Positions 1-64,000 of a DNA stretch of 64,000 nucleotides are shown here, piece after piece. Every line of letters starts with the position of its first letter. Position 1 is the first letter of the stretch. The stretch comes from an uncultured Pedosphaera sp. (GTDB lineage Bacteria > Verrucomicrobiota > Verrucomicrobiia > Limisphaerales > Pedosphaeraceae). Below the pieces are notes generated by a model. It saw only the letters and a program-made list of their open reading frames with translations. It was not told the origin of the DNA and made no database searches. The stretch is taken from positions 62,001-126,000 of the forward strand of contig CAIXFN010000118.1 of NCBI GenBank assembly GCA_903918755.1. The letters run 5' to 3'. A program made the position numbers and the translations under genes.

Positions 1-349
1 CCACGGGCTTGGCCAGATTCTCGCACATGAAGGCCAGCGCCGAGGCGGTGAACGCCATGGTGTCCGTGCCGTGCAGGATCACAAAGCCGTCATAATCGGC
101 ATACACTTCCTCGATCGCCCGCGCCATCGCCTTCCAATGCTGCGGCCCCACGTTCGAGGAATCCAGCGGCTCGGCGAAACTCCCAAACCCAAGTTCGATT
201 CCACTGTCCCCAATTCCCGGCACATATTCCAGCAGCTTGTCCAAGGGTTGTGGCACCAGTGGGCTGCCCGGTTTCCCGGCCTCCAACGGGGCCATTCCGA
301 TGGTTCCTCCCGTGTATAGGACAAAGATTCTGGTTCTCGTTCCGATCAT
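1..349 (-). CDS. L-asparaginase, type I-like (N-terminal part, runs off window)
   Basis: Hydrolyses L-asparagine to aspartate and ammonia. Only about the first 116 residues are in the window; the 3' end lies to the left of base 1. The translation shows the first catalytic threonine motif YTGGTIGM near residue 12 and the second signature HGTDTMAFTASAL further on, both diagnostic of the asparaginase/glutaminase family. There is no signal peptide, which fits the cytoplasmic type I enzyme. The ATG at 349 leaves about ten residues before YTGG, usual for the family. An in-frame ATG at 379 has a better purine-rich upstream stretch (GGAGGGAAGGG) and could be the true start. It is divergent from the Rrf2 gene. 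Confidence 0.88.
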   Translation of the reverse strand, partial: MIGTRTRIFVLYTGGTIGMAPLEAGKPGSPLVPQPLDKLLEYVPGIGDSGIELGFGSFAEPLDSSNVGPQHWKAMARAIEEVYADYDGFVILHGTDTMAFTASALAFMCENLAKPV

Positions 350-507
350 AATTTTGCCGTCACCGCCGGTTCGGCGCATGTTTGACGCTTCCCTTCCCTC
401 CGGCAAGCAGAAAGGTCACAACTTACCGTAATCAAACGGGTCGGGGTTTTCCTTGCATCGAGGCTAAATCTTGAGCAACTTCATGTACATTATTCAGCCT
501 TTGTCAT

Positions 508-969
508 ATGAAATTATCTTTGCGCGGGGAGTATGCTTTGCGGGCCCTGCTGGTGCTGGGGCTCAAATACGATGATTCGGTGGTCCGCATCCAGGTGATC
601 TCCGAGATGCAGAACATTCCCAAGCGCTTCCTGGAACAAATCCTCAACGACTTAAAATCTGCCGGCATCGTTGAAAGTCGCCGGGGGGTCGCCGGAGGCT
701 ACCGTTTGAGCAAACCGCCGGAACAGATCTCCCTGGCGGCGGTCATCCGTCACATTGAAGGACCGCTGGCTCCGGTACCCTGCGTCAGCGAGAAGTTTTA
801 TTCGCGCTGCTCCTGCCCCAGCGAAGCCCTGTGCGGGATTCGCAGCGTTATGAAGGATGTTCGGGAAGCCATTGTAAAAATATTGGAAAACGTCTCCATT
901 GCCGAACTCTGCGCCCGGGTGAAACACCTCGAATCCCGCCACACCAATCCGCTGGATTTCATCATTTGA
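508..969 (+). CDS. Rrf2-family transcriptional regulator
   Basis: A 153-residue winged-helix repressor of the Rrf2/IscR family. The N-terminus (MKLSLRGEYALRAL) and the wing signature RRGVAGGYRL around residues 58-66 are typical. Four cysteines, C92, C101, C103 and C109, occupy the region where IscR-type members bind an Fe-S cluster (three cysteines in IscR), so an iron-sulfur or redox sensing role is likely but inferred. It lies 8 bp upstream of the shikimate kinase and is probably co-transcribed with aroK and queG. QueG is itself an Fe-S enzyme, so a link to Fe-S status is conceivable. The target genes cannot be read from the sequence. Confidence 0.9.
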   Translation: MKLSLRGEYALRALLVLGLKYDDSVVRIQVISEMQNIPKRFLEQILNDLKSAGIVESRRGVAGGYRLSKPPEQISLAAVIRHIEGPLAPVPCVSEKFYSRCSCPSEALCGIRSVMKDVREAIVKILENVSIAELCARVKHLESRHTNPLDFII

Positions 970-977
970 GGAGCACC

Positions 978-1517
978 ATGATCGCCGATCGCGACCTCCA
1001 CAATATCGCCCTCATCGGCTTCATGGGCACCGGCAAATCCTCCGTGGGACGCCTCATCGCCGACCATCTGCATTTTCAATTCATCGATACGGACGAGCAG
1101 ATCGAACGACGCGCCGGGAAATCCATTGCCAACATTTTTGCCCAGGAGGGCGAAACCCGGTTCCGGGAATATGAACGCGAGGAAGTCGCCTCCCTCAGCG
1201 ACGTTCGCAAGACCGTCATTTCGACCGGCGGTGGATTGGGGGCCAATCCGGCGCATCAAGCCAGCCTCAAAACCCACTCCTTGGTGATCTGCTTGTGGGC
1301 GTCACCCGAGCGGATTTGGGAACGCGTCCGCCACCAAAATCATCGCCCCTTGCTGCTGGAGGCGGATCCCCTGGCGCGAATCCGCCAACTGCTCGCCGCC
1401 CGCGAATCGGTTTACAAGGAGGCGGACATCCTCCTGAACACGGATCTCCGCCCGCTCCGGGAGGTTGCCCAACAAGTGCTGCACCATTTCCACGTGGCCA
1501 AGACCCACCGGAGTTGA
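978..1517 (+). CDS. aroK: shikimate kinase
   Basis: Phosphorylates shikimate to shikimate 3-phosphate with ATP in the chorismate pathway. The 179-residue protein has the usual family length. It shows a Walker A loop GFMGTGKS at residues 14-21, the magnesium/shikimate-binding pair in FIDTD (D37, D39), the arginine-containing FRE segment and the STGGG motif. The ATG at 978 is preceded by GAGGAG at good spacing, directly after the Rrf2 stop codon. A longer reading from 831 would overlap the Rrf2 gene and is not supported. Its 3' end overlaps the probable TTG start of queG. Confidence 0.93.
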   Translation: MIADRDLHNIALIGFMGTGKSSVGRLIADHLHFQFIDTDEQIERRAGKSIANIFAQEGETRFREYEREEVASLSDVRKTVISTGGGLGANPAHQASLKTHSLVICLWASPERIWERVRHQNHRPLLLEADPLARIRQLLAARESVYKEADILLNTDLRPLREVAQQVLHHFHVAKTHRS

Positions 1518-2557
1518 AAGCCGCCCTCCAGCAACGCGCCCGCGAATTGGGTTTCGTCGATTGCCGCTGCACCTCGGCCGCACCTCCCGCAACTGCCGCT
1601 CACCTCACCACCTGGCTCGCAGAAGGACGCCAGGGGGAAATGGGCTACCTGGCCCGCAACGCGGCTAAACGCATGGACCCGCAACTTGTTTTACCGGGTG
1701 CTCGCTCCATCATCACGCTCGCCGCCAGCTACCATTCGCCAACGCCAGAGGTCCGCCCGGCACCCTCCGGTACCGGCGTGATCGCCCGGTACGCCCGGCA
1801 CACGGATTACCACGAAGTCTTGGGTGAACAATTACGCCAACTCAGCGCCTGGCTGGATGCCCAGGGCGGACCTGATACCCGGTCACTGTGGTATGTGGAC
1901 ACCGGCCCGCTGCTCGAGCGGGACCTGGCGCAAAGGGCGGGTTTGGGGTTTGTGGGCAAACACACGAATCTCATCAGTCGGCGTTTTGGCAACTGGATCT
2001 TTTTGGCGGAAATCCTCACCACGTTGGAATTGGAACCGGACGCGGCGGAGCACAATCATTGCGGCAACTGCACGCGCTGCCTCACCGCCTGCCCTACCCA
2101 GGCCATCACGGCCCCGTTCCAACTCGACGCCCGACGCTGCATTTCCTACCTCACCATCGAATTGAAAGGCTCGATTCCGGTGGAATTCCGACCGGCGATT
2201 GGCAATCGCATTTATGGTTGCGATGATTGCCTGGCGGTGTGTCCGTGGAATCGATTTGCGGTGGCGGGCCGGTTGATGCTGGAACACGAACGGAAGGATC
2301 TGGCCACGCCGGATTTGTTGGCGCTGCTCGCCTTGGATGAGGCGGCGTTCAAAAACAAGTTCGCTGGCACTCCCCTGTTCCGAACCAAGCGACGCGGGGT
2401 TTTGCGGAATGTGTGTGTGGCCTTGGGAAATGTGGGAGATCAAAAGGCCTTACCCGCTCTCGGTCAGGCAGCCATTGATCCGGAACCCTTGATCGCCGAA
2501 CACGCCCGCTGGGCTATTGCGCAAATCGAGGAGCGCGCAACCACCCCGCCAACTTAG
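1514..2557 (+). CDS. queG: epoxyqueuosine reductase
   Basis: Last step of queuosine tRNA modification: reduction of epoxyqueuosine to queuosine with a cobalamin and two [4Fe-4S] clusters. Two ferredoxin-type cysteine clusters are visible: CGNCTRCLTACP near residues 182-193, and YGCDDCLAVCP near residue 235, where C..C..C..CP is partnered by an upstream cysteine in RRCISYL. The C-terminus resembles the HEAT-like extension of the family. No ATG fits the family N-terminus (LKAALQQRARELGF); a TTG at 1514 overlaps the aroK stop as TTGA and gives 347 residues, slightly short compared with about 380. The start is therefore uncertain. Its stop overlaps the convergent cytochrome gene by 4 bp. Confidence 0.9.
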   Translation: MKAALQQRARELGFVDCRCTSAAPPATAAHLTTWLAEGRQGEMGYLARNAAKRMDPQLVLPGARSIITLAASYHSPTPEVRPAPSGTGVIARYARHTDYHEVLGEQLRQLSAWLDAQGGPDTRSLWYVDTGPLLERDLAQRAGLGFVGKHTNLISRRFGNWIFLAEILTTLELEPDAAEHNHCGNCTRCLTACPTQAITAPFQLDARRCISYLTIELKGSIPVEFRPAIGNRIYGCDDCLAVCPWNRFAVAGRLMLEHERKDLATPDLLALLALDEAAFKNKFAGTPLFRTKRRGVLRNVCVALGNVGDQKALPALGQAAIDPEPLIAEHARWAIAQIEERATTPPT

Positions 2558-3189
2558 TCCTTGTCGGAAATTTTCAGCAATTCTTCCGGGGACCAGAAAC
2601 CGGTCTTGTCCTTGACCTTGTCGCGGATCGATTTGACCTGTTCCGGGGTCACCGGAGCGGCACCCTTACCCTTGTTGCTCCAGGAGGCCCGGACATAGGT
2701 CAAAGCATCAGCCACTTGCTGGTCGCTCAAAGCCGCGCCCACGGCGCTCATCTGAATCGAGCCGCCACCATACTTGCCGCCTTTGACTTCAATCGGACCA
2801 GCCAAACCGTTCAACACAATGCGAATGATCCGATTCGGACCTTGCGCCAGCACCCATTCGGAACCGTCCAAGGGCGGGCATCCCGTTGTCGCCGAACCTG
2901 CCCCGGTGGAAGTGTGGCAGACCGCACAATTCGCTTCAAAAACCACTTTGCCCTTTTTGATACCATCACCCAATGCCGGCGGACGGGTCCAGGCATCCAC
3001 GTGCTGGATGTCGGCAAACGGAGGATAAACCAAGGGGTCAAACCAACCTCCATGGACCGCCACGTAAATCATCCCGGCAAAAGCCGTGAGGATGAACACG
3101 GACACCAGCCAAATGGGCATGCTCTCCCCCCGGGCGGAAGTCTCAACCGGTTGCGGCGATGCCGTACGACTCTTGGTTTCAGCGCTCAT
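2554..3189 (-). CDS. membrane-anchored monoheme cytochrome c, CcoP-like position
   Basis: Last gene of the respiratory operon, 211 residues. It has one N-terminal membrane anchor (about residues 25-46) and a single class I cytochrome c domain with heme motif CAVCH at 88-92 and a later methionine-rich segment (IQMSAVG) that could supply the axial ligand. It starts with an ATGA overlap with the CcoO-like gene. By position it resembles the CcoP subunit of cbb3 oxidases, but it has one heme where CcoP usually has two. It probably carries electrons on the periplasmic side between complex III and an oxidase. Its stop overlaps queG, which converges on it. Confidence 0.85.
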   Translation of the reverse strand: MSAETKSRTASPQPVETSARGESMPIWLVSVFILTAFAGMIYVAVHGGWFDPLVYPPFADIQHVDAWTRPPALGDGIKKGKVVFEANCAVCHTSTGAGSATTGCPPLDGSEWVLAQGPNRIIRIVLNGLAGPIEVKGGKYGGGSIQMSAVGAALSDQQVADALTYVRASWSNKGKGAAPVTPEQVKSIRDKVKDKTGFWSPEELLKISDKD

Positions 3190-3884
3190 TTCGCGGGAGA
3201 ATTGGCGGCCGGGGAAGCGTTGGTGGTCGTGGCCGCAGGTGCCGTGGCCGGTTTGACATACAACGTCGGGGCTTCGTAGAGGATGCCATCGGAGCGGAGG
3301 CTCAAAAGATAAGCGACTAGAGCTTTGGCATCATCGGTTGGCACGATTTCGTATCCCGGCAAATTGTTATCGGGGGGCAGAGCGTCTTTTGACGGAGCCT
3401 GTCCGGGGGTGGTTTTTCGTTTCGCAAACAGGTAGCGATACGGAGGCATGGTGGAACCGGCAGCCAGAGATTGCGGATTGTACAGGTGCTGGAGGAGCCA
3501 TACTTCATTCGTTTGGCGGAGCCCAATATTGGTCAAATCCGGGCCCACCCGCTGGGAGCCGAGCATGGCTGGTTCCGCATACAGATAATCACGGCTGACG
3601 CTTTGGACAGGACCGGAGCGGGCACCCCAATTGCGCGCCACATCGCCGCCGAGACCCTGCGGCCGCACTTGCATGGTGTGACAATAGAAGCAACCATTCG
3701 CCCGGTACACATCCTCACCCTGTTTCGCCAGTCCGGCGGGTTTCGTGGGATAGAGTTGGCCGGAGTCCTCAATTAGGAAAGGCTGCTGGCTGCCGATCTG
3801 CAACTCGGGCTGCAGGATGAAGCCAAACCAGGCGGTGGCGAGGGCGAAAAAGGTGCCCAAAAATACCAAAGGTCCCTGGTTCAC
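3186..3884 (-). CDS. cbb3-type cytochrome c oxidase subunit II (CcoO)-like monoheme cytochrome
   Basis: A 232-residue protein with one N-terminal membrane helix (about residues 5-24) and the CcoO heme motif GCFYCHTMQVRP (C65, C68, H69), followed by the family signature RVGPDLTNIG and a probable axial methionine in STMPPYRYLF. In true cbb3 oxidases CcoO passes electrons to the CcoN heme centre. Here the motifs for heme c are intact although the neighbouring CcoN-like subunit lacks its heme ligands. The start is a GTG at 3884 overlapping the upstream stop (GTGA), indicating translational coupling. The C-terminal tail is Ala/Thr-rich. Confidence 0.88.
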   Translation of the reverse strand: MNQGPLVFLGTFFALATAWFGFILQPELQIGSQQPFLIEDSGQLYPTKPAGLAKQGEDVYRANGCFYCHTMQVRPQGLGGDVARNWGARSGPVQSVSRDYLYAEPAMLGSQRVGPDLTNIGLRQTNEVWLLQHLYNPQSLAAGSTMPPYRYLFAKRKTTPGQAPSKDALPPDNNLPGYEIVPTDDAKALVAYLLSLRSDGILYEAPTLYVKPATAPAATTTNASPAANSPAK

Positions 3885-5341
3885 GCGCCCACCCCCACGG
3901 TCTTGTTCGCGCCCGCCAAAAAGACGGTGGTCGAAGTTTTAAAGAATCGGAACAACATCAAAATCAAATTGAGCAGGAAGATCGCATTCCCCAGAATCAT
4001 CAGCAACTCACCCAGAGTGCTTCCCCGGATGGCCATCAAGCTACCCTTGACCACGTTGAGGAACGGGACAGTCGCGTCATTCATGGAGGAACCCTGAATG
4101 ATCCCGCCGACCGCAAGAGGCACCACGTAAAAAAGTACGCCGATCGCGCAAAGCAAGAAACTGGCTTTACCGAGCAGCAGGTCAGTTCCAGCCACCGGAG
4201 CGAGGCGCGGGACGATGTAATAAATCGCACCGATCATCGTCATGGTAAAAAATCCATAGACCAGCATTTCCTGTTGCGCAGGAATGAACCAGGTGAAATT
4301 CGTCACCACACTCACCGCAATGGGTTGGGAAACCACCGCCATCAAGGAGGCCACCGTAAAGGCCAATACACCGAAGGGGATGAACAACTCCGGAATGGTG
4401 CGCACCGCATGGCGATCCGCCTGGCGCAAGGTCTTGGTCAAATTCAGGAAGGTAGCCAGAATTGCGGCCACCATCAAAAAGGCTCCCAGCGTGCTCACCG
4501 CGGGAATCCAAGAAGGAACCGGTGCCGCAGCGGGAATGCCCGCCCAGGAGCCAAACAAGATGAGGCTCCAAAAAGTAAACAATCCCATGTCCCGGCTGTA
4601 CAGTGGCGCTTTCGCAAACTTCGGCGCGAAGGCAAAGCCCACGGCCAAGCCCATCAGCACCAGCCAGACATTGCCAAAATTGTTCATATACCACCAACCG
4701 ACGACGGACTGCATCACGCCACGCACCGGCCAGATGACCAGCAGAAGGCTGGCGGTAGTAAAAATCCAAGGGAACCAGAAAAACGCCGCCAGGATGAACC
4801 ATTGGGCCATCTGCAGCGGACCCGGTTGGCGGTTCTTGAAAGTGAGCAATCCAGCAAGTCCAATCGGCAGATAACCAGCGAACAGGAACGCGCTGGCATA
4901 GCGGGGAAACTCCAGCCATTCATGCCCGGTGTTATCACCGAGGAAAATTCCGACCACCCCGAGCGTCACTCCCACGTTCCAAAGCAACCACCCCAAGATC
5001 ACCAATGGGATGCCCGTGAGTTTGGCCTGACCGAGGTGGGCCGCCAGCCAGAGCAGGACGCCCAACCCCGCCGGGGCCGCGAAGCCGTAGAGGAGCGCAT
5101 TGATCGCCGCCGGGTGGGAACGGCCGTAACTGAAGGCCGCGCAGTCGGCGAAAAGCGTGGGTTTGTGAAAATTAAGGGAGGAAATGAGCCCAAGAACGGA
5201 TCCTCCGACCAACCAGAGGGCCGCGCTAAGAAAAAGCAGCAACAGCACCCGCGCCGAAAGATCCGTCTCCGCCGGGGAAACAGCGGGGTTCGCGTCAGGG
5301 GCCGTCCCGGCCGGCTGCGATTGGGAGATAGTCGCGCTCAT
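3881..5341 (-). CDS. CcoN-like heme-copper oxidase subunit I homologue lacking the metal-binding histidines
   Basis: A 486-residue polytopic membrane protein (about 12 helices) that follows the CcoN pattern through most of its length: SYGRSHP..N, WWYMNN, FWSLILFGSWAG, GAIYYIVPRL. Compared from memory with Pseudomonas CcoN, the low-spin heme histidine is A79, the CuB ligand in WYGHN is N220, the CuB pair HH is P270-A271, and the heme ligands in GHVH are Q356 and E358. The cross-linked tyrosine is G264. These substitutions would prevent binding of heme b, heme b3 and CuB. The gene is long, uninterrupted and in a normal operon, so it appears to be maintained. The ATG at 5341 is chosen because a TTG at 5365 lies inside the upstream gene. 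Confidence 0.85.
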   Translation of the reverse strand: MSATISQSQPAGTAPDANPAVSPAETDLSARVLLLLFLSAALWLVGGSVLGLISSLNFHKPTLFADCAAFSYGRSHPAAINALLYGFAAPAGLGVLLWLAAHLGQAKLTGIPLVILGWLLWNVGVTLGVVGIFLGDNTGHEWLEFPRYASAFLFAGYLPIGLAGLLTFKNRQPGPLQMAQWFILAAFFWFPWIFTTASLLLVIWPVRGVMQSVVGWWYMNNFGNVWLVLMGLAVGFAFAPKFAKAPLYSRDMGLFTFWSLILFGSWAGIPAAAPVPSWIPAVSTLGAFLMVAAILATFLNLTKTLRQADRHAVRTIPELFIPFGVLAFTVASLMAVVSQPIAVSVVTNFTWFIPAQQEMLVYGFFTMTMIGAIYYIVPRLAPVAGTDLLLGKASFLLCAIGVLFYVVPLAVGGIIQGSSMNDATVPFLNVVKGSLMAIRGSTLGELLMILGNAIFLLNLILMLFRFFKTSTTVFLAGANKTVGVGA

Positions 5342-5357
5342 CAAACGGCCAGCCGGT

Positions 5358-5714
5358 TTATTCAAAGGACACGGGCTTGTTAAACTTCTCCACGCGATTG
5401 ATCACCTCAGTGCGCAATCCCGCGGGGTTTTTGGCGGCCAATCCCAAGGCCAGCTTCTTGGCTTGTTCGATGGGCAGGTGAATGATCCCCTTCCCTTCGT
5501 TTTGCCAGGCGTAATTGGCCAGGGCATTGGCTTCTTCCTGGCGCAGCGTGGCGAGGGCTTTTTTGCGTTCCAACGCCCGATCACCCGCGAGCGGGGCTGG
5601 CTGCGTATAGCTGCGCATCACCACCACGAGACCGGCGACGATGACAAAGGTTCCCAGCACCGCAATGACATAGCTCATTGCCGGGCCGCAGTTGCATTTC
5701 GATTGCGAGCTCAA
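5358..5714 (-). CDS. small membrane protein of unknown function in the act operon
   Basis: 118 residues with one membrane helix around residues 12-33 (AMSYVIAVLGTFVIVAGLVVVM), a short cysteine-containing N-terminus (CNCGP) and a charged, mostly helical C-terminal part rich in Ala, Lys and Glu. There is no heme motif. The gene overlaps the actF stop by 4 bp and ends 16 bp before the CcoN-like start, so it is clearly part of the operon. I do not recognise a named family. Position suggests a small assembly or linker subunit joining complex III and the cbb3-like trio, which is inference only. Confidence 0.7.
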   Translation of the reverse strand: MSSQSKCNCGPAMSYVIAVLGTFVIVAGLVVVMRSYTQPAPLAGDRALERKKALATLRQEEANALANYAWQNEGKGIIHLPIEQAKKLALGLAAKNPAGLRTEVINRVEKFNKPVSFE

Positions 5715-6991
5715 TGTTTACCTCCGCTGGTTGCTTTTGCCGCGCGGGCGCCAACGGCTTGCGCCAGCTTGCCTTCCGGCACATAAATATCCATCGCTTC
5801 GGCAAACCGGGGGTCCTTTTGCGGGAACATCGGATGCGCGTTGAGCGATTTCAGGAAAAGTTTCACCAGCAAACCGCCGATAAACGCCACGCAGGCAAAG
5901 TCCATCCAGCTGACATGGGGACCTTCCGGAAACATCACGGGCATGATGTTAAACGTCATATCGACGTAGTGCATCAACCAGACCCAGCTGGCGAGCGGGA
6001 TCATGACCCAGGGCAGCAGCTTCACATCAATCCGCAGCAGGGTCAGGAAGGGGCCGAAGAAATGACCAAAAATAATGACCATGCTGACCCAGAACCAAAC
6101 CCCGTGTTCCCGGCTCACAAAGAAGAACGTTTCTTCCGGCATGTTGGCGTTCCAGATAATGAAATATTGGAAGAACGTCACGTAGGCGTAGAACACCGTG
6201 AAGGCGAACAACAGCGAGCCGAGGAAATAGAACGTTTTCTCGCGAACCACTTCCCGCAGCGGCCCCTGGCGTTGCAGCAGCCACACAATCAGATAGACCG
6301 TGGCCAGCGTGGTCCAGGTGCTCCCGGCAAAGTAATAGACGCCATACATGGTGGAGAACCACTCATGCTGCAGGGCCTTCATCCACATGATAGCTGCGAG
6401 CGTCAAGGTGATTGCGAACAGGAAAACCCCCACTGCCGCATAGCGCCGCAGCGTGCGCGTGCATTCAATCGAGCCGGTCTTGTCCTGCTCCAGGGAATAC
6501 TTCCGCAGACCGCGGGAAAGGACAGTCCAGACCACCCCGCAAATAACCCAGGCAGCCACAAAGCTGTTCACCGTGAAGAGCGGGTATTTGGAAGTAACCG
6601 CATGATCCGGCTTTCCTTCCTTCAACAAGACAATCCAGTGGTAAATGATGTTGTCATTACCAGCCATCAGCACGTTGATCAAAATCGGAATGAACAGCAG
6701 GGCCAGTGTCGGCAGGAGGCAGGCCAGATGTTCGTTGATCCGGCGAATCGGCACCGACCAGGCGGCATCAAACAAATGATGCAGGATGGTGAGAATAAGG
6801 CCACCCAAGCCGAAGCTCAGGAAAAACATGTAGGCCGTCAAGTAGGAGAAGGCCGCGTGTTTGGGATCCAGGATGGCAGCCGCCACCGCCCCAATGCCGC
6901 CGATCACCATGAGCACCGTGGGCACGTTGCGCCACGCCGACAGATCGAACGGCGCCGGCTGGGAAGAGGTTGAAGAACTGTGCGAACTCAT
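5711..6991 (-). CDS. actF: alternative complex III subunit ActF (NrfD-like quinol-binding membrane protein)
   Basis: A 426-residue integral membrane protein with about ten helices, second NrfD/PsrC-like subunit of alternative complex III, which oxidises menaquinol and passes electrons to periplasmic carriers. It shares ACIII family features such as the YHWIV segment, the EHGVWFWVSM segment and the terminal DPRFAEAMDIYVPEGKL tail. Order after actE and before the small membrane protein is that expected for actF. It starts 3 bp after the actE stop codon and its end overlaps the next gene by 4 bp. The N-terminus is Ser-rich and cytoplasmic. Confidence 0.9.
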   Translation of the reverse strand: MSSHSSSTSSQPAPFDLSAWRNVPTVLMVIGGIGAVAAAILDPKHAAFSYLTAYMFFLSFGLGGLILTILHHLFDAAWSVPIRRINEHLACLLPTLALLFIPILINVLMAGNDNIIYHWIVLLKEGKPDHAVTSKYPLFTVNSFVAAWVICGVVWTVLSRGLRKYSLEQDKTGSIECTRTLRRYAAVGVFLFAITLTLAAIMWMKALQHEWFSTMYGVYYFAGSTWTTLATVYLIVWLLQRQGPLREVVREKTFYFLGSLLFAFTVFYAYVTFFQYFIIWNANMPEETFFFVSREHGVWFWVSMVIIFGHFFGPFLTLLRIDVKLLPWVMIPLASWVWLMHYVDMTFNIMPVMFPEGPHVSWMDFACVAFIGGLLVKLFLKSLNAHPMFPQKDPRFAEAMDIYVPEGKLAQAVGARAAKATSGGKH

Positions 6992-6994
6992 AAG

Positions 6995-7612
6995 CTACTT
7001 TTTGAACTGCGTGCGGAACGGTGCCGGCACTTCGTCAATGTTTCCCAGGCGGCTCAATTGCAATGTCCGCAGGTAGGCAATGATGGCCCAACGATCCTCG
7101 ACCGGGACGTTCGGCCCGTAGGCGCCCATCAGGTTTTTGCCGTAAGTAATTGTGTTAAACAACTCACCGTCGGTGAGTTTCACAACCCGGGGATCGTGCA
7201 GGTCCGCCACCACGCCCATCGCGCCGATGCGCTTGGTGATGCCGTTGCCGTCACCCATTGATCCGTGACACGGCGAGCAATTGATGTTGAAGCGCTGTTG
7301 GCCGCGGTTCAGCATGGCTTCGGTAATTTCCAGCGGGATGGATTCCACCAGGTTGGTGCCGCCAGGCAAACGACCGGTGTTGGCCGGAGTATCTTCAAAA
7401 TGTTCCCCCCGCGCCACCGTTCCAGGAATGATGAGCCGGGAGCTTCTTCCGTCCGGGAAAAAGTCATTCGGGGCCTGGGGCCGGAGCTTGGGCTGCCGGT
7501 CCATGTCGGGAAAGAGTTCGATGGGAGGACGGCGGGACAGGTCACCGCGCTTGCCGGCCACGGCCACGACCACCACCACGCACAACGCAAAGATAAGGAA
7601 GATATAGCGCAT
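6995..7612 (-). CDS. actE: alternative complex III subunit ActE, monoheme cytochrome c
   Basis: A 205-residue cytochrome c with an N-terminal signal/anchor (about residues 2-19, no obvious lipobox cysteine) and heme motif CSPCH at 112-116. The segment MDRQPKLRPQAPNDFFPDGRSSR is typical of ActE proteins. A later methionine in YGKNLMGAYG is a plausible axial ligand. In known ACIII this subunit is one of the terminal electron exit points. The gene is 5 bp downstream of actD and 3 bp upstream of actF. Confidence 0.9.
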   Translation of the reverse strand: MRYIFLIFALCVVVVVAVAGKRGDLSRRPPIELFPDMDRQPKLRPQAPNDFFPDGRSSRLIIPGTVARGEHFEDTPANTGRLPGGTNLVESIPLEITEAMLNRGQQRFNINCSPCHGSMGDGNGITKRIGAMGVVADLHDPRVVKLTDGELFNTITYGKNLMGAYGPNVPVEDRWAIIAYLRTLQLSRLGNIDEVPAPFRTQFKK

Positions 7613-7617
7613 CTGGT

Positions 7618-8157
7618 CTACTCCTCCACCACTTCGATGTTCTTGCTGCCCATGGATTCAAGCAACTTGCGGGTTTCGGTCTCCGAGTATTTGGGATCGG
7701 CTGTTTCTATCACGATAAAAAACCGGTCATGGCTGGCCAGCGCAAACCGGCGATGTTTGAGCAGCGGATGGTGCAACCGGGGCAACCGGTTCAAGAACAG
7801 CATGCCAAAGAGGGAACCAAACGCACCCAGCAAAATGGTTAACTCGTAGCACGGAGGAAAGGCGCCGAAGGGACTGAACATCGGCTTGCCGCCGATCATG
7901 ATCGGATAATCAACGGCATTCATCCACCAGATCATCAGCATCCCGCTCGTATAACCGGTGACACCACCGGCAAAGGCGATGTAGCCGACTTTGGAGTTCT
8001 TGATGCCCATGGCCTGATCCATTCCATGGACCGGAAAGGGGGTGAACACATCCCACTTGCGGAACCCTGCATCGCGCACTTTTTCAGCCGCATGCATGGC
8101 ATCCGCCGGGGTCAGAAATTCGGCAATCAAGCCGTAGGATTTGGGAGTCGCAGCCAT
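7618..8157 (-). CDS. actD: alternative complex III subunit ActD (DUF3341)
   Basis: A 179-residue membrane protein with two helices (about residues 57-76 and 103-121) and a cytoplasmic ferredoxin-like fold. Typical DUF3341 features are the start SYGLIAEF, the segment WDVFTPFPVHGMDQAMG and the paired helices around DYPIMIGGKP. In solved ACIII structures it holds the complex together and contains no cofactor. The ATG at 8157 touches the last base of the actC stop codon, indicating coupled translation. Confidence 0.93.
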   Translation of the reverse strand: MAATPKSYGLIAEFLTPADAMHAAEKVRDAGFRKWDVFTPFPVHGMDQAMGIKNSKVGYIAFAGGVTGYTSGMLMIWWMNAVDYPIMIGGKPMFSPFGAFPPCYELTILLGAFGSLFGMLFLNRLPRLHHPLLKHRRFALASHDRFFIVIETADPKYSETETRKLLESMGSKNIEVVEE

Positions 8158-9578
8158 TAGTGATGCCCTCCGGGTTTCGCACCACCCAGCGGATGATGAG
8201 GATCAGCCTGCGGCGTAACCCCTTTCACCTCGGTGATGGCGATGATCGGCATAAAGCGGATAAACAAAAGGAACAGGGTGAAGAACAACCCGAACGTGCC
8301 CATGTAGGTCGTGATATCCACCCAGGTGGGCTTGAAGTAACCCCAGTTCGCCGGCAGGAAGTCCCGATGCAGGGAGATCACGACGATGACGAACCGCTCA
8401 AACCACATCCCGATGTTCACGAAAATCGACAGGATGAAGACGATCAACATGTTGCTCCGGATGCTCTTGAACCAGAAGCATTGCGGCACGATGACGTTGC
8501 ACCCGATCATCACCCAGTAACCCCAGGCATAAGGACCCATGGCGCGGTTGATGAACGCATACCGTTCGTAAGGGTTGCCGCTATACCAGGCGATGAAGAA
8601 CTCCATCGCGTAGGCGTAACCGACGATCGAACCGGTCGCCAGCACCACTTTGCACATCAATTCAACGTGCCGAACGGTGATGATATCTTCCAGTTTCAGG
8701 ATCGTGCGCAGCGGGATCAGCAAGGACAACACCATGCCGAAGCCGGAGAACACGGCGCCCGCCACGAAATACGGCGGGAAAATGGTCGTATGCCAACCGG
8801 GCAACTGGGACACCGAGAAGTCCATGGACACGATCGAGTGCACGGACAACACCAGCGGCGTGGAGAGACCGGCCAGAATCAAGTAGGCCTTTTCGTAATT
8901 GCTCCAGTGGCGGTTCGAGCCAGTCCAACCCAGCGAGAACAAACCATAAGCAAACTTGCGGATCTTGGTCTTGGCCCGGTCACGCATAACCGCCAAGTCG
9001 GGAATCAAGCCCATGTACCAAAACAGGAGCGAGACCGTAAAGTAGGTGGACACCGCGAATACGTCCCACATCAGGGGTGAGCGAAACTGCGGCCAGATCG
9101 AATTCTGGTTCGGCAGGGGAAACAGCCACCAACCCAGCCAGATACGTCCGATATGGATCAACGGAAAGATACCGGCGCACATGACCGCGAAAATGGTCAT
9201 GGCTTCGGCGGCACGATTGATCGAGGTGCGCCAGCGTTGCCGCAGGAGGAACAGAATGGCGGAAATCAAAGTACCGGCGTGACCGATACCGATCCACCAG
9301 ACGAAGTTGATGATCGCCCAGCCCCACATGACCGGATGACCAGGACCCCAGACGCCAACGCCCGTGGACAACAGGTAAACGATCATGACGGTCATCACCG
9401 TCATCGCGATCACACTCGGAATGAACGCGATCCACCACCAGCGGGGGGTCTTGCCCTCCGCCACGCCGGCGATCGCATCCGAAATCCACCCGAGCGAGCG
9501 CTGGTTTAACACCAGCGGCTCGCGTTCCAAACCGGCCGGGGGAGCCTTTACTTCCACATTGGCTATCACGTCAGCCAT
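8157..9578 (-). CDS. actC: alternative complex III subunit ActC (NrfD/PsrC-like)
   Basis: A 473-residue polytopic protein with about ten membrane helices and the NrfD/PsrC pattern. Recognisable family segments are [44 protein letters not shown] and [16 protein letters not shown]. It is the principal quinol-binding membrane subunit of ACIII and faces the Fe-S domain of ActB. It starts immediately after the actB stop and its stop overlaps actD by 1 bp. Confidence 0.93.
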
Positions 9579-12500
9579 TACTCCGCTCCTTTCTTGCCGG
9601 CTTTTTCAGCATGGGCATGAACTTCAGTTGCACTTTCTTCCTCCAGCTTCCCATTCTTATCTTCAAATTCCGTGGTGCTAAACGGGGCATCATACTTGTC
9701 CGGCATCGCGGGGTTCGGATTGCGCAAGCGCGCCAGATACGTGGTGCGGGGTTTCGTATTCAGGAAGTCCAGCACCGAGTAGTCCCGCTGCTGCTTCTTG
9801 AGTTTGGAAACCGCGCTCTCCGGATCGGCCACATTGCCAAACACGATCGCTTCCGCGGGGCAGGCCTGTTGGCACGCCGTTTTAATCGTCCCATCGGGCA
9901 CCAGCACATCGCCGGTGTCGCGGGCTTTGACCTTCTGCGCAATCTTCGCGCCTTCGATGCGCTGCAGGCAGTAGGTGCACTTTTCCATCACACCGCGCAT
10001 ACGCACGGAGACTTCCGGATTCTTCACCAACTTCAGCAATTCCCACTCGTCGGTCGGACGGGTGCTGCTGTCCGGATTCTTCCACCAACGGAGGAGGTCC
10101 CATTCGCCTTCCGTCTTGTGTGTGAGCGGGGTGCTGTACACCGGCCCCTTCAATTGCTCCAGGGTGCGGCGGTTGTAATCGAAATAATTGAAGCGCCGAA
10201 CCTTATAGGGACAATTGTTGGAGCAATAACGGGTGCCCACGCACCGGTTATAGGTCATCACATTCAGCCCTTCCTGGTCGTGGGAAGTGGCGTTGACGGG
10301 ACAGACATTCTCGCACGGGGCCGCTTCACAATGCTGGCACAGCATCGGCTGATTGACCACCTGGGGATCTTCGAATTTGCCGGTGTAATACCGGTCAATC
10401 CGGATCCAGTGCATTTCCCGGTTGTTGGCCACCTGATACTTGCCGACAATCGGAATATTGTTTTCGCTCTGGCAGGCGACCATACAGGTCGAGCAACCCA
10501 CGCAAGAGCTGAGATCAATCGACATCCCCCACTGATGCAGGCCGGTCTTTTTGGCCTCATCCAGCGGATTGGGATACAGGGACTTCAGCCCTTCACCGTC
10601 TTCCATGCCGGGGGGCTTCTCCATGTCGAAAGCCTTGGCAAACCGGGGGTGCTTGTTGAATTCCTCGTGCGTCCCTTCGCGGATGATCGGACGCCCTTCC
10701 ATGTTCCAATGGTCCTGGGTGGTGGCCAGATGGTGCTTTTCACCACTATTTTTCAGGGTCGCCCCCGTGGTGAAATGCAGCGCTTTGCTGGTCCGCACCG
10801 AGTAAGCGTTGTAACCGGAACCAACCCCTACGCGACCGGTCTTTTTACGCCCGTAACCAAGCGCCAAACCAATGACGTTATCCGCCTGACCGGGTTGCGT
10901 CCAAACGGGGCCTTCCACTTCCAAGCCATTAACCGAAATCTTCACCCAGGGAACCATCAACCGGTTGTTTTCCCGGTTGTTGACCACCAAGTTCAAGGCT
11001 TCAGCGGTCTTCTGGCTGATCAAAATCGTGTTTTCCCAAGTCATTTTGGTGACCGGGTCCGGCAGTTCCTGCATCCAACCGTTGTTGTTGAAGCGGCCGT
11101 CGTCCGTCTTGTAATCGCGGTGGAAAACCACTTCCAGCTTGTCCTTCTCTGGAATGCTCACCGGCGTCGCCGAACTAATGCCAGCCGCCACGGCCGCCGC
11201 GCTCAACTGCACTGCCACTGAGGCACTCGCGCTGTCCTTCAGGAAACCGTCGTGCAAAAACTTCTTCCACTGCTCTTCATCGCGGCCGAAGGTCTCGCGC
11301 ACGATGTCGTAAGAGGAGGTCTTTTCAAGGCCGCCAATGCGGGCGAGCAATTCGATTTCGGTCAAACCGTTGAACAGTGGCTCAATCAGCGGTTGGACCG
11401 CGACTACTGTGCCATCACTGGTCCGGGCATCACCCCAGGATTCCAGGAAATGCGCCAGCGGAATGCTCCAACCGGTCGCCGGCGTGGTTTCGTCTTCGTA
11501 ATACCCGAGCCGGATGACTGTCTTGGCCTTGGCCTGCGCCGCTTCCCACTTCAAATCCACCGGGGCGTCATACACGGGATTGCCGCCCGTGATGATCAAG
11601 GTATCCACGCTCCCCGCCTGCAAAGCCTGCGCCAGTTCCACAATCCCGCCCGTCGTGGGTTCGGGAGCGTCGGCAAAAATGACCGTCTTACCCAAATTAC
11701 CCAAGGCGGCGTTGATGGCATAACCCACCAGGTGAATCGCCAGCGGTTGACGATGGCCCACCATCACCAGGCTTTCGCCCTTGGAGGCCAGCAAATCCTT
11801 GGCGCACTCGGTAGCCCACTTGGTAATGAACTTGGCATCCCCCGCCTTCGCCTGTTCACTGAACGCCGCCACGGCTTTCGGATCAATGAGCTTCTGGACC
11901 GCAGCGGCCACCGCCGGATCCACACTCGCGCCGGATTGACGGAGCACTTCGTCGGCTAGCAACCCAGCGACCACGCCCACACCCGTCGAAGGCACGCGGA
12001 GCCGGTGATCGGCATTGGCGCCGGTCAAAGTCATGAGGGCTTCGACCGCGTAAAGGCGGCTCATGGACTGCCCGGGAGCCGTAACGCGCCGGCCTTTGGC
12101 AAAGCGGCGGATGTTAATGTGAACGTTTTCTTCCGCGCCGATGAAATCGCAATCCAAAGCCACCACCACCTTTTTGGCTTCGTCGATCTTGAAATAAGGC
12201 GTTACCGGCTTGCCCGTGGCGATCGTGGCGGCTTGACGATGGATGTCAAAATCCACCGGTTCATGGGTATACCATTTGGCCTGCGGCAACTTGTCTGCCA
12301 CCGCTTTCTGGACCCGCGCCCGGGAGGGCGAACTGCTTTGCTCGGACAAAAAGGCCAGCCCTTTGCCGCCCGCGGCCAGGACGATTTTGGCCAAATCGCG
12401 CAAGGCGCCGTTGGCGTCTTCCGCCGTTTTGGCATTCCCATTCAGCAGGAAACGCGTGGAACGGTCCGGATCATAAAGATTGAGAATGGCCGCCTGGGCA

Positions 12501-12913
12501 AAACGATCCGTCGCGCCGTTGCTGTCCGGATGCTGGGCATTGCCTTCCAATTTCACCGGTCGGCCGTCATGGGACTTGGCCACCAGGGAAATCGCGGTAT
12601 TGCGCGTGGGCATCGCCGTGGCGAAAAACCGCGCCATGCCGTGCACATAACCTTCCGGAACCTTCTGGAAGGGATAGATATTCTCGACCGGCCGACGGCA
12701 ACCTGTGAGACCGAATCCCGCCAGCAAAAAGGAGGCGGACATCAACTTGACGAAATGGCGCCGGGTCTGGGGATCGGTCAGCTCGCTGGCACCGGCGGGA
12801 AATTCCCGTTCCGCCCATTCACGAAATTCGGGCGTTTCGGCCAGATGATCCAGGCTGCGCCAATACTTGGGGCCAGTCTCGGGCACTGGACAGGGGGGAG
12901 GAATCGTTTTCAT
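9578..12913 (-). CDS. actB: alternative complex III subunit ActB (molybdopterin-like plus Fe-S fusion)
   Basis: A 1111-residue fusion. The N-terminal part resembles a molybdopterin oxidoreductase, which in known ACIII carries no molybdenum. The C-terminal third is a four-cluster ferredoxin with motifs [47 protein letters not shown] and [10 protein letters not shown] Tat-like RRHFVKL followed by a hydrophobic stretch and LTGC lipobox near residues 52-75 suggests Tat export and lipidation. The ATG at 12913 overlaps the actA stop as ATGA; a start at 12931 would lie inside actA and is rejected. Confidence 0.94.
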
Positions 12914-13563
12914 CGATGACAAGTGGAGCAATTTTGCAGGGATTCAACCTTCCAGTCGTGCATGAACTTCGCTCCATCGGCTCGCTGGCTCTCGGCACTC
13001 TTCGGCTGCCAGTCCAAGTCGGTAATTTTATCGAGGGGGCGCAAATGGGCGGCGGGGTCACGATGGCACTCCAGGCAGAACGTCATGTTCAACGACTTCG
13101 CCTGACTGACTTCATCCATCTTGTTGATCTGGCCGTGGCACTCCACGCAGCTCAGGCCGCGATTGACGTGCACCGAGTGATTGAAAAATACGTAATCCGG
13201 CACCTTGTGGATCTGCACCCAGTGGATTGGCTGCCCGCTCTGCGCGGTTTCCCGCACCAGCGCGAGTTTCGGATCATCCTTCAGCACCTGATTGTGGCAG
13301 TTCATGCACAACGAGCTCGTCGGGATGTTCGAATACCAGGATTTTTCGACCGCATTATGGCAGTAGCGGCAATCCATGCCGAGCTGGTCCGCATGGATGG
13401 CGTGGGAAAACGCCACTGGCTGGACCGGCATGTACCCGACGTTGGCGTACTTGTTGGTACAATAATACCAGACGCCCGCCGTCACTCCGGTGCCACCGAG
13501 CAGCGCGCCGGTGATGATCATCAACGGCAACCGGTTTGTCCACTTGGGGAAGATGTCCGACAT
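12910..13563 (-). CDS. actA: alternative complex III subunit ActA, pentaheme cytochrome c
   Basis: First gene of the respiratory operon, 217 residues. One N-terminal membrane helix (about residues 13-34) precedes five CXXCH motifs at 65-69, 86-90, 139-143, 163-167 and 212-216, the pentaheme arrangement of ActA. Histidines in FSHAIH and FNHSVH are likely distal ligands. The start ATG at 13563 lacks a strong ribosome-binding site. A 334-bp gap upstream carries inverted repeats that may control the operon. Confidence 0.94.
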   Translation of the reverse strand: MSDIFPKWTNRLPLMIITGALLGGTGVTAGVWYYCTNKYANVGYMPVQPVAFSHAIHADQLGMDCRYCHNAVEKSWYSNIPTSSLCMNCHNQVLKDDPKLALVRETAQSGQPIHWVQIHKVPDYVFFNHSVHVNRGLSCVECHGQINKMDEVSQAKSLNMTFCLECHRDPAAHLRPLDKITDLDWQPKSAESQRADGAKFMHDWKVESLQNCSTCHR

Positions 13564-13897
13564 CTTAGCAAATTTTGTTAAGCCGACCGCAAAACAGGTT
13601 CAGGCCCAATCCGGGCAGTCACCAATTGCGACAGACGGCTGGTGATTCTGATCATCAGCCGCGCCGCGTCAACCGCATTTTCACGATTTTTTCAAACTTT
13701 CGTGAATCGATCCGTCAATAAGGGGATTTCCCCTCATCGTTCGGGCACACGTTAGAACTTCCCCGCCATGGGCGGCAAGAAAGATTGTGAAATATTTCAC
13801 GAATTAGGTCGTTTTAATCTCGCTGATAAGAAAACGTGATGACTGGAATTGTTCTTGCCGCAACATAACCGGTCCTTTTGCATGTAAACAAGCCCTT
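13564..13897. promoter_or_regulatory. upstream region of the act operon with inverted repeats
   Basis: A 334-bp gap between actA and the end of the ADP-ribosylglycohydrolase gene. It holds TTCACGA (13680-13686) and TCGTGAA (13700-13706) as an inverted repeat with a 13-bp spacer, and a perfect 14-bp palindrome GTGAAATATTTCAC at 13787-13800 followed by GA, so that TTTCACGA recurs. These could be binding sites for a repressor or activator of the act operon. No strong sigma-70 promoter is obvious on the minus strand; a TTGACG lies within the gap but without a good -10. Confidence 0.35.
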
Positions 13898-14983
13898 TCA
13901 TCCTCCCCCCCACGGGGGCAACAAGCGCCGGAATCCATGTCCCAGAATCACCACCAGAAAGACCAGGTTCCTGATGAGCACCCCCGGCCAAAAAACCCGG
14001 ATCGGCCCCAAAGTTTGTTTTCCCCGCCTTTGCTCCGTCAGGCGGCCCGCCACCCGCTCCACGAATCCCACCGAACGCGGCCACTCGGCGATTCCCGCCA
14101 CCCAGGCGGACGGAATCGCTTCCCGCCCGCCGACCGCGCCAGCCAAAGCGCCCAGAATCGCACCGGTGGTGTCGGTGTCACCTCCGCAATCCAGCACACT
14201 CGTGAGCGCCAACCGGAAATCCCGCGGATGGCGCGCCCAGGCGTAGATGGCCATCGGAACCACGTGCAGCGCATAGCCAGTCACCCCCTGCCCCAGCCCA
14301 AGTCGCACGGCAAAATCCCCCACGGAACTACCAACCGCCAACGACTCCTCCATCTGACCCAAGAGTTTCCGCCATTGAGGTTCCGCGGAGAGCGCAAGCA
14401 GGACTTCCAACAACTCGGCCACCGGCGGTTGCCCTTGGCGCCGCACGCTCAGCGCTGCCAATTCAGCCACCGCCAGGGCCGCCGTCTCCGCCTGCCACCC
14501 CCGATGCGTCAACCGGGTCGAGGCCGCCACAAATTCCCGTCGCCGTTGGTGATCCCTGGCAAAATAGGCGCCCAGAATCGCGCTCCGCATCGCCGGTCCA
14601 CTCCCGCCCGACAGCACCGCCGATCTTCCGGCGGGAAATCCGAGCCATAACTTTAAACAAGCTTTGGCCGTGGCCCACCCTACCCCGCCCGGCAAACCGA
14701 GAAACCACCAGCGCAGCTTCCAGCCCAGAATCCGCTCGAATCGCCGGACATCCTCCGGTTCCGCCAGTAACGCTTGCGCCACCATCAGCGTATGCTCCGT
14801 GTCATCGCTGATCATTCCCCGCCCCGCCACCAACCGCATCCGCCAGTCTCCGTTCCACCGCTGTCGAATCCGCCGGGGCGAAAGACCTTCGGCGGGCAAC
14901 CCCAAGGCATCCCCGACGGCCGTGCCGAGCAAAACGCCGGCGTAAACCTCAGCGGGAACCTGCTCTGGCTCGGTGCCTTCCAT
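13898..14983 (-). CDS. ADP-ribosylglycohydrolase (DraG-like) with C-terminal hydrophobic segment
   Basis: Removes ADP-ribose from modified substrates using a dinuclear metal centre. The 361-residue protein has the N-terminal GTAVGDALG signature, the metal-binding SDDTEHT motif at 59-65 and the second metal motif CGGDTDTTGAILGA around residue 268. A C-terminal hydrophobic stretch (GVLIRNLVFLVVILG) is unusual for this soluble family and may tether it to the membrane. It is the last gene of the six-gene NAD/ADP-ribose operon, 5 bp after the Nudix gene. Confidence 0.88.
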   Translation of the reverse strand: MEGTEPEQVPAEVYAGVLLGTAVGDALGLPAEGLSPRRIRQRWNGDWRMRLVAGRGMISDDTEHTLMVAQALLAEPEDVRRFERILGWKLRWWFLGLPGGVGWATAKACLKLWLGFPAGRSAVLSGGSGPAMRSAILGAYFARDHQRRREFVAASTRLTHRGWQAETAALAVAELAALSVRRQGQPPVAELLEVLLALSAEPQWRKLLGQMEESLAVGSSVGDFAVRLGLGQGVTGYALHVVPMAIYAWARHPRDFRLALTSVLDCGGDTDTTGAILGALAGAVGGREAIPSAWVAGIAEWPRSVGFVERVAGRLTEQRRGKQTLGPIRVFWPGVLIRNLVFLVVILGHGFRRLLPPWGGG

Positions 14984-14988
14984 GCCAC

Positions 14989-15519
14989 TTAATCCCGCTC
15001 ATCCTCGTGCCGCCGGATAAAATACAACCCGGCGTAAACTTTAGGATCAATCAGCAGGCCCTCCTGAGCCCGCTCCGCCAGCCAGTCGTGCACTTCGGCC
15101 AGAGGGACCTCATGCACTGTGATTTCCTCATGCGCCACTCCCCCACCCCCGCCCACGCGTTGCAAATCGGTTGCCAAAAAGAGGGTCACGATCTCCGAGC
15201 CCATCCCGCCCGAGGACGGGCCGGTCGTCAGCGGCTGCATTTTGCCCGCCGCGAACCCGGTCTCCTCCACCAATTCCCGCCGGGCGGCTTCCGCCTGGGC
15301 CTCCCGACCTTCACCCGGCTCATCGCCGATCAACCCGGCCGGCATTTCAATGGTCCGGGCATGCACCGGGATCCGGTATTGCTCCACCAGCAAGACTTTC
15401 TGCTCCGCGGTCACCGCGGCAATGATTGCCGCGCCGGAGGCGTTGGTGCGCTCGGCATATTCCCAATGCCCTTCCCGGATCAGTGCCAGGAATTTGCCCG
15501 TGTGGAGGATGGTCTTCAT
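14989..15519 (-). CDS. Nudix hydrolase, ADP-ribose pyrophosphatase-like
   Basis: A 176-residue Nudix enzyme. The box runs from about G62 to E86 with the core REL.EETGF (RRELVEETGFAAG). The motif EQYRIPV upstream and the EMPAGLI lead-in are typical of ADP-ribose pyrophosphatases, which split ADP-ribose to AMP and ribose 5-phosphate. Its start overlaps the upstream NAD-kinase-like gene as ATGA. Acting together with the downstream ADP-ribosylglycohydrolase it could consume the freed ADP-ribose, an inference from the operon. Confidence 0.88.
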   Translation of the reverse strand: MKTILHTGKFLALIREGHWEYAERTNASGAAIIAAVTAEQKVLLVEQYRIPVHARTIEMPAGLIGDEPGEGREAQAEAARRELVEETGFAAGKMQPLTTGPSSGGMGSEIVTLFLATDLQRVGGGGGVAHEEITVHEVPLAEVHDWLAERAQEGLLIDPKVYAGLYFIRRHEDERD

Positions 15520-16517
15520 TCCACCAAAATACCTTTCCTTTCCGCAATGCCGATCGTCGCCTGAGTGCCCGAATTGAACTCCAGAAAGTCCTGCTCGATG
15601 CCGTCGCTGAAAATAACGCCGTTCTCCGCCATGCGGGATTCCAGCACCAGCGGCGCTTCCGGCGTCACCCGCCCGAAAACCAGTGTCGCCCCCGTGGTTT
15701 GGGTCGGGAACGGTTCGCGCACCGTGTAAAACAGGTAGTTACCATCCCACGCGAATTCCGTCTTCACGTTCAATCGCACTTTTTTGTCGCCCTTCTCACC
15801 GGTTCGTGGTGGGGCGAAAAGGTCGCCCGTGGTTTGTCGCACGAGCGCGGCCCCGGCCGCCTGCGTGATCGCCGCCGCTCCGGTCAGGAGACTTTTCAGC
15901 CAGCCCGTCGAACCCAAGCCCGTGGAAATAATCACCCCGCTCGATGACTGCGCCTCGGTGGCCCCGCCAATCCGGATGAGGTACCGCGCCGAGCAATGGG
16001 TTTTGGGTCCAATGAACAGATCATTGACGCCATACATGACCTGGCCGTTGTTGAGGGTCGCCTTGGCCATGGTCACGGTTTTCCGCTTCCGTCCGCCCCG
16101 CATTACCTCCGGCACCACCTTGGCCAGATCCGCCACCCGGAAAGGGAGTAATCGGCCATCCCAGCGCCCGGGATCCGGGTTGACGCCCACAACCGGCTGG
16201 CCGCTGAGATACTTCAACGTGTTGGCCACCAACCCGTCCTGGCCCAGCGTCACAATCGTGTCTTCCGGGCCGAACAGGTAATTGGGCAGGAATCCCCGGC
16301 CCAAGGTGTGCACCCGGCCGACCTGCGACAACGCCCCTTGGGCGGCCACCAGCGCGTGGTGATAGGTCTCATCCTCGCGCTGGTAATCAGTGAAATCCGC
16401 GCCCTGATGCTCCACATAGAAGCGCGCCTGGCTGACGGTGTTGAAGCGCGTCACCAATTCCGCCAGGCGCGTCGGCCGCGTCACCAGGACAATTTTATTT
16501 TCGGTGAGCCGGTTCAT
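15516..16517 (-). CDS. NAD-kinase-like / sugar-kinase-like protein
   Basis: 333 residues related to the NAD kinase/diacylglycerol kinase superfamily. The usual GGDGT nucleotide motif is replaced by LGQDGLVANTLKYL, and GVNPDPGRWDG and STGLGSTGW correspond to the NAD-kinase segments that contact NAD. The altered GGDGT motif makes canonical NAD phosphorylation uncertain; it may act on another NAD-related substrate. Start and stop overlap the neighbouring genes by 4 bp, so it is translationally coupled in the ADP-ribose operon. The exact reaction is unknown. Confidence 0.72.
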   Translation of the reverse strand: MNRLTENKIVLVTRPTRLAELVTRFNTVSQARFYVEHQGADFTDYQREDETYHHALVAAQGALSQVGRVHTLGRGFLPNYLFGPEDTIVTLGQDGLVANTLKYLSGQPVVGVNPDPGRWDGRLLPFRVADLAKVVPEVMRGGRKRKTVTMAKATLNNGQVMYGVNDLFIGPKTHCSARYLIRIGGATEAQSSSGVIISTGLGSTGWLKSLLTGAAAITQAAGAALVRQTTGDLFAPPRTGEKGDKKVRLNVKTEFAWDGNYLFYTVREPFPTQTTGATLVFGRVTPEAPLVLESRMAENGVIFSDGIEQDFLEFNSGTQATIGIAERKGILVE

Positions 16518-17539
16518 TGGCGGGCCGGGGGCGAATTCAACAGTTCCCGGAGCAAATCCGGCGAGATGTTGAGCTGCCCGATTTTCTCCGCCTTGGCTGC
16601 CAGTTCCTGGAAGGCAAAGGCGATCAACTGCTCCGGCTTCATGCCGCCGGCGGTGATGGCCTGCAGGATCTTCGGATCGGCCGTCGCCAGCGCCTGCATG
16701 GTGGATGCCACACCGTAGGCACGGGCATCCGCTTCCGCCCGCGCATTCTCAGCGGCCAGCGACACCAAGCTCTTGCGCCGGTCTTCGAGCGCGATGCCGG
16801 CTTCCAGCGCTTCCTTTTGCTGGACATGCAACCGTTCCTGCACGGCGCGCTCGGCCTCCATCTGGGTCTCGCGAATCTGACGCTTCTTATTCTCCACCGC
16901 GATCTCCGTGTTCAGCTCATTCTCCTTGATGGCCCGCTCCTGCTCCACCGCGGAATTCCGCCGCGCATACACCGCTTCATCGGCTTCCCGGAACAGCCGC
17001 TCCCGGGTTTCCGCTTCCAGCGCGCGCGCCGTCTCCGGCGTGGGTTTGATGGCCAGAATCGACAAGCCCAAAACTTCCAATCCCAGCGCGGTGATTTCCT
17101 CCGCCGCCACCAACCGGGTTTTCACGGCCCGCACCAGTTCATCCGAGGCGCGGATGGCCTGCCGCAGCGGCAGTTTCTGCAATTCACCCCGGGCCAGCAC
17201 GTTGATCACATGGATCACCCGCTCCGGGAGCTTTTCCGGATCTTCCGCCGCGTAACTATGACCGTTCGGTCCCAGGGTGTAATTCAGCAACCCCGCCAGG
17301 CGCTTGGGATCCACCACCCGGTAGGTCACCTGTCCCTGGATGGTCACGCCCTGGTAATCCGCGGTGGTTTCCTCAAAAATGAATGGCGCATCCGTGCTGG
17401 CCACCGGCACCGCCACCAGGGAGGTCGAGGGCGAATAATAGAAAAACGACAACCCGGTGCCTTCCCGCACCACCTTCCCGCCCCGGTACTGGAGCAAGTA
17501 GGTCGTCGGCTGAACTTTGATGAATTTGATTCCCAACAT
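16514..17539 (-). CDS. SPFH/Band 7 domain protein
   Basis: A 341-residue SPFH (stomatin/prohibitin/flotillin-like) protein. Residues up to about 170 form the SPFH domain, followed by a long charged coiled-coil rich in Glu, Arg and Ala (about 180-280, e.g. EQERAIKENELNTEIAVENKKR) and a helical C-terminus. There is no clear membrane helix at the N-terminus, unlike many stomatins. SPFH proteins form oligomeric rings or membrane scaffolds. It sits 46 bp after the NrtR gene and overlaps the NAD-kinase-like gene by 4 bp. The reason for coupling with NAD metabolism is unclear. Confidence 0.88.
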   Translation of the reverse strand: MLGIKFIKVQPTTYLLQYRGGKVVREGTGLSFFYYSPSTSLVAVPVASTDAPFIFEETTADYQGVTIQGQVTYRVVDPKRLAGLLNYTLGPNGHSYAAEDPEKLPERVIHVINVLARGELQKLPLRQAIRASDELVRAVKTRLVAAEEITALGLEVLGLSILAIKPTPETARALEAETRERLFREADEAVYARRNSAVEQERAIKENELNTEIAVENKKRQIRETQMEAERAVQERLHVQQKEALEAGIALEDRRKSLVSLAAENARAEADARAYGVASTMQALATADPKILQAITAGGMKPEQLIAFAFQELAAKAEKIGQLNISPDLLRELLNSPPARQ

Positions 17540-17585
17540 GGTGAACCTTTCGTTTTTGCGTTTCGTCCGTCAAAATTCTCCCGCC

Positions 17586-18308
17586 TCAAATCTCAAAATG
17601 AAGCCCGCGCTGTTTGAGTTGCTCATATTTCTCCGCATCGAACCGGAATAACTGTGCCGGCCGGTGACGCCCGGCCATTTGGGTTTCGTTCAATGGCACC
17701 AGCAAATTAAGGCCCAAGACCTTCTTGCGGAAATTGCGCTTGTCCAACGGCGTCCCCAATACCGCCTCATAAACATGCTGGAGCTGCGACAGGGTGAATT
17801 TCGGCGGCAGCAATTCAAATCCCACCGGTTGATAGCGCAATTTGCCCTGCAACCGGGCCAGGGCGGTCGCCAGGATTTGCTCGTGATCAAAGGCCAGGGG
17901 CGGCACCGCCGCGACCGGAAACCACCGGGCGTCCCGGGCGTCGGTGTCCGGCCGCGCCGCATGCGCCGCCCGCTTGACCAGAGCGTAATACGCCACGCTC
18001 ACCACCCGTTCCCGCGAATCCCGGTCCACCGCCCCAAACGTAAACAATTGTTCCAGATAGACTTCCCGCAAGCCCGCCTCCTCCTCCAGTTCCCGCCGCG
18101 CCGCCGCTTCCAGCGTTTCTTCCACCCGCACAAACCCGCCGGGCAAGGCCCATTGTCCACGAAACGGGTCCAGCGCGCGCTCGATCAGCAGGACTTTCAA
18201 CTCCCCCTCGTCCAGGCCAAAAACGACACAATCGACGGTCAATGCCGCGCGGGGATACTCATATATATATTTCGCGCCGGGCGGGGCTTGTGTTGTTAAT
18301 GGTTTCAT
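17586..18308 (-). CDS. NrtR-family Nudix transcriptional regulator
   Basis: A 240-residue fusion of an N-terminal Nudix domain (box at about 57-80: [22 protein letters not shown]) and a C-terminal winged-helix domain (about 160-240, containing [15 protein letters not shown] and [11 protein letters not shown]). NrtR proteins repress NAD-metabolism genes and sense ADP-ribose or related molecules through the Nudix domain. The box here keeps the REL.EE core, so catalytic activity cannot be excluded. It overlaps the first gene as ATGA. An inverted repeat in the operon promoter is its likely operator. Confidence 0.88.
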
Positions 18309-18718
18309 TTTTCCTGGGCATATCCTTCGGCCCGCATCCCGCTCGCCGCCCCGGGCAAATCCTCCGCCCCAAATTGGGCAATCACCTCAATCAGACCGAC
18401 GATATTGCGATTCATTTCCGCGAGTTCTTCGGCGGGAATCCACAGTTCCTGGTGCAGGGAACCACCCACCGTTTGCACCGGATACTTCCCGGCGAACTCC
18501 CGCCGCAGTTCGAACCGCGTCACGAAACCTGCGCCGGAGGCGGGCACATTCCACTCACGGGCGATCCGCCGCGCGTAAGCCTCGGTGAGCACCGGATAAA
18601 AAATCGGCTGCTCCGGCAACCGGGGCGGGAATTCCCGGAAACCTGCGGCAGCGATCAGCGCCAGCTCCCGCGGCCCCACCGGACGATACAATTTGAAGGT
18701 TTCCTCGTTCATGTTCAT
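18305..18718 (-). CDS. small 'ADP-ribosylation/crystallin J1'-type protein
   Basis: 137 residues, first gene of the NAD/ADP-ribose operon. It belongs to a widespread family often labelled 'ADP-ribosylation/crystallin J1', recognised by LYRPVG near the start, [15 protein letters not shown], a following Y.R.I...WN, and the end pattern [19 protein letters not shown]. No enzyme activity is established to my knowledge. Conserved Arg, Tyr and Glu could suit an ADP-ribosyltransferase-like fold, which is only a guess. ATG codons at 18718 and 18712 are both possible; the former has GGATTACG upstream. Confidence 0.72.
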
Positions 18719-18731
18719 GTTTCGTAATCCA

Positions 18732-18760
18732 TATTTAGTGTATCCTGAACACTATGTCAA
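18732..18760 (-). promoter_or_regulatory. promoter with palindromic operator of the NAD/ADP-ribose operon
   Basis: On the minus strand TTGACA (18760-18755) is followed after 17 bp by TAAATA (18737-18732), a good sigma-70-type promoter pointing at the operon. The spacer is filled by a perfect inverted repeat, TAGTGT-7 bp-ACACTA at 18736-18754. A repressor bound here would block RNA polymerase. NrtR, encoded second in the operon, is the obvious candidate. The leader to the ATG at 18718 or 18712 would be only about 7-13 bases. Confidence 0.6.
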
Positions 18761-18896
18761 ATCGGATTATTGATTTTGATTCGAGGACACCGGGGCCAAC
18801 CAGTCGGGCCCCTGCCCTGAACATGCTCCGGACGACCGATCCTGGACTGGCATGACGGTTCGTTTCACCGGCCGAATTGATTGCCGACAGGGTTGG

Positions 18897-19160
18897 GAAA
18901 CTGGATTAACCGTCCGGAAGTTGAATTCGTCCGACGGCAAATGACAGTCCACGCCTCACGGGACCGCATAAATGCGGAACTCCGAACCTGGGAAGCCGTG
19001 GGCGGTTCGTGGAGAAACTGGATTAATTGTCCGCAACCTGGACTCAATCAGCGGTAAAGGACGCATCGAGCCTCACCCGACCGCATAAACGCGGAACTCC
19101 ATACCTCGCAGGGGCGATCTGGCGTTTCGTGGCGAAACTGGATTAAGTGTCCGCAAGGGC
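18897..19160. repeat. left part of a degenerate 117-120 bp repeat array
   Basis: Copies of a repeat marked by GAAACTGGATTAA start at 18897, 19014 and 19134 (spacing 117 and 120). Each unit carries the short palindrome CCGCAT-AA-ATGCGG or a variant (18964-18977, 19081-19094), then GGAACTCC. No reading frame is conserved between copies. The array resumes at 20097 on the far side of a toxin-antitoxin pair. The rest of 18761-19407, including a related degenerate segment at 18781-18896, has no gene that I can support. Confidence 0.8.
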
Positions 19161-19231
19161 GACCCCGCTTCGCCTGCGGCTACGCAGGGCAGGCGGTCAG
19201 GTGGTTGGCTGGAGGTCCATCTGGGTTGTCG

Positions 19232-19256
19232 AATCCTGACTCGTTTAGTCAGGATT
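19232..19256. repeat. perfect 10-bp stem hairpin
   Basis: AATCCTGACT (19232-19241) and AGTCAGGATT (19247-19256) form a perfect 10-bp stem with a 5-base loop CGTTT. No T-run follows on either strand, so it is not a typical terminator. It is followed by GGTTCGAATCC, which looks like a tRNA T-loop but has no matching tRNA body. Confidence 0.6.
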
Positions 19257-19407
19257 AGGTTCGAATCCGTGACCGAATTTTCGGCCGGTTATTGATTCAA
19301 GGCGACGCGGGTGGCGGGGTGCCGTGTGCGCTGCGGGTTGTCTATCCCTCCCCGACTTCCCCCGCAAATCGCTAGCAAAGACGTAATTTTTCAGGCAGGG
19401 TAAGGTC

Positions 19408-19644
19408 ATGAGTAAGGTTTTGGAAATTGAGGCAGCCTTGCGCCAATTGCCCGCCCAAGAGCAATGGGAGGTTGCCCGCTGGCTGCTGGATGCGTTGGAA
19501 GCAGGGAACGCCGGTGCGACCCAACCGTCGAATGGTGGCAGTGTTTCCGCGTTGCCGGATTATTCCACCCGACGCCGCCGCATCTTTGGGGACAAGGTTC
19601 TCCCCAACCTGGTGCTGATGTCCCGCTCGGAAGAACGGTGTTGA
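19408..19644 (+). CDS. antitoxin of a PIN-domain toxin-antitoxin pair
   Basis: 78 residues. The N-terminal half (MSKVLEIEAALRQLPAQEQW) resembles small helical antitoxins found before PIN toxins. The start is preceded by GGGTAAGG, a reasonable ribosome-binding site. Its stop overlaps the start of the PIN toxin gene, the usual arrangement. The partner toxin is interrupted by a stop codon, so the pair is probably no longer functional. It splits the 117-120 bp repeat array, suggesting insertion into it. Confidence 0.65.
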   Translation: MSKVLEIEAALRQLPAQEQWEVARWLLDALEAGNAGATQPSNGGSVSALPDYSTRRRRIFGDKVLPNLVLMSRSEERC

Positions 19645-20078
19645 AGACCTACGCCGACACGAGTTTGCTGTTCTCGCTTTATGCGACGGACGCCAATTCG
19701 CCGAAAGCCGACGCTTGGCGCACGGCCAACCCTGACCCTTTGCCCTTCACCGCGTTTCATCGCCTTGAATTGCGGAACGCCCTGAATCTCGCCGTTTTTC
19801 AAAAGCGGCTGACTCCGATGGAAGTTTAATCCGCCTGGCAGGAAGTGGAGAATGATATCGCCGCCGGGTTATTGGTGGTCACTGGCGGTCTGTGGCACCG
19901 GGTTTTCGGGGAGGCGGAATCCATCGCCGCGAATTACACGGCAGCCGTCGGTTGCCGGACGCTGGATGTCCTGCACGTTGCCGCTGCCAAACTGATCGGC
20001 GTGACCGAGATTTGCACTTTCGACACGCGCCAAGGCGAGTTGGCGAAGAATATCGGAATGACTGTCATTATCCCGTAG
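19638..20078 (+). pseudogene. PIN-domain (VapC-like) toxin with an in-frame TAA
   Basis: Reads from GTG at 19638 (VLKTYADTS) and is interrupted by TAA at 19827-19829, after which the same frame continues to 20078. The joined product would be about 145 residues and keeps all four acidic PIN positions: ADTS (D), LELRN (E), TLDVLHV (D) and CTFDTR (D). PIN toxins are Mg-dependent RNases. The single nonsense codon between EV and SAWQEVE suggests a recent inactivating point change, for example from CAA. Confidence 0.75.
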
Positions 20079-20089
20079 GGGCATGCCCT

Positions 20090-20880
20090 CCAAGGCGAAG
20101 CTGGATTAAGCTTGTGGAACCTGGACCCGATCCGAGGCAACCGGCTGGAACATGTCTCATCGGACCGCATAAACGCGGGCCTGCCCTCCGAAGCTGGCAA
20201 GGGAAAGCGGGAACTCCGTGCCTGGAACGGGCGTGGGGCGAGTTCGTGGTGAAACTGGATTAAGTGTCCGCAACCTGGACTCGTCCGATGGCAAATGACA
20301 ATCCATGCCTCACCGGACCGCATAAATGCGGAACTCCATACCTCGGAGGGGCGACCTGGCGTTTCGTAGCGAAACTGGATTAAGTGTCCGGAACCTGGAA
20401 TCGTCCGACGGCAAAGGACGGCTCACGCCTCACCGGACCGCATAAATGCGGAACTCCGTACATGGGAAGCCGTGGACGATTTGTCGCGAAACTGGATTAA
20501 GTGTCCGGAACCTGGACTCGGCCGGCGGCAAAGGACGCCCACGCCTCACCCGACCGCATAAATGCGGAACTCCATACCTCGGAGGGGTGATCTGGCGTTT
20601 CGTGGCGAAACTGGATTAAGTGTCCGCAAGGGTGACAGGTGTGTCTTCTCCGAAAACAAGGGGAAGTTGCTCACGCGGAGACGCGGAGGGCGCGGAGGGG
20701 GCCGAGGTTACCGGAAATTCGACATGCCATTCCTCACCGTGCGCGGACTGGTGGCGCGCGAAACTGGATTAAGTTTGTGGAACCTGGACTCGGCCGGCGG
20801 CAAAGGACGGCTCACGCCTCACGGGACCGCATAAATGCGGACTGCCCTCCGAAGCTGGCAAGCGAAGGGGAGAACTCAAT
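20090..20880. repeat. right part of the degenerate 117-120 bp repeat array
   Basis: Six further copies of the (G)AAACTGGATTAA-marked unit begin near 20097, 20251, 20371, 20488, 20607 and 20760. The CCGCATAAATGCGG palindrome or the AAACGCGG variant lies at 20165, 20318, 20438, 20554 and 20827. A shared segment ACCTCGGAGGGGCGA..TGGCGTTTCGT precedes most copies. The region between 20880 and 21347 holds degenerate repeat sequence and no gene that I can support. Confidence 0.8.
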
Positions 20881-21347
20881 GCCTCGGACGGATGGCGGGG
20901 TGCCGCGTGCGCTGCGGGGTTGGGGCATGCCGCACGCGGCCGGGGTCGCCATACCATTCCGGGTCGGTCGCCGACTGAATGGCGAAATCAGGATGTCAAA
21001 GAGCACGTCCGCCCGGGGATTGCGATGATGCTCCCGGCGGGCGGACGAAATCCGCGGGTGGCCACTGCCCCAACTGCATTCGTTGTGGCAGCGGACAGTT
21101 CGGTCCCCGATTTGGTTTTAGCATGGGGTTCCGGGTTTCGTATTCCTATGGGAGGAATTTAGCACGGAATTTGGCAACAATTCGGAAGCGAACCGGGAGG
21201 TGATTTTGGTCTCGGATTCCCCGAATTATTGTCAAAAAGGGGGCAATGCGAAGGTGGCCCCCCCCTCGCGGTGGTTGCCGGGAGTTCACTTCGTGTGGTA
21301 TGGTATTCTCAGGGCGCTGGAATTCGGCCCGGAGAGCGGAAAAGTCA

Positions 21348-21608
21348 ATGCAAGTCATCATTCAATTGCCCGACGAGATTGCCAAGCATCTGGGCGATGC
21401 CGGCCACATGCCGCGCCGCATGCTAGAGGCGTTTGCCGCGGAAGCCTATCGGACACAAAAGCTTTCGCGCCATCAATTGCGCCAACTGCTGGCGCTGGAT
21501 TACTGGCAGACCGACGCATTCATCAGTCAGCACGAGGCCAACCGCCCTTACACGATGGCGGATCTCCAAATTGACCGCGATTCGCTGGCAACCCTGCCGC
21601 AAAAATGA
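21348..21608 (+). CDS. UPF0175-like antitoxin
   Basis: 86 residues starting MQVIIQLPDEIAKHLG, with the family pattern of UPF0175/antitoxin proteins: a central ML.AFAAEAYRTQKLS.HQLRQLL helix-turn-helix-like segment and a C-terminal tail. Such genes precede DUF3368 PIN-like toxins. Its stop overlaps the start of the toxin remnant (ATGA at 21605-21608). A longer reading from 21246 has no family support. It lies just beyond the repeat array. Confidence 0.72.
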   Translation: MQVIIQLPDEIAKHLGDAGHMPRRMLEAFAAEAYRTQKLSRHQLRQLLALDYWQTDAFISQHEANRPYTMADLQIDRDSLATLPQK

Positions 21609-21876
21609 TCCTTGTTGTCGCAGACACCGGGCCGTTGCGCTATTTGATCGCATTTAGAATCAAGGTCGCAAGGAGGCGCTGCGGCGGGGATTGCCGGTTG
21701 CGGGGACGATCGGCGTATTGGAAAAGGCGGCTGGGCGCAATTTGATTAATTTGGAAGAGGCATTGTCCAAACTTGGGCTCACCAACTTTCACATTTCACA
21801 GGATTTGCTGCGACAAGTTCTCGAGCGCGATGCCTCAAATCGCCAACGTGGACGAAATGAAGGTGAAAAGGGGTGA
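21605..21876 (+). pseudogene. remnant of a DUF3368 PIN-like toxin
   Basis: Begins as expected for the family (MILVVADTGPLRYLIAF) but after about 17 residues jumps to a sequence that belongs near the C-terminus. In another frame, bases from about 21685 encode LPVAGTIGVLEKAAGRNL and then LTNFHISQDLLRQVLERD, also typical of DUF3368. The central half is missing, and the two ends are out of frame, so an internal deletion destroyed the gene. The antitoxin upstream is intact. Confidence 0.7.
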
Positions 21877-22382
21877 TAGTTCTTGCGCGAATTGATCGCA
21901 CGGTGTCCGCATTTGCTGCCAGCGCGACGATTCAAAAACCTTTGGGGTATTAATTTTTCCGAGGCAAGTTCGGGGCAGGAGTGGGATCGGACGTATTCAG
22001 CCAGGCGTTGCGGCATCTGGGTATCACACTCCCAAAAGCGGTGGTCCAAGGGTTCGAACAACTCGCGATGGTTTTCCATAAATTCGACGCGCTCATCCCG
22101 GCCGGCCAGGGACAACGGTTCCGGGAAGAGTGACCGACTTAGCCGGAGCACCTCGGCACATTCGGGACAGCCAATTTGGTCGTAGGCAGCAGCGACGGCT
22201 TCCGGATCGAGGTCCTGCTCATAGAAATATTGCAGGCCGCCGTTGCCAATGATCCCCGAGGCATGCCAGATGGCCACAACGATCCCTTCGACCGCGGTTA
22301 ACGAGTGCGGGCCGGAAAGAGCCTCCTTGTCCACCAACCGGCAGAAGAGGCCGTTGACGAGATGAAAATCAGCGTCGCTCAT
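21789..22382 (-). CDS. DUF4375-domain protein with aberrant C-terminal tail
   Basis: 197 residues. Residues 1 to about 137 match the DUF4375 family: VNGLFCRLVDKEAL, WHASGIIGNGGLQYFYE, a Y..IG..E.AE.LR.S...FP pattern and a concluding FEPLDHRFWE...RLAEYVRSH. The remaining 60 residues read through the antisense of the toxin remnant and are Arg/Ser-rich, so they are probably not native. The gene may have lost its original end at a rearrangement near 21950. Function of the domain is unknown. Confidence 0.65.
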   Translation of the reverse strand: MSDADFHLVNGLFCRLVDKEALSGPHSLTAVEGIVVAIWHASGIIGNGGLQYFYEQDLDPEAVAAAYDQIGCPECAEVLRLSRSLFPEPLSLAGRDERVEFMENHRELFEPLDHRFWECDTQMPQRLAEYVRSHSCPELASEKLIPQRFLNRRAGSKCGHRAINSRKNYHPFSPSFRPRWRFEASRSRTCRSKSCEM

Positions 22383-22515
22383 GATCCGCTAACTTGCCGT
22401 CTCGTCGGCACGCATTTTGTTTGAACCGCCCGGTCGGTGAGGAGCAGCCGGGTGACGCCCCAACCATTGGCGACGGACAATTCGCCGGGCTTGCCCCTGG
22501 CAGAACACCGCCGAT

Positions 22516-23013
22516 TCATTTCGGCAATTCGGCAATGCATTCATCCGTTTTGTTGATCAAAAGATAATCGGACATTTCCTTGAATTGCACGTGTTTGGTC
22601 AATTTCTGACACTGGATGAACTTGCGGTTCAATACTTTCAGTTCCAGAACGGTTGCCGTGGTTGCGGCACATCTCAACTGAAAGTGTTGGAAGAACATCT
22701 GCTCGGGAGCCCACTCCGAAAAGATTGTGTCGTCGGCGACCAAAACATGCGGATCGTACAGCCACTGACCAAAGAGCCGGAGAACGAATTCTCCCACATC
22801 CAGCAAATAAAGCGGCAGCTCCTCGTTAAACTCGGACAAGGTGTAACCCCGGATGACCTGGCACTCAAAAATCGTCGCCTGATTCGATTGGGACGCCGCA
22901 ATTGGCCGCAGTTCGGAACCTCCCCAGAACCGAGGAGGGCGGATTCGCCGCTCCATCTCGGCCAACCGATTCAGTTCATCCGCCGTGAATGGCTCCTGCC
23001 ACATTTTAAGCAT
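22516..23013 (-). CDS. hypothetical protein
   Basis: 165 residues, no recognised family. The sequence is a plausible soluble globular protein with FTADELNRLAEMERRI near the start, an aromatic-rich middle (LYLLDVGEFVLRLFGQWLYDP) and a central VLELKVLNRKF. There are no membrane segments or signal peptide. It lies between other unknown minus-strand genes in the accessory region. Lower GC than the flanking core genes is apparent by eye, hinting at acquired DNA. Confidence 0.5.
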   Translation of the reverse strand: MLKMWQEPFTADELNRLAEMERRIRPPRFWGGSELRPIAASQSNQATIFECQVIRGYTLSEFNEELPLYLLDVGEFVLRLFGQWLYDPHVLVADDTIFSEWAPEQMFFQHFQLRCAATTATVLELKVLNRKFIQCQKLTKHVQFKEMSDYLLINKTDECIAELPK

Positions 23014-23194
23014 GCGATTGATTCCAATGCTGTCTGCGCCCCAAATGTCGGTCAGTCACCCTGGTAGAGGTGCGGTGCTTGCGGTTCTTAAACGCATCTC
23101 ATTCGTTTTCAGCAACAATTGCCTTTAGGAAGTCAAGTCCGGTCACTTCATTTGCTTGTATTGTGAATTATTGAATGCCGGGGAATCGCCGGCG

Positions 23195-23734
23195 TCAGGG
23201 ATGCAGGGGCACAAATGCAATTTTTGTGGGACTGTCCGCCAGCCGGATGGTGCCAGCCTGGACGAGTCGATTGGCATCATTTCCCACCAGATACATCCGG
23301 TTAATCAAGCCAGTGGGTCCAACGACTCCGATCTTTCCCAAACCTTTCAAACATTTCCACACGCGCGTCACAAATTGATGCATCCGCAGATCCCCATCCC
23401 GATATCCCGTCGAGACGGTGCCGGAATACAACACACCCTCTTTCAACCGGCAACGCAGTACCTGCACGACGCAACCGGAGGCCGGGCCCTGATAATCTCC
23501 GGTCGGTCGCTGGCGGCTGGGCAAATCCTGAAATTGTCCGGCGTATAAATACGCCAAATGCGAATGGCAGTTGGATATGCTCTCACTGTCCACAGGAAGG
23601 GGGGTCTCCCAGACGCTATCGTTGATGAATTTCACATCAGCAATTGAGTGCTTCAAACAATCGGTGAATTGTCGCTCATCCTCCAGCGACAAAAACACCT
23701 GGCTTTGCTTGGTGATGGATTTCCCTTTGGTCAT
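23195..23734 (-). CDS. hypothetical protein
   Basis: 179 residues from the ATG at 23734 (MTKGKSITKQ). Earlier in-frame starts at 23761 and 23872 exist, but the last would overlap the upstream gene. It contains SQVFLSLEDERQFTDCLKHSI and a mid-part with Cys-rich CVVQVLRCRLKEGVLYSG. No signal peptide, membrane helix or known motif. I do not recognise a family. It sits in a run of unknown minus-strand genes. Confidence 0.5.
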   Translation of the reverse strand: MTKGKSITKQSQVFLSLEDERQFTDCLKHSIADVKFINDSVWETPLPVDSESISNCHSHLAYLYAGQFQDLPSRQRPTGDYQGPASGCVVQVLRCRLKEGVLYSGTVSTGYRDGDLRMHQFVTRVWKCLKGLGKIGVVGPTGLINRMYLVGNDANRLVQAGTIRLADSPTKIAFVPLHP

Positions 23735-23804
23735 GGCGGAGTTCCGATCATCTATTACCATGGGAACTAGAATACCTTTTCCTGTCAAAATCTTCAATCG
23801 TGCT

Positions 23805-24236
23805 TCAAGGGGCGCCGGATGTTGGCGCGGTGGGAGGCACGCGAATCTTTTGCTCAAAGGAAAATATTCCATCCGTCAATTTTTCAAAGACGATGCCGCT
23901 GCCATCCTCCGGCACCTCCGCCTTATCTGTCGTGACGTAAAGGCCGCGCTCCCTTCGGCCATGGCGTTCCAGCACGATCTGGATGCCGTTGAAATAGCGT
24001 TTTATTTCCAAGATTCCGTGCCCGGCAAATGACTTTGGCCACCGGGCGGTGGGCAACGGACCCACGGAACCGTCCCACGCGCCACTTCGGCCCAACTCGC
24101 CGGCGAAGGCGATCAGCTTGTCCGCGCCAACAGATCCCAGCAACCGCCGGCCGGCCGCATGCCTATGGTTGGCGACAAAATTCAGCACGATCAGGACCGT
24201 GACGAAACTGGCAAACATTTTGGCCACGTATTTCAT
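23805..24236 (-). CDS. hypothetical protein with N-terminal membrane segment
   Basis: 143 residues with an N-terminal signal or anchor (residues about 5-22, FASFVTVLIVLNFVA). The remainder is polar and includes FAGHGILEIKRYFNGIQIVLERHGRRERGLY. No family recognised. It lies 103 bp from the leucine-rich-repeat remnant upstream on the same strand. Likely an exported or membrane-anchored protein of the accessory region. Confidence 0.5.
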   Translation of the reverse strand: MKYVAKMFASFVTVLIVLNFVANHRHAAGRRLLGSVGADKLIAFAGELGRSGAWDGSVGPLPTARWPKSFAGHGILEIKRYFNGIQIVLERHGRRERGLYVTTDKAEVPEDGSGIVFEKLTDGIFSFEQKIRVPPTAPTSGAP

Positions 24237-24339
24237 CTTAATATGGAAAGGCGGTTTTGGCTTACGATGCCCTCCCCGTAAAAGCAGGAATTGCGGGCAT
24301 CGATTGCCCTGCCCCTTTCCACAGTGGCAGCATCCCCAT

Positions 24340-24597
24340 TCATGATCTCTGGGAAATCGAATCCATTATCTGTTCGGAAGTGTGGGAGTAATGCCTTTGA
24401 CGCCGCAGAACAAATTTCTTCAATTTGGGCAAATTCAAGAATCCCCGCATATCCCCGTCCCGAATCGACGTGTTGCCGATCACCCGTAGTGACACCAGGT
24501 TCGGGCAGGAAAGGAGCGGAGCCAGGGAATCAATCTCGCTGCAGTCTTCGATTTCCACCTCCTTTAAATGGGCCAGACTCGTTACGCCGGAAAGATC
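24340..24597 (-). pseudogene. leucine-rich-repeat protein remnant (C-terminal end)
   Basis: Reads DLSGVTSLAHLKEVEIEDC..LAPLLSCPNLVSLRVIGN and ends 60 residues later. The spacing of leucines matches leucine-rich repeats, but only about three repeats remain. The frame is entered directly from the DUF1016 gene, separated from it only by a TAG at 24598-24600. No start codon with ribosome-binding site is present at the junction. It is most likely the 3' end of a gene whose front was lost. Confidence 0.55.
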
Positions 24598-25083
24598 CTA
24601 AAGCTGGTTCCAGAGTCGAATGGCGGGGGTCTCCAACTTTGTCAAAAGCAAGCGATTATGTCCCCATGGCAATTCCGAAATGGGCGGAGGCGGAGCGGGT
24701 GCGACCGATTCTCTCACAGGCTGTGAGAGTTTTTGCGGTCGCGTCGCCCAGGCCAGGTAAAAGCTACGCATGAACCAGACGTTTTGCGGCGAGAAACCCG
24801 CCGTGCCGGAGAATTCCTTTTGCAGGTCATCCGCCAACCGTTCGACCACTTGCTTGCCGTAGCCCTTGTTCTTTTGTGCCTCAACAATAATTTTTCCGAT
24901 GTCCCAATAAAGCAGAATTAATTCGCGGTTGACGGAAACCACCGCGCGAAGCTGCGCCGCGCGGACCCGCGTCTTGAGGTCGGCAAGGAGCGCGGGGTAA
25001 CCAGCGGGAGGTGCCCCAGATAGATTGCGCTCCCGTCCGCTGACTGTTGCCAATCCTGCGGCTGTGGTCTTTCGTTTCGTCAT
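24598..25083 (-). pseudogene. truncated DUF1016 (YhcG-type nuclease), N-terminal domain only
   Basis: 161 residues that match the N-terminal DUF1016 domain: YPALLADLKTRVRAAQLRAV, ELILLYWDIGKII, GYGKQVVERLADDLQKEF and FSPQNVWFMRSFYLAW, and the start of the linker ELPWGHNRLLLTKL. Complete members continue for another 150-200 residues into a PD-(D/E)XK nuclease domain, which is absent here. The frame meets TAG and then a leucine-rich-repeat remnant, so the gene appears truncated by a rearrangement. Confidence 0.7.
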
Positions 25084-25655
25084 ACAACATTTTTGTCCGC
25101 TGTTCTGCCCGCAACAAATTACAGTCGTTTTCGGAAAGCTCCTGATATGATGTCCAATTTGGCTGGTTCTGAAAGTACCTTCGCGCGATGGACTTGCAAG
25201 GGGTTTTTGGGGGCAGAGGGCCGATTGACGTTTTGCTCAGGGCCGAGTTTGCCACAACCACCTGCGGGTTGGCGGAATTTAATGATGGGGCCGTTATTTG
25301 CGTCTGTTTTGGTGCAGCCTCAGGAATCCTGATGCTGCGCCTTAGATTTTGGCGGGGGTGGAAGTTGGATGGCACTTGAGTCCTCGGGTTCGCGTTCCGC
25401 CGCCGCTTTCAGGGCGGAGGAATTATTGATGACGCGAACCGGTGGTTTCACCACCGGCTAAGCTCCGTTGCCCCTGCCGGGGCAGAGAATGCCGGCTATC
25501 CCGCCCCTCGTCACTTGATTCAGCCTCCCCACCCTGCCCGCCATTTGCGCTGAAGGTTTCGGATTGCAATCGCTCCTTGGATGCGTCAGAAAGTCGGCAC
25601 TCAACCGAATTGAACGCCCGGCGACCTGCCCAGTCATTTTAATCAATATTATCCT
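25084..25655. repeat. intergenic region with dispersed palindromic repeat
   Basis: A 572-bp gap with no gene that I can support. It holds a strong inverted repeat CCGGTGGT-TTC-ACCACCGG at 25439-25457 followed by a second GC-rich hairpin around 25469-25485 (GCCCCTGCCGGGGC), preceded by GCTTTCAGGGCGGAGGAATT. The same style of hairpin block recurs at 26936-27035. Such blocks are typical of dispersed repeats and not of genes. Confidence 0.5.
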
Positions 25656-26765
25656 ATGAAATCGGTCCTGCTCCTTTTTCTCCTCTCCGCGACGCTCGCG
25701 GTCGGCCAGACCAACCGCCTTCCGGACACGCTGGTTTCGCCCCAGGTGCTGGCGGATGGCCGGGTGACCTTCCGGATCCGGGCGCCGCAGGCCAAAGAGG
25801 TCGGGCTGTTTGGCGATTGGATGGCGGCCGGCACCCGGGAACTGCTGACCAAGGATGACCAGGGTGTTTGGAGCACGACGCTGGGTCCGTTGGATCATGG
25901 CATCTCCATTTACAATTTCATTCTGGATGGCCTGCCGATGGCGGACCCGGTCAATCCGCGGATCAAACTGCGGGCGCGCACTTCGGCCAGTTTTGTCGAG
26001 GTGCCCGGATTCCCGCCGGAATTGTGGGAGGCCCGGGATGTGCCGCATGGCACAGTGGAGGTGAATTGGGCGAAATCCGCCGTGACGGGCGATACCCGGG
26101 CCTATTACGTTTACACCCCGCCGGATTATTCCCGTCAGACGGCAGCCCGCTATCCCGTCCTGTATTTGTTGCATGGCAATCTCGATACCGCGGCCGGGTG
26201 GACGGATGCGGGCCGGGCACACTTTATTCTCGATAACCTGCTGGCGGAGAAGCAGGCGGTGCCGATGATCATCGTCATGCCCTGGGGTCATGCAGTGCCG
26301 TATGACGGGCCGCAGACGAACAACACCGCCGTGTTTGAACGGTATGTGATCGAGGAAGTCATGCCGCAAGTGGATGCCAAATACCGGGTGGCGCCGGGTC
26401 GGGAGAACCGGGCGATCGTGGGGCTTTCGATGGGCGGCGGTCACGCGCTGCAGATCGGGTTGTCGCACCTGGATCGATTCAGCGCCGTGGGGGCATTTAG
26501 CTCGGCGATCCCGTCGAATCTTGCCACGCGGTTTAAGTCCCTGCTGGATCAACCGGAGGAGACGAATGCCCGGTTGAAATTGCTGTGGATCGGGTGTGGT
26601 CGGCAGGATCCGGCGTTTGTCCGTAATGAGGAGTTGGCGGGGTTGTTGAAGGATCATGGGGTGCGGGTGACGTTTAATCCCACGGAGGGGAGGCATAATT
26701 TTGCGGTTTGGCGGAGGTATTTGGTGGCGGTGGCGCCGTTGTTGTTTCGGGAGGGGGGGAAGTGA
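25656..26765 (+). CDS. secreted esterase (carbohydrate esterase family 1 / Fes-like)
   Basis: 369 residues. A signal peptide (about 1-17, cleavage after AVG or GQ) is followed by an immunoglobulin-like carbohydrate-binding or E-set domain (about 30-117, FRIRAPQAKEVGLFGDW) and an alpha/beta-hydrolase. The nucleophile elbow GLSMGGG has S258, with D318 in GRQDPAF and H347 in GRHNFAV as the rest of the catalytic triad, and HG at 173 in the oxyanion region. Likely cleaves acyl groups from plant polysaccharides. It is a single gene flanked by repeat-rich gaps. Confidence 0.9.
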   Translation: MKSVLLLFLLSATLAVGQTNRLPDTLVSPQVLADGRVTFRIRAPQAKEVGLFGDWMAAGTRELLTKDDQGVWSTTLGPLDHGISIYNFILDGLPMADPVNPRIKLRARTSASFVEVPGFPPELWEARDVPHGTVEVNWAKSAVTGDTRAYYVYTPPDYSRQTAARYPVLYLLHGNLDTAAGWTDAGRAHFILDNLLAEKQAVPMIIVMPWGHAVPYDGPQTNNTAVFERYVIEEVMPQVDAKYRVAPGRENRAIVGLSMGGGHALQIGLSHLDRFSAVGAFSSAIPSNLATRFKSLLDQPEETNARLKLLWIGCGRQDPAFVRNEELAGLLKDHGVRVTFNPTEGRHNFAVWRRYLVAVAPLLFREGGK

Positions 26766-27165
26766 TGGGGGAGAGTAGACAGGATGGACAGGATTTTCAG
26801 GATGGGATTTTTGGCGTTCGAAAGGGCGCGGCGCGGATGAGGCGCAGCCATGGGTGAGCCGTGCTTCGGAGTTGGCAAGCGATGGAGGGAACTCCGAACC
26901 GGGGGTGGCGCGCCAATCTAATGCAAATGTTTTAAACCGCGAGTCGCGCCTCTTTCAGGGCGCAGGAGCCATAATGCCTTGAAACCCAGCCTGTTAGGCT
27001 GGGCTGAGGGGTCACGGCCTTTCAGGCCGTTCCGATCCTACATTTGGCGGGTGCGTTGGAAAAAGCCCGCGCAGGGGTGTTGGCGGAGGCGCCGGCCGCC
27101 TTCCCCCGTCGCTCAAGAGCTATGGGGGACAGGAAAGGCGGGACTCCGAACCCCGGAGGGGCGCG
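26766..27165. repeat. intergenic region with dispersed repeats
   Basis: A 400-bp gap with no convincing gene. It carries a repeat block with hairpins CCCAGCC-TGTTA-GGCTGGG (26985-27003) and ACGGCCT-TTC-AGGCCGT (27014-27030), plus GGAACTCCGAACC-like fragments (around 26888-26900 and 27140-27155) related to the 18.9-20.9 kb repeat family. Confidence 0.55.
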
Positions 27166-28149
27166 TCAGGCGCGGGGGTGGGCGTCGTTGTAGGCGCGGC
27201 GGAGGCGTTCGGTCGTGAGATGGGTGTAGACTTGGGTGGTGACGAGGTTGGCGTGGCCGAGCAACTCTTGGACGCTGCGGAGGTCGGCGCCGGCGTCGAG
27301 GAGGTGGGTGGCGTAGCTGTGGCGCAGTTTGTGGGGGGTGAGGCGCGGGTCCAGATGGGCGGTGGCCAGGTGCTTTTTTAACCGGCTTTGCAGGATTCGG
27401 GGCAACAAGGGCGCGGGCTGGCGTTTGGTGGAGAGAAAGACGGGTTCGTTGCCGGTGGGTACCACTTCCAGGAGGCTCCAGTAGGTGCGGATGGCCGCCA
27501 GGGCGGGCTCGCCGATGGGGACCAAGCGTTCCTTGCGGCCTTTGCCCCGGACCCGGACGAGACCCTCCTGCCAATCGAGATCGGCCACGGTGAGGCCGCA
27601 CAGTTCGCTGATACGGAGGCCGCAGGAGTAGATGGTTTCGAGAATGGCCACGTCCCGATGGCAGATGCTGGCGGTCACGGGGCGGCCGGCGGACCGCTTG
27701 GCAGGGACCGGGGCGCTTAAAGGCGCCAGGGGGGCGTCGAGCAAGGCCACCATTTGTTCGGCGGTCAGGTATTGGGGGAGGCGTTTCTCGCGTTTGGGCA
27801 GGGTGAGGTTCTTGACTGGCGACACCGCCACATGGCCCCGCTGGATGAGAAATTTGTAGAAGGAGCGCAGGGCGGAAAAGCGCAGTTGGATGGCCGCCCG
27901 GCCCAGTTTGCCGCGTCCCAAGGTGCGCAGAAAAGCCCGGAAATCGTCGCGCTCCAGTTTCGACCAGTCCAATTGCCCCAGGAAATCGTGAGTGCGCCAA
28001 TGCTGGAATTCGAGCAGGGCCTGCCGGTAGTTGCGCTGGGTGTAGGGCGAGGCATCCCGTTCCGCGGCCAAGTAGGTGAGGAAGTCCTGAATCCGCGGAT
28101 CCTCTGACATTCCGGCGGGCGCGGAGCGTTCGCTATCGGGCTGCGTCAT
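27166..28149 (-). CDS. tyrosine recombinase XerC/XerD
   Basis: 327 residues, the usual length for Xer proteins. An N-terminal SAM-like core-binding domain (about 15-110) is followed by the catalytic domain with R179 (GLRISEL), K203 (GKGRKER), H273 and R276 (HKLRHSYATHLL), H299 (LGHANL) and nucleophile Y308 (TQVYTHL). It resolves chromosome dimers at dif. It lies 33 bp after the topoisomerase stop on the same strand. Whether it is XerC or XerD cannot be decided from this sequence alone. Confidence 0.92.
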   Translation of the reverse strand: MTQPDSERSAPAGMSEDPRIQDFLTYLAAERDASPYTQRNYRQALLEFQHWRTHDFLGQLDWSKLERDDFRAFLRTLGRGKLGRAAIQLRFSALRSFYKFLIQRGHVAVSPVKNLTLPKREKRLPQYLTAEQMVALLDAPLAPLSAPVPAKRSAGRPVTASICHRDVAILETIYSCGLRISELCGLTVADLDWQEGLVRVRGKGRKERLVPIGEPALAAIRTYWSLLEVVPTGNEPVFLSTKRQPAPLLPRILQSRLKKHLATAHLDPRLTPHKLRHSYATHLLDAGADLRSVQELLGHANLVTTQVYTHLTTERLRRAYNDAHPRA

Positions 28150-28182
28150 GGGACTTTCGCGGGGGCCCGGCCGCCGCCGAGC

Positions 28183-30720
28183 TTACTCGGCGGTTTCGGT
28201 CGTGGTCTCGGCCGGGGCGACCACTTTTCCGCGACGCTTGGTCCCGGAAGGCAGTTTGGGCGCGCGCGGCGCGAACTCGAAGCCGACCTTTCCTTTGTCG
28301 CCAACGAGGAGATACGCCGAAAACGGCCGACCCTTCTTGGAAATGAATTTGTGCAGCAGATCGGTCTTCCCTGAGTCGATGAGCTTCAACACCTGGGTAC
28401 GTTCCATTTCCCGCTGGAGCACAACCTTGCCCGTGCGGAACAAGCAGGTGGGCGTGGCGCCGATGGCGTGTTCGCAGAAAAAGCTCATGGCGTTCTCGTA
28501 CACCTTCCCATTGCATTTGGGATTCGGGCACTTGCCAACCGGTTCCTGGCCGGACAAATCGACGACCGCCGCGGTGCCATCGGCATTGGTCTGACCCTGG
28601 CCAAAATCAAATTCCGGCTTGCCGTCCGGACTCAATTTGATGACGGCCGCAAACGGCCGGCCCATTTTGCTGCGGAAGCCCTGCAAGGGACCGATCACCC
28701 GCTTGGTGATGAGTTCCTCGGCTTCCTCAATTTCGAACTGCCGACCGGCGACGATCTTCCAGAGGGCAAAATCGCATTTCTGGCACTGGAACTTTTTATA
28801 GTTCTCCTTCACCTCACCGCCGCATTTCGGGCACGGCACCTTGAGCGTGCCAAAATCCCCGGGGACGGTGTCACTTTCAAAGCCCTTGGTTTTATCCACG
28901 ATCGCGCGAGTCATTTGCTCGATCTCGCGCATGAAATCCTCGCGCTGCAATTTGCCGCGGGACATCTGGAGCAGCTTGAACTCCCAGTTGCCGGTCAACT
29001 CGGGCGAAACCAATTCGGGCACGTTCAGGCCGCGCAACAGGGTGATCAGGGAGAACGCCTTGGCGGTGGGCTGCAATTCGCGGGCGTTGCGCAGCACATA
29101 TTTCTCGTACAAGAGACCTTCGATGATCGCGGCGCGGGTGGCGGGAGTGCCCAACCCTTTTTCGCTCATGGCCTCGCGCAATTCCTCGTCCTCGATCAGC
29201 TTGCCCGCACTTTCCATGGCGCCGAGCAGGGTGGCTTCCGTAAAGCGCGCCGGGGGCCGGGTCTGGTTGGCGATGACGTCCACGTTGGTGGTCTGCACCT
29301 TTTCATTGGGCTTCACGGCCGCCAGGGTCGGCGAGTCCTCGGTGGGGATTTCCTTGCCATAGACCGCGAGCCAGCCCGCGTTCACCATGACTTTGCCCTC
29401 GGTTTTGAAGGGCTCCTGCTCCACCCGGGTAATGCGGGTCGTGACAAGGAATTCGGCCGCCGGGAAAAACACCGCCAGGAACCGCTTGGTCACCAGGTCA
29501 TACAGCTTCTGCTCGGGCTCGCTCAGGTGCTTCGGGGCCACGGCCGTGGGAATGATGGCGAAATGGTCCGAAACCTTGGCGTTGTTGAAAATCCGCTTGT
29601 TGGGTCGCACCCAATCCTGCTTGAGGATCTGGTCCGCGAAACCGCTGTAGCCGGTCACTCCGGCCAGGACGTCGAGGGTCTTCTTTACCGTGCCCAGATA
29701 GTCTTCAGGCAGAGCGCGGGAATCGGTTCGGGGATAGGTCAGCACCTTGTGCTTTTCATACAGCGCCTGGGCGAGGCCCAGAGTGTTCTTGGCGGAAAAA
29801 CCAAAGCGTCCGTTGGCCTCCCGCTGCAAGCTGGTCAGGTCATACAGCAGCGGCGACAATTGGGTGGTGGGTTTGCTTTCCTCGGTGACCACGCCCGGTT
29901 TGCCGAGGCATTTGGCCCGGATGGCTTCGGCGGCCTTCAGGTCCCAGACCCGTTCCGCCTTGAGTTCGGATTCCCCGTCCTTCTTTTCCTTGGTAAAATG
30001 CTCATCAAACCAGCGGCCGGGATAATTCCCCGCCTGGGCCTGGAAAGTGCCGTGAATTTCCCAATAATCCTTGCTGACGAACCGTTTGATCTTCTCCTCG
30101 CGCTCCACCAGGATGGCGAGCGTGGGGGTTTGCACCCGGCCAACGGTGGTGAGGTGGAAACCGCCGGTTTTGGAATTGAAAGCGGTCATCGCCCGCGTGC
30201 CGTTGATGCCCACCAGCCAGTCGGATTCGGAACGGCAAACCGCCGCCGCCGCGAGCGGCCGCATGGCGGCGTCGCTGCGCAGGGTGGCAAAGCCTTCCCG
30301 GATGGCGGCCGGGGTCATGGATTGCAGCCACAGCCGTTTGATCGGCTTTTCCGATTCCGCGTGCTGGACAATGTAGCGGAAGATCAACTCCCCTTCGCGG
30401 CCGGCGTCGCAAGCATTGATGAGGGCGTCCACATCCTTGCGCTTGATGAGGCGCGTGAGGATTTTGAGTCGGGCTTCGTTCTTCTCGATCGGACGGAGTC
30501 CGAAGCGGGGGGGGATGACCGGTAATTGAGCGAACGTCCACTTGCCCCGCTTCACCTCAAACTCTTCGGGCACAATCAGTTCCAGCAGGTGACCCACCGC
30601 CGACGAAAGCACAAAATGATCGCTCTCAAAGTAATCGTCGTGCTTGGTGAACCCTCCCAGCGCCTTGGCGATGTCGCTGGCGACCGACGGCTTTTCCGCA
30701 ATGATCAATGCTTTACCCAT
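28183..30720 (-). CDS. topB: DNA topoisomerase III (type IA) with C-terminal repeats
   Basis: 845 residues. TOPRIM begins with LIIAEKPSVA (Glu) and has the acidic DAGREGE motif; the catalytic tyrosine is in YPRTDSRAL near residue 328. After the core come a four-cysteine zinc finger (CPKCGGEVKENYKKFQCQKC) and two copies of a C-terminal topoisomerase repeat ending in KMGRPFAAVIKL and KKGRPFSAYLL, with another CPNPKCNGKV zinc motif between them. It relaxes negative supercoils and decatenates. The ATG at 30720 is chosen because the longer reading from 30858 has no homology. It probably shares transcription with the recombinase downstream. Confidence 0.9.
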   Translation of the reverse strand: MGKALIIAEKPSVASDIAKALGGFTKHDDYFESDHFVLSSAVGHLLELIVPEEFEVKRGKWTFAQLPVIPPRFGLRPIEKNEARLKILTRLIKRKDVDALINACDAGREGELIFRYIVQHAESEKPIKRLWLQSMTPAAIREGFATLRSDAAMRPLAAAAVCRSESDWLVGINGTRAMTAFNSKTGGFHLTTVGRVQTPTLAILVEREEKIKRFVSKDYWEIHGTFQAQAGNYPGRWFDEHFTKEKKDGESELKAERVWDLKAAEAIRAKCLGKPGVVTEESKPTTQLSPLLYDLTSLQREANGRFGFSAKNTLGLAQALYEKHKVLTYPRTDSRALPEDYLGTVKKTLDVLAGVTGYSGFADQILKQDWVRPNKRIFNNAKVSDHFAIIPTAVAPKHLSEPEQKLYDLVTKRFLAVFFPAAEFLVTTRITRVEQEPFKTEGKVMVNAGWLAVYGKEIPTEDSPTLAAVKPNEKVQTTNVDVIANQTRPPARFTEATLLGAMESAGKLIEDEELREAMSEKGLGTPATRAAIIEGLLYEKYVLRNARELQPTAKAFSLITLLRGLNVPELVSPELTGNWEFKLLQMSRGKLQREDFMREIEQMTRAIVDKTKGFESDTVPGDFGTLKVPCPKCGGEVKENYKKFQCQKCDFALWKIVAGRQFEIEEAEELITKRVIGPLQGFRSKMGRPFAAVIKLSPDGKPEFDFGQGQTNADGTAAVVDLSGQEPVGKCPNPKCNGKVYENAMSFFCEHAIGATPTCLFRTGKVVLQREMERTQVLKLIDSGKTDLLHKFISKKGRPFSAYLLVGDKGKVGFEFAPRAPKLPSGTKRRGKVVAPAETTTETAE

Positions 30721-30858
30721 TTGAAAAAATTCTCGTTGCCGCCATGCGATCCGCGCGCCCCACGCAACCGGATGGCTGATTCGAGCCGTTGGAAACTGGC
30801 CGAAAATGTGGGGGATGTCAATCCGCCGCGTGATTTTGGCGGGCGGGCGGGGGGGCAA

Positions 30859-31041
30859 GGCGAGGGGTTGCGGTCGAGTTTGAGCTTCCTTACGTCAGCT
30901 CCTACAAGGGTTGAAGGGGGAACTGGGGGCGAGTTTGGGCGCCACGGGGCGAGGCGAGGGGTTGCGGTCAAGTTTGAGCTTCCTTACCCATGCTTCGCTG
31001 AAAGCTTCGCAGGGCAGGCTGTCAGCTCCTACAAGGGGTTA
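30859..31041. repeat. direct repeat with a short insertion
   Basis: GGCGAGGGGTTGCGGTC..AGTTTGAGCTTCCTTAC..GTCAGCTCCTACAAGGG.TTA/TGA occurs at about 30859-30914 and again at 30952-31041. The second copy contains an extra 33 bp (30988-31020, CCATGCTTCGCTGAAAGC..AGGGCAGGCT) exactly between TTAC and GTCAGC. A similar sequence occurs at about 19165-19190. The rest of the 30721-31091 gap holds only the promoter and operator of the TetR gene. Confidence 0.65.
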
Positions 31042-31052
31042 GAACAAATCAT

Positions 31053-31089
31053 TTGACAATTCAAACAAATGTTTTAAATATGTGTTTGA
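31053..31089 (+). promoter_or_regulatory. putative promoter/operator of the TetR-efflux operon
   Basis: TTGACA at 31053-31058 followed after 16 bp by TAAATA. An inverted repeat TCAAACA (31061-31067) ... TGTTTGA (31083-31089) overlaps it, as expected for TetR autoregulation. The same -10 hexamer TAAATA occurs in the NrtR operon promoter. The leader to the chosen ATG at 31092 would be only about 5 bases. Confidence 0.45.
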
Positions 31090-31091
31090 CG

Positions 31092-31799
31092 ATGGTTGAA
31101 ACTGTTCCACCAACTCCGGCCGGCGATTCCGGCCCCACGCGCGAGCACCTGCTCGAAGCGGCGGGCACGGTGTTTGCCGAGGTGGGCTTCCGAGCCGCCA
31201 CCGTCCGGGCCATCTGTCAGCAGGCCGGGGCGAACGTGGCGGCGGTCAATTATCACTTTGGCGACAAGGAAGCCTTGTATGCAGCGGTGCTTAAGGAAAG
31301 TTGCCGGGTGGCTTTGGAGAAATTCCCCCCGGACGCCGGGTTGCCGCCCGAAGCCCCGGCCGAAAACCGTTTGCGGGCTTTCGTTCAGGCGTTTCTGCAA
31401 CGCATCTTTTCCGGGGGACCTTCCGCCCGGCACGGCCAGTTGATGGCCCGCGAAATGATTGAGCCCACGGCGGCGCTCGACGGCATTGTCCGCGAGGAGA
31501 TCCGCCCGATGTCCGTCCGGCTCAGCGAGATCATCCGGGCGTTGCTGGGTCCGTCCGCCAATGAAGAAACCGTGCGCCGCTGCAGCATGAGCGTGGTGAG
31601 CCAGATTTTATTCTACCACCATTGCCGGCCGGTGGTGAACCGGTTGTTTCCCGAGGTGACCTTTACCCCGGAGGAGATTGACCGCCTGGCGGACCATATC
31701 ACGCGGTTTTCCCTCGCTGCCCTGCACCATTTCTCCGCGGAAAACGACACGGAACGCCGCGACAACCCGAATTTCGCCTCCCAAGGCGACCACGACTGA
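31092..31799 (+). CDS. TetR/AcrR-family regulator
   Basis: 235 residues from the ATG at 31092; an in-frame ATG at 31080 is also possible, and the TTG at 31053 is part of the promoter. The N-terminal helix-turn-helix (REHLLEAAGTVFAEVGFRAATVRAICQQAGANVAAVNYHFGDKEALY) is classic TetR. The C-terminal domain has the DUF1956/CerR-like pattern with QILFYHHCRPV. It is followed 35 bp later by the ABC efflux genes and is their likely repressor. Confidence 0.9.
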   Translation: MVETVPPTPAGDSGPTREHLLEAAGTVFAEVGFRAATVRAICQQAGANVAAVNYHFGDKEALYAAVLKESCRVALEKFPPDAGLPPEAPAENRLRAFVQAFLQRIFSGGPSARHGQLMAREMIEPTAALDGIVREEIRPMSVRLSEIIRALLGPSANEETVRRCSMSVVSQILFYHHCRPVVNRLFPEVTFTPEEIDRLADHITRFSLAALHHFSAENDTERRDNPNFASQGDHD

Positions 31800-31833
31800 G
31801 TGCCCGGACCAGCGGAATTGATCTCCAAACATC

Positions 31834-32973
31834 ATGTATCGAATTGCTTTACGAATGCTGCTGGGTGACCGCTCCAAGTATTTGATGCTGGTGGGTGGGC
31901 TGACCTTTGCCGCCCTGCTCATGACCCAGCAATGCGGGGTATTCATCGGGCTGCTTTCCTGGACCACCAGCCACATGCGCAACATGCGCGCCTCCATCTG
32001 GGTGGTGGATCCCAAAGTGGAACAGATCAACGAGATCAAGGCGATGCGCGACACCGACGTGAACCGCGTGCGGAGCGTCTCCGCCGTGGCCTATGCGGTG
32101 CCGTTGTATGCCGGCATCCTGCAGGCGCGCGTGGCGGACGGCAGCTTCAAGCCGGTCCAGATCATCGGGCTGGACGCCACGACACTGGTCGGGCGGCCGC
32201 CGCGTATCCTGGCGGGACGATTGGAGGACCTGCGCCTGCCCAACACCGTGATGATTGACGAACTGGCGGTGACCCGGCTGAGCCTGGATCCCAAACGGCC
32301 ACTCCGGATCGGCGACAGCTTCGAGATCAACGACCGCGAAGCGCGGGTGATCGGCATCTGCCGAACCGACCGCCATTTCTTCGGCTATCCCTATGTTTAT
32401 ACCACCTATGAGCAGGCGCTGCAGTTTGCGCCGCCCACGCGCAAGATGTTGAGCATGGTGCTGGCGGAACCGGCGGCGGGGTTCACGGCGGAACAAGCCG
32501 CCCGGCAGATCGAAGGTGAAACCCATTTGAAGGCCTATACGGAAGCGGAGTTCAGCGCCTCCACGCTGCGCTGGTTTTTCCGCAATACCGGCATCCCCGC
32601 CTCCTTTGGCACGACCATTCTGCTGGGGTTCATCGTGGGGGTGGCCATCGCCGGCCAAACATTTTACTCCTTCGTGCTGGAGAACCTGCGCCACCTGGGC
32701 GCCCTCAAAGCCATGGGGGCCAGCAACGCGCTGTTGGGGCGGATGTTGCTGTTGCAGGCGTTTACCGTGGGCTTGATCGGGTATGGCCTGGGGGTGGGCC
32801 TGACCGTCCTTTTCGGGATGGTGGTGATGCGGACCGGCCAACCGCCGTTCCTGCTGCCCTACCAGTTGCCGCTCGCCACGCTGGTGGTGATTCTCCTGAT
32901 CTGCTCGCTGGCGGCGCTGCTGGGCATTCGCAAAATCTACAAACTTGAACCCGCGGTGGTGTTCCGTGGCTAA
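31834..32973 (+). CDS. ABC transporter permease (DevC/MacB-like FtsX family)
   Basis: 379 residues, four predicted membrane helices: one near residue 20, then three in the C-terminal third (about 250-270, 298-325, 345-365), with a large extracytoplasmic loop between. The layout matches DevC or MacB-like permeases of export systems. It is the first gene of permease-ATPase-fusion protein-outer membrane channel and ends inside the ATPase start region. The substrate is not predictable. Confidence 0.88.
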   Translation: MYRIALRMLLGDRSKYLMLVGGLTFAALLMTQQCGVFIGLLSWTTSHMRNMRASIWVVDPKVEQINEIKAMRDTDVNRVRSVSAVAYAVPLYAGILQARVADGSFKPVQIIGLDATTLVGRPPRILAGRLEDLRLPNTVMIDELAVTRLSLDPKRPLRIGDSFEINDREARVIGICRTDRHFFGYPYVYTTYEQALQFAPPTRKMLSMVLAEPAAGFTAEQAARQIEGETHLKAYTEAEFSASTLRWFFRNTGIPASFGTTILLGFIVGVAIAGQTFYSFVLENLRHLGALKAMGASNALLGRMLLLQAFTVGLIGYGLGVGLTVLFGMVVMRTGQPPFLLPYQLPLATLVVILLICSLAALLGIRKIYKLEPAVVFRG

Positions 32974-33712
32974 TCTCCCAAAAACCGAGGCCGGTCATGA
33001 ACTGGCCATTCACGTACGCGGCGTCAGCAAGACTTTCGGCCAGGGCGAAGCCGCCATTCACGCGCTCAAGGACGTCGATTTCGACGCCCGGAAGGGCGAA
33101 ATGCTGATGATCGTGGGCCCGTCCGGCTGCGGCAAGACCACCCTGCTCAGCGTGATCGCCGGGACGCTCACTTTTGAAAAGGGTGAAATCGACGTCTTTG
33201 ACGCTGCACTCCAGGGAATGAAACAGCGCGCCATTACGGAATTCCGGAAACGGAACGTTGGCTTTATTTTCCAGCAGTTCAATCTGATCCCCACCATCAA
33301 CCTGCTCGAAAACGTCAGCGTGCCGCTGCTGATCAATGGCTGGACCCGCCGGCGCGCCGAGGAAAAAGCGGCGGCGACCCTGGCGGTGGTGGGGCTGGCG
33401 GGACGGGAAAAGGACCTGCCGACGATGATGTCCGGTGGCCAGCAGCAACGCGTCGCCATTGCCCGCGCCCTCGTCCATGATCCGCGGTTGGTGATTTGCG
33501 ACGAGCCCACCTCCGCCCTGGACAAGGATACCGGAGGTCACATCATGGAATTGCTCCGCGAAGTCGCCCGCCACCCCGATCGCTGCGTGGTCGTGGTGAC
33601 CCACGACAGCCGCGTCTTCAAGTATTCGGACCGGATGGCCGAGATGGAAGACGGCCGCGTGGAACGGATTCACGAAAGCTTCGACCAATACGCCAATAAG
33701 CAAGGACTCTGA
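32966..33712 (+). CDS. ABC transporter ATPase (DevA/MacB-like)
   Basis: About 248 residues from GTG at 32966, which overlaps the permease stop by 8 bp. It has Walker A GPSGCGKTT, Q-loop FIFQQFN, signature MSGGQQQRVAIARAL, Walker B LVICDEPTSALD and the H-loop VVVTHDSR. It powers the export complex. A longer start at 32945 is unlikely because it lies deeper in the permease. Confidence 0.92.
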   Translation: MANLPKTEAGHELAIHVRGVSKTFGQGEAAIHALKDVDFDARKGEMLMIVGPSGCGKTTLLSVIAGTLTFEKGEIDVFDAALQGMKQRAITEFRKRNVGFIFQQFNLIPTINLLENVSVPLLINGWTRRRAEEKAAATLAVVGLAGREKDLPTMMSGGQQQRVAIARALVHDPRLVICDEPTSALDKDTGGHIMELLREVARHPDRCVVVVTHDSRVFKYSDRMAEMEDGRVERIHESFDQYANKQGL

Positions 33713-33717
33713 ACCCC

Positions 33718-34665
33718 ATGTTATTCAAGAAATTCAGCTTTTATTTTGCCATTGCCGGCATGGCCGGCTGCATCTGGTTGGTTCTGGAATTGCGGAAAAC
33801 CCCGCCCCGCCCCGCCCCGCTGCAAGAACCCGCCCGTTCCCCGTACGCCAACACCGTCGCCGCCACGGGCATCATTGAGGCGGTGCGGGAGAATGTGAAA
33901 ATTGCGGCCCCGAAGGGCGGATTGATCCAAAAAGTGCATGTCCAGGTGGGAGCGCACGTCAACGCCGGTGATCCACTGCTGCAATTGGATGACCGCGAAA
34001 TGCGGGCCTCGGTCAAGGCCATGCAGGCCCAGCTCGAAGCCATGCAGGCCTCGCTCCGCAGCGAAAAAGTGCTGGCCGCCGACGCCGCCGACCAGTTCCG
34101 CCGCACCGACAATCTGGAAAAGCAAAAGGTGGCCTCCGAAGATGAGCGCACCCGCAAAAAATTCACCGTCGAGAACATGGAAGCCCGGGTGGCCAAGACC
34201 GAGGCCGACATCCAGTCAGCAGCGGCCCAGGTCGAACTGGCCCGCACCAACCTTGAAATCCTGACCGTCCGCGCGCCCCGGGAGGGCACGATCCTGCAAT
34301 TAAATGTCCGCGAAGGCGAATACGCCGGCACCACCCCCACCGAACCCCTGATGATCCTGGGCGATACCGCGCATTTCCAGATTCGCGCGGATGTGGACGA
34401 GCAAAACGCCCCATTGGTAGCGCCCAACGAACCCGCGGTTGCCTTCCTCAAAGGTGACACCAAGAACCCTATTCCCCTGCGGTTCATCCGGATTGAACCC
34501 TTCGTGGTGCCGAAACGTTCCCTGACGGGGGATACGGCCGAACGCGTGGATACCCGGGTGCTCCAGATCATTTTTGAACTCGACCGTCCGCAAACTCCGC
34601 TGTATGTGGGACAGCAGATGGATGTGTTCATCCAGCGCCCGGCCGGTAACCAGTCCGCCCACTGA
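33718..34665 (+). CDS. HlyD/DevB-like membrane fusion protein
   Basis: 315 residues. N-terminal membrane anchor (about 6-24), a biotinyl-lipoyl-like half-motif (IIEAVRENVKIAAPKGGLIQKVHVQVGAHVNAGDPLLQLDDRE), a long coiled-coil hairpin rich in Ala, Gln and Lys (about 95-185) and a beta-barrel C-terminus. It connects the inner-membrane ABC pump with the TolC protein. It begins 5 bp after the ATPase stop. Confidence 0.9.
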   Translation: MLFKKFSFYFAIAGMAGCIWLVLELRKTPPRPAPLQEPARSPYANTVAATGIIEAVRENVKIAAPKGGLIQKVHVQVGAHVNAGDPLLQLDDREMRASVKAMQAQLEAMQASLRSEKVLAADAADQFRRTDNLEKQKVASEDERTRKKFTVENMEARVAKTEADIQSAAAQVELARTNLEILTVRAPREGTILQLNVREGEYAGTTPTEPLMILGDTAHFQIRADVDEQNAPLVAPNEPAVAFLKGDTKNPIPLRFIRIEPFVVPKRSLTGDTAERVDTRVLQIIFELDRPQTPLYVGQQMDVFIQRPAGNQSAH

Positions 34666-34667
34666 TC

Positions 34668-36137
34668 ATGGATCACATCGTGCCGGCCAATATTATGAGT
34701 ATTTCTTTGCAGTTTAGCGGCGGGGGCGGAACCCCGGTACTTCGCCGGGCTCGTCCTTCCGTCACCCGCTGGTTGACCCTGGCCACCGGGCTGGCACTCC
34801 TGGGCGGAACCGGCGCCGCCGTATTCGGCAGCGAAACCAACCCGGCACCCGCCTGGATTTCCCAACCCTTGTCCCTGGCGGAAAGCGTCAACCTGGCACT
34901 GCGGCAGAACGTCAGTATCCTGCGCGGTAAGAGCGATCTCGAAGCCGCTTATGGCGTGGTGATCCAGACCCGCGCGGTCGCCCTGCCCTCGCTCAAGGCC
35001 ACCGGCAGTTACCAGGCCACGACGTTGACCGAAGGTTTTCCCTTTCCCGGAGCCCCTTCCCCCCAGGATCAAAACTGGTCGGCAAACATCCAAATCGTTC
35101 AGACCATCTATGACGGTGGCAAAATCAGCGCCACCTGGCGGAGTGCGAAGCTGACGAAACAGCAGGCGATCCTGCAATATGAAACAGTGGTGGCGGATGC
35201 GCTGTTGCAAGTGCGCCTCGCTTATTACGATGTGCTCCTGGCGGCGGACCAGATCGAGGTGAATGAGGCCTCCGTGAAACTGCTCAACCGCCAGTTGGAA
35301 GATCAGAAGAGCCGGTTCGATGCCGGGATGGTTCCCCGTTTCAATGTGTTGCAGGCGGAAGTGGCCCTGTCCAATGAGCGCCCCAAATTAATCCAGGCCC
35401 GCAATGCGTTCCGCGTGGCCAAAAACAATTTGGTGAATTTGCTCGGCTTCCAGTTGCCGGCGCAAGTGCTCGAAGACATTCCGCTGCAACTCACCGATCA
35501 CCTCGATGCCAATCCCTACAAAATCGAATTGCCGGTTGCCGTGGCCAAGGGATTTGAAAACCGTTCCGAACTCGCCGCCGCCCGCAAAACCGCCAGCCTG
35601 CGGCAGGAAAGCCTGACGTCAGCCCGGGCCAGTCGGCAACCGCTGGTCCAGTTGGTCGGCGGCTATGGGGCGCGCAACAGCTATTATAACAATGACCTCA
35701 GCCGCGAGGTGCATGGATTCTCCGGCGGCGCCCAGGTGAGTTGGAACATCTTTGACGGATTTTTGCGCGATGGCCAGATCGCCCAGGCCAAGGCGCAATA
35801 CGACGGGGCGAAGGTGGATGTGGACAACCAGGCCCGGAACATCGAATTGGAAGTGCGGACGCAGTACTCCAACTTCATTGAGGCCGGGGAGATTCTGGAA
35901 TCCCAAAAGAAAGTTCAGGAAGAAGCGGACGAGGCCTTGCGCCTGGCGATTGCCCGGAATGAGGCGGGCACCGGCACCCAACTCGATGTACTGAGCGCCC
36001 AAACCGCGCTGACCCAGGCCCGGTCCACCCAGGTCCAGGCTCTGCATGATTATGACGCCGCCCGCGCAAAACTGGAACGCGCCATGGGTGTCAACACCTG
36101 GGGCCAGAGTCCCGCCGCGGCGGCCCCGGCCAAATAG
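34668..36137 (+). CDS. TolC-family outer membrane efflux protein
   Basis: 489 residues. An N-terminal hydrophobic segment (about 33-52) suggests export, and the two tandem OEP repeats are recognisable: SLAESVNLALRQN, DALLQVRLAYYDVLLA, RNAFRVAKNNLVNLLG, and later SWNIFDGFLRDGQIAQAKAQYDGAKVD, GTGTQLDVLSAQTALTQARSTQVQALHDYDAARAKLERAMG. It completes the tripartite exporter. ATG 34668 follows the fusion protein by 2 bp; an ATG at 34695 is possible. Confidence 0.9.
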   Translation: MDHIVPANIMSISLQFSGGGGTPVLRRARPSVTRWLTLATGLALLGGTGAAVFGSETNPAPAWISQPLSLAESVNLALRQNVSILRGKSDLEAAYGVVIQTRAVALPSLKATGSYQATTLTEGFPFPGAPSPQDQNWSANIQIVQTIYDGGKISATWRSAKLTKQQAILQYETVVADALLQVRLAYYDVLLAADQIEVNEASVKLLNRQLEDQKSRFDAGMVPRFNVLQAEVALSNERPKLIQARNAFRVAKNNLVNLLGFQLPAQVLEDIPLQLTDHLDANPYKIELPVAVAKGFENRSELAAARKTASLRQESLTSARASRQPLVQLVGGYGARNSYYNNDLSREVHGFSGGAQVSWNIFDGFLRDGQIAQAKAQYDGAKVDVDNQARNIELEVRTQYSNFIEAGEILESQKKVQEEADEALRLAIARNEAGTGTQLDVLSAQTALTQARSTQVQALHDYDAARAKLERAMGVNTWGQSPAAAAPAK

Positions 36138-36167
36138 CGGGTTGCGGCGGGCCGATCACGTTGGAAC

Positions 36168-36854
36168 TCAATGTTCGCGAGACCGCCGGACGACAATTTC
36201 CTGCGGGGCCACATTTTTTGCGATGCGGTCCGGGGGCAGGACACCACGCCAGTTCGTGTTGGGATAAACCACGGAACCCCGCCCGATAATGGTGCCGGGA
36301 TTGAGCACGGAGTTGCACCCGATGTCGGTGTGGTCGCCCAGGAGCGCCCCGAATTTGCGGAGTCCCGTGTCCCGGGACACACCATCGATCGCCACGCCCA
36401 CATTGCCCGGCATGAGTTTCACGTTGGAGATCTTCACGCCCGCCCCGAGGTGGGCTTTGTAACCAAGAATCGAATCGCCCACGTAACTGAAGTGCGGCAC
36501 GGTGCCGCCGTTAAACAGCAGGGAATGTTTGAATTCACAGGCATTGCCGAGCACGCAATTATCGCCGATGATCACATAATCACGGATGTAGGCATTATGA
36601 CGAATTTCACAGTTGCGTCCGATGATGGCGGGCCCCTTGATCATGGCCCCCTCCTCGATCACCGTGCCTTCGCCGATAATCACGCCCGGTCCGAGGAAGA
36701 CACCCGGCCGCTCCGCGGGTTTGGGCACGCCCTGGGTCCGCGCCTCGCAATATGCCTTGAGCTTTTTCAAGGCGTCCCAGGCGTATTGGCAATCCGCGAA
36801 CAGATCCGCGTGCGCGGTCTGGGTCAAATCGAATAATTCGTCCGGTCTGAACAT
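36168..36854 (-). CDS. left-handed beta-helix acyltransferase/nucleotidyltransferase-like protein
   Basis: 228 residues. After a short helical N-terminus, residues about 55-220 show isoleucine-rich hexapeptide repeats (e.g. GPGVIIGEGTVIEEG, GPAIIGRNCEIRHNAYIRDYVIIGDNCVLGNAC) of the left-handed beta-helix fold. The pattern resembles GlmU C-terminal domains and related sugar-nucleotide acyltransferases; without the nucleotidyltransferase domain the exact reaction is unknown. It converges with the TolC gene. Confidence 0.82.
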   Translation of the reverse strand: MFRPDELFDLTQTAHADLFADCQYAWDALKKLKAYCEARTQGVPKPAERPGVFLGPGVIIGEGTVIEEGAMIKGPAIIGRNCEIRHNAYIRDYVIIGDNCVLGNACEFKHSLLFNGGTVPHFSYVGDSILGYKAHLGAGVKISNVKLMPGNVGVAIDGVSRDTGLRKFGALLGDHTDIGCNSVLNPGTIIGRGSVVYPNTNWRGVLPPDRIAKNVAPQEIVVRRSREH

Positions 36855-36974
36855 GCCGCAGGTTAGCGGTTGGCACCGATTGAGCCAATGATTTTGGGGA
36901 GCGGTGGGGCGGGCCCAATTCGGTCATTGCGGGACGGAGCGGGTTGGCGTTGTATGGATGGGCGTGAAAACTTT

Positions 36975-38120
36975 ATGGAACTGACCCGCACCGCCTATGC
37001 CACCTGGAGTGGCGGCAGTTACACCGGGATGGGCGAACCGCTGTCCGAGGAACGCAACCTGCAGGTGATTCATCACGCCTGGGAACGGGGGATCCGCACT
37101 TTCCTGACGGCGGATGTTTTCGGCCAGGGGGCGGCGGACGACCTCCTGGGCCGGGCGCTCGCGGGAATGCCGCGCCAAGAAATTTGCCTGGTCGGCGCGG
37201 TGGGCCATGATTTTTACTCCGGCCGGCAGGATGGTCCGCGCGGTTACCTGCGGTTTACGCATCCGGCCTTGCGGCCCCCCAATCAATTTGCCGAGTACCT
37301 GCGCCGGGCCACCGAATTGGCCCTCGCCCGCTGTCGGGTGGACAAGTTCGACCTGCTCTTGCTCCAGAACCCCGATTTACTCGGCTTCACCAGTGAGGCG
37401 GTCTGGCTCGGGATGCACCGACTGCGCGAAGCCGGGCTCACCGATCGGATCGGCATCGCGCCCGGCCCGGCCAATGGCTATCCGCTGGACCTGTTGGTTT
37501 GCTTTGCCCGCTTCGGGGCCCTGTTGGACGGCGCCATGCTCATCCTGAATCCGCTGGAACCCGCGCCCGCCAATCTGGTACTGCCGGTAGCGGAGCAATT
37601 GGGGATCCGGGTCATCACGCGCGCCATCGATGCGGGCGGCTTGTTTTTTGATGATCTGCCGACAGACCACCAATTCGGACTGTCGGACAGTCGGCAAAAC
37701 CGTCCCGCCGGTTGGTGGTCGGATGGCCGACGGAAGATGGACATCATGCGGGAGGTGGCGGACAAGCACGGCCTCACCATGCTTCAACTCGCCAGCCTCT
37801 GGGATCTGGCGCAACCCTCCGTCCGCTGTGTCGCGCCCACTTTTCTCCAGGAAACCGATCCCGGGGCGCGCACCATTGAGTCCCGGATCGATGAATTGGG
37901 CAGCCTTCCCGAAATGCAACTTACGGCGGATGAATCCGGTTTCATGGCGGAAATCAGCGCGCCGGCCGGCTGCCTCCAGTTGAAAGGCGCGCATCCGGGG
38001 CACTTGGGGGAACCGGAAACCGACCGCTGGCTACCCTTGCCGGATCACGAGGCCGTGGCCCGCCGTTGGGGAATCGATCCGGCCAAGGTGCTGGCCTATC
38101 CCCCGAAACCAGGGGCCTGA
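36975..38120 (+). CDS. aldo/keto reductase-like protein
   Basis: 381 residues from ATG 36975; homologous proteins start similarly (MELT..AY.TWSGG). The TIM-barrel pattern of aldo/keto reductases is visible: YTGMGEPLSEE, GIRTFLTADVFGQGAADDLLGRAL, GAVGHDFY and DLLLLQNPDLL. The catalytic tyrosine position corresponds to AVFGQGA..., where the usual Tyr is Phe, so standard reductase activity is uncertain. Starts at 36954 or 36870 lack homology. A separate transcription unit, divergent from the beta-helix gene. Confidence 0.78.
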   Translation: MELTRTAYATWSGGSYTGMGEPLSEERNLQVIHHAWERGIRTFLTADVFGQGAADDLLGRALAGMPRQEICLVGAVGHDFYSGRQDGPRGYLRFTHPALRPPNQFAEYLRRATELALARCRVDKFDLLLLQNPDLLGFTSEAVWLGMHRLREAGLTDRIGIAPGPANGYPLDLLVCFARFGALLDGAMLILNPLEPAPANLVLPVAEQLGIRVITRAIDAGGLFFDDLPTDHQFGLSDSRQNRPAGWWSDGRRKMDIMREVADKHGLTMLQLASLWDLAQPSVRCVAPTFLQETDPGARTIESRIDELGSLPEMQLTADESGFMAEISAPAGCLQLKGAHPGHLGEPETDRWLPLPDHEAVARRWGIDPAKVLAYPPKPGA

Positions 38121-38175
38121 TCGGGCCGCGAAATGGCTGACAAACATCCCCCGGTCTGGTAATACACCGCGCGAA

Positions 38176-40224
38176 ATGACGCGCCAACATCGTCCAATAC
38201 TGCGCCCGGTAACCGCCCGCGCCCTGGACATTCTCCGCTTGCTCACTCCCCTCCTCCTGGCGGTGGGGTTGGCCGGGTCCCAACTCAACGCGGCCAATGC
38301 CACCAATCCGCCGACAGGATTAGTCGCAACTTTCCGCGCCACTACTACCCCCGGCAGTGGTAACGCAGCCGCGGACACAGAAATCACTCCAGCGGTTTCC
38401 CTTTACGTCCCGGCCGGATCATCGCCCACGCCTTTCCTCCCCGCCGGCCCGTTCACCACCACCTGGGAAGGTCAGCTCACCGTCGAATCGGAAGCTCCCT
38501 ATCGCTTTCGCGCCGAACTCAATGGGGCAGTAACACTGGAGTTGAATGGCGCACCCGCCCTGCGCGCGTCCGGCTCCGGCGACGCCACGGAACCCGGCGA
38601 ACCCATAATCCTCCGGCGCGGCACGAATTCCTTCCGCCTCCAGTTTACGAGTCCCGCGGCGGGCCACGCCTTTGTCCGCTTGCAATGGCAGCCGAAAGAC
38701 AGTTTCTTTCAACCGATCCCTCCCGCGGCTTTGAGTCATGACGCCGAACCACCCGCTTTGATCAGTGCGCGGCAGTTGCGGCTCGGTCGCGAATTGTTTG
38801 TGGAATATCGCTGCGCCAAATGTCATCTCATTCCTGCCGGCAACCCCGGCACCGGCATGCCGGAACTCGCAATGGACGCCCCGGACTTGAAAGGCATCGC
38901 CAGCCGACGCAACCCGGCCTGGCTCACGGAGTGGATTGCGAATCCCGCAGCCCTGCGCCCCTCGGCGCGGATGCCCAAGCTGCTTCATGGCCCGGCTTCG
39001 GGGGAAGACGCCGCGGCGATCACGGCGTTTCTTGCCTCGCTCCCCTCCAGCCCCCAGCCCACGTTGCCGCCGGCCACCCCAGCGCTGGTTTCAGCGGGCA
39101 AACGGCTCTTTGCCGCCCTGCATTGCGAGGCGTGCCATGACGGGCCCGAATCAAAGACCAATTCGCCTACCCGAATCTCCCTGGCGTCAGTCGGCCAGAA
39201 ATTTGCCCCGGGCGCGTTGGTCACTTTTCTGCTCCAACCGCAAGCCCACTACGCGTGGATTCGCATGCCCAACTTCCAACTCACCGCGGCGGAAGCCAGC
39301 CAACTTGGGGCCTACTTGACTGCCACCGTCACACCCAACACCACGCAACCCGCCCCGCCCGCGGAGGAAGCAGCGGTGGAGCGGGGACGGAGTCTGGTAC
39401 AGACTTCCGGCTGCCTTAATTGCCACGCTCTCGAGTCGCCCAACCTTTCCAAAGCCCCGCGTTTGACCGACTTGGTTGGCGGTGCCTGGCAGCGCGGTTG
39501 CCTCGCCCCCACGGCGGAAGCCGCGGGAACCGCGCCGCGATTCACCTTCACCCCGGAGCAACGGGCGGCCCTCGCCGCTTTTGGGGCCACGGACCACACC
39601 TCCCTGGAACGGCACGTGCCGGCGGAATTCGCCGTCCGGCAAACCCGCAATTTGAATTGTCGCGAATGCCATGGTCGCTTCGAAGGCTTCCCGGCGCTGG
39701 ACGGATTGGGAGCGAAGCTGCAGCCTGAATGGGCTGGGCATTTCATCTCCGCCGAGATCACCAACAAACCCCGCCCGTGGATCACCGCCCGGATGCCCGC
39801 ATTTCCCCACGGCCAAGCGCTCGCGGAAGGGCTCGCCCACGGGAGCGGTTATCCGGCCCATACGCCGCCCGAGCCAGCCATCGATATGACTCAAGTCCCA
39901 ATCGGCCAAAAGCTGATCTCCATGGCGGGTGGCTTTGCGTGCGTCTCCTGCCATGCGGTCGGTTCCGTTCAGGCCGCGCAAACCTCGGAAACCGCCGGCA
40001 TTAATCTGGCGCTGACCGGTGGCCGTGTTCGGAAGTCCTTTTTCATGCGCTGGGTGCGCAATCCGCAACTGGTGGATCCCGGCACCAAGATGCCGGTCTA
40101 TTTTGATGAGGAAGGGAGAAGCCCGCTGCCGGATGTGCTCGGCGGCGACGCCACCAAACAACTCCTCGCCATTTGGGAATATCTCCGGTTGGGCGACAAA
40201 ATGCCCCCACCACTCGCTCCCTGA
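38176..40224 (+). CDS. secreted PA14-domain pentaheme cytochrome c
   Basis: 682 residues. A signal peptide near residues 18-40 (RLLTPLLLAVGLAGSQLNAAN) precedes a PA14 carbohydrate-binding-like domain (about 47-175) and then five heme motifs: CAKCH 213-217, CEACH 317-321, CLNCH 413-417, CRECH 495-499 and CVSCH 589-593. Spacing of about 80-105 residues suggests five class I cytochrome domains. Such multi-domain cytochromes occur in Verrucomicrobiota and Planctomycetota. The physiological role is unknown; it could be an extracytoplasmic electron carrier linked to carbohydrate metabolism. Confidence 0.85.
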   Translation: MTRQHRPILRPVTARALDILRLLTPLLLAVGLAGSQLNAANATNPPTGLVATFRATTTPGSGNAAADTEITPAVSLYVPAGSSPTPFLPAGPFTTTWEGQLTVESEAPYRFRAELNGAVTLELNGAPALRASGSGDATEPGEPIILRRGTNSFRLQFTSPAAGHAFVRLQWQPKDSFFQPIPPAALSHDAEPPALISARQLRLGRELFVEYRCAKCHLIPAGNPGTGMPELAMDAPDLKGIASRRNPAWLTEWIANPAALRPSARMPKLLHGPASGEDAAAITAFLASLPSSPQPTLPPATPALVSAGKRLFAALHCEACHDGPESKTNSPTRISLASVGQKFAPGALVTFLLQPQAHYAWIRMPNFQLTAAEASQLGAYLTATVTPNTTQPAPPAEEAAVERGRSLVQTSGCLNCHALESPNLSKAPRLTDLVGGAWQRGCLAPTAEAAGTAPRFTFTPEQRAALAAFGATDHTSLERHVPAEFAVRQTRNLNCRECHGRFEGFPALDGLGAKLQPEWAGHFISAEITNKPRPWITARMPAFPHGQALAEGLAHGSGYPAHTPPEPAIDMTQVPIGQKLISMAGGFACVSCHAVGSVQAAQTSETAGINLALTGGRVRKSFFMRWVRNPQLVDPGTKMPVYFDEEGRSPLPDVLGGDATKQLLAIWEYLRLGDKMPPPLAP

Positions 40225-40280
40225 ACGGACGGGGACTTCGCGCGTGACGTCGCCAGCTTCCCCGCTTATAAAGTGGGCGC

Positions 40281-41324
40281 ATGGCATTTGCGGATTTTCC
40301 GGAACAGAAACAGGCGGTGGATCTGCTGCAACGCAGTTTGCGGCGGGGACGCCTGGGGCATGCCTACCTGTTCAGCGGCCAGCACCTGCCCCAGTTGGAG
40401 GCGCTCGCCCGCACCCTGGCGAAGACCTTGAATTGCCAGCAACCGATCCGGGCGGAAGTCGGGGCGGACGGCGGCGTGCCGCCCGCGATTGATTGCTGTG
40501 ACGTCTGCTCCGTCTGTCGCAAGATTGATGCCCAGAACCATGGCGATGTCCATCGCGCCCGTCCGGAATCAAAAATGCGCCTGATCACCATCGATCAGAT
40601 GCGGGAGATCATGCATGAAGTCCACCTCAAGCCCAATGAGGCGGAATACAAGGTGGCCATCATTGAGGCGGCGGACCGCCTGAACACCCAGGCGGCCAAT
40701 TCTTTCCTCAAAACCCTGGAAGAGCCCCCGGCCAAATCGATCCTGATCCTGCTCACGACCGAGCCGCAGCGAATCCTGGAAACCATCACGTCGCGTTGCC
40801 TGCGACTCCACTTTGCCGCGGATCCGGGCCGACTGGTCGGAGCGAGCCAAACGGCTTGGTTGCAAGAGTTCGGAGCGGTGGCCGTCGGGCAAAAGAGCCT
40901 GATGAGCCGTTATTTGCTGCTGGATACCTTGCTGGGGAAGTTGACCGGATTGAAGGAAAGCATCGAAAAAGCGCTGGCGGCCCGTTCCCCCCTGGAACAA
41001 TACGACGACGTGGAACCGGCCTTGCGGGAAAAGTGGGAGGAGGAGTTGGCCGCCTCCGTCGTGGCGGAATACCGGCTCCAACGCACTGAATTGCTGGTGG
41101 CCCTCCAATGGTGGTTACGGGATATCTGGCTGGTCACCCAATCCGTGGGCGGCGATTTGCTAACTTTCCCGGACATTCCCGGGGCCCGCGAAGTCGCCGG
41201 CCGGATCACACCCGACCAGGCCATGGAGAATCTCGCGATCATGGAACGCACCCATCGATTGCTCTACACCAACGTGCAGGAAGCCCTGGCCCTCGAAGTC
41301 GGATTGCTGAAACTCAACTTGTGA
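40281..41324 (+). CDS. holB: DNA polymerase III subunit delta prime
   Basis: 347 residues. Clamp-loader AAA+ protein with the zinc module CCDVCSVCRKI, the segment IDQMREIMHEVHLKPNEAEYKVAIIEAADRLN and SFLKTLEEPP, all typical. The usual Walker A GKxT is missing (FSGQHLPQLEAL), which is common for delta prime because it does not hydrolyse ATP. It participates in loading the sliding clamp. It stands 56 bp after the cytochrome gene and just before the O-antigen ligase gene. Confidence 0.92.
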   Translation: MAFADFPEQKQAVDLLQRSLRRGRLGHAYLFSGQHLPQLEALARTLAKTLNCQQPIRAEVGADGGVPPAIDCCDVCSVCRKIDAQNHGDVHRARPESKMRLITIDQMREIMHEVHLKPNEAEYKVAIIEAADRLNTQAANSFLKTLEEPPAKSILILLTTEPQRILETITSRCLRLHFAADPGRLVGASQTAWLQEFGAVAVGQKSLMSRYLLLDTLLGKLTGLKESIEKALAARSPLEQYDDVEPALREKWEEELAASVVAEYRLQRTELLVALQWWLRDIWLVTQSVGGDLLTFPDIPGAREVAGRITPDQAMENLAIMERTHRLLYTNVQEALALEVGLLKLNL

Positions 41325-41388
41325 ACCAGGAACCGCGCTGCGTGAAGTCCAGATTTGATTTCGCCGCCCCGCTGTGGGCTCCGCCCGC

Positions 41389-42744
41389 ATGAAGCCCGCC
41401 CGCCCCGGCAAATCCGCCGCTGTCTTAGCCCCTCCCGCGCCGCGCCGACCGCAGGTTTTTGCCCTGCTCCTGGGGGCGGTCTTCGCGCTGGCTCTGCTGA
41501 AATTGGGGAATCCGGTCATCATGGAAAGCCATCTCGTGGTGCCTGGCGATGCGTATGAATTCGTGCTGAACCCGTGGCCCGCGGCCTGGGGCTACGGACT
41601 CCTGCTGGCGGTTGCCTTGCTGGGCGGCAGTCTGTTGCGGTGGCGGCGGGACGTCCCCCGGGCGATGGTCATTTTGCCCGCCCTTTGGCTGGGCTGGCAG
41701 GTTCTGGCGACCGGCCAGAGTAGCGCGCCGACGCTGAGCACCCTCACCCTGGTCCACTTTGGTTCGTGCGTGGTGTGCTTCTATCTCGGCTTGTTCGTGC
41801 TGGGGCGGCAGGCCGAGCCGAATCAATTCTGGATCCCCCTGCTCATCGGATTCTGCTTGGTGATGCTGTCGGGCTTCCTCCAGCACTTCGGTGGTTTGGA
41901 GGCGACGCGGGAGTATTTCTGGAATGAAATCTACCCCAAATCCAAAAACCTGCCCCCGGACTTGGTCAAACGGATGTCGAGCACCCGCGTCTTCGCGACC
42001 TTGTTTTATCCCAATACCCTGGCGGGAGTGATCCTGCTTTGGCTCCCGATTCTGCTCGCCGTGATTTGGTCGTGGCGGACCCGGTTCACCCCGGGCGCCC
42101 GCGGCCTGTTGATGGCCCTGGTTGCGGGCGCCGGACTCGCCTGCCTGTTCTGGTCCGGTTCCAAAGGCGGCTGGTTATTGATGCTGGTGCTGGGCTTCGG
42201 GGGAATCCTCGCATTGCCGTTCTCCCGGCGCCTCAAGCTGGCGTTGGTCGGCGGAGTGCTGGTTCTGGGTTTGGCCGGCTTCGTCATCAAATATGCCGGT
42301 TTTTTCCAAAAAGGAGCCACCAGTGTGGTGGCGCGCTTCGATTATTGGGAGGCCGCCGCCAAAATCACCGCAGCCCATCCGCTGTTGGGATCGGGTCCGG
42401 GTACGTTCGGTCAATCCTATAAAGCCATCAAACGTCCGGAATCGGAAATGGCCCTGATCACGCACAATGACTACCTGGAACAAGCCTGTGATTCCGGGAT
42501 TCCGGGGTTTGTCCTGTTTACGAGTTTTGTGATCGGCGGCCTCGTGCTCACCTGGCGGCGGGCGGGCGGGCAGCGGAGTGGCGTGCGCTGGGCGGTGTGG
42601 CTGGGCCTGTTGGGTTGGTCGCTGCACGCCACCGTCGAGTTCCCCCTCTACATTCCCGCGCTGGCCTGGCCGGCCTTCGCCTTGTTCGGCTGGCTCCTGG
42701 CCCAACCGGCAAATCCCATCGACACCTCTCCCGCGGTCAGCTAG
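41389..42744 (+). CDS. O-antigen ligase/polymerase-like membrane protein
   Basis: 451 residues with about ten to eleven membrane helices and a large loop in the middle. The Wzy_C/WaaL pattern includes RFDYWEAAAKITAAHPLLGSGPGTFGQSYKAIKRPESEMALITHNDYLEQACDSGIPGFVLF, with the HND and GSGPGTF motifs of this family. It transfers or polymerises polysaccharide units at the membrane. ATG 41389 is preferred over the GTG 15 bp upstream. The gene ends 15 bp before aroQ. Confidence 0.82.
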   Translation: MKPARPGKSAAVLAPPAPRRPQVFALLLGAVFALALLKLGNPVIMESHLVVPGDAYEFVLNPWPAAWGYGLLLAVALLGGSLLRWRRDVPRAMVILPALWLGWQVLATGQSSAPTLSTLTLVHFGSCVVCFYLGLFVLGRQAEPNQFWIPLLIGFCLVMLSGFLQHFGGLEATREYFWNEIYPKSKNLPPDLVKRMSSTRVFATLFYPNTLAGVILLWLPILLAVIWSWRTRFTPGARGLLMALVAGAGLACLFWSGSKGGWLLMLVLGFGGILALPFSRRLKLALVGGVLVLGLAGFVIKYAGFFQKGATSVVARFDYWEAAAKITAAHPLLGSGPGTFGQSYKAIKRPESEMALITHNDYLEQACDSGIPGFVLFTSFVIGGLVLTWRRAGGQRSGVRWAVWLGLLGWSLHATVEFPLYIPALAWPAFALFGWLLAQPANPIDTSPAVS

Positions 42745-42759
42745 ATTCCCGTCGCAGCC

Positions 42760-43197
42760 ATGAAGTTACTGTATCTTAATGGTCCCAACTTGAACCTGCT
42801 GGGCACCCGGGAACCGGGGGTCTACGGGAAGGCTACCTTGGCGGACATCGAATCCCTGGTCCGGCAGCGCGCAGCCAGGAGCGGCGTGGAAATCGACTTC
42901 CGGCAATCCAATCTCGAAGGCGAATTGGTGACCTGGATCCAGCAGGCGCGCGGTCAGTTTGACGGCATTGTCCTGAACGCGGCCGCCTACACCCACACCA
43001 GCATCGCCCTGCGCGACGCGATCTCGGCGGTCGGCCTTCCCACCATTGAAATCCACCTTTCGAACGTTCACGCCCGCGAGGAATTTCGTCATCGTTCGCT
43101 CATTGCCCCCGTGTGTCGCGGCCAGATCACGGGCTTTGGAGTGAATTCTTACCTTTTGGCCTTGGAAGCGTTCATTATCGATAACGGCGACAAATAG
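42760..43197 (+). CDS. aroQ: 3-dehydroquinate dehydratase, type II
   Basis: 145 residues, the normal size. Motifs are [18 protein letters not shown] (including catalytic Tyr), [27 protein letters not shown] and [17 protein letters not shown]. It converts 3-dehydroquinate to 3-dehydroshikimate in the chorismate pathway. It stands after the O-antigen ligase-like gene and before accB. Confidence 0.95.
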
Positions 43198-43270
43198 TTG
43201 GGCCAGATGCAGGAAAAGCACCCGCTTTTTTGACACTTTTACGAAGACCTTTAACCGATAATTTTATCCC

Positions 43271-43299
43271 TTGACGGCATTTCAGGGGCTGACTAGGCT
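43271..43299 (+). promoter_or_regulatory. putative promoter of accB-accC
   Basis: TTGACG at 43271-43276 and TAGGCT at 43294-43299 with a 17-bp spacer in the 219-bp gap between aroQ and accB. The -10 is weak. The rest of the gap shows no RNA gene or terminator. Confidence 0.3.
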
Positions 43300-43416
43300 C
43301 CTCTCGATTGAATTACGCAGCACACTACGCTCGATCCGGATGCAATGGCATGAAATCAGGTTCGCCGGAATTGGTTGGGCAAGTGCGGGCAACTGAACTC
43401 TACTGAAAGCGGCTTT

Positions 43417-43884
43417 GTGGATCTAAAAGATATTAAGGCCATCATCGACCTCATGAAGAAGAACTCCATCTCGGAGTTCGAACTGGAAAAGCAGGAATTT
43501 AAGATCAAACTTAAGCGGGGCGGCAACGGAGGCGGGCCGAACCTTTCCAACGACGATGGGGCCGGTGTGGGTTACCAATTGCCAGCGCCCGGCTCGGGGC
43601 TACCCGCCGTAACCGTCGCCCAATTGCCCCCGGTTTCTTCCACGGACGCGGAAATTCGCTCGCCCATGATTGGCACCTTTTATCGGGCCCCATCCCCGGA
43701 AGCGGCCAACTACGCCGAAATCGGCATGGAGGTCACCCCGGACACGGTGGTTTGCATCATCGAGGCCATGAAGGTGATGAACGAAATCAAAGCCGAGGTC
43801 AAAGGGGTCATCACCCAATCCTTGGTGGAGAACGCCAAACCCGTCGAATTCGGTCAACCCTTGTTCAAAATCCGCCCCACTTGA
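43417..43884 (+). CDS. accB: biotin carboxyl carrier protein of acetyl-CoA carboxylase
   Basis: 155 residues from GTG 43417 (VDLKDIKAIIDLMKK); a reading from 43375 adds residues that do not fit the family. The middle is a Gly/Pro-rich linker and the C-terminal domain carries the biotinylation site EAMKVMNEI with K119. It carries biotin between AccC and the carboxyltransferase in fatty acid synthesis. accC follows 72 bp later. Confidence 0.94.
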   Translation: MDLKDIKAIIDLMKKNSISEFELEKQEFKIKLKRGGNGGGPNLSNDDGAGVGYQLPAPGSGLPAVTVAQLPPVSSTDAEIRSPMIGTFYRAPSPEAANYAEIGMEVTPDTVVCIIEAMKVMNEIKAEVKGVITQSLVENAKPVEFGQPLFKIRPT

Positions 43885-43956
43885 GGTGTGTCCGGCGCCT
43901 CACCGGGACTGTCCTGGTCCCGCCGGTGCCCTTGGAAGCCATTTCCCCAAAACTGC

Positions 43957-45336
43957 ATGTTTGAAAAAGTTCTGGTCGCCAATCGCGGAGAGATCGCCGT
44001 CCGCATCATCCGCGCCTGCAAGGAGTTGAATATTCGTACCGTCGCGGTTTATTCCGAGGCGGACGCCAACTCCATGCACGTCCAATTGGCCGACGAAGCG
44101 ATCTGCATTGGCAAAGCCGCCAGCAATGAAAGCTACCTGCGGATCGACCGTCTGATTAGCGCCGCCGAGATCACGGACGTCGACGCCATCCATCCCGGGT
44201 ACGGGTTTCTCTCGGAAAACTCCCACTTCGCGGATGTCTGTGAGAGTTGCAACATCCGCTTTATCGGCCCCAGTTCGCGCGCCATGAATGCGTTGGAGGA
44301 CAAGGCCGTCAGCCGCGCCCTGGCCAAGAAAGCAGGCGTTCCGATCCCCCCCGGCTCCGAAGGCACGGTCGAAAACGAACAAGACGCCCTCGCGGTTGCC
44401 AAACGCATCGGTTACCCCGTCATCATCAAGGCCATCGCCGGCGGTGGTGGTCGCGGCATGCGCGTCGCCCACAATGATATTTCCCTGATCAAGGGCTTCC
44501 ACACCGCGCGCACCGAGGCCGACAAGGCCTTTGGCAATGCCCGGGTCTATATCGAGAAATTCATCGAGAACCCGCACCATATCGAATTTCAAATCCTCGG
44601 CGACAGCAAGGGCCACATCATCCACCTCGGGGAACGCGATTGCTCGATTCAGCGACGGAACCAAAAGGTGGTCGAAGAAACCCCTTCCCCGTTGATCGAC
44701 AACAAATTCAAAAAACTGCGCGATCGCATGGGCAAAGACGCCGTGCGGATTGCCGAGATGGCGCATTACACCAATGCCGGCACGGTGGAGTTCATTGTTG
44801 ATAACAACGGCCAGTATTACTTCCTGGAGGTCAATAAGCGAATCCAGGTTGAGCACCCCATCACCGAGGAAGTCACCGGCATCGATCTAGTGCGTTATCA
44901 GATCATGATCGCGATGGGCGAACCGCTAAAGCATACCCAGCGCGATATCGTCTTCAAGGGCCATGCCATTGAGTGCCGCATCAACGCCGAGGACCCCTTT
45001 GATGATTTCCGCCCCTGCCCCGGTCGGATCGAAATGTATTATTCTCCCGGAGGCCGCGGCGTGCGCGTGGACAGTCACGCTTATGCCGGCTACACGGTCC
45101 CCCCGACCTACGATTCGATGATCGGCAAGCTGATCACCTATGGCAAGGATCGCCGCGAAGCCATGGACAAGATGAGTCGGGCCTTGTCCGAATACATGAT
45201 CACGGGCGTCAAAACCACCATTTCCTTCCAGCAGGCCATTCTGCAGGATCCGAACTTCCGGCGGGGCGTTTATTCGACCAATTTCATCGAGCAATTGCTG
45301 AGCGGTGCCCGCCGGGAATTGATTGACCCGCCATGA
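43957..45336 (+). CDS. accC: biotin carboxylase of acetyl-CoA carboxylase
   Basis: 459 residues, normal length. Recognised by [93 protein letters not shown] and [13 protein letters not shown]-grasp enzyme that carboxylates biotin. The more upstream ATG at 43888 has no homology. Variation from the canonical EVN-RLQVEHPVTE is slight ([14 protein letters not shown]), which is conservative. Confidence 0.95.
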
Positions 45337-45368
45337 TTGCGGCCAGCGCAAAAGATTGACATAAAAGT

Positions 45369-45397
45369 TTGACAGGGTTGCTTTGCGACCCTAATTT
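45369..45397 (+). promoter_or_regulatory. putative sigma-70-type promoter
   Basis: TTGACA at 45369-45374, a 17-bp spacer and TAATTT at 45392-45397, located 16 bp before the ATG of the Pro/Ala-rich gene. The spacer contains an imperfect inverted repeat GGGTTG-CTTTG-CGACCC. Confidence 0.5.
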
Positions 45398-45412
45398 CAA
45401 CCCAAGAAAACT

Positions 45413-45865
45413 ATGTCGGAAAACATTCCCAGCATACCCGGAGGCGCGGTGCCACCCAAGCCCGCAGAAAGCGCCAAAGTTCAACCTAAGAAGGAAACGG
45501 TCCGCATTAATCTGCCACCGAAGCCTTCGGCCGCTCCGACTATCAAGTTGCCCACGCTTCCTCCCGGGGGGCCCTCCGCCGCCCCTGGTTCGGCCCCGTT
45601 TCCGGCTCCGGCCACCGCGGCTCCGGCAGCCCCGGCCACCGCGGCTCCGGCAGCCCCGGCCACCTCGGCTCCGCGTGCCGCGGCTGCCGCCGCCCCCGCG
45701 ACTTCTGTCCCCGCCGCACGCCCGACCCAACGACCGGCGGCCACCGTCGGCGCTCCCGTTCGTGCCGGCATTGGTGGTTTGGACAAAGCCCTCGCGATCG
45801 TGGCCGCCCTGGCCGCCCTGGCGGCGGTGGGAACCACAATTTTCTGCATGACCCTGTTCAAGTAA
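45413..45865 (+). CDS. Pro/Ala-rich protein with C-terminal membrane helix
   Basis: 150 residues. A basic N-terminal part (KVQPKKETVRINLPPKP) is followed by a low-complexity Ala/Pro-rich stretch and one C-terminal membrane helix (about 124-147, LDKALAIVAALAALAAVGTTIFCM). Two perfect 24-bp repeats lie at 45611-45658 (encoding ATAAPAAP twice), followed by a partial third. Similar tail-anchored proteins occur next to trxA in Verrucomicrobiota to my knowledge, function unknown. It has its own likely promoter. Confidence 0.7.
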   Translation: MSENIPSIPGGAVPPKPAESAKVQPKKETVRINLPPKPSAAPTIKLPTLPPGGPSAAPGSAPFPAPATAAPAAPATAAPAAPATSAPRAAAAAAPATSVPAARPTQRPAATVGAPVRAGIGGLDKALAIVAALAALAAVGTTIFCMTLFK

Positions 45866-45896
45866 TTCCGCATTTTTTCGCGCTCCCGCACATCCT

Positions 45897-46214
45897 ATGG
45901 CTTCCGCCAATATCGTTACTCTAACCGCCGCCAACTTCGCGGAAAAGGTCCTGCAGTCCAAGCTCCCGGTCATGGTGGATTTCTCCGCCGAATGGTGTGG
46001 ACCGTGCAAAATGCTCGCCCCGATCCTTGACCAAGTGGCCGAAGCCAACAAAGATAAGTTCGTCATCGGCAAATTGGATATCGATCAGGCTCGTGATATC
46101 GCGGCGAACTATCGGATTTCCTCCGTTCCCACCCTCATGGTCTTCAAGAATGGTGAAGTCACGAACCAACGTTCCGGTTTGATGAGCAAACGGGACTTGG
46201 AAGCCATGTTCTGA
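45897..46214 (+). CDS. trxA: thioredoxin
   Basis: 105 residues with the active site WCGPCK (C34, C37), the start VTLTAANFAEKV and the cis-proline segment ISSVPTLMVFKNGE. A general disulfide reductant. It lies 31 bp after the Pro/Ala-rich gene and 28 bp before the GspF-like gene. Confidence 0.95.
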   Translation: MASANIVTLTAANFAEKVLQSKLPVMVDFSAEWCGPCKMLAPILDQVAEANKDKFVIGKLDIDQARDIAANYRISSVPTLMVFKNGEVTNQRSGLMSKRDLEAMF

Positions 46215-46242
46215 TTTTTCCGGCTGCCCTTCACCGGGCGCT

Positions 46243-47247
46243 ATGTCTCTCCTCCTCACGCCCGGCCAGTTTTCCCGGCGTGGGGAGTTTTACTATCAGC
46301 TCGGCCAACTGAGCGCCGCTGGCATCGGGATGATCCGGGCGGTGGATATGCTGGTGGCCAATCCCCCCGCCCGTTCCTACCTCGGCCCCTTGCGCCAATT
46401 GCAGTCCTATTTGGCGGCGGGCGAGACCTTTTCCGACGCCCTGGCCCGGCTCGGGCTTTGGACGCCGGCCTTTGATGTGGCCTTGATCAACGCAGGGGAG
46501 AAAAGCGGTCGCCTGGACGCCGTTTTTAATCTGTTATCCACCTACTATGCGGAACGCGCCGTTCTCCTCCGGCGCGTCTTGTCGGACCTGGCCTATCCCG
46601 TTTTCCTGTTTCACTTTTCCGTGGCCTTGTTTCCATTCGTGGCCTGGATCCAGACGGGGAATTGGAATGCTTTCCTGGTGCATACCCTGGGCATTTTTGT
46701 GCCCCTCTACCTCGTCCTATTCGGCCTGATCTATGCTGCCCAGGGACGGCGCGGCGAATTGTGGCGGGCCACCTTGGAGCGACTCCTGCACCCGCTGCCG
46801 GTAATCGGCACCTGCCGCCGCAGTCTGGCGCTGGCCCGTCTGGCGATGGCTTTGGAGGCCCTGCTCAATGCCGGGGTGAGCATCATTGAAGCCTGGGAAT
46901 TAGCCGCCGCGGCCAGCGGCTCACCCGCTTTGCACCACGCGGTTGTCCGCTGGCGAATGCGGCTGCTGGAAGGCGAAACCCCGGCGGAAGTGGTGAATTC
47001 CTCCCGCGAATTTCCCCGCGTCTTCGCCAATCTTTATCAAACAGGCGAAGTCAGCGGGCAATTGGACGAGACCCTGCGCCGTCTCCATCTTTATTACCAG
47101 GAGGAGGGCACGCGAAAACTCAAGCTCATCACCACGGTCGGCCCCCGGGTAGTCTATTTCGCTGTGGCCATTCTGGTCGCCCTCAAAGTAATCGGCTTTT
47201 ATTCCGGCTACCTCCGCGACCTGGACAGCATCCTCAAAGCGGCCTGA
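46243..47247 (+). CDS. type II secretion system F (GspF/PilC)-like protein
   Basis: 334 residues. Two GspF domain halves with the usual pattern: an N-terminal part with FYYQLGQLSAAGIGMIRAVDM, a hydrophobic double segment near 115-165, a second repeat with LARLAMALEALLNAGVSIIEAWELAAAA and a C-terminal helix (about 297-317). Such proteins form the inner-membrane platform of type II secretion or type IV pili. It is somewhat shorter than standard GspF (about 400), and no other T2S or pilus gene is adjacent. Confidence 0.82.
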   Translation: MSLLLTPGQFSRRGEFYYQLGQLSAAGIGMIRAVDMLVANPPARSYLGPLRQLQSYLAAGETFSDALARLGLWTPAFDVALINAGEKSGRLDAVFNLLSTYYAERAVLLRRVLSDLAYPVFLFHFSVALFPFVAWIQTGNWNAFLVHTLGIFVPLYLVLFGLIYAAQGRRGELWRATLERLLHPLPVIGTCRRSLALARLAMALEALLNAGVSIIEAWELAAAASGSPALHHAVVRWRMRLLEGETPAEVVNSSREFPRVFANLYQTGEVSGQLDETLRRLHLYYQEEGTRKLKLITTVGPRVVYFAVAILVALKVIGFYSGYLRDLDSILKAA

Positions 47248-47341
47248 GCACGCAGCCCGGTGCAGGCCCGGGCTGGATGGTGCACTGGGCGCATTTTTTG
47301 GCTTCTCGCCCGGACAATCCTCCGGCAGTTTGAGAGCACTG

Positions 47342-48106
47342 ATGTTTCAAACGCGCAAAGTGATTGTCGTGATGCCGGCCTATAACGCCGCCAAAACCCT
47401 CCGGCAAACCCACGCCGAAGTGATGGCCCAAGGCCTGGTGGATCAGGTGATTCTCGTGGACGACGGCAGCAAAGACGACACCGTCGCCATCGCGCAAACC
47501 CTGCCCGGCGTGAAAGTGCACATCCATCCTGTCAACCGGGGCTATGGCGGCAACCAGAAATCCTGCTATCGGCTCGCCCTGGCCGAAGGGGGCGACATCA
47601 TCATCATGATCCACCCGGACTACCAATACACCCCCAAGTTGATTCCCGCGATGGTGTCCATGATCGGCAATGGACTCTATCCTTGTGTTTTGGGCAGCCG
47701 GATCCTGGGTGGGTACGCGTTACAGGGCGGGATGCCGGGCTGGAAATATGTCGCCAACCGGGCGCTGACCGCGGTGGAAAACCTCTTACTCGGTGCCAAA
47801 TTATCGGAATACCATACGGGCTACCGGGCGTTTTCCCGCGAGTTATTGCTCACCCTGGACCTCGCGGGGAACTCGGACGATTTTGTCTTCGACAACCAGA
47901 TGCTCGCGCAGATTCTCTGGCACGGATTTACCATCGGGGAGGTCAGTTGCCCGACAAAATACTTCCCCGAGGCTTCCTCCATCAATTTCCGCCGCAGCGT
48001 CCGCTACGGTCTGGGTTGTCTGGCCACCGGGCTTTCTTACCGACTGACCCGCTGGGGCCTCGTCCGCGGCAAGTTGTTTCCCGCCCGACCAGTAAAAGTA
48101 CAATAA
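47342..48106 (+). CDS. family 2 glycosyltransferase
   Basis: 254 residues. GT-A fold with VIVVMPAYNAAKTLRQT, ILVDDGSKDDTV and the DXD-like IHPDYQYTPKL. GNQKSCYRLAL and VLGSRILGG are typical of dolichol-phosphate-mannose synthase-like GT2 enzymes. ATG 47342 is preferred over a start at 47330. No clear terminal membrane helices. It precedes the convergent rpsT gene. Confidence 0.88.
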   Translation: MFQTRKVIVVMPAYNAAKTLRQTHAEVMAQGLVDQVILVDDGSKDDTVAIAQTLPGVKVHIHPVNRGYGGNQKSCYRLALAEGGDIIIMIHPDYQYTPKLIPAMVSMIGNGLYPCVLGSRILGGYALQGGMPGWKYVANRALTAVENLLLGAKLSEYHTGYRAFSRELLLTLDLAGNSDDFVFDNQMLAQILWHGFTIGEVSCPTKYFPEASSINFRRSVRYGLGCLATGLSYRLTRWGLVRGKLFPARPVKVQ

Positions 48107-48133
48107 AAAGGAACGCGCGGCGTTCGCCGCGCG
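48103..48133 (-). terminator. rho-independent terminator of rpsT
   Basis: Perfect 9-bp stem CGCGCGGCG (48114-48122) and CGCCGCGCG (48125-48133) with a 2-base loop. On the minus strand it is followed by TTCCTTTTT, a good U-tract. It lies 65 bp beyond the rpsT stop and just after the stop of the convergent glycosyltransferase gene, which it may also help to end. Confidence 0.75.
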
Positions 48134-48198
48134 CCCGGAAATTTACTGGCCCTTTTTCGCCGGATTCAGCGCCTTGCGGAGCTTCACCGGCGCCCGCG

Positions 48199-48501
48199 TC
48201 AAGCCTTCTTGGCTTCCGCAGCAGGTGCTGCGGCGGGTTTGGTCAATTTCAAAAGCCGCACTGCCAGGCGGGATTTTTTCCGGCTGGCGAGCGACTTGTG
48301 GATGGTGTGGGTCTTCGCGGCTTTGTCCAGGGCGGAGGTGACAGCCTTGTAAGCTCCCGCCGCTTCCGTGGGCTTGCCCCCGTCCACCAATTCCAGAAAG
48401 TTTCTCTCCAGCGAGTGCAGGCGCGTGTGGATGCTGCGGTTGTGCAGTTGCTTTTTCGCGCTATTGCGCACCCGGCGTTCGGCAGACTTGTTGTTCGGCA
48501 T
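48199..48501 (-). CDS. rpsT: 30S ribosomal protein S20
   Basis: 100 residues, basic and helical, starting PNNKSAERRVRNSAKK and with the S20 pattern A.KTHTIHKSLASRKKSRLA. A component of the small ribosomal subunit that binds 16S rRNA. The C-terminus has an Ala/Pro/Lys extension (KPAAAPAAEAKKA). Purine-rich GAGAAA precedes the ATG. A hairpin terminator lies downstream. Confidence 0.95.
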   Translation of the reverse strand: MPNNKSAERRVRNSAKKQLHNRSIHTRLHSLERNFLELVDGGKPTEAAGAYKAVTSALDKAAKTHTIHKSLASRKKSRLAVRLLKLTKPAAAPAAEAKKA

Positions 48502-48675
48502 AGTTTTCTCTAGTTCTTAAATCAGAGCGGGACACCGTAGCGGAACCATCCGAATTGTCAATGGGTTGTTTTTGCCAGTTTTTAGTCCCGCTATTTGCCG
48601 CCATTTCGGCCGTCGATGGAATGAAGTCTTCCCGGAAATTCTGCGTCTAACCTCCCACAATCAGCCTAGATTCCC

Positions 48676-49992
48676 ATGCATAATCGTCGGCATTTCTTGC
48701 AATCACTCGGAGTTGTTGGCGCCTTGGGTGCCCTGGACCTCAAGGTCAACGCTTCCGCGTCACCCCAGACGGATCCCCTTCCAGACTCCGGGACCGCGGA
48801 TCGGACTTATTGGCTCTCCGTCATGGACCGCCTGGCCCGGCCCGTTTTGACGGCCCTGGTCCACCATGAATTGAAACGGACCATGCCGGTCGAGGCTGCC
48901 CACCCGGCCGATCGCGCGCGCTTCACCCACTTGGAAGCGTTGGGCCGCTTGCTGGCGGGAATCGCCCCCTGGCTAGAAGCCGGGAATCTAGGCCCGACCG
49001 AATCCGCGCTCCAAAAGGATTTTCGGGCTCTGACCCTCGGCGCTTTGGACGCCGCCACCGATCCCACCTCCCCCGACTTCCTGAACTTCGAGCACGGCGA
49101 CCAGGCATTGGTGGACACGGCCTTCCTCGCGCAAGGTCTGCTCCGGGCACCGACAACGCTGCTCTCCTCCCGGGATTCCCGGATCCGCCGCCAGTTGATT
49201 GCTGCCCTGAAATCCTCACGCGCCATTCCCACCCCGCAGCATAATAATTGGGTCCTGTTCGCCGCGTTAGTGGAGACCGCCCTGCTGTCGCTCGGCGAAC
49301 CCACTCGGGAAGAACGCCTGGAGGGCTGCCTCCGTCACATGCTGAACTGGTACGCCGGAGACGGGGCCTATGGCGATGGGGATTTCTTTCACTTCGACTA
49401 TTACAACAGTTTTGTGATTCACCCCATGTTGGTGGATGCCTGCACCGTCCTCGCCCGCATCGATCCACGCTATGGCCCGGTCCGGGAACTGACCCGGCGG
49501 CGGGCGGAAAGATTTGCGGTGATCCAAGAACGACTCATCGCTCCGGATGGCACCTTTCCCTCGCTTGGCCGTTCCACCACCTATCGCTTTGGCGCCTTCC
49601 AGACGTTGGCACAGATGGCCCTGCTGCGCGCGCTGCCTGGTTCCCTTCCCCCGGCACAGGTGCGCTGTGGCCTTACCGCGGTGATCCGGCGGATGACCGA
49701 AGCTCCGGGCACCTTTGATTCCCGGGGTTGGTTGCAAATCGGCTTCTGCGGCCATCAACCGGCCCTGGCCGAAGGTTACATTTCCACGGGTAGTCTCTAC
49801 CTGGCCAGCACTGGCTTGCTCCCGCTGGGACTCCCTCCCAACGATCCCTTTTGGGCCGCGCCCCCGGCACGCTGGACTTCCCAAAAAATATGGGCGGGCG
49901 AATCAATGCCGGCGGATCATGCCCTGGCGGACGTCCGAACGATCGAATTGCCCACCTTGCCGGCCCGCTCTTTTCCCGCCGGCACTCCGTGA
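48676..49992 (+). CDS. DUF2264-domain protein with Tat-like signal
   Basis: 438 residues. The N-terminus NRRHFLQSLGVVGALGALDLKVNA looks like a twin-arginine signal. The rest follows the DUF2264 pattern: YWLSVMDRLARPVL, FLAQGLLRAP, HNNWVLFAALVETALL, YGDGDFFHFDYYNSFVIHPML and GRSTTYRFGAFQTLAQMAL. The family has an (alpha/alpha)6-barrel look and often lies near polysaccharide-degradation genes, which fits the sulfatases downstream. Its substrate is unknown. Confidence 0.85.
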   Translation: MHNRRHFLQSLGVVGALGALDLKVNASASPQTDPLPDSGTADRTYWLSVMDRLARPVLTALVHHELKRTMPVEAAHPADRARFTHLEALGRLLAGIAPWLEAGNLGPTESALQKDFRALTLGALDAATDPTSPDFLNFEHGDQALVDTAFLAQGLLRAPTTLLSSRDSRIRRQLIAALKSSRAIPTPQHNNWVLFAALVETALLSLGEPTREERLEGCLRHMLNWYAGDGAYGDGDFFHFDYYNSFVIHPMLVDACTVLARIDPRYGPVRELTRRRAERFAVIQERLIAPDGTFPSLGRSTTYRFGAFQTLAQMALLRALPGSLPPAQVRCGLTAVIRRMTEAPGTFDSRGWLQIGFCGHQPALAEGYISTGSLYLASTGLLPLGLPPNDPFWAAPPARWTSQKIWAGESMPADHALADVRTIELPTLPARSFPAGTP

Positions 49993-50012
49993 GGTTCCCG
50001 CTCCACGCAACC

Positions 50013-51500
50013 TCAGGGTGCCCCTGTCCGGCGCATTCCCGGCGCCCGCTGGCCGACCCCGGTGCGTTGGGTTCGCCGATCCCCCAGTTCCGTACGCGCT
50101 TTCTCGGCTTCCGTCTGCAGTAGTTGGACAAGCTCGGGATGTAGCCCGGCAACATCCCGGCTTTCGCCCAGGTCATTCTGCAAATCGTAAAGTTCAGCCA
50201 CTTCAATTGGTCGGCGCTCGTAAGCTACCGGCACGCCGCCCAAACCACCTGGTCGGCCCCCCAATGTCTGGAACGCGTGCGGCAGTTGGAGCTTCCACCG
50301 GCCGTCCCCGGTGGTCACCGCCTGCAGTTCGTTTACTTCATAATAGAACCAATACGCGGAATGGGGGTTCCGGGCCCCCGGTTCGCGGGCGATCAACGGC
50401 CACACATCGAGCCCGTCGATCGGGCGCGGGGGCAAGGGGGCGCCGACCCGGCCCGCAATCGTGGGCAACAAATCGATTGTCATCAGCATGTCCCCCGTAT
50501 CGGTCCCGGCAGGAATCCGGCCGGGCCACCGCATGACACAAGGCTCCCGTGTGCCGCCTTCCCAGTTCGTCCCCTTACCCTCGCGCAGTGGCTTTGCCGA
50601 CCCGCCATGCGAACCGTAACTCAACCATGGTCCGTTGTCCGAAGTGAAGATCACCCAGGTATTGTCCTCAATCCCCCCGCGTTTCAACGCCGCCAAAATC
50701 TGGCCCACCGACCAGTCAATTTCTTCGATGACGTCCCCGTATAATCCGCGGGCCGTCTTCCCGCGAAATTTCTCACTCACCCCCAAGGGCACATGCGGCA
50801 TGCTGTGGGCCACGTAAAGAAAAAAGGGTTGGGCTTGGTGACGTGCGATGAAATCCACCGCCCGCTCCGTGTACCAGGTGGTCAACTGATTCAAATCACT
50901 GCTGGTCATCTCCGACCGGAAAATCCGCTCCCCTTCGTAGATCGGCAGGTCGGGATATCCCCGTTTCGTCGCCACCATGTTCGGGGGCAGGTTCGTGATC
51001 AAATCCGGGTGCCCGGGCCAATAGTCGTTGGACAACGGCAGGCCGAAGAATTCATCAAACCCGTGCCGTGTCGGCAGGAACTCCGGCGCTTCCCCCAGGT
51101 GCCACTTGCCGAAAATCCCCGTGGCATATCCCTGCCCCTTCAGCAATTGCGCCAGGGTTATTTCCTGCTCGCCCAACCCCACTTTGCTCCGCGGTCCCAG
51201 GGCGCCGTGAATGCCAATCCGGTTGGGATAACACCCCGTCAGCAAGGCTGCTCGCGAGGCGGAACAAACCGGTTGCGCCACGTGGAAGTTGCGAAAGATC
51301 GCCCCCTCGTCCGCCATCCGGTCCAGATTGGGAGTCTTGAACCCTTGGGCTCCGAATTTTCCCACGTCGGCGTAACCTTGGTCATCCGTCAGAATGATGA
51401 CGATATTGGGCCGGGACGGCGCCAGCGCCGGCAAATTTCGGGCTGGCCCGGCCCCGGCGGCGAGACTGAGAAAGAGGAATGTGATGGTCAACGCTTTCAT
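50013..51500 (-). CDS. secreted type I sulfatase
   Basis: 495 residues from ATG 51500. A signal peptide (1 to about 20, LTITFLFLSLAAGAGPA) precedes the arylsulfatase domain. The formylglycine site is C79 in VCSASRAALLTG, and the metal aspartates D39-D40 lie in ILTDDQGY. Further family motifs are GKWHLG, SDNGPW and YDLQNDLGES. It removes sulfate esters, probably from sulfated polysaccharides. A start at 51692 would lie in the upstream sulfatase and is rejected. The stop is 21 bp from the convergent DUF2264 gene. Confidence 0.93.
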   Translation of the reverse strand: MKALTITFLFLSLAAGAGPARNLPALAPSRPNIVIILTDDQGYADVGKFGAQGFKTPNLDRMADEGAIFRNFHVAQPVCSASRAALLTGCYPNRIGIHGALGPRSKVGLGEQEITLAQLLKGQGYATGIFGKWHLGEAPEFLPTRHGFDEFFGLPLSNDYWPGHPDLITNLPPNMVATKRGYPDLPIYEGERIFRSEMTSSDLNQLTTWYTERAVDFIARHQAQPFFLYVAHSMPHVPLGVSEKFRGKTARGLYGDVIEEIDWSVGQILAALKRGGIEDNTWVIFTSDNGPWLSYGSHGGSAKPLREGKGTNWEGGTREPCVMRWPGRIPAGTDTGDMLMTIDLLPTIAGRVGAPLPPRPIDGLDVWPLIAREPGARNPHSAYWFYYEVNELQAVTTGDGRWKLQLPHAFQTLGGRPGGLGGVPVAYERRPIEVAELYDLQNDLGESRDVAGLHPELVQLLQTEAEKARTELGDRRTQRTGVGQRAPGMRRTGAP

Positions 51501-51528
51501 GAAATGTTCGCGGCTTCGACCGCCAGCG

Positions 51529-52965
51529 CTATTGCTTCCCGCCCTTGGCCGACTGGTCATCCGATTTGGCCAGGGGCATCTGGGCTGCCACCTCCTTGAG
51601 CCACTGGTCCAACCGCGCCGCCAGCCGGTTGCGCTCCGCCGGATGCGACCCGGCGCAGTCATGCTGCTCCCCCAAATCGGTTGCCAGATCATATAATTCC
51701 GCCCTTCCGGTTTCGTAAAAACGGATCAATTTCCAATCACCGATCCGCGCCACGCTGTAGGGCGTCACCTTCCCACCATTCCAATAATGCGGGTAGTGCC
51801 AGAACAATTCCGGATGTGGCATCTGGCTTGTTCCTCGCAGCAAGGGCACCAGACTCACCCCATCCACCGCGGATCGGCTGGCCTCTTTCTCCCCCCCGGC
51901 CAACTCCACCAAGGTGGGGAAAAAATCCATGGTAATCACCGGAGAATTACAGACCTTCCCGGCCGGCGTGAATCCTGGGAACTTGACGATTAATGGCACC
52001 CGCAATCCTCCTTCGTAGGGATGGCCCTTGCCCAAGCGCAGCGGCAGATTCGCCGTCGCGGGTGGTTGGCCGAAATGCACCGCCCCGCCGTTGTCAGACG
52101 TAAATACGATCACCGTCTGTTCTGTCAGTCCCAAATCCGCGAGTTTTTTCACCACCCGGCCGACGCTTTCGTCCACGCTGGCCAGCATCGCCGCATAAAC
52201 CTGATTACTCTGACCGTCCGCTCCCGGATGCTCTCCCGCCTCGGCAATTAACGCCGGCTTGCCTCCCAACGGCGCGTGGACTGCGTAATGCGCAAAATTC
52301 AGGTAAAACGGCCGGTCACGATTGGCCTCAATGAAGTTCAAGGCCTCGTCCGTGAGCTGATCGGTGAGATAATCGCCGGGGCGCCCACCCCGTTCCGCCA
52401 ACCCAGGTACCCGATGGGGATCCTGCCGGGCACCATAAGGCCAGAAAAACGATCCCGGTTGCCCGGTATCACCGCCGGCGATGTTGGTCGCAAAGCCCTG
52501 GTGCTCGGGCAAATATTCTCCGCCGCCCAAATGCCATTTTCCGAGATGAGCAGTGGCATACCCCAAGCGCGCCAATGCGGTCGCCAGCGTGGTTTCCGTC
52601 CGAGGCAAATGCTGCTGCCAGGCGGGCAAGCCGAATCGACTTCCCGGCGGCGCGCCCTCACCGGGGATCCAATCCGTGATATGCAACCGCGCGGGATATT
52701 TACCCGTGAGCAAAGCGGCCCGGGTCGGAGAACACACCGCGCAGGCCGCGTAAGCCTGGGTAAAGCGCATCCCCTCCGCCGCGAGCTGATCAATGTGGGG
52801 GGTTTGATAAAATCGGCTCCCCTGGCACCCGGCGTCCGCCCATCCCATGTCATCGACCAGGATGAACACCACATTGGGACGACGTTCCATCGGTCGGGGG
52901 ACTCCGGAACCCGCAGGCGGACTAAACCCCAACAGAACCAGCAGCAATGCCAAAGATAATTTCAT
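51529..52965 (-). CDS. secreted type I sulfatase
   Basis: 478 residues from ATG 52965. Signal peptide 1 to about 20 (LALLLVLLGFSPPAGSG), formylglycine site C78 in VCSPTRAALLTGKYP, metal aspartates in LVDDMGW, and GKWHLGGG, SDNGGAVHF and YDLATDLGE. It stands 28 bp before the second sulfatase on the same strand. The pair is probably an operon for desulfation of a complex glycan. It needs a formylglycine-generating enzyme encoded elsewhere. Confidence 0.93.
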   Translation of the reverse strand: MKLSLALLLVLLGFSPPAGSGVPRPMERRPNVVFILVDDMGWADAGCQGSRFYQTPHIDQLAAEGMRFTQAYAACAVCSPTRAALLTGKYPARLHITDWIPGEGAPPGSRFGLPAWQQHLPRTETTLATALARLGYATAHLGKWHLGGGEYLPEHQGFATNIAGGDTGQPGSFFWPYGARQDPHRVPGLAERGGRPGDYLTDQLTDEALNFIEANRDRPFYLNFAHYAVHAPLGGKPALIAEAGEHPGADGQSNQVYAAMLASVDESVGRVVKKLADLGLTEQTVIVFTSDNGGAVHFGQPPATANLPLRLGKGHPYEGGLRVPLIVKFPGFTPAGKVCNSPVITMDFFPTLVELAGGEKEASRSAVDGVSLVPLLRGTSQMPHPELFWHYPHYWNGGKVTPYSVARIGDWKLIRFYETGRAELYDLATDLGEQHDCAGSHPAERNRLAARLDQWLKEVAAQMPLAKSDDQSAKGGKQ

Positions 52966-53136
52966 CCGTTGATGCACCCCGTCGGGAATCCGGCGCGTGG
53001 CTGGCTTGGAGAGGAACACATTTTTGGCCCGATCACAACTTGCATTTCATCTTCGCCCCCCTTTACGCCGATCACGGTTGGGTTGATCTCATATCCGCCT
53101 TCGGTGAGATCCAGTTACGGGCGGTAGAATAAATGA

Positions 53137-53176
53137 GGCTGGCGGCTCGAACACCATGGGTGTCAAGCCGCCAGCC
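53137..53176. terminator. hairpin terminator after the PA14/Ig-like gene
   Basis: An 11-bp perfect stem GGCTGGCGGCT (53137-53147) and AGCCGCCAGCC (53166-53176), with an inner ACACC/GGTGT pair in the loop. On the minus strand it is followed by TCATTTATTC, moderately T-rich; it sits 40 bp after the stop at 53216. It may also insulate the sulfatase promoter region. Confidence 0.6.
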
Positions 53177-53215
53177 TTTAGCTGTTTTCCCGATTTATTC
53201 GGGTCGCGAAGCCGG

Positions 53216-55276
53216 TCAGTGATCTCCGGAGCGATCAGAGTTGCCGGAATTCACCGTGAGCGTGGCCACCGAGGAGGTGACGGACAGCGGAGTGCCGGGA
53301 ACCGTGGCCACCCACTGATAGGTGTTGCCATCCATCCGCCGCTTCACCGAGTTGAGCACCAAACTGGTGCCTGTGACACCGGGAATCACGTTGCCGTTCT
53401 CCAGCCATTGGTATTGGGGCGTTAATTCACAATCAGACATCGCCGACCCCGTAAAGGTAACGGTGTCACCCCGGTTTGCCGTTTGGCTGGTTACGTCGTT
53501 GGCCACCAGGATGGAAGTCGGGGGCCGGGTGAAGAACCACAATTGGTTCGTTTGCACCGTGCTGGCCTGGCCATTGATGGGATCCGGGGCGCTTACTTTT
53601 TTGACCGTGAAGCCAAAATGTGCCGCGTTCGTGCTGCCATGATGTTGCACGGCTTCAAAATAGTAGCTGATCCCCTTTTTCAGGAGAATACCTTGCGCAT
53701 AGGGAACTGTTACCCCGCCATCCGGGCTCCAGGTGTCGGAACGCTTCAAGGTGGGATCACTGCCACCACTGGACGTAGTCCATTCCATCGGATTGCTCCC
53801 CACCGTCTCCTGCCCGATCAGCCGACTGTTGCCCAAAACCGAGTCGGTGCTCAAAAAAAGATCCGTATCGTCCGCCGCGGCCAAGAAGAAGGTGTACCAG
53901 CCCGACGATTTGGGAACGAAATGGCCACTATACCGGGCCACGTAAGCCCCCCCTGGAGGGTTGAGGTCCACGGCTCCCGGAACGAACCGGACGGTGCCGG
54001 GGCTCGGCAAGTTTCCAAAATCCGCCTGACCATCCCCCGCCTCCAACATTTGACGAGTGAAATAGCCACCCACATTATTTTGAAAAACTTCGTGTTTGAT
54101 TCCGCCCTTCACCACCGCCGAGTAGGCGGACGGATAAACGGAAACAGTGGCCGGGGCACTCACCGTCGTGGCGCCCGTCGGCAGGGTCGCCTGCAAGGCC
54201 ACGGTGAAATTGATGGTGGAAACGTTGGTGCAGCAAATTTGGTCTTCGAAACACGAAAGCCCGGGGCACGCCGGGACAAAGGGTTTGTCGCAGACAAACA
54301 AATTCGTGCAGGGACTGAAGGTGCCCGCGAAAGCCGCCTTGGGCTTACTGGAGCTATTAATCGTTAGCACTGACGCGGTGGCTCCGGCGATCGGAACGAA
54401 AATGCCGTTCTGTTGCACCAACCATTGGTATTGGACGGGAAGGGGCGTGGCGTCCGTGTACACCCGGCCGGAAAGCTGGATGGTCTGCTCCGGATAGACC
54501 GAACGGCTGGCGGGTCCGTCGATCGCCAGGAAAGTTGGCGCATGCTGAAAATAGCCAAAACTTGGCGCATTGGCCGGGTCAGGGGACAACAAGGACTGCA
54601 CCCCGACCGGCGCGGGATCACCCACCAGCGTGGACGTCACCCAAACGTTGTCGCCCCCCGTCTTTTGATGATGAAAAACTTCGAAGTAATACTTATTCCC
54701 GGCCACCAACGGGATCCCGGCCGCGTTGGGCGGGGCCACGAAACCCGGCGGAATGAATTGATCAGTCCGCTTCCCGGCCAATTGGCTGCCACCCGAACTG
54801 GTGGTCCATTCGCCCGCCGAACTGCCCACCGACTCCTGCGCCACCAACTGACGATGGATCTGCGTGCTGTCCGAACTGAGGTAAAGGGAAGAATCGCCCT
54901 CCGAAGCCAGCCAGAAAACATAATTTCCGCTCACTGGTGGCACAAAGACCCCGCTGACGTGACGAACCAGATTGGTTACGCCGAATTGGCTCGTGATAGA
55001 GCCGGACTGGGGATTATTCAGACTGGCAGCAAAACTTACCCCAGAGAGGGCCGATGAATTGATCGCGCCCGCCTCCACCGCTCCCCGGCTAAGCACCGCG
55101 CCCGGGCCGGTGAAAACTTCGTCCTGAAATGTCCCAGGGATAAAAGTGTCCTGTCCCCAAGCCACGATGCCGGAAGCACCGATTACGATTGCTCCCACCA
55201 AAATCTGCCAGATTGCCGCCGTCATCAGCCGCCGCTTTAACGGCGCACCCATTTTAGACTCATTATTATTTTTCAT
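53216..55276 (-). CDS. secreted PA14-like / Ig-like domain protein
   Basis: 686 residues. The signal peptide lies near residues 20-42. Two PA14-like domains (about 48-240, and about 400-565) share VFVPPVSGNYVFWLASEGDSSLYLSSDS / FVPKSSGWYTFFLAAADDTDLFLSTDS and GEWTTSSGGS / MEWTTSSGGS. Between them and at the end are immunoglobulin-like segments with PVQYQWLVQQNG and TPQYQWLENGN. The middle holds a cysteine-rich insert (CTNLFVCDKPFVPACPGLSCFEDQICC). No PEP-CTERM or sorting tail at the end. Likely a surface carbohydrate-binding protein. Confidence 0.8.
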   Translation of the reverse strand: MKNNNESKMGAPLKRRLMTAAIWQILVGAIVIGASGIVAWGQDTFIPGTFQDEVFTGPGAVLSRGAVEAGAINSSALSGVSFAASLNNPQSGSITSQFGVTNLVRHVSGVFVPPVSGNYVFWLASEGDSSLYLSSDSTQIHRQLVAQESVGSSAGEWTTSSGGSQLAGKRTDQFIPPGFVAPPNAAGIPLVAGNKYYFEVFHHQKTGGDNVWVTSTLVGDPAPVGVQSLLSPDPANAPSFGYFQHAPTFLAIDGPASRSVYPEQTIQLSGRVYTDATPLPVQYQWLVQQNGIFVPIAGATASVLTINSSSKPKAAFAGTFSPCTNLFVCDKPFVPACPGLSCFEDQICCTNVSTINFTVALQATLPTGATTVSAPATVSVYPSAYSAVVKGGIKHEVFQNNVGGYFTRQMLEAGDGQADFGNLPSPGTVRFVPGAVDLNPPGGAYVARYSGHFVPKSSGWYTFFLAAADDTDLFLSTDSVLGNSRLIGQETVGSNPMEWTTSSGGSDPTLKRSDTWSPDGGVTVPYAQGILLKKGISYYFEAVQHHGSTNAAHFGFTVKKVSAPDPINGQASTVQTNQLWFFTRPPTSILVANDVTSQTANRGDTVTFTGSAMSDCELTPQYQWLENGNVIPGVTGTSLVLNSVKRRMDGNTYQWVATVPGTPLSVTSSVATLTVNSGNSDRSGDH

Positions 55277-55758
55277 AGTTCACCACAAAAACCGTGAGTT
55301 TAGCTCATTCAAAAACTCAACCTAATCCTGTTTCTGCTCGAGCCAAAAACTATAGCATTATTCGTGCCATTCCAGCAAAAATTCAAATCACTTACACTTT
55401 CATCGACAATTGCCGACTTTGCCAACCCGCGAGCTTCTCGAGGTGCCAAGAATCTCGCAAATGCGTGAAGATCACCCCACCAATCCTTTTCCGCATGCCC
55501 GCGATTTATTGACCGACGGCGGCTTGCCCCACCTGCCCAGCCGCTGGGAAGGGCCGACGCTCCGACCAATTTCCGCCGTTTTGCTAAAATGCCATAGAGT
55601 CAGAGCCTCTGCAACCGGGCGCGAGAACGGATAAACTCCCAAGCCTGGCCGGGTATCCGAGACTTGGCCTCGGTTGTACAGAAGATGCCTTCTTAAAGCG
55701 TTCTTAAAGATTTTCCGCAAAAGGTTGCAGCAATTTTGCGGGAGAGGAGGGATTTTTT
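55277..55758. other. intergenic region without recognised features
   Basis: A 482-bp gap between the PA14/Ig-like gene start and the kinase stop, both on the minus strand. It should hold the promoter of the PA14/Ig-like gene, but no clear -35/-10 pair is seen. TTCTTAAAG occurs twice near 55690-55710. No gene or RNA is supported. Confidence 0.4.
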
Positions 55759-58700
55759 TTAAGGCACTGCCGAACCGACAACCGGACTGGGGGCCGGCGC
55801 ATGAAACAAATGCAGTTCGCCCGCGCTGTCGGACATTCCCAACCAAGACCCATCGCCGGAAAATACGAGTTGTGACATCGTTACCTTGGATTTTGATGCT
55901 CCCAAATTGGCCACCGCCCGTCGGGATTCCAAGTGCCAAAGCTTGATCAGTCCTTCGGCCTCGCCACTGGCCAGGGTCCGGCCATCGGCGGAAAAGGCCA
56001 GCGCGCTCGCAATCCCGACGTTGCCCTGCAAGTGAATTCCATCTTCGTTCACTGACCGTTTCCAACTCTTGATTCCCAAAGGCTGGTCTTTTCCACTGAG
56101 GGCGAAATATTCGCCGTTCGGGGACAACGCGAATTTGATTTCCGTGCCACTGAAAGACCGTGGCCCACTCCGATCCCAACTGGGAAGCTCCCATGATGCG
56201 GTGATCAAGGAAGAACCTCCCCGGCTGAAAGCCACCAACCGCCGCTGATTCACGGAAAATAACAACCCCTTGATCGCAGAACCGGTCTTCCCCCCCCCCA
56301 GCCCCGGCAGTGATTTTTGAACCAACTTTTGATCCCGCACCTGCCAAAGAGCGACAACTCCACTCTGGTAGCCAGCGGCGAGGTATTCCCCGTCCGGTGA
56401 CAGGGTCACCGCGGTGCAGTTCCAACCGATAGTATCCGGAATCGCAAGGGGATCCTCCAACCGCTTGGCGGCAATATCGTAAAACCACATGCAGGGCTGA
56501 TGCTTGGGCCCGCTTATCCCGGCCATCAGAACCTTGCCATCGCTACGGAAAACCGCACTTTGAAATGCCGGCATCGCCCACTCCTTAAAATTGGCGTGCC
56601 CGGGCAGTTCCCAAAGGCGCGCCATGCCATTGGTTCCCTGGGTCAGCAATTGTTGGCCATCGGGTGAAAAAGTAAAATAACCGACCACATTTGTCACACT
56701 CTGAAGCGGAGCGGCGGGTGCCACATCCCAAAAGCGCACCGTACCATCCCACCCCCCGCTGACCAATTGTTGGCCGTCGGGTGAGAAGGTCAGGGCGGAA
56801 ACTGTCCCGGCGTGACCCCAAAATTGCCGCACTTTCTTGCGGGTGGATAAATCCCACAGACAAATCGCCTGGTCGGCGCCCCCCGTGGCCAGCCATTGGC
56901 CATCTGCCGAAATCGCCAAAGCTCCCAACCTTCCTCCTTCCATCGGCAAAGTAACGATGAATTTCCGGTTCGACACATCGTACAGATCCACGCCTCCGGG
57001 AAGAGTCCGCCCTACCGCCAGGATCTTCCCATCCGGTGTGAAAACCATATCCAGCACCGCTTCGGACGGGTTAACGTTAGTGATGACCTCGCGCACTTTC
57101 CCGCCACGCAACGGTTGCAGAGTGATGAAATTGGTTTGGAGATAATCCCAGTACGCCAACTTCTCGCCGTCCGGGGCAAAGCAAAAACTCTGGACGTCCA
57201 TGCCCGAAAAACTGTTCGAAAAATGACCCTGCGTCAGGTCAAAGAAAACCAGCGAATGCCAGGGAGATGACTGTTCCGTCACGGTGGCCACTGCCAGCTC
57301 GGGGTCGGTCGGAGAGCAGACCGGGCTATTGATGTGATTGCTGCCGAAATTGAGGCGGCATTGCCAGTCGCGGAGACTCCACAGCGCCAATCCGCCCGCA
57401 TCCCCAATCAGCAGGTTTTCTCCATCCGCGGTGAACGACGGCGAAATGCCAGCTTGTGGCTCGGGTGCCGCCTCAGTGCCGACGGGTCTGGACGGCGCGA
57501 ATGCCGGCCGCGGCGGCGGCACAAACGTCCGCACCAAACTCCCGTTGGTGCCATTCCACAGGATGGCCGAACCATCGTCGCTGCCCGACACCACGTAATG
57601 CCCGTCTATGGAAAAGGTCACGGAAGTTACTTTCCCCTGGTGCGCGGGAATGGTTCGGAGCGCCTCGCCCTGGGCCTTTTGCCAAAGCCACCGCCACTCG
57701 AATCCCGGCGCTCCCGGGAAATTGATCCCCGCCCGCGCCGCTGGAGCGTAACTCAACAGCGCCCAATTCGCCGCGCCATAGTCCCGGTCCGCCAGCGCGC
57801 GGTCCGCCAGTGCCACGTCCGCCCCGTAGGTCTGCGCGGCGAGCCGTCGACTCTCGGCGGCAATCCTCTGGCCATAAACGTACATGACCCCGATTACGAC
57901 CATGGGCGCGATTGCCACCACGGCCGCCAAGCTCGCCAAGGTGGGTTTGCGTTTGCACCAGCGCCAGGCCCGTTCCAAGGCACTGACTGGCCGGGCCTGA
58001 ATGGGAATCCCCCCAAGGTAACGCCGCAATTCCTGAGCCAACTCCTCGGCGGTGGAATAGCGACCTTTGGGATCCTTCGCCAGGCACTTCAGACAAATCG
58101 TTTCCAGATCCAGCGGCACCGCCGGATTCAAAGCCCGGGGCGGCACCGGCTCCTGATCCTCCACCAGCCTCATCGTGGCCACGGCGGTCGCCCCGCTGAA
58201 CGGGGGACGACCGGTCAGCATATCGTAAAGTACGGCCCCCAAAGAATAGACATCCGACTGAAACGAAACCTGCTGTCCCCGGGCCTGTTCCGGCGGCATG
58301 TAATGCGGAGAACCGACCACCGCGCCCTCCAACGAATGCTCTGATTGGGATTGCAGGTTCTTGGCCAAGCCGAAATCCGCCACCTTGGGCTCCCCCTTTT
58401 CATCCATGAGGATGTTCGCCGGCTTGAGATCGCGGTGTAGTATCCCTTTCTTATGCGCCAGCTCAATCGCCTGGGCCACCTTCTCCAGGATTTGGGCGGC
58501 GAGCCGGGAGTCCAATGGTCCCGTGCGCAACTTCTCCGCCAGACTGCGGCCGGTGACGAACTCCATGGAGTAGTAATGCTGCCCCTCCGCTTTCCCCACT
58601 CCATGGACTTTAACAATATGGGGATGCACCAGCTGGGCCGCGGCCGCGGCTTCGGTCAGAAACCGATCGATATCGGCTTGCCGCGCCAACGACCCATCCC

Positions 58701-58995
58701 TGATCAGTTTGAGCGCGACGTCCCGCTTCAGGCTGCGTTCAACCGCGCGGTAAATCACCCCCATTCCACCCCGGCCAATTTCCCCGAGGAGATCGAAATC
58801 GCCAAAATGGCCGGTCCGTACCCGCGGTCCGGTACCCACTACCGAGACGGCTGGCTCGGGCTCGGGTAATTCCTCGTCCAATTCCGGGGGCGGCAGGGCC
58901 ATCACCAGCTTCATCGCGCAAGCAGGGCAAACGCCCCGCCGGGCATCTTTTTGGAGTCCCCCCCCACACTTTGAGCAAACCCCGCTAGCGGTCAT
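55759..58995 (-). CDS. transmembrane Ser/Thr protein kinase with WD40 repeats
   Basis: 1078 residues. An N-terminal zinc ribbon (CSKCGG..CPACA, 7-26) is followed by a Hanks-type kinase domain (about 67-328): glycine loop GRGGMG 74-79, K96, HRDLKPAN 187-194, DFG 207-209 and SPHYMPPEQ. A membrane helix (about 352-375) leads to a WD40-repeat domain of about 600 residues with repeated VTFSIDGHYVVSGSDDGSAILW-like blades. Probably a membrane-bound signalling kinase. It follows the sigma factor gene by 165 bp on the same strand. Confidence 0.92.
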   Translation of the reverse strand: MTASGVCSKCGGGLQKDARRGVCPACAMKLVMALPPPELDEELPEPEPAVSVVGTGPRVRTGHFGDFDLLGEIGRGGMGVIYRAVERSLKRDVALKLIRDGSLARQADIDRFLTEAAAAAQLVHPHIVKVHGVGKAEGQHYYSMEFVTGRSLAEKLRTGPLDSRLAAQILEKVAQAIELAHKKGILHRDLKPANILMDEKGEPKVADFGLAKNLQSQSEHSLEGAVVGSPHYMPPEQARGQQVSFQSDVYSLGAVLYDMLTGRPPFSGATAVATMRLVEDQEPVPPRALNPAVPLDLETICLKCLAKDPKGRYSTAEELAQELRRYLGGIPIQARPVSALERAWRWCKRKPTLASLAAVVAIAPMVVIGVMYVYGQRIAAESRRLAAQTYGADVALADRALADRDYGAANWALLSYAPAARAGINFPGAPGFEWRWLWQKAQGEALRTIPAHQGKVTSVTFSIDGHYVVSGSDDGSAILWNGTNGSLVRTFVPPPRPAFAPSRPVGTEAAPEPQAGISPSFTADGENLLIGDAGGLALWSLRDWQCRLNFGSNHINSPVCSPTDPELAVATVTEQSSPWHSLVFFDLTQGHFSNSFSGMDVQSFCFAPDGEKLAYWDYLQTNFITLQPLRGGKVREVITNVNPSEAVLDMVFTPDGKILAVGRTLPGGVDLYDVSNRKFIVTLPMEGGRLGALAISADGQWLATGGADQAICLWDLSTRKKVRQFWGHAGTVSALTFSPDGQQLVSGGWDGTVRFWDVAPAAPLQSVTNVVGYFTFSPDGQQLLTQGTNGMARLWELPGHANFKEWAMPAFQSAVFRSDGKVLMAGISGPKHQPCMWFYDIAAKRLEDPLAIPDTIGWNCTAVTLSPDGEYLAAGYQSGVVALWQVRDQKLVQKSLPGLGGGKTGSAIKGLLFSVNQRRLVAFSRGGSSLITASWELPSWDRSGPRSFSGTEIKFALSPNGEYFALSGKDQPLGIKSWKRSVNEDGIHLQGNVGIASALAFSADGRTLASGEAEGLIKLWHLESRRAVANLGASKSKVTMSQLVFSGDGSWLGMSDSAGELHLFHAPAPSPVVGSAVP

Positions 58996-59160
58996 GATTC
59001 TCCCGCGTCAACGCCCCCCAACGCCCCCCGCGGGACGAAGTCGTGGCCACCTTAATTGCCAATCGCGCCACCCCAGGCAAAGAAAATTGTGCCAACCCAG
59101 GCCGGTGCAATAGGCGGAGCCCCGACCACCGGTCGGTTGCCAATTGCCAGAGGGTGGTCT

Positions 59161-59913
59161 TCATCGCGTGAGCGCCGCAAAAAGTTCACTCAACTCCGCA
59201 TTCGGATCCTGCCCCTCGTCCAGTGTTTGGGCGATTTCCTCGATTAAAAGGGAGCGGAATTTTCTCCGCAGACGATACACCCAGGACTTGACCGTGTTCT
59301 CGGTCACCCCAAAACGCTCCGCCAAATCCCGGTAACCCTCCTCCGTGTGGTCTCCCGCCAAGGTCGGCTCCAAAGCGGTAAAGCGCGCACTCTCCCCGGA
59401 CCGCACCTCCTCGTCCCGCAACCGGTCCTGGGCCCGGCCGATCAACGTCAAAGCCCAGCGCCGGTCGAACAACGCGTCCGGCGTGGCATTTTCCTGCGCT
59501 TCCTGGGCAAACCTTTCTTCCGCCTCCGCGGCATCAAATGCCTTATTTAGCCTTCCGCTGCCCCGCTTGGCGGTTTGGGACTTCTTCCATTCATTACTGA
59601 GGAAGCCCTCGACTGCCGTGAGCAAAAAGGTTCGAAACCGACCCCGCGCGGGGTTCGCATCCTGCAGCCATTTCTTTTCTAAAAGGCGGGCAAAAAATTC
59701 CTGGGTCAAATCCAGGGCTTCCTCCGGGTCCTTGCCCCGGCGGCGCACATAAACATAAATGGGGTACCAATAGGCGCTACAGAGCCGCTCCAAGGCCTCG
59801 CCGGAACGGCTGGCCTGGCTGTCGCCAGCCCGACGGACCATACTCCAAAGTGTCGTATCAAAGCGCTCACTGCGCTCCGTGCCAACCGCCGATTCTTTAG
59901 GTTCCGCTGCCAT
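59161..59913 (-). CDS. ECF-type RNA polymerase sigma factor
   Basis: 250 residues from ATG 59913; 59952 is an alternative in-frame ATG. Region 2 (LERLCSAYWYPIYVYVRRRGKDPEEALDLTQEFFARLLE) and region 4 (YRDLAERFGVTENTVKSWVYRLRRKFRSLLIEEI) are recognisable. In this phylum and in Planctomycetota such sigma factors often lie next to Hanks-type kinases, which suggests control by phosphorylation. It lies immediately upstream of the kinase gene. Confidence 0.88.
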   Translation of the reverse strand: MAAEPKESAVGTERSERFDTTLWSMVRRAGDSQASRSGEALERLCSAYWYPIYVYVRRRGKDPEEALDLTQEFFARLLEKKWLQDANPARGRFRTFLLTAVEGFLSNEWKKSQTAKRGSGRLNKAFDAAEAEERFAQEAQENATPDALFDRRWALTLIGRAQDRLRDEEVRSGESARFTALEPTLAGDHTEEGYRDLAERFGVTENTVKSWVYRLRRKFRSLLIEEIAQTLDEGQDPNAELSELFAALTR

Positions 59914-60214
59914 GACGAGGTAGCTCAAGACCACTGCCTGAAATTCCACCATTATTGTAACGCGGCCTTTACAAATGTAAAGACAAAACCCGTGGGCCGA
60001 TGGCTCTCCTTCGGTCTTCCCCTCCCCGCCAAAAACCGGTTAACGAAGCTCGTCGCGTATCTCGAAAGCAACTCCCAACCCGTTGATTTCCAAGATCCAA
60101 TATACTCAACGAAGCAAAAAAAGCAAAAACCGACGCAGCCTGCCACCCTACCGCTTTCCCGCCGCGCGATGCATCCGCACCGCTCCGGCATTGCACCCGT
60201 TGGGATTCTGGGTT

Positions 60215-61333
60215 ATGCACTCCCCCATGGACTCACGGGAAGCCTTCGTGGCCCTCAATCTCATCGAGCATGTCGGTCCGGTGCGCGTTCGCCAGTTGCT
60301 CGAGCATTTCGGCGAGGCTCCCGCGATCCTGCAGGCTTCCCGCTCCCGGTTGCTGCAAGTCCGCGGCATCGGCGCGGAAACGGCAGAAGCGATCGCCAAC
60401 TGGGAAAAGGGGATCGATCTGGCCGGCGAATTGAAACGCATCGCGGAATTTGGCTGCCATGTGCTGATTCAATCCGATCCGGATTACCCCCCGGCCCTGC
60501 GGCAGATTTATGATCCCCCGGTGGTGCTTTATGTCAAAGGCAACCTGCTCCCGGCGGATAAAAATGCCGTGGCTTTGGTCGGTTCCCGCCTGACCACCCA
60601 TTACGGCCAGGAGACCGCCCGAAAACTCGCCTACCAACTTGCTTATTTGGGGGTCACCGTCGTCAGCGGCGGGGCGCGCGGAATCGACACCGCCGCCCAT
60701 CAGGGTGCCTTGAGCGCCAAGGGCCGCACCATTGCGGTGCTCGGCACCGGTATCAATCTGGTTTTCCCGCCAGAAAACGCCGAACTTTTCGCCCGGATTA
60801 CCGCTTCCGGCGCGCTCATGACTCAGTTCCCCTTTAACCGCAAGGCGGACAAACAGTCCTTCCCCATTCGCAATCGCATCGTCGCCGGCATGTCCCTGGG
60901 AACCGTCGTCGTGGAAGCCAACCTGACCAGCGGCGCGCTCATCACTGCCAACATGGCGGTCGAGTATGGTCGCCAGGTCTTCGCCGTCCCGGGCCGAATC
61001 GACTCCCCCCGCAGCAAAGGCTGCCATGATTTGATCAAGAAAGGCGCCAAGCTTTGTGAAGGGGTGGAGGACATTTTAAGTGAATTTGAGTATCTCTTTC
61101 CGCCGAGCAACCGCCCCCCCGCCGGCGGAGAAACGGGGGAATTGCCCGCCCTCACCCTTTCGGAAAACGAACAGAAGACCTATTACGCGTTGACCCGGGA
61201 AGAATCCAGTATTGACGAAGTGATCCAGCGCAGCGGTTTGCCCAGCTCCGTGGTCTCAGTAGCTCTTCTCGGGCTCGAAATGAAACGCCTCGTCCGGCAG
61301 TTGCCGGGAAAATTGTTCGTCAAGAACACTTGA
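60215..61333 (+). CDS. dprA: DNA processing protein DprA
   Basis: 372 residues from ATG 60215; earlier in-frame starts have no homology. An N-terminal helix-hairpin-helix/SAM-like part (LNLIEHVGPVRVRQLLEHFG, LLQVRGIGAETAEAI) is followed by the Rossmann-fold DprA domain with ALVGSR, VVSGGARGIDTAAHQGAL, GTGINLVFPPENAELF and FPIRNRIVAGMSLGTVVVEA. A winged-helix DML1-like C-terminus follows. It loads RecA on incoming single-stranded DNA. The roughly 300-bp gap upstream, 59914-60214, shows no further feature. Confidence 0.94.
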   Translation: MHSPMDSREAFVALNLIEHVGPVRVRQLLEHFGEAPAILQASRSRLLQVRGIGAETAEAIANWEKGIDLAGELKRIAEFGCHVLIQSDPDYPPALRQIYDPPVVLYVKGNLLPADKNAVALVGSRLTTHYGQETARKLAYQLAYLGVTVVSGGARGIDTAAHQGALSAKGRTIAVLGTGINLVFPPENAELFARITASGALMTQFPFNRKADKQSFPIRNRIVAGMSLGTVVVEANLTSGALITANMAVEYGRQVFAVPGRIDSPRSKGCHDLIKKGAKLCEGVEDILSEFEYLFPPSNRPPAGGETGELPALTLSENEQKTYYALTREESSIDEVIQRSGLPSSVVSVALLGLEMKRLVRQLPGKLFVKNT

Positions 61334-61543
61334 GGCGCCGGCCTCCGCCGGGACGATCCCTCAGCGTCCCTGACATCAATTGTTTCCCAATCGGCACCGC
61401 TCGGTTGGCCGTTTTTGCTTGCCTCGCTTACACCCGCCACCCCAGACTCGCCCCCGCTCAACCGGTAAAGGCAATACCGGGATATTGCTGCCTGATAATG
61501 AACTTTCGGCCACCATTCGGGGCTGATGATACTGCGGTTAACT

Positions 61544-64000
61544 ATGAGAAAGCAAAACTGGTCTTCCGGCAATCCTACCAACTTGGTGCTGGGCTTGGTC
61601 CTGAACCTTTTGGCCCTGGCTCACTTTTCCGCCTCCGCCGCCACCATCTCCTGGACCAATACCAGCGGTGGGAATTGGAATACCCCCGCCAATTGGAGCC
61701 CCAATCAGGTCCCTGGCGCCGCCGACACCGCGGTCATCACCACCCCGGGAAATTACTCGGTCAGCTTGAACAGCAGCCCCACCGTGGCCGGCCTCACGCT
61801 TGGCGCGGCCTCTGGAAACACCACGCAAACGCTCCTCACCGCCGGACAAACCCTCACCGTCAATGGCGCCATCCAGCTCAGCTCCCAGGGTCAATTCCTG
61901 CTCAATGGCGGCGGTCTCGCCGGTAAAAGTGTGTTTACCGGCAACTTGACCTGGACCGGCGGCAGTCTCTCGGGTCAGTTGACCATGGCCACCAACAGCG
62001 TTTTAAAAATTTTGGCCGGCGGAGGGAATGGCTTCAACGGCCTCATACTCACCAATTTTGGCACGGTCACCTGGACCAACACCACCCTGTTCGGACTCAA
62101 CGGCACCAACGTTGAGATTTTTAACTACGGCACTTGGAACGCGCTCAGCGACAACACTTTCGCCGGGGGCTACAACAATGCCATCACCACCTTTAACAAC
62201 TTCGGCACGTTCCTGAAATCCGGCGGCGCCGGGTCGACCGTGCTCGACGGCGCCGTGGTTTTTAACAATTCCGGACAGGTGGAAGTGGACCAAGGTACCC
62301 TGAATCTGACGGGCGGCGGCACGAATAGCGGCGGCAACCTAATTACCCTCCCTAGTGGCACCATCAATTTTTACGCCAGCCTCTTCACCAATCTCACAAC
62401 TTTTACCGGTTCCGGCAGTTCGGTGGCGGGTGGCGCCTCCTTTGCCGGCACCATCAGCGGTATCCTCAACTGGACCGGCGGCTCGCTGGCGGGCAGTCTG
62501 ACCCTGACCAATAATGGCATCCTGAACATTGTGCCGGGCGGCGGCAATGGCTTCAATGGCTTGTTCCTGACCAACTTTGGGACCATTAATTGGTCGAACG
62601 CCCCGCTGCGCGGTGTTAACAATGCGAACGCCCGGATTTATAACTACGGTCTTTTCAATGATCTTGGGGATGACACTTTCTCCGGCGGGTTCAATAATGG
62701 CACCAGCTTTATTGCCAACTTTGGCACCTTCCGCAAAGCCGGCGGCACGGGCACCACCACCTTCGACGCCAACGTCACGTTCACCAACGCCGGGACCCTT
62801 GATTCGCAGACCGGAACCATCCGGCTGACCGGCCCCTACTACCTGACCGGGGGCAAATTGAATTTCGGCATTAACAGCGCGGCCAATTACGGCCAGATTT
62901 CCCTCGCAGGCACCCCCAAGCTTACCGGCACCCTTGCGGCGAATTTGAATAATGGTTTCTCGCCCTCCGTTGGCAACTCCTTTCAGGTCCTCAAATTTAC
63001 CAATTTCACGGGCTTGTTTTTGAGTACCAACCTACCCCCGAGCAGCATCTGGCAAACGGCCTACACGGCTACCAACGTAACTCTTTCCGTCCTCAAAATC
63101 GTGCCCGCCATTTCCTGGGCGGTCCCGGCCGACATCGTTTATGGGACGCTCTTGAACGACAACCAGCTCAATGCCACGGCCGCTTCCCCCACCAGCCCCG
63201 GGGTGGCCCTTCCGGGTACTTTCACCTACGGATCCCCGCTCGGCACGGCTCTGCACGCGGGCTCCAACCAATTATTAAACGTCCTCTTCACGCCGGTGGA
63301 CACGGTTAACTTTACCAATGCCCGGGCTTCGGTCCCCATCAATGTCCGTAAGGCTCCCCTCACGGTCACGGCAAAGAACCAGACCAAAACCTATGGCCAA
63401 AACATCACCATTCCGGGCACCGAGGTCACTTCCGCGGGCCTGCTTTTCGACGACGCCCTGGTGAGCGCAACCCTGACCAGCCCCGGCACCGTCAGCTCAG
63501 CCCTGGTTGCCAACTCTCCCTATGTCATAACCCCGGGCGGGGCATTGGGTAGCGGCTTGACCAACTATGCAATTAATTATGTCTCCGGCCTCCTTACAGT
63601 CGCCCCCGCCACCTTGCTCATAAACCCTAACGGTCGATTCAAGAATTACGGCGAATCAGTCGTGTTTGTGGGAACGGAATTCACCGCCTATGGCTTGGTA
63701 AATGGGGACGTTGTGACGAACGTGACCTTGGCCAGCACTGGCACCACCAACACCGCAACAGTGGGTGGCTCACCTTATCCCATCACTTGCCGCGCCGCCT
63801 TGGGCACCGGACTAGACAATTACAACCTTACTTACAACTCTGGCCTACTGAACGTTGGTAAAATCAGCCTTAGAGTCAATGCCAGCAACCGGACGAAGAC
63901 CTATGGTCAAACGTTCGCCTTTGCCGGCACAGAATTCACCAGCACGGGCCTCTTGAATAGCGATACGATCACCAACGTGAGCCTCGTGAGCACCGGGGCG
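61544..64000 (+). CDS. large secreted repeat protein with MBG domains (runs off window)
   Basis: 819 residues to the window edge with no stop. A signal peptide (about 1-32, LGLVLNLLALAHFSASA) is followed by TISWTNTSGGNWNTPANW, typical of autotransporter-like surface proteins. Two tandem segments of about 173 residues start near residues 135 and 308 (TWTGGSLSG..GGGNGFNGLILTNFGT). From about 605 on, MBG (mucin-binding-like) domains begin, each with a KTYGQ or KNYGE motif (three visible). The rest of the gene and any C-terminal sorting signal lie beyond base 64000. Confidence 0.88.
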   Translation, partial: MRKQNWSSGNPTNLVLGLVLNLLALAHFSASAATISWTNTSGGNWNTPANWSPNQVPGAADTAVITTPGNYSVSLNSSPTVAGLTLGAASGNTTQTLLTAGQTLTVNGAIQLSSQGQFLLNGGGLAGKSVFTGNLTWTGGSLSGQLTMATNSVLKILAGGGNGFNGLILTNFGTVTWTNTTLFGLNGTNVEIFNYGTWNALSDNTFAGGYNNAITTFNNFGTFLKSGGAGSTVLDGAVVFNNSGQVEVDQGTLNLTGGGTNSGGNLITLPSGTINFYASLFTNLTTFTGSGSSVAGGASFAGTISGILNWTGGSLAGSLTLTNNGILNIVPGGGNGFNGLFLTNFGTINWSNAPLRGVNNANARIYNYGLFNDLGDDTFSGGFNNGTSFIANFGTFRKAGGTGTTTFDANVTFTNAGTLDSQTGTIRLTGPYYLTGGKLNFGINSAANYGQISLAGTPKLTGTLAANLNNGFSPSVGNSFQVLKFTNFTGLFLSTNLPPSSIWQTAYTATNVTLSVLKIVPAISWAVPADIVYGTLLNDNQLNATAASPTSPGVALPGTFTYGSPLGTALHAGSNQLLNVLFTPVDTVNFTNARASVPINVRKAPLTVTAKNQTKTYGQNITIPGTEVTSAGLLFDDALVSATLTSPGTVSSALVANSPYVITPGGALGSGLTNYAINYVSGLLTVAPATLLINPNGRFKNYGESVVFVGTEFTAYGLVNGDVVTNVTLASTGTTNTATVGGSPYPITCRAALGTGLDNYNLTYNSGLLNVGKISLRVNASNRTKTYGQTFAFAGTEFTSTGLLNSDTITNVSLVSTGA

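Follow-up and report, generated by a model that had tools for sequence, protein, structure and literature searches.

NrtR operators of NAD genes are reportedly palindromic with a GT-N7-AC core, as Rodionov in 2008 and Huang in 2009 are said to have described. Characterised NrtRs are described with impaired Nudix boxes. Among proteins of solved structure, the nearest relative of the NrtR studied here is BtAraR of Bacteroides thetaiotaomicron (7e-56), a member of the NrtR family, and SoNrtR comes next. BtAraR was crystallised on GTGT-N7-ACAC DNA (PDB 5BS6 set; PMC4666351). Major-groove contacts by Asp178, Lys179, Arg180, Asn181, Arg183, and Lys184 and minor-groove contacts by Lys204 and Arg205 are described there, and the authors state that the GTGT motif is defined by these major- and minor-groove interactions (PMC4666351). 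The same report calls NrtR motifs highly variable between groups (PMC4666351). Other described operators look different from the one analysed below: this holds for the Mycobacterium NrtR motif, given as GTTTTCGA-N7-TCGAAAAC, and likewise for the Streptococcus motif (PMC6800001). NadQ is described as having a C-terminal DNA-binding domain homologous to that of NrtR, and it differs from the present system in operator sequence (consensus ttATRCTCannntGAGYATaa), spacing, and sensor domain (PMC5343134). Finally, ADP-ribosylglycohydrolase operons under Nudix-HTH repressors, in planctomycetes as well and with Macro and NADAR companions, have been predicted to act in defence against viral ADP-ribosylation (PMC9503650).

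Here, we analysed a perfect inverted repeat, TAGTGT-N7-ACACTA, in a stretch of 64,000 nucleotides from an uncultured Pedosphaera sp. (hereafter the window, meaning the whole stretch). Judging from sequence comparisons, NrtR, a repressor of NAD metabolism, very probably docks at this palindrome. The palindrome shares with the BtAraR operator, as published, the GTGT-N7-ACAC core and a 21-bp semipalindromic layout, and the two proteins have the recognition helix DKRNFRK in common. BtAraR is reported to control arabinose genes and to answer L-arabinose (PMC4666351), whereas the window operator precedes an ADP-ribose operon. In addition, the outer bases of the BtAraR operator vary in the published description, whereas the window operator has TA...TA, and the pocket residue Gly89 of BtAraR is an Arg in the window NrtR.

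Results

Promoter and operon in the window

Read on the minus strand, a perfect −35 hexamer, TTGACA (18760-18755), was followed by 17 nt (18754-18738) and by a weak −10 hexamer, TAAATA (18737-18732), which matches TATAAT at three of six positions. The predicted NrtR operator TAGTGT-N7-ACACTA (18736..18754, minus strand), called from sequence and conservation, abuts the −35 hexamer, and its final two bases double as the opening TA of the −10 hexamer. With the flanking A/T on each side, it covers 21 bp (18735-18755). The initial annotation had described TTGACA and TAAATA 17 bp apart with the palindrome filling the spacer, and the sequence bears this out. The promoter is absent from the promoter-scan output; the scan demands a final T in the −10 hexamer. 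The first downstream start codon is the ATG at 18718, and because it lies only 13 nt past the −10 hexamer, the leader would be very short.

Six minus-strand genes, overlapping or with gaps below 50 bp, follow this promoter. The first, orf1 (18305..18718), encodes 137 aa with no Pfam match and a predicted ADP-ribosyltransferase-like fold. The second is nrtR (17586..18308), as had been annotated. Then come genes for an SPFH/Band 7 protein (16514..17539), an NAD-kinase-like protein (15516..16517) with weak matches only (NAD kinase models at E 0.003-0.008, far under cut-offs, and no Pfam match), a Nudix hydrolase resembling ADP-ribose pyrophosphatase (14989..15519), and an ADP-ribosylglycohydrolase (13898..14983), with which we take the operon to end. 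About 330 bp further on, cytochrome c and Fe-S genes begin. The NrtR protein combines a Nudix domain with an intact Nudix box and an NrtR winged helix (DKRNFRKK); it matched PF21906 (99.8 bits) and PF00293 (81.4 bits) over their cut-offs and the NCBIfam NtrR equivalog at 177.5 bits, under the cut-off of 400.

Upstream of the operon, a repeat-rich stretch (18962-20840) held seven plus-strand copies of GACCGCATAAANGCGG, a sequence present in 11 exact copies in the genome, none of them on the opposite strand of the contigs. The same neighbourhood encodes, on the plus strand, an antitoxin-like UPF0175 protein near a PIN-domain reading frame (19408-20078 and 21348-21608). The PIN-domain frame at 19845-20078 scored just under the Pfam cut-off and looks broken by a stop around 19829.

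The orf1 product

No Pfam or NCBIfam model matched orf1, and its sequence found no match up to E 5 among solved structures. A predicted model (pLDDT 85.5, from 5 sequences) resembled ADP-ribosyltransferase folds, with a best Foldseek E of 0.007 and a best VIA Z of 9.2, and the lists of structural matches include RhsP2, diphtheria-type enzymes, Tpt1, ParT, and PARPs. Residues R12, Y41, Y48, H89, and E91 are invariant in five homologues. Taken together, the model is suggestive of an ADP-ribosyltransferase-like fold. Homologues were present in 9 of 196 genomes of the order, and orf1 stood in runs with pncB, pncA, or nrtR in four loci (L117, L157, L159, and L165).

The palindrome in the window and in its genome

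By itself, the palindrome is not significant, because the window contains 22 perfect 6-N7-6 inverted repeats; palindrome statistics were therefore rejected as sole evidence. Scanning the window with three mismatches gave two matches, fewer than the shuffle average of 3.87, so that only the exact match is informative there. In the 7.19-Mb genome, the exact motif occurs once, in the window. With up to two mismatches, 20 further places appeared, every one with exactly two, and each of the six that were inspected fell inside some open frame of 112 aa or more. One of these six, the symmetric AAGTGT-N7-ACACTT on C18, also stands 68 bp before a Glucosamine_iso (PF01182) gene. The backwards control pattern likewise occurs once exactly in this genome, and allowing two mismatches raises its count to 132 places, vs 21 for the motif; thus, the lone copy is unremarkable and its location is what is remarkable.

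We also scored the window with a matrix trained on 69 sites from outside the Verrucomicrobiota, whose loci were set aside by hand on the basis of record titles. The operator scored 22.6 and the next best place in the window 7.1; the best places in ten Markov copies reached 2.6-13.6, and the reversed window reached 17.0. Relatives hold 13 pairs of tandem sites 22-23 bp apart. No second, tandem site was found in the window, which has one site, the next best matrix place being 14 kb off.

The initial annotation had suggested a search for the motif before other NAD genes of the same genome. This gave no support: there was no second exact copy, and pncB was not found in the window genome with either a relative's protein or PF17767, a model that matched 16 of 58 relatives and 5 of 14 controls. 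Since the genome is 97% complete, the absence of pncB is likely rather than certain. NadE gave a distant match only.

Recurrence beside nrtR

Relatives of NrtR were gathered by protein similarity alone, which yielded 80 loci in genomes of named species and, within the order, matches in 11 of 58 genomes. The motif was counted in 90 loci (901,906 bases; L007 was excluded as being the same contig as L018). Exact TAGTGT-Nk-ACACTA occurred 42 times at k = 7, in 41 loci; the remaining values of k between 0 and 15 gave none. One exact site, in L071, comes from Persicirhabdus sediminis, a culturable relative. TAGTGT was the commonest 6-mer arm at this spacing, the runner-up having 6 sites (runs of N apart), and five rearranged palindromes gave no exact and at most four one-mismatch places, vs 42 and 39 for the motif. 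The best place had at most one mismatch in 66 of the 90 loci and two in 9, and in the other 15 nothing was closer than three mismatches; among these siteless loci, L062 begins inside nrtR, and L051 has just 382 bases before it.

These sites have a consistent position. Counting those with at most one mismatch in annotated loci, 76 of 86 lay no more than 300 bp from the start of a gene for NAD or ADP-ribose metabolism, namely nrtR (44), pncB (17), ADP-ribosylglycohydrolase (6), pncA (3), orf1 (2), a PRPP-synthetase-like gene (2), nadE (1), and nadV (1), and 10 adjoined no recognised NAD gene. This tally and the oriented set below exclude L118, where a SIR2-like gene starts 21 bp behind an exact site, and L120, with an exact site and no NAD gene. 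Once oriented, the 76 sites had A or T on both outer flanks in nearly every row, and we therefore took the operator to be 21 bp long. TTGAC[AT] abutted the operator at 20 of the 76 and on the far side at 4; by gene, it did so at 14 of 44 nrtR sites, both orf1 sites, 2 of 6 glycohydrolase sites, 2 of 3 pncA sites, and none of the 17 pncB sites. At 27 of the 76, TAnnnT started at the operator's last TA. From these register counts, the promoter geometry of the window is a recurring design, found at none of the pncB sites.

The closest parallel was L021, whose orf1 and NrtR are 71% and 75% identical to the window proteins. There, TTGACT-TAGTGT-N7-ACAC-TAAATA precedes orf1, with an N7 that differs from that of the window, and the order behind the operator is orf1, a NADAR gene (L021:5173-6684), and nrtR. 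Absence of the motif before orthologous operons had been named beforehand as evidence against an NrtR operator, and in L021 the motif is present, before orf1.

Reach across the order, the phylum, and other phyla

In the order, 7 of 58 genomes had exact sites: G000, G002 (three), G006 (two), G007 (two), G019, G045, and G051. The backwards control had exact copies in 5 of 58. NrtR itself is patchy, with matches in 11 of these genomes. Exact sites accompanied an NrtR at least 62% identical in 6 of 7 genomes (own genome included) vs 1 of 51 others (Fisher p 1e-6, a statistic that ignores relatedness). The seventh, G054, has one two-mismatch site and no exact one. The single site of G019 lies on a different contig from nrtR, with no recognised gene adjoining, and the pncB-nadE-nrtR-pncA locus of that genome has no site within two mismatches. 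G006, which is 75% complete, has one exact site ahead of pncB-nadE and a second about 270 bp upstream of an NAD-kinase reading frame; no NrtR match was found in this genome. Of the three sites in G002, one precedes the nrtR operon, one precedes pncB-orf1 on another contig, and the third is 21 bp upstream of a SIR2-like gene. This last gene (L118:2922-3992, minus strand, operator at 4013) gave weak Pfam and PADLOC matches; it is possibly an NAD-consuming or defence enzyme under NrtR control.

Across the phylum, we drew 288 genomes. An NrtR match (E<=1e-20) was found in 42, of which 5 carried an exact site; six genomes in all had one, vs about 33 for the backwards control. Because the control was present in more genomes, exact matches are not enriched phylum-wide, and the exact pattern is a poor NrtR marker at this scale; the matrix works better. 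Individual genomes varied: G240 has an exact site about 290 kb from its 42% identical NrtR, the NrtRs of G394, G397, and G406 are 72-74% identical with only two-mismatch sites, and G453 has an exact site without an NrtR match.

Given this weak exact-match result, we scored 14 further Verrucomicrobiota NrtR loci (L150-L152 not included) with the matrix. A place scoring at least 19.6 was present in 13 of the 14, and in 12 of these 13 no more than 46 bp separated it from the matched start of nrtR or pncB. The remaining one, in L164, lay 11 bp before a NADAR gene (L164:3819-5080), itself followed by nrtR. The best place of L158 was weak (9.7), 63 bp before nrtR. Away from such genes, the best place in the 14 loci scored 7.5. 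NADAR genes thus stand directly before nrtR and behind the operator in two Verrucomicrobiota loci, L021 and L164.

Exact sites beside nrtR or pncB were also present in Planctomycetota, Cyanobacteria, Myxococcota (Polyangia), Armatimonadetes, Bacteroidota, and Spirochaetes (groups by record titles). Twelve whole genomes of other groups held 17 exact places (0-4 per genome, in 11 of the 12), and the backwards control had 6 places, in 3 of the 12. Inspection of 16 of the 17 showed that 8 start nrtR, pncB, nadE, pncA, or glycohydrolase genes and that 8 have no recognised gene start, one of the latter sitting just behind nrtR. The operator spans phyla and belongs to a known kind. The initial annotation had seen in the palindrome an NrtR operator for this phylum; conservation beside nrtR and NAD genes supports the NrtR operator, but it is not particular to the phylum, since other phyla carry it. 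No paper giving this operator for NrtR was among the literature matches listed; the two founding NrtR papers were outside the coverage of that search, and we make no claim that the motif is unpublished.

Predicted DNA-reading and effector residues of NrtR

In the alignment, the six helix residues by which BtAraR contacts the major groove, Lys179, Arg180, Asn181, and Lys184 included, are all identical in the window NrtR. In the wing, Arg205 is kept, and Lys204 is replaced by His. All 66 NrtRs encoded at loci with a site of one mismatch or none keep the same six residues. The divergent NrtRs of L013-L017 each have at least one of the six changed, and their loci have no site closer than three mismatches. 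Among the 15 siteless loci, 9 NrtRs keep all six residues, and one was unreadable. The NrtR branch studied here seems uniform in its operator.

As for the effector, the equivalents of the SoNrtR ADP-ribose contacts Arg41 and Arg98 are both Arg in the window NrtR. The Arg98 equivalent is Arg in 62 of 66 relatives with a site and Gly in BtAraR. SoNrtR Asn43 corresponds to Leu and Lys76 to Glu; the latter is the last Glu of the Nudix box, which accounts for the substitution because the box is complete, in the window NrtR as in 71 of 90 relatives. The arabinose pocket of the AraR subfamily, Phe36, Leu67, and Gly89, reads Leu46, Glu77, and Arg99 here. ADP-ribose is the most likely effector of the window NrtR, and the protein may hydrolyse this ligand.

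Discussion

The conservation of sequence, spacing, and position beside nrtR and NAD genes, together with the co-conserved DNA-reading residues, makes us rather confident that the palindrome would serve as the operator for the product of the second gene, NrtR, which would repress the operon until ADP-ribose releases it. An NrtR dimer would read GTGT-N7-ACAC with one recognition helix per half-site. Lying across the promoter spacer, it would keep RNA polymerase off and repress the operon, nrtR included. A rise in ADP-ribose, a breakdown product of NAD, would lead to its binding to the Nudix domain and to a movement of the winged helices; NrtR would then leave the operator, and the operon would be expressed. 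The ADP-ribose pyrophosphatase of the operon, and possibly also the intact Nudix box of NrtR, would remove the signal. Binding, repression rather than activation, ADP-ribose as the effector, and resetting are what we infer.

That the palindrome came about by chance in a promoter spacer, with no regulator attached, would agree with the abundance of perfect 6-N7-6 repeats in the window and with the single exact copy that the backwards control also has in the genome. However, sequence, spacing, position, and partner genes are conserved in loci chosen without the motif, which makes this very unlikely, to the point of being hardly credible. A different possibility is that the operator is real and that its regulator answers another ligand, NAD or a sugar as in BtAraR, or activates. 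The nearest solved relative, with the same recognition helix, is indeed reported to respond to L-arabinose (PMC4666351), and two SoNrtR positions, Asn43 and Lys76, are Leu and Glu in the window NrtR. Against this possibility, the equivalent of SoNrtR Arg98 is retained, as opposed to Gly89 in BtAraR; the target genes of relatives belong to NAD salvage and to ADP-ribose metabolism, and an operator in the −35/−10 spacer is in a repressor position. We regard this possibility as unlikely.

The operon might instead be an ADP-ribosylglycohydrolase-centred conflict system, in which ADP-ribosylation by a phage or toxin would free ADP-ribose, NrtR would switch the operon on, and the operator would be part of a defence switch. 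The glycohydrolase and the Nudix-HTH repressor of such systems are present, along with a Nudix enzyme and the predicted ADP-ribosyltransferase-like fold of orf1; NADAR and Macro genes lie beside nrtR in L164, and the patchiness of NrtR in the order would fit as well. Yet the published systems are described as chosen for lack of a coupled ADP-ribosyltransferase or sirtuin (PMC9503650), whereas orf1 is predicted to be ADP-ribosyltransferase-like. They are also described as often tied to phosphatases and chaperones (PMC9503650), none of which appeared in the Pfam matches of the six operon proteins, and a PADLOC scan of five operon proteins matched no model. Besides, in L157, an exact operator is followed by a single run of pncB, nadE, orf1, nrtR, pncA, and the SPFH and NAD-kinase-like genes, an arrangement pointing towards NAD salvage. 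We consider a conflict system quite improbable; it competes as an account of what the operon does and leaves the reading of the operator untouched.

Returning to the NrtR operator, its NAD-metabolism targets in relatives are pncB, pncA, nadE, and nadV, and the window genome has its exact site only at the ADP-ribose operon. Gene order suggests that this operon is a relative of an NAD-salvage operon like that of L157, minus the salvage genes. A broader picture, which we hold tentatively and which may well need revision, is that, in one NrtR branch, the 21-bp operator has stayed almost unchanged across many phyla. Here, the repressor would have lost its NAD-salvage targets and would govern only an ADP-ribose cycle made up of orf1 (as a new small ADP-ribosyltransferase-like family), the glycohydrolase, the ADP-ribose pyrophosphatase, and the NAD-kinase-like and SPFH proteins, and its intact Nudix box could hydrolyse its own signal.

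What the analysis provides is an exact operator for a broad NrtR branch, in Verrucomicrobiota, Planctomycetota, Cyanobacteria, Myxococcota, and other groups, so that NAD regulons in this branch become readable from sequence; the rationale for the code comes from a crystal structure. Shared operators also link unnamed genes, orf1, SPFH, and the NAD-kinase-like gene, to NAD and ADP-ribose metabolism; in G002, a separate contig carries this operator ahead of pncB, with orf1 following. The ADP-ribose operon is the part that would reward work.
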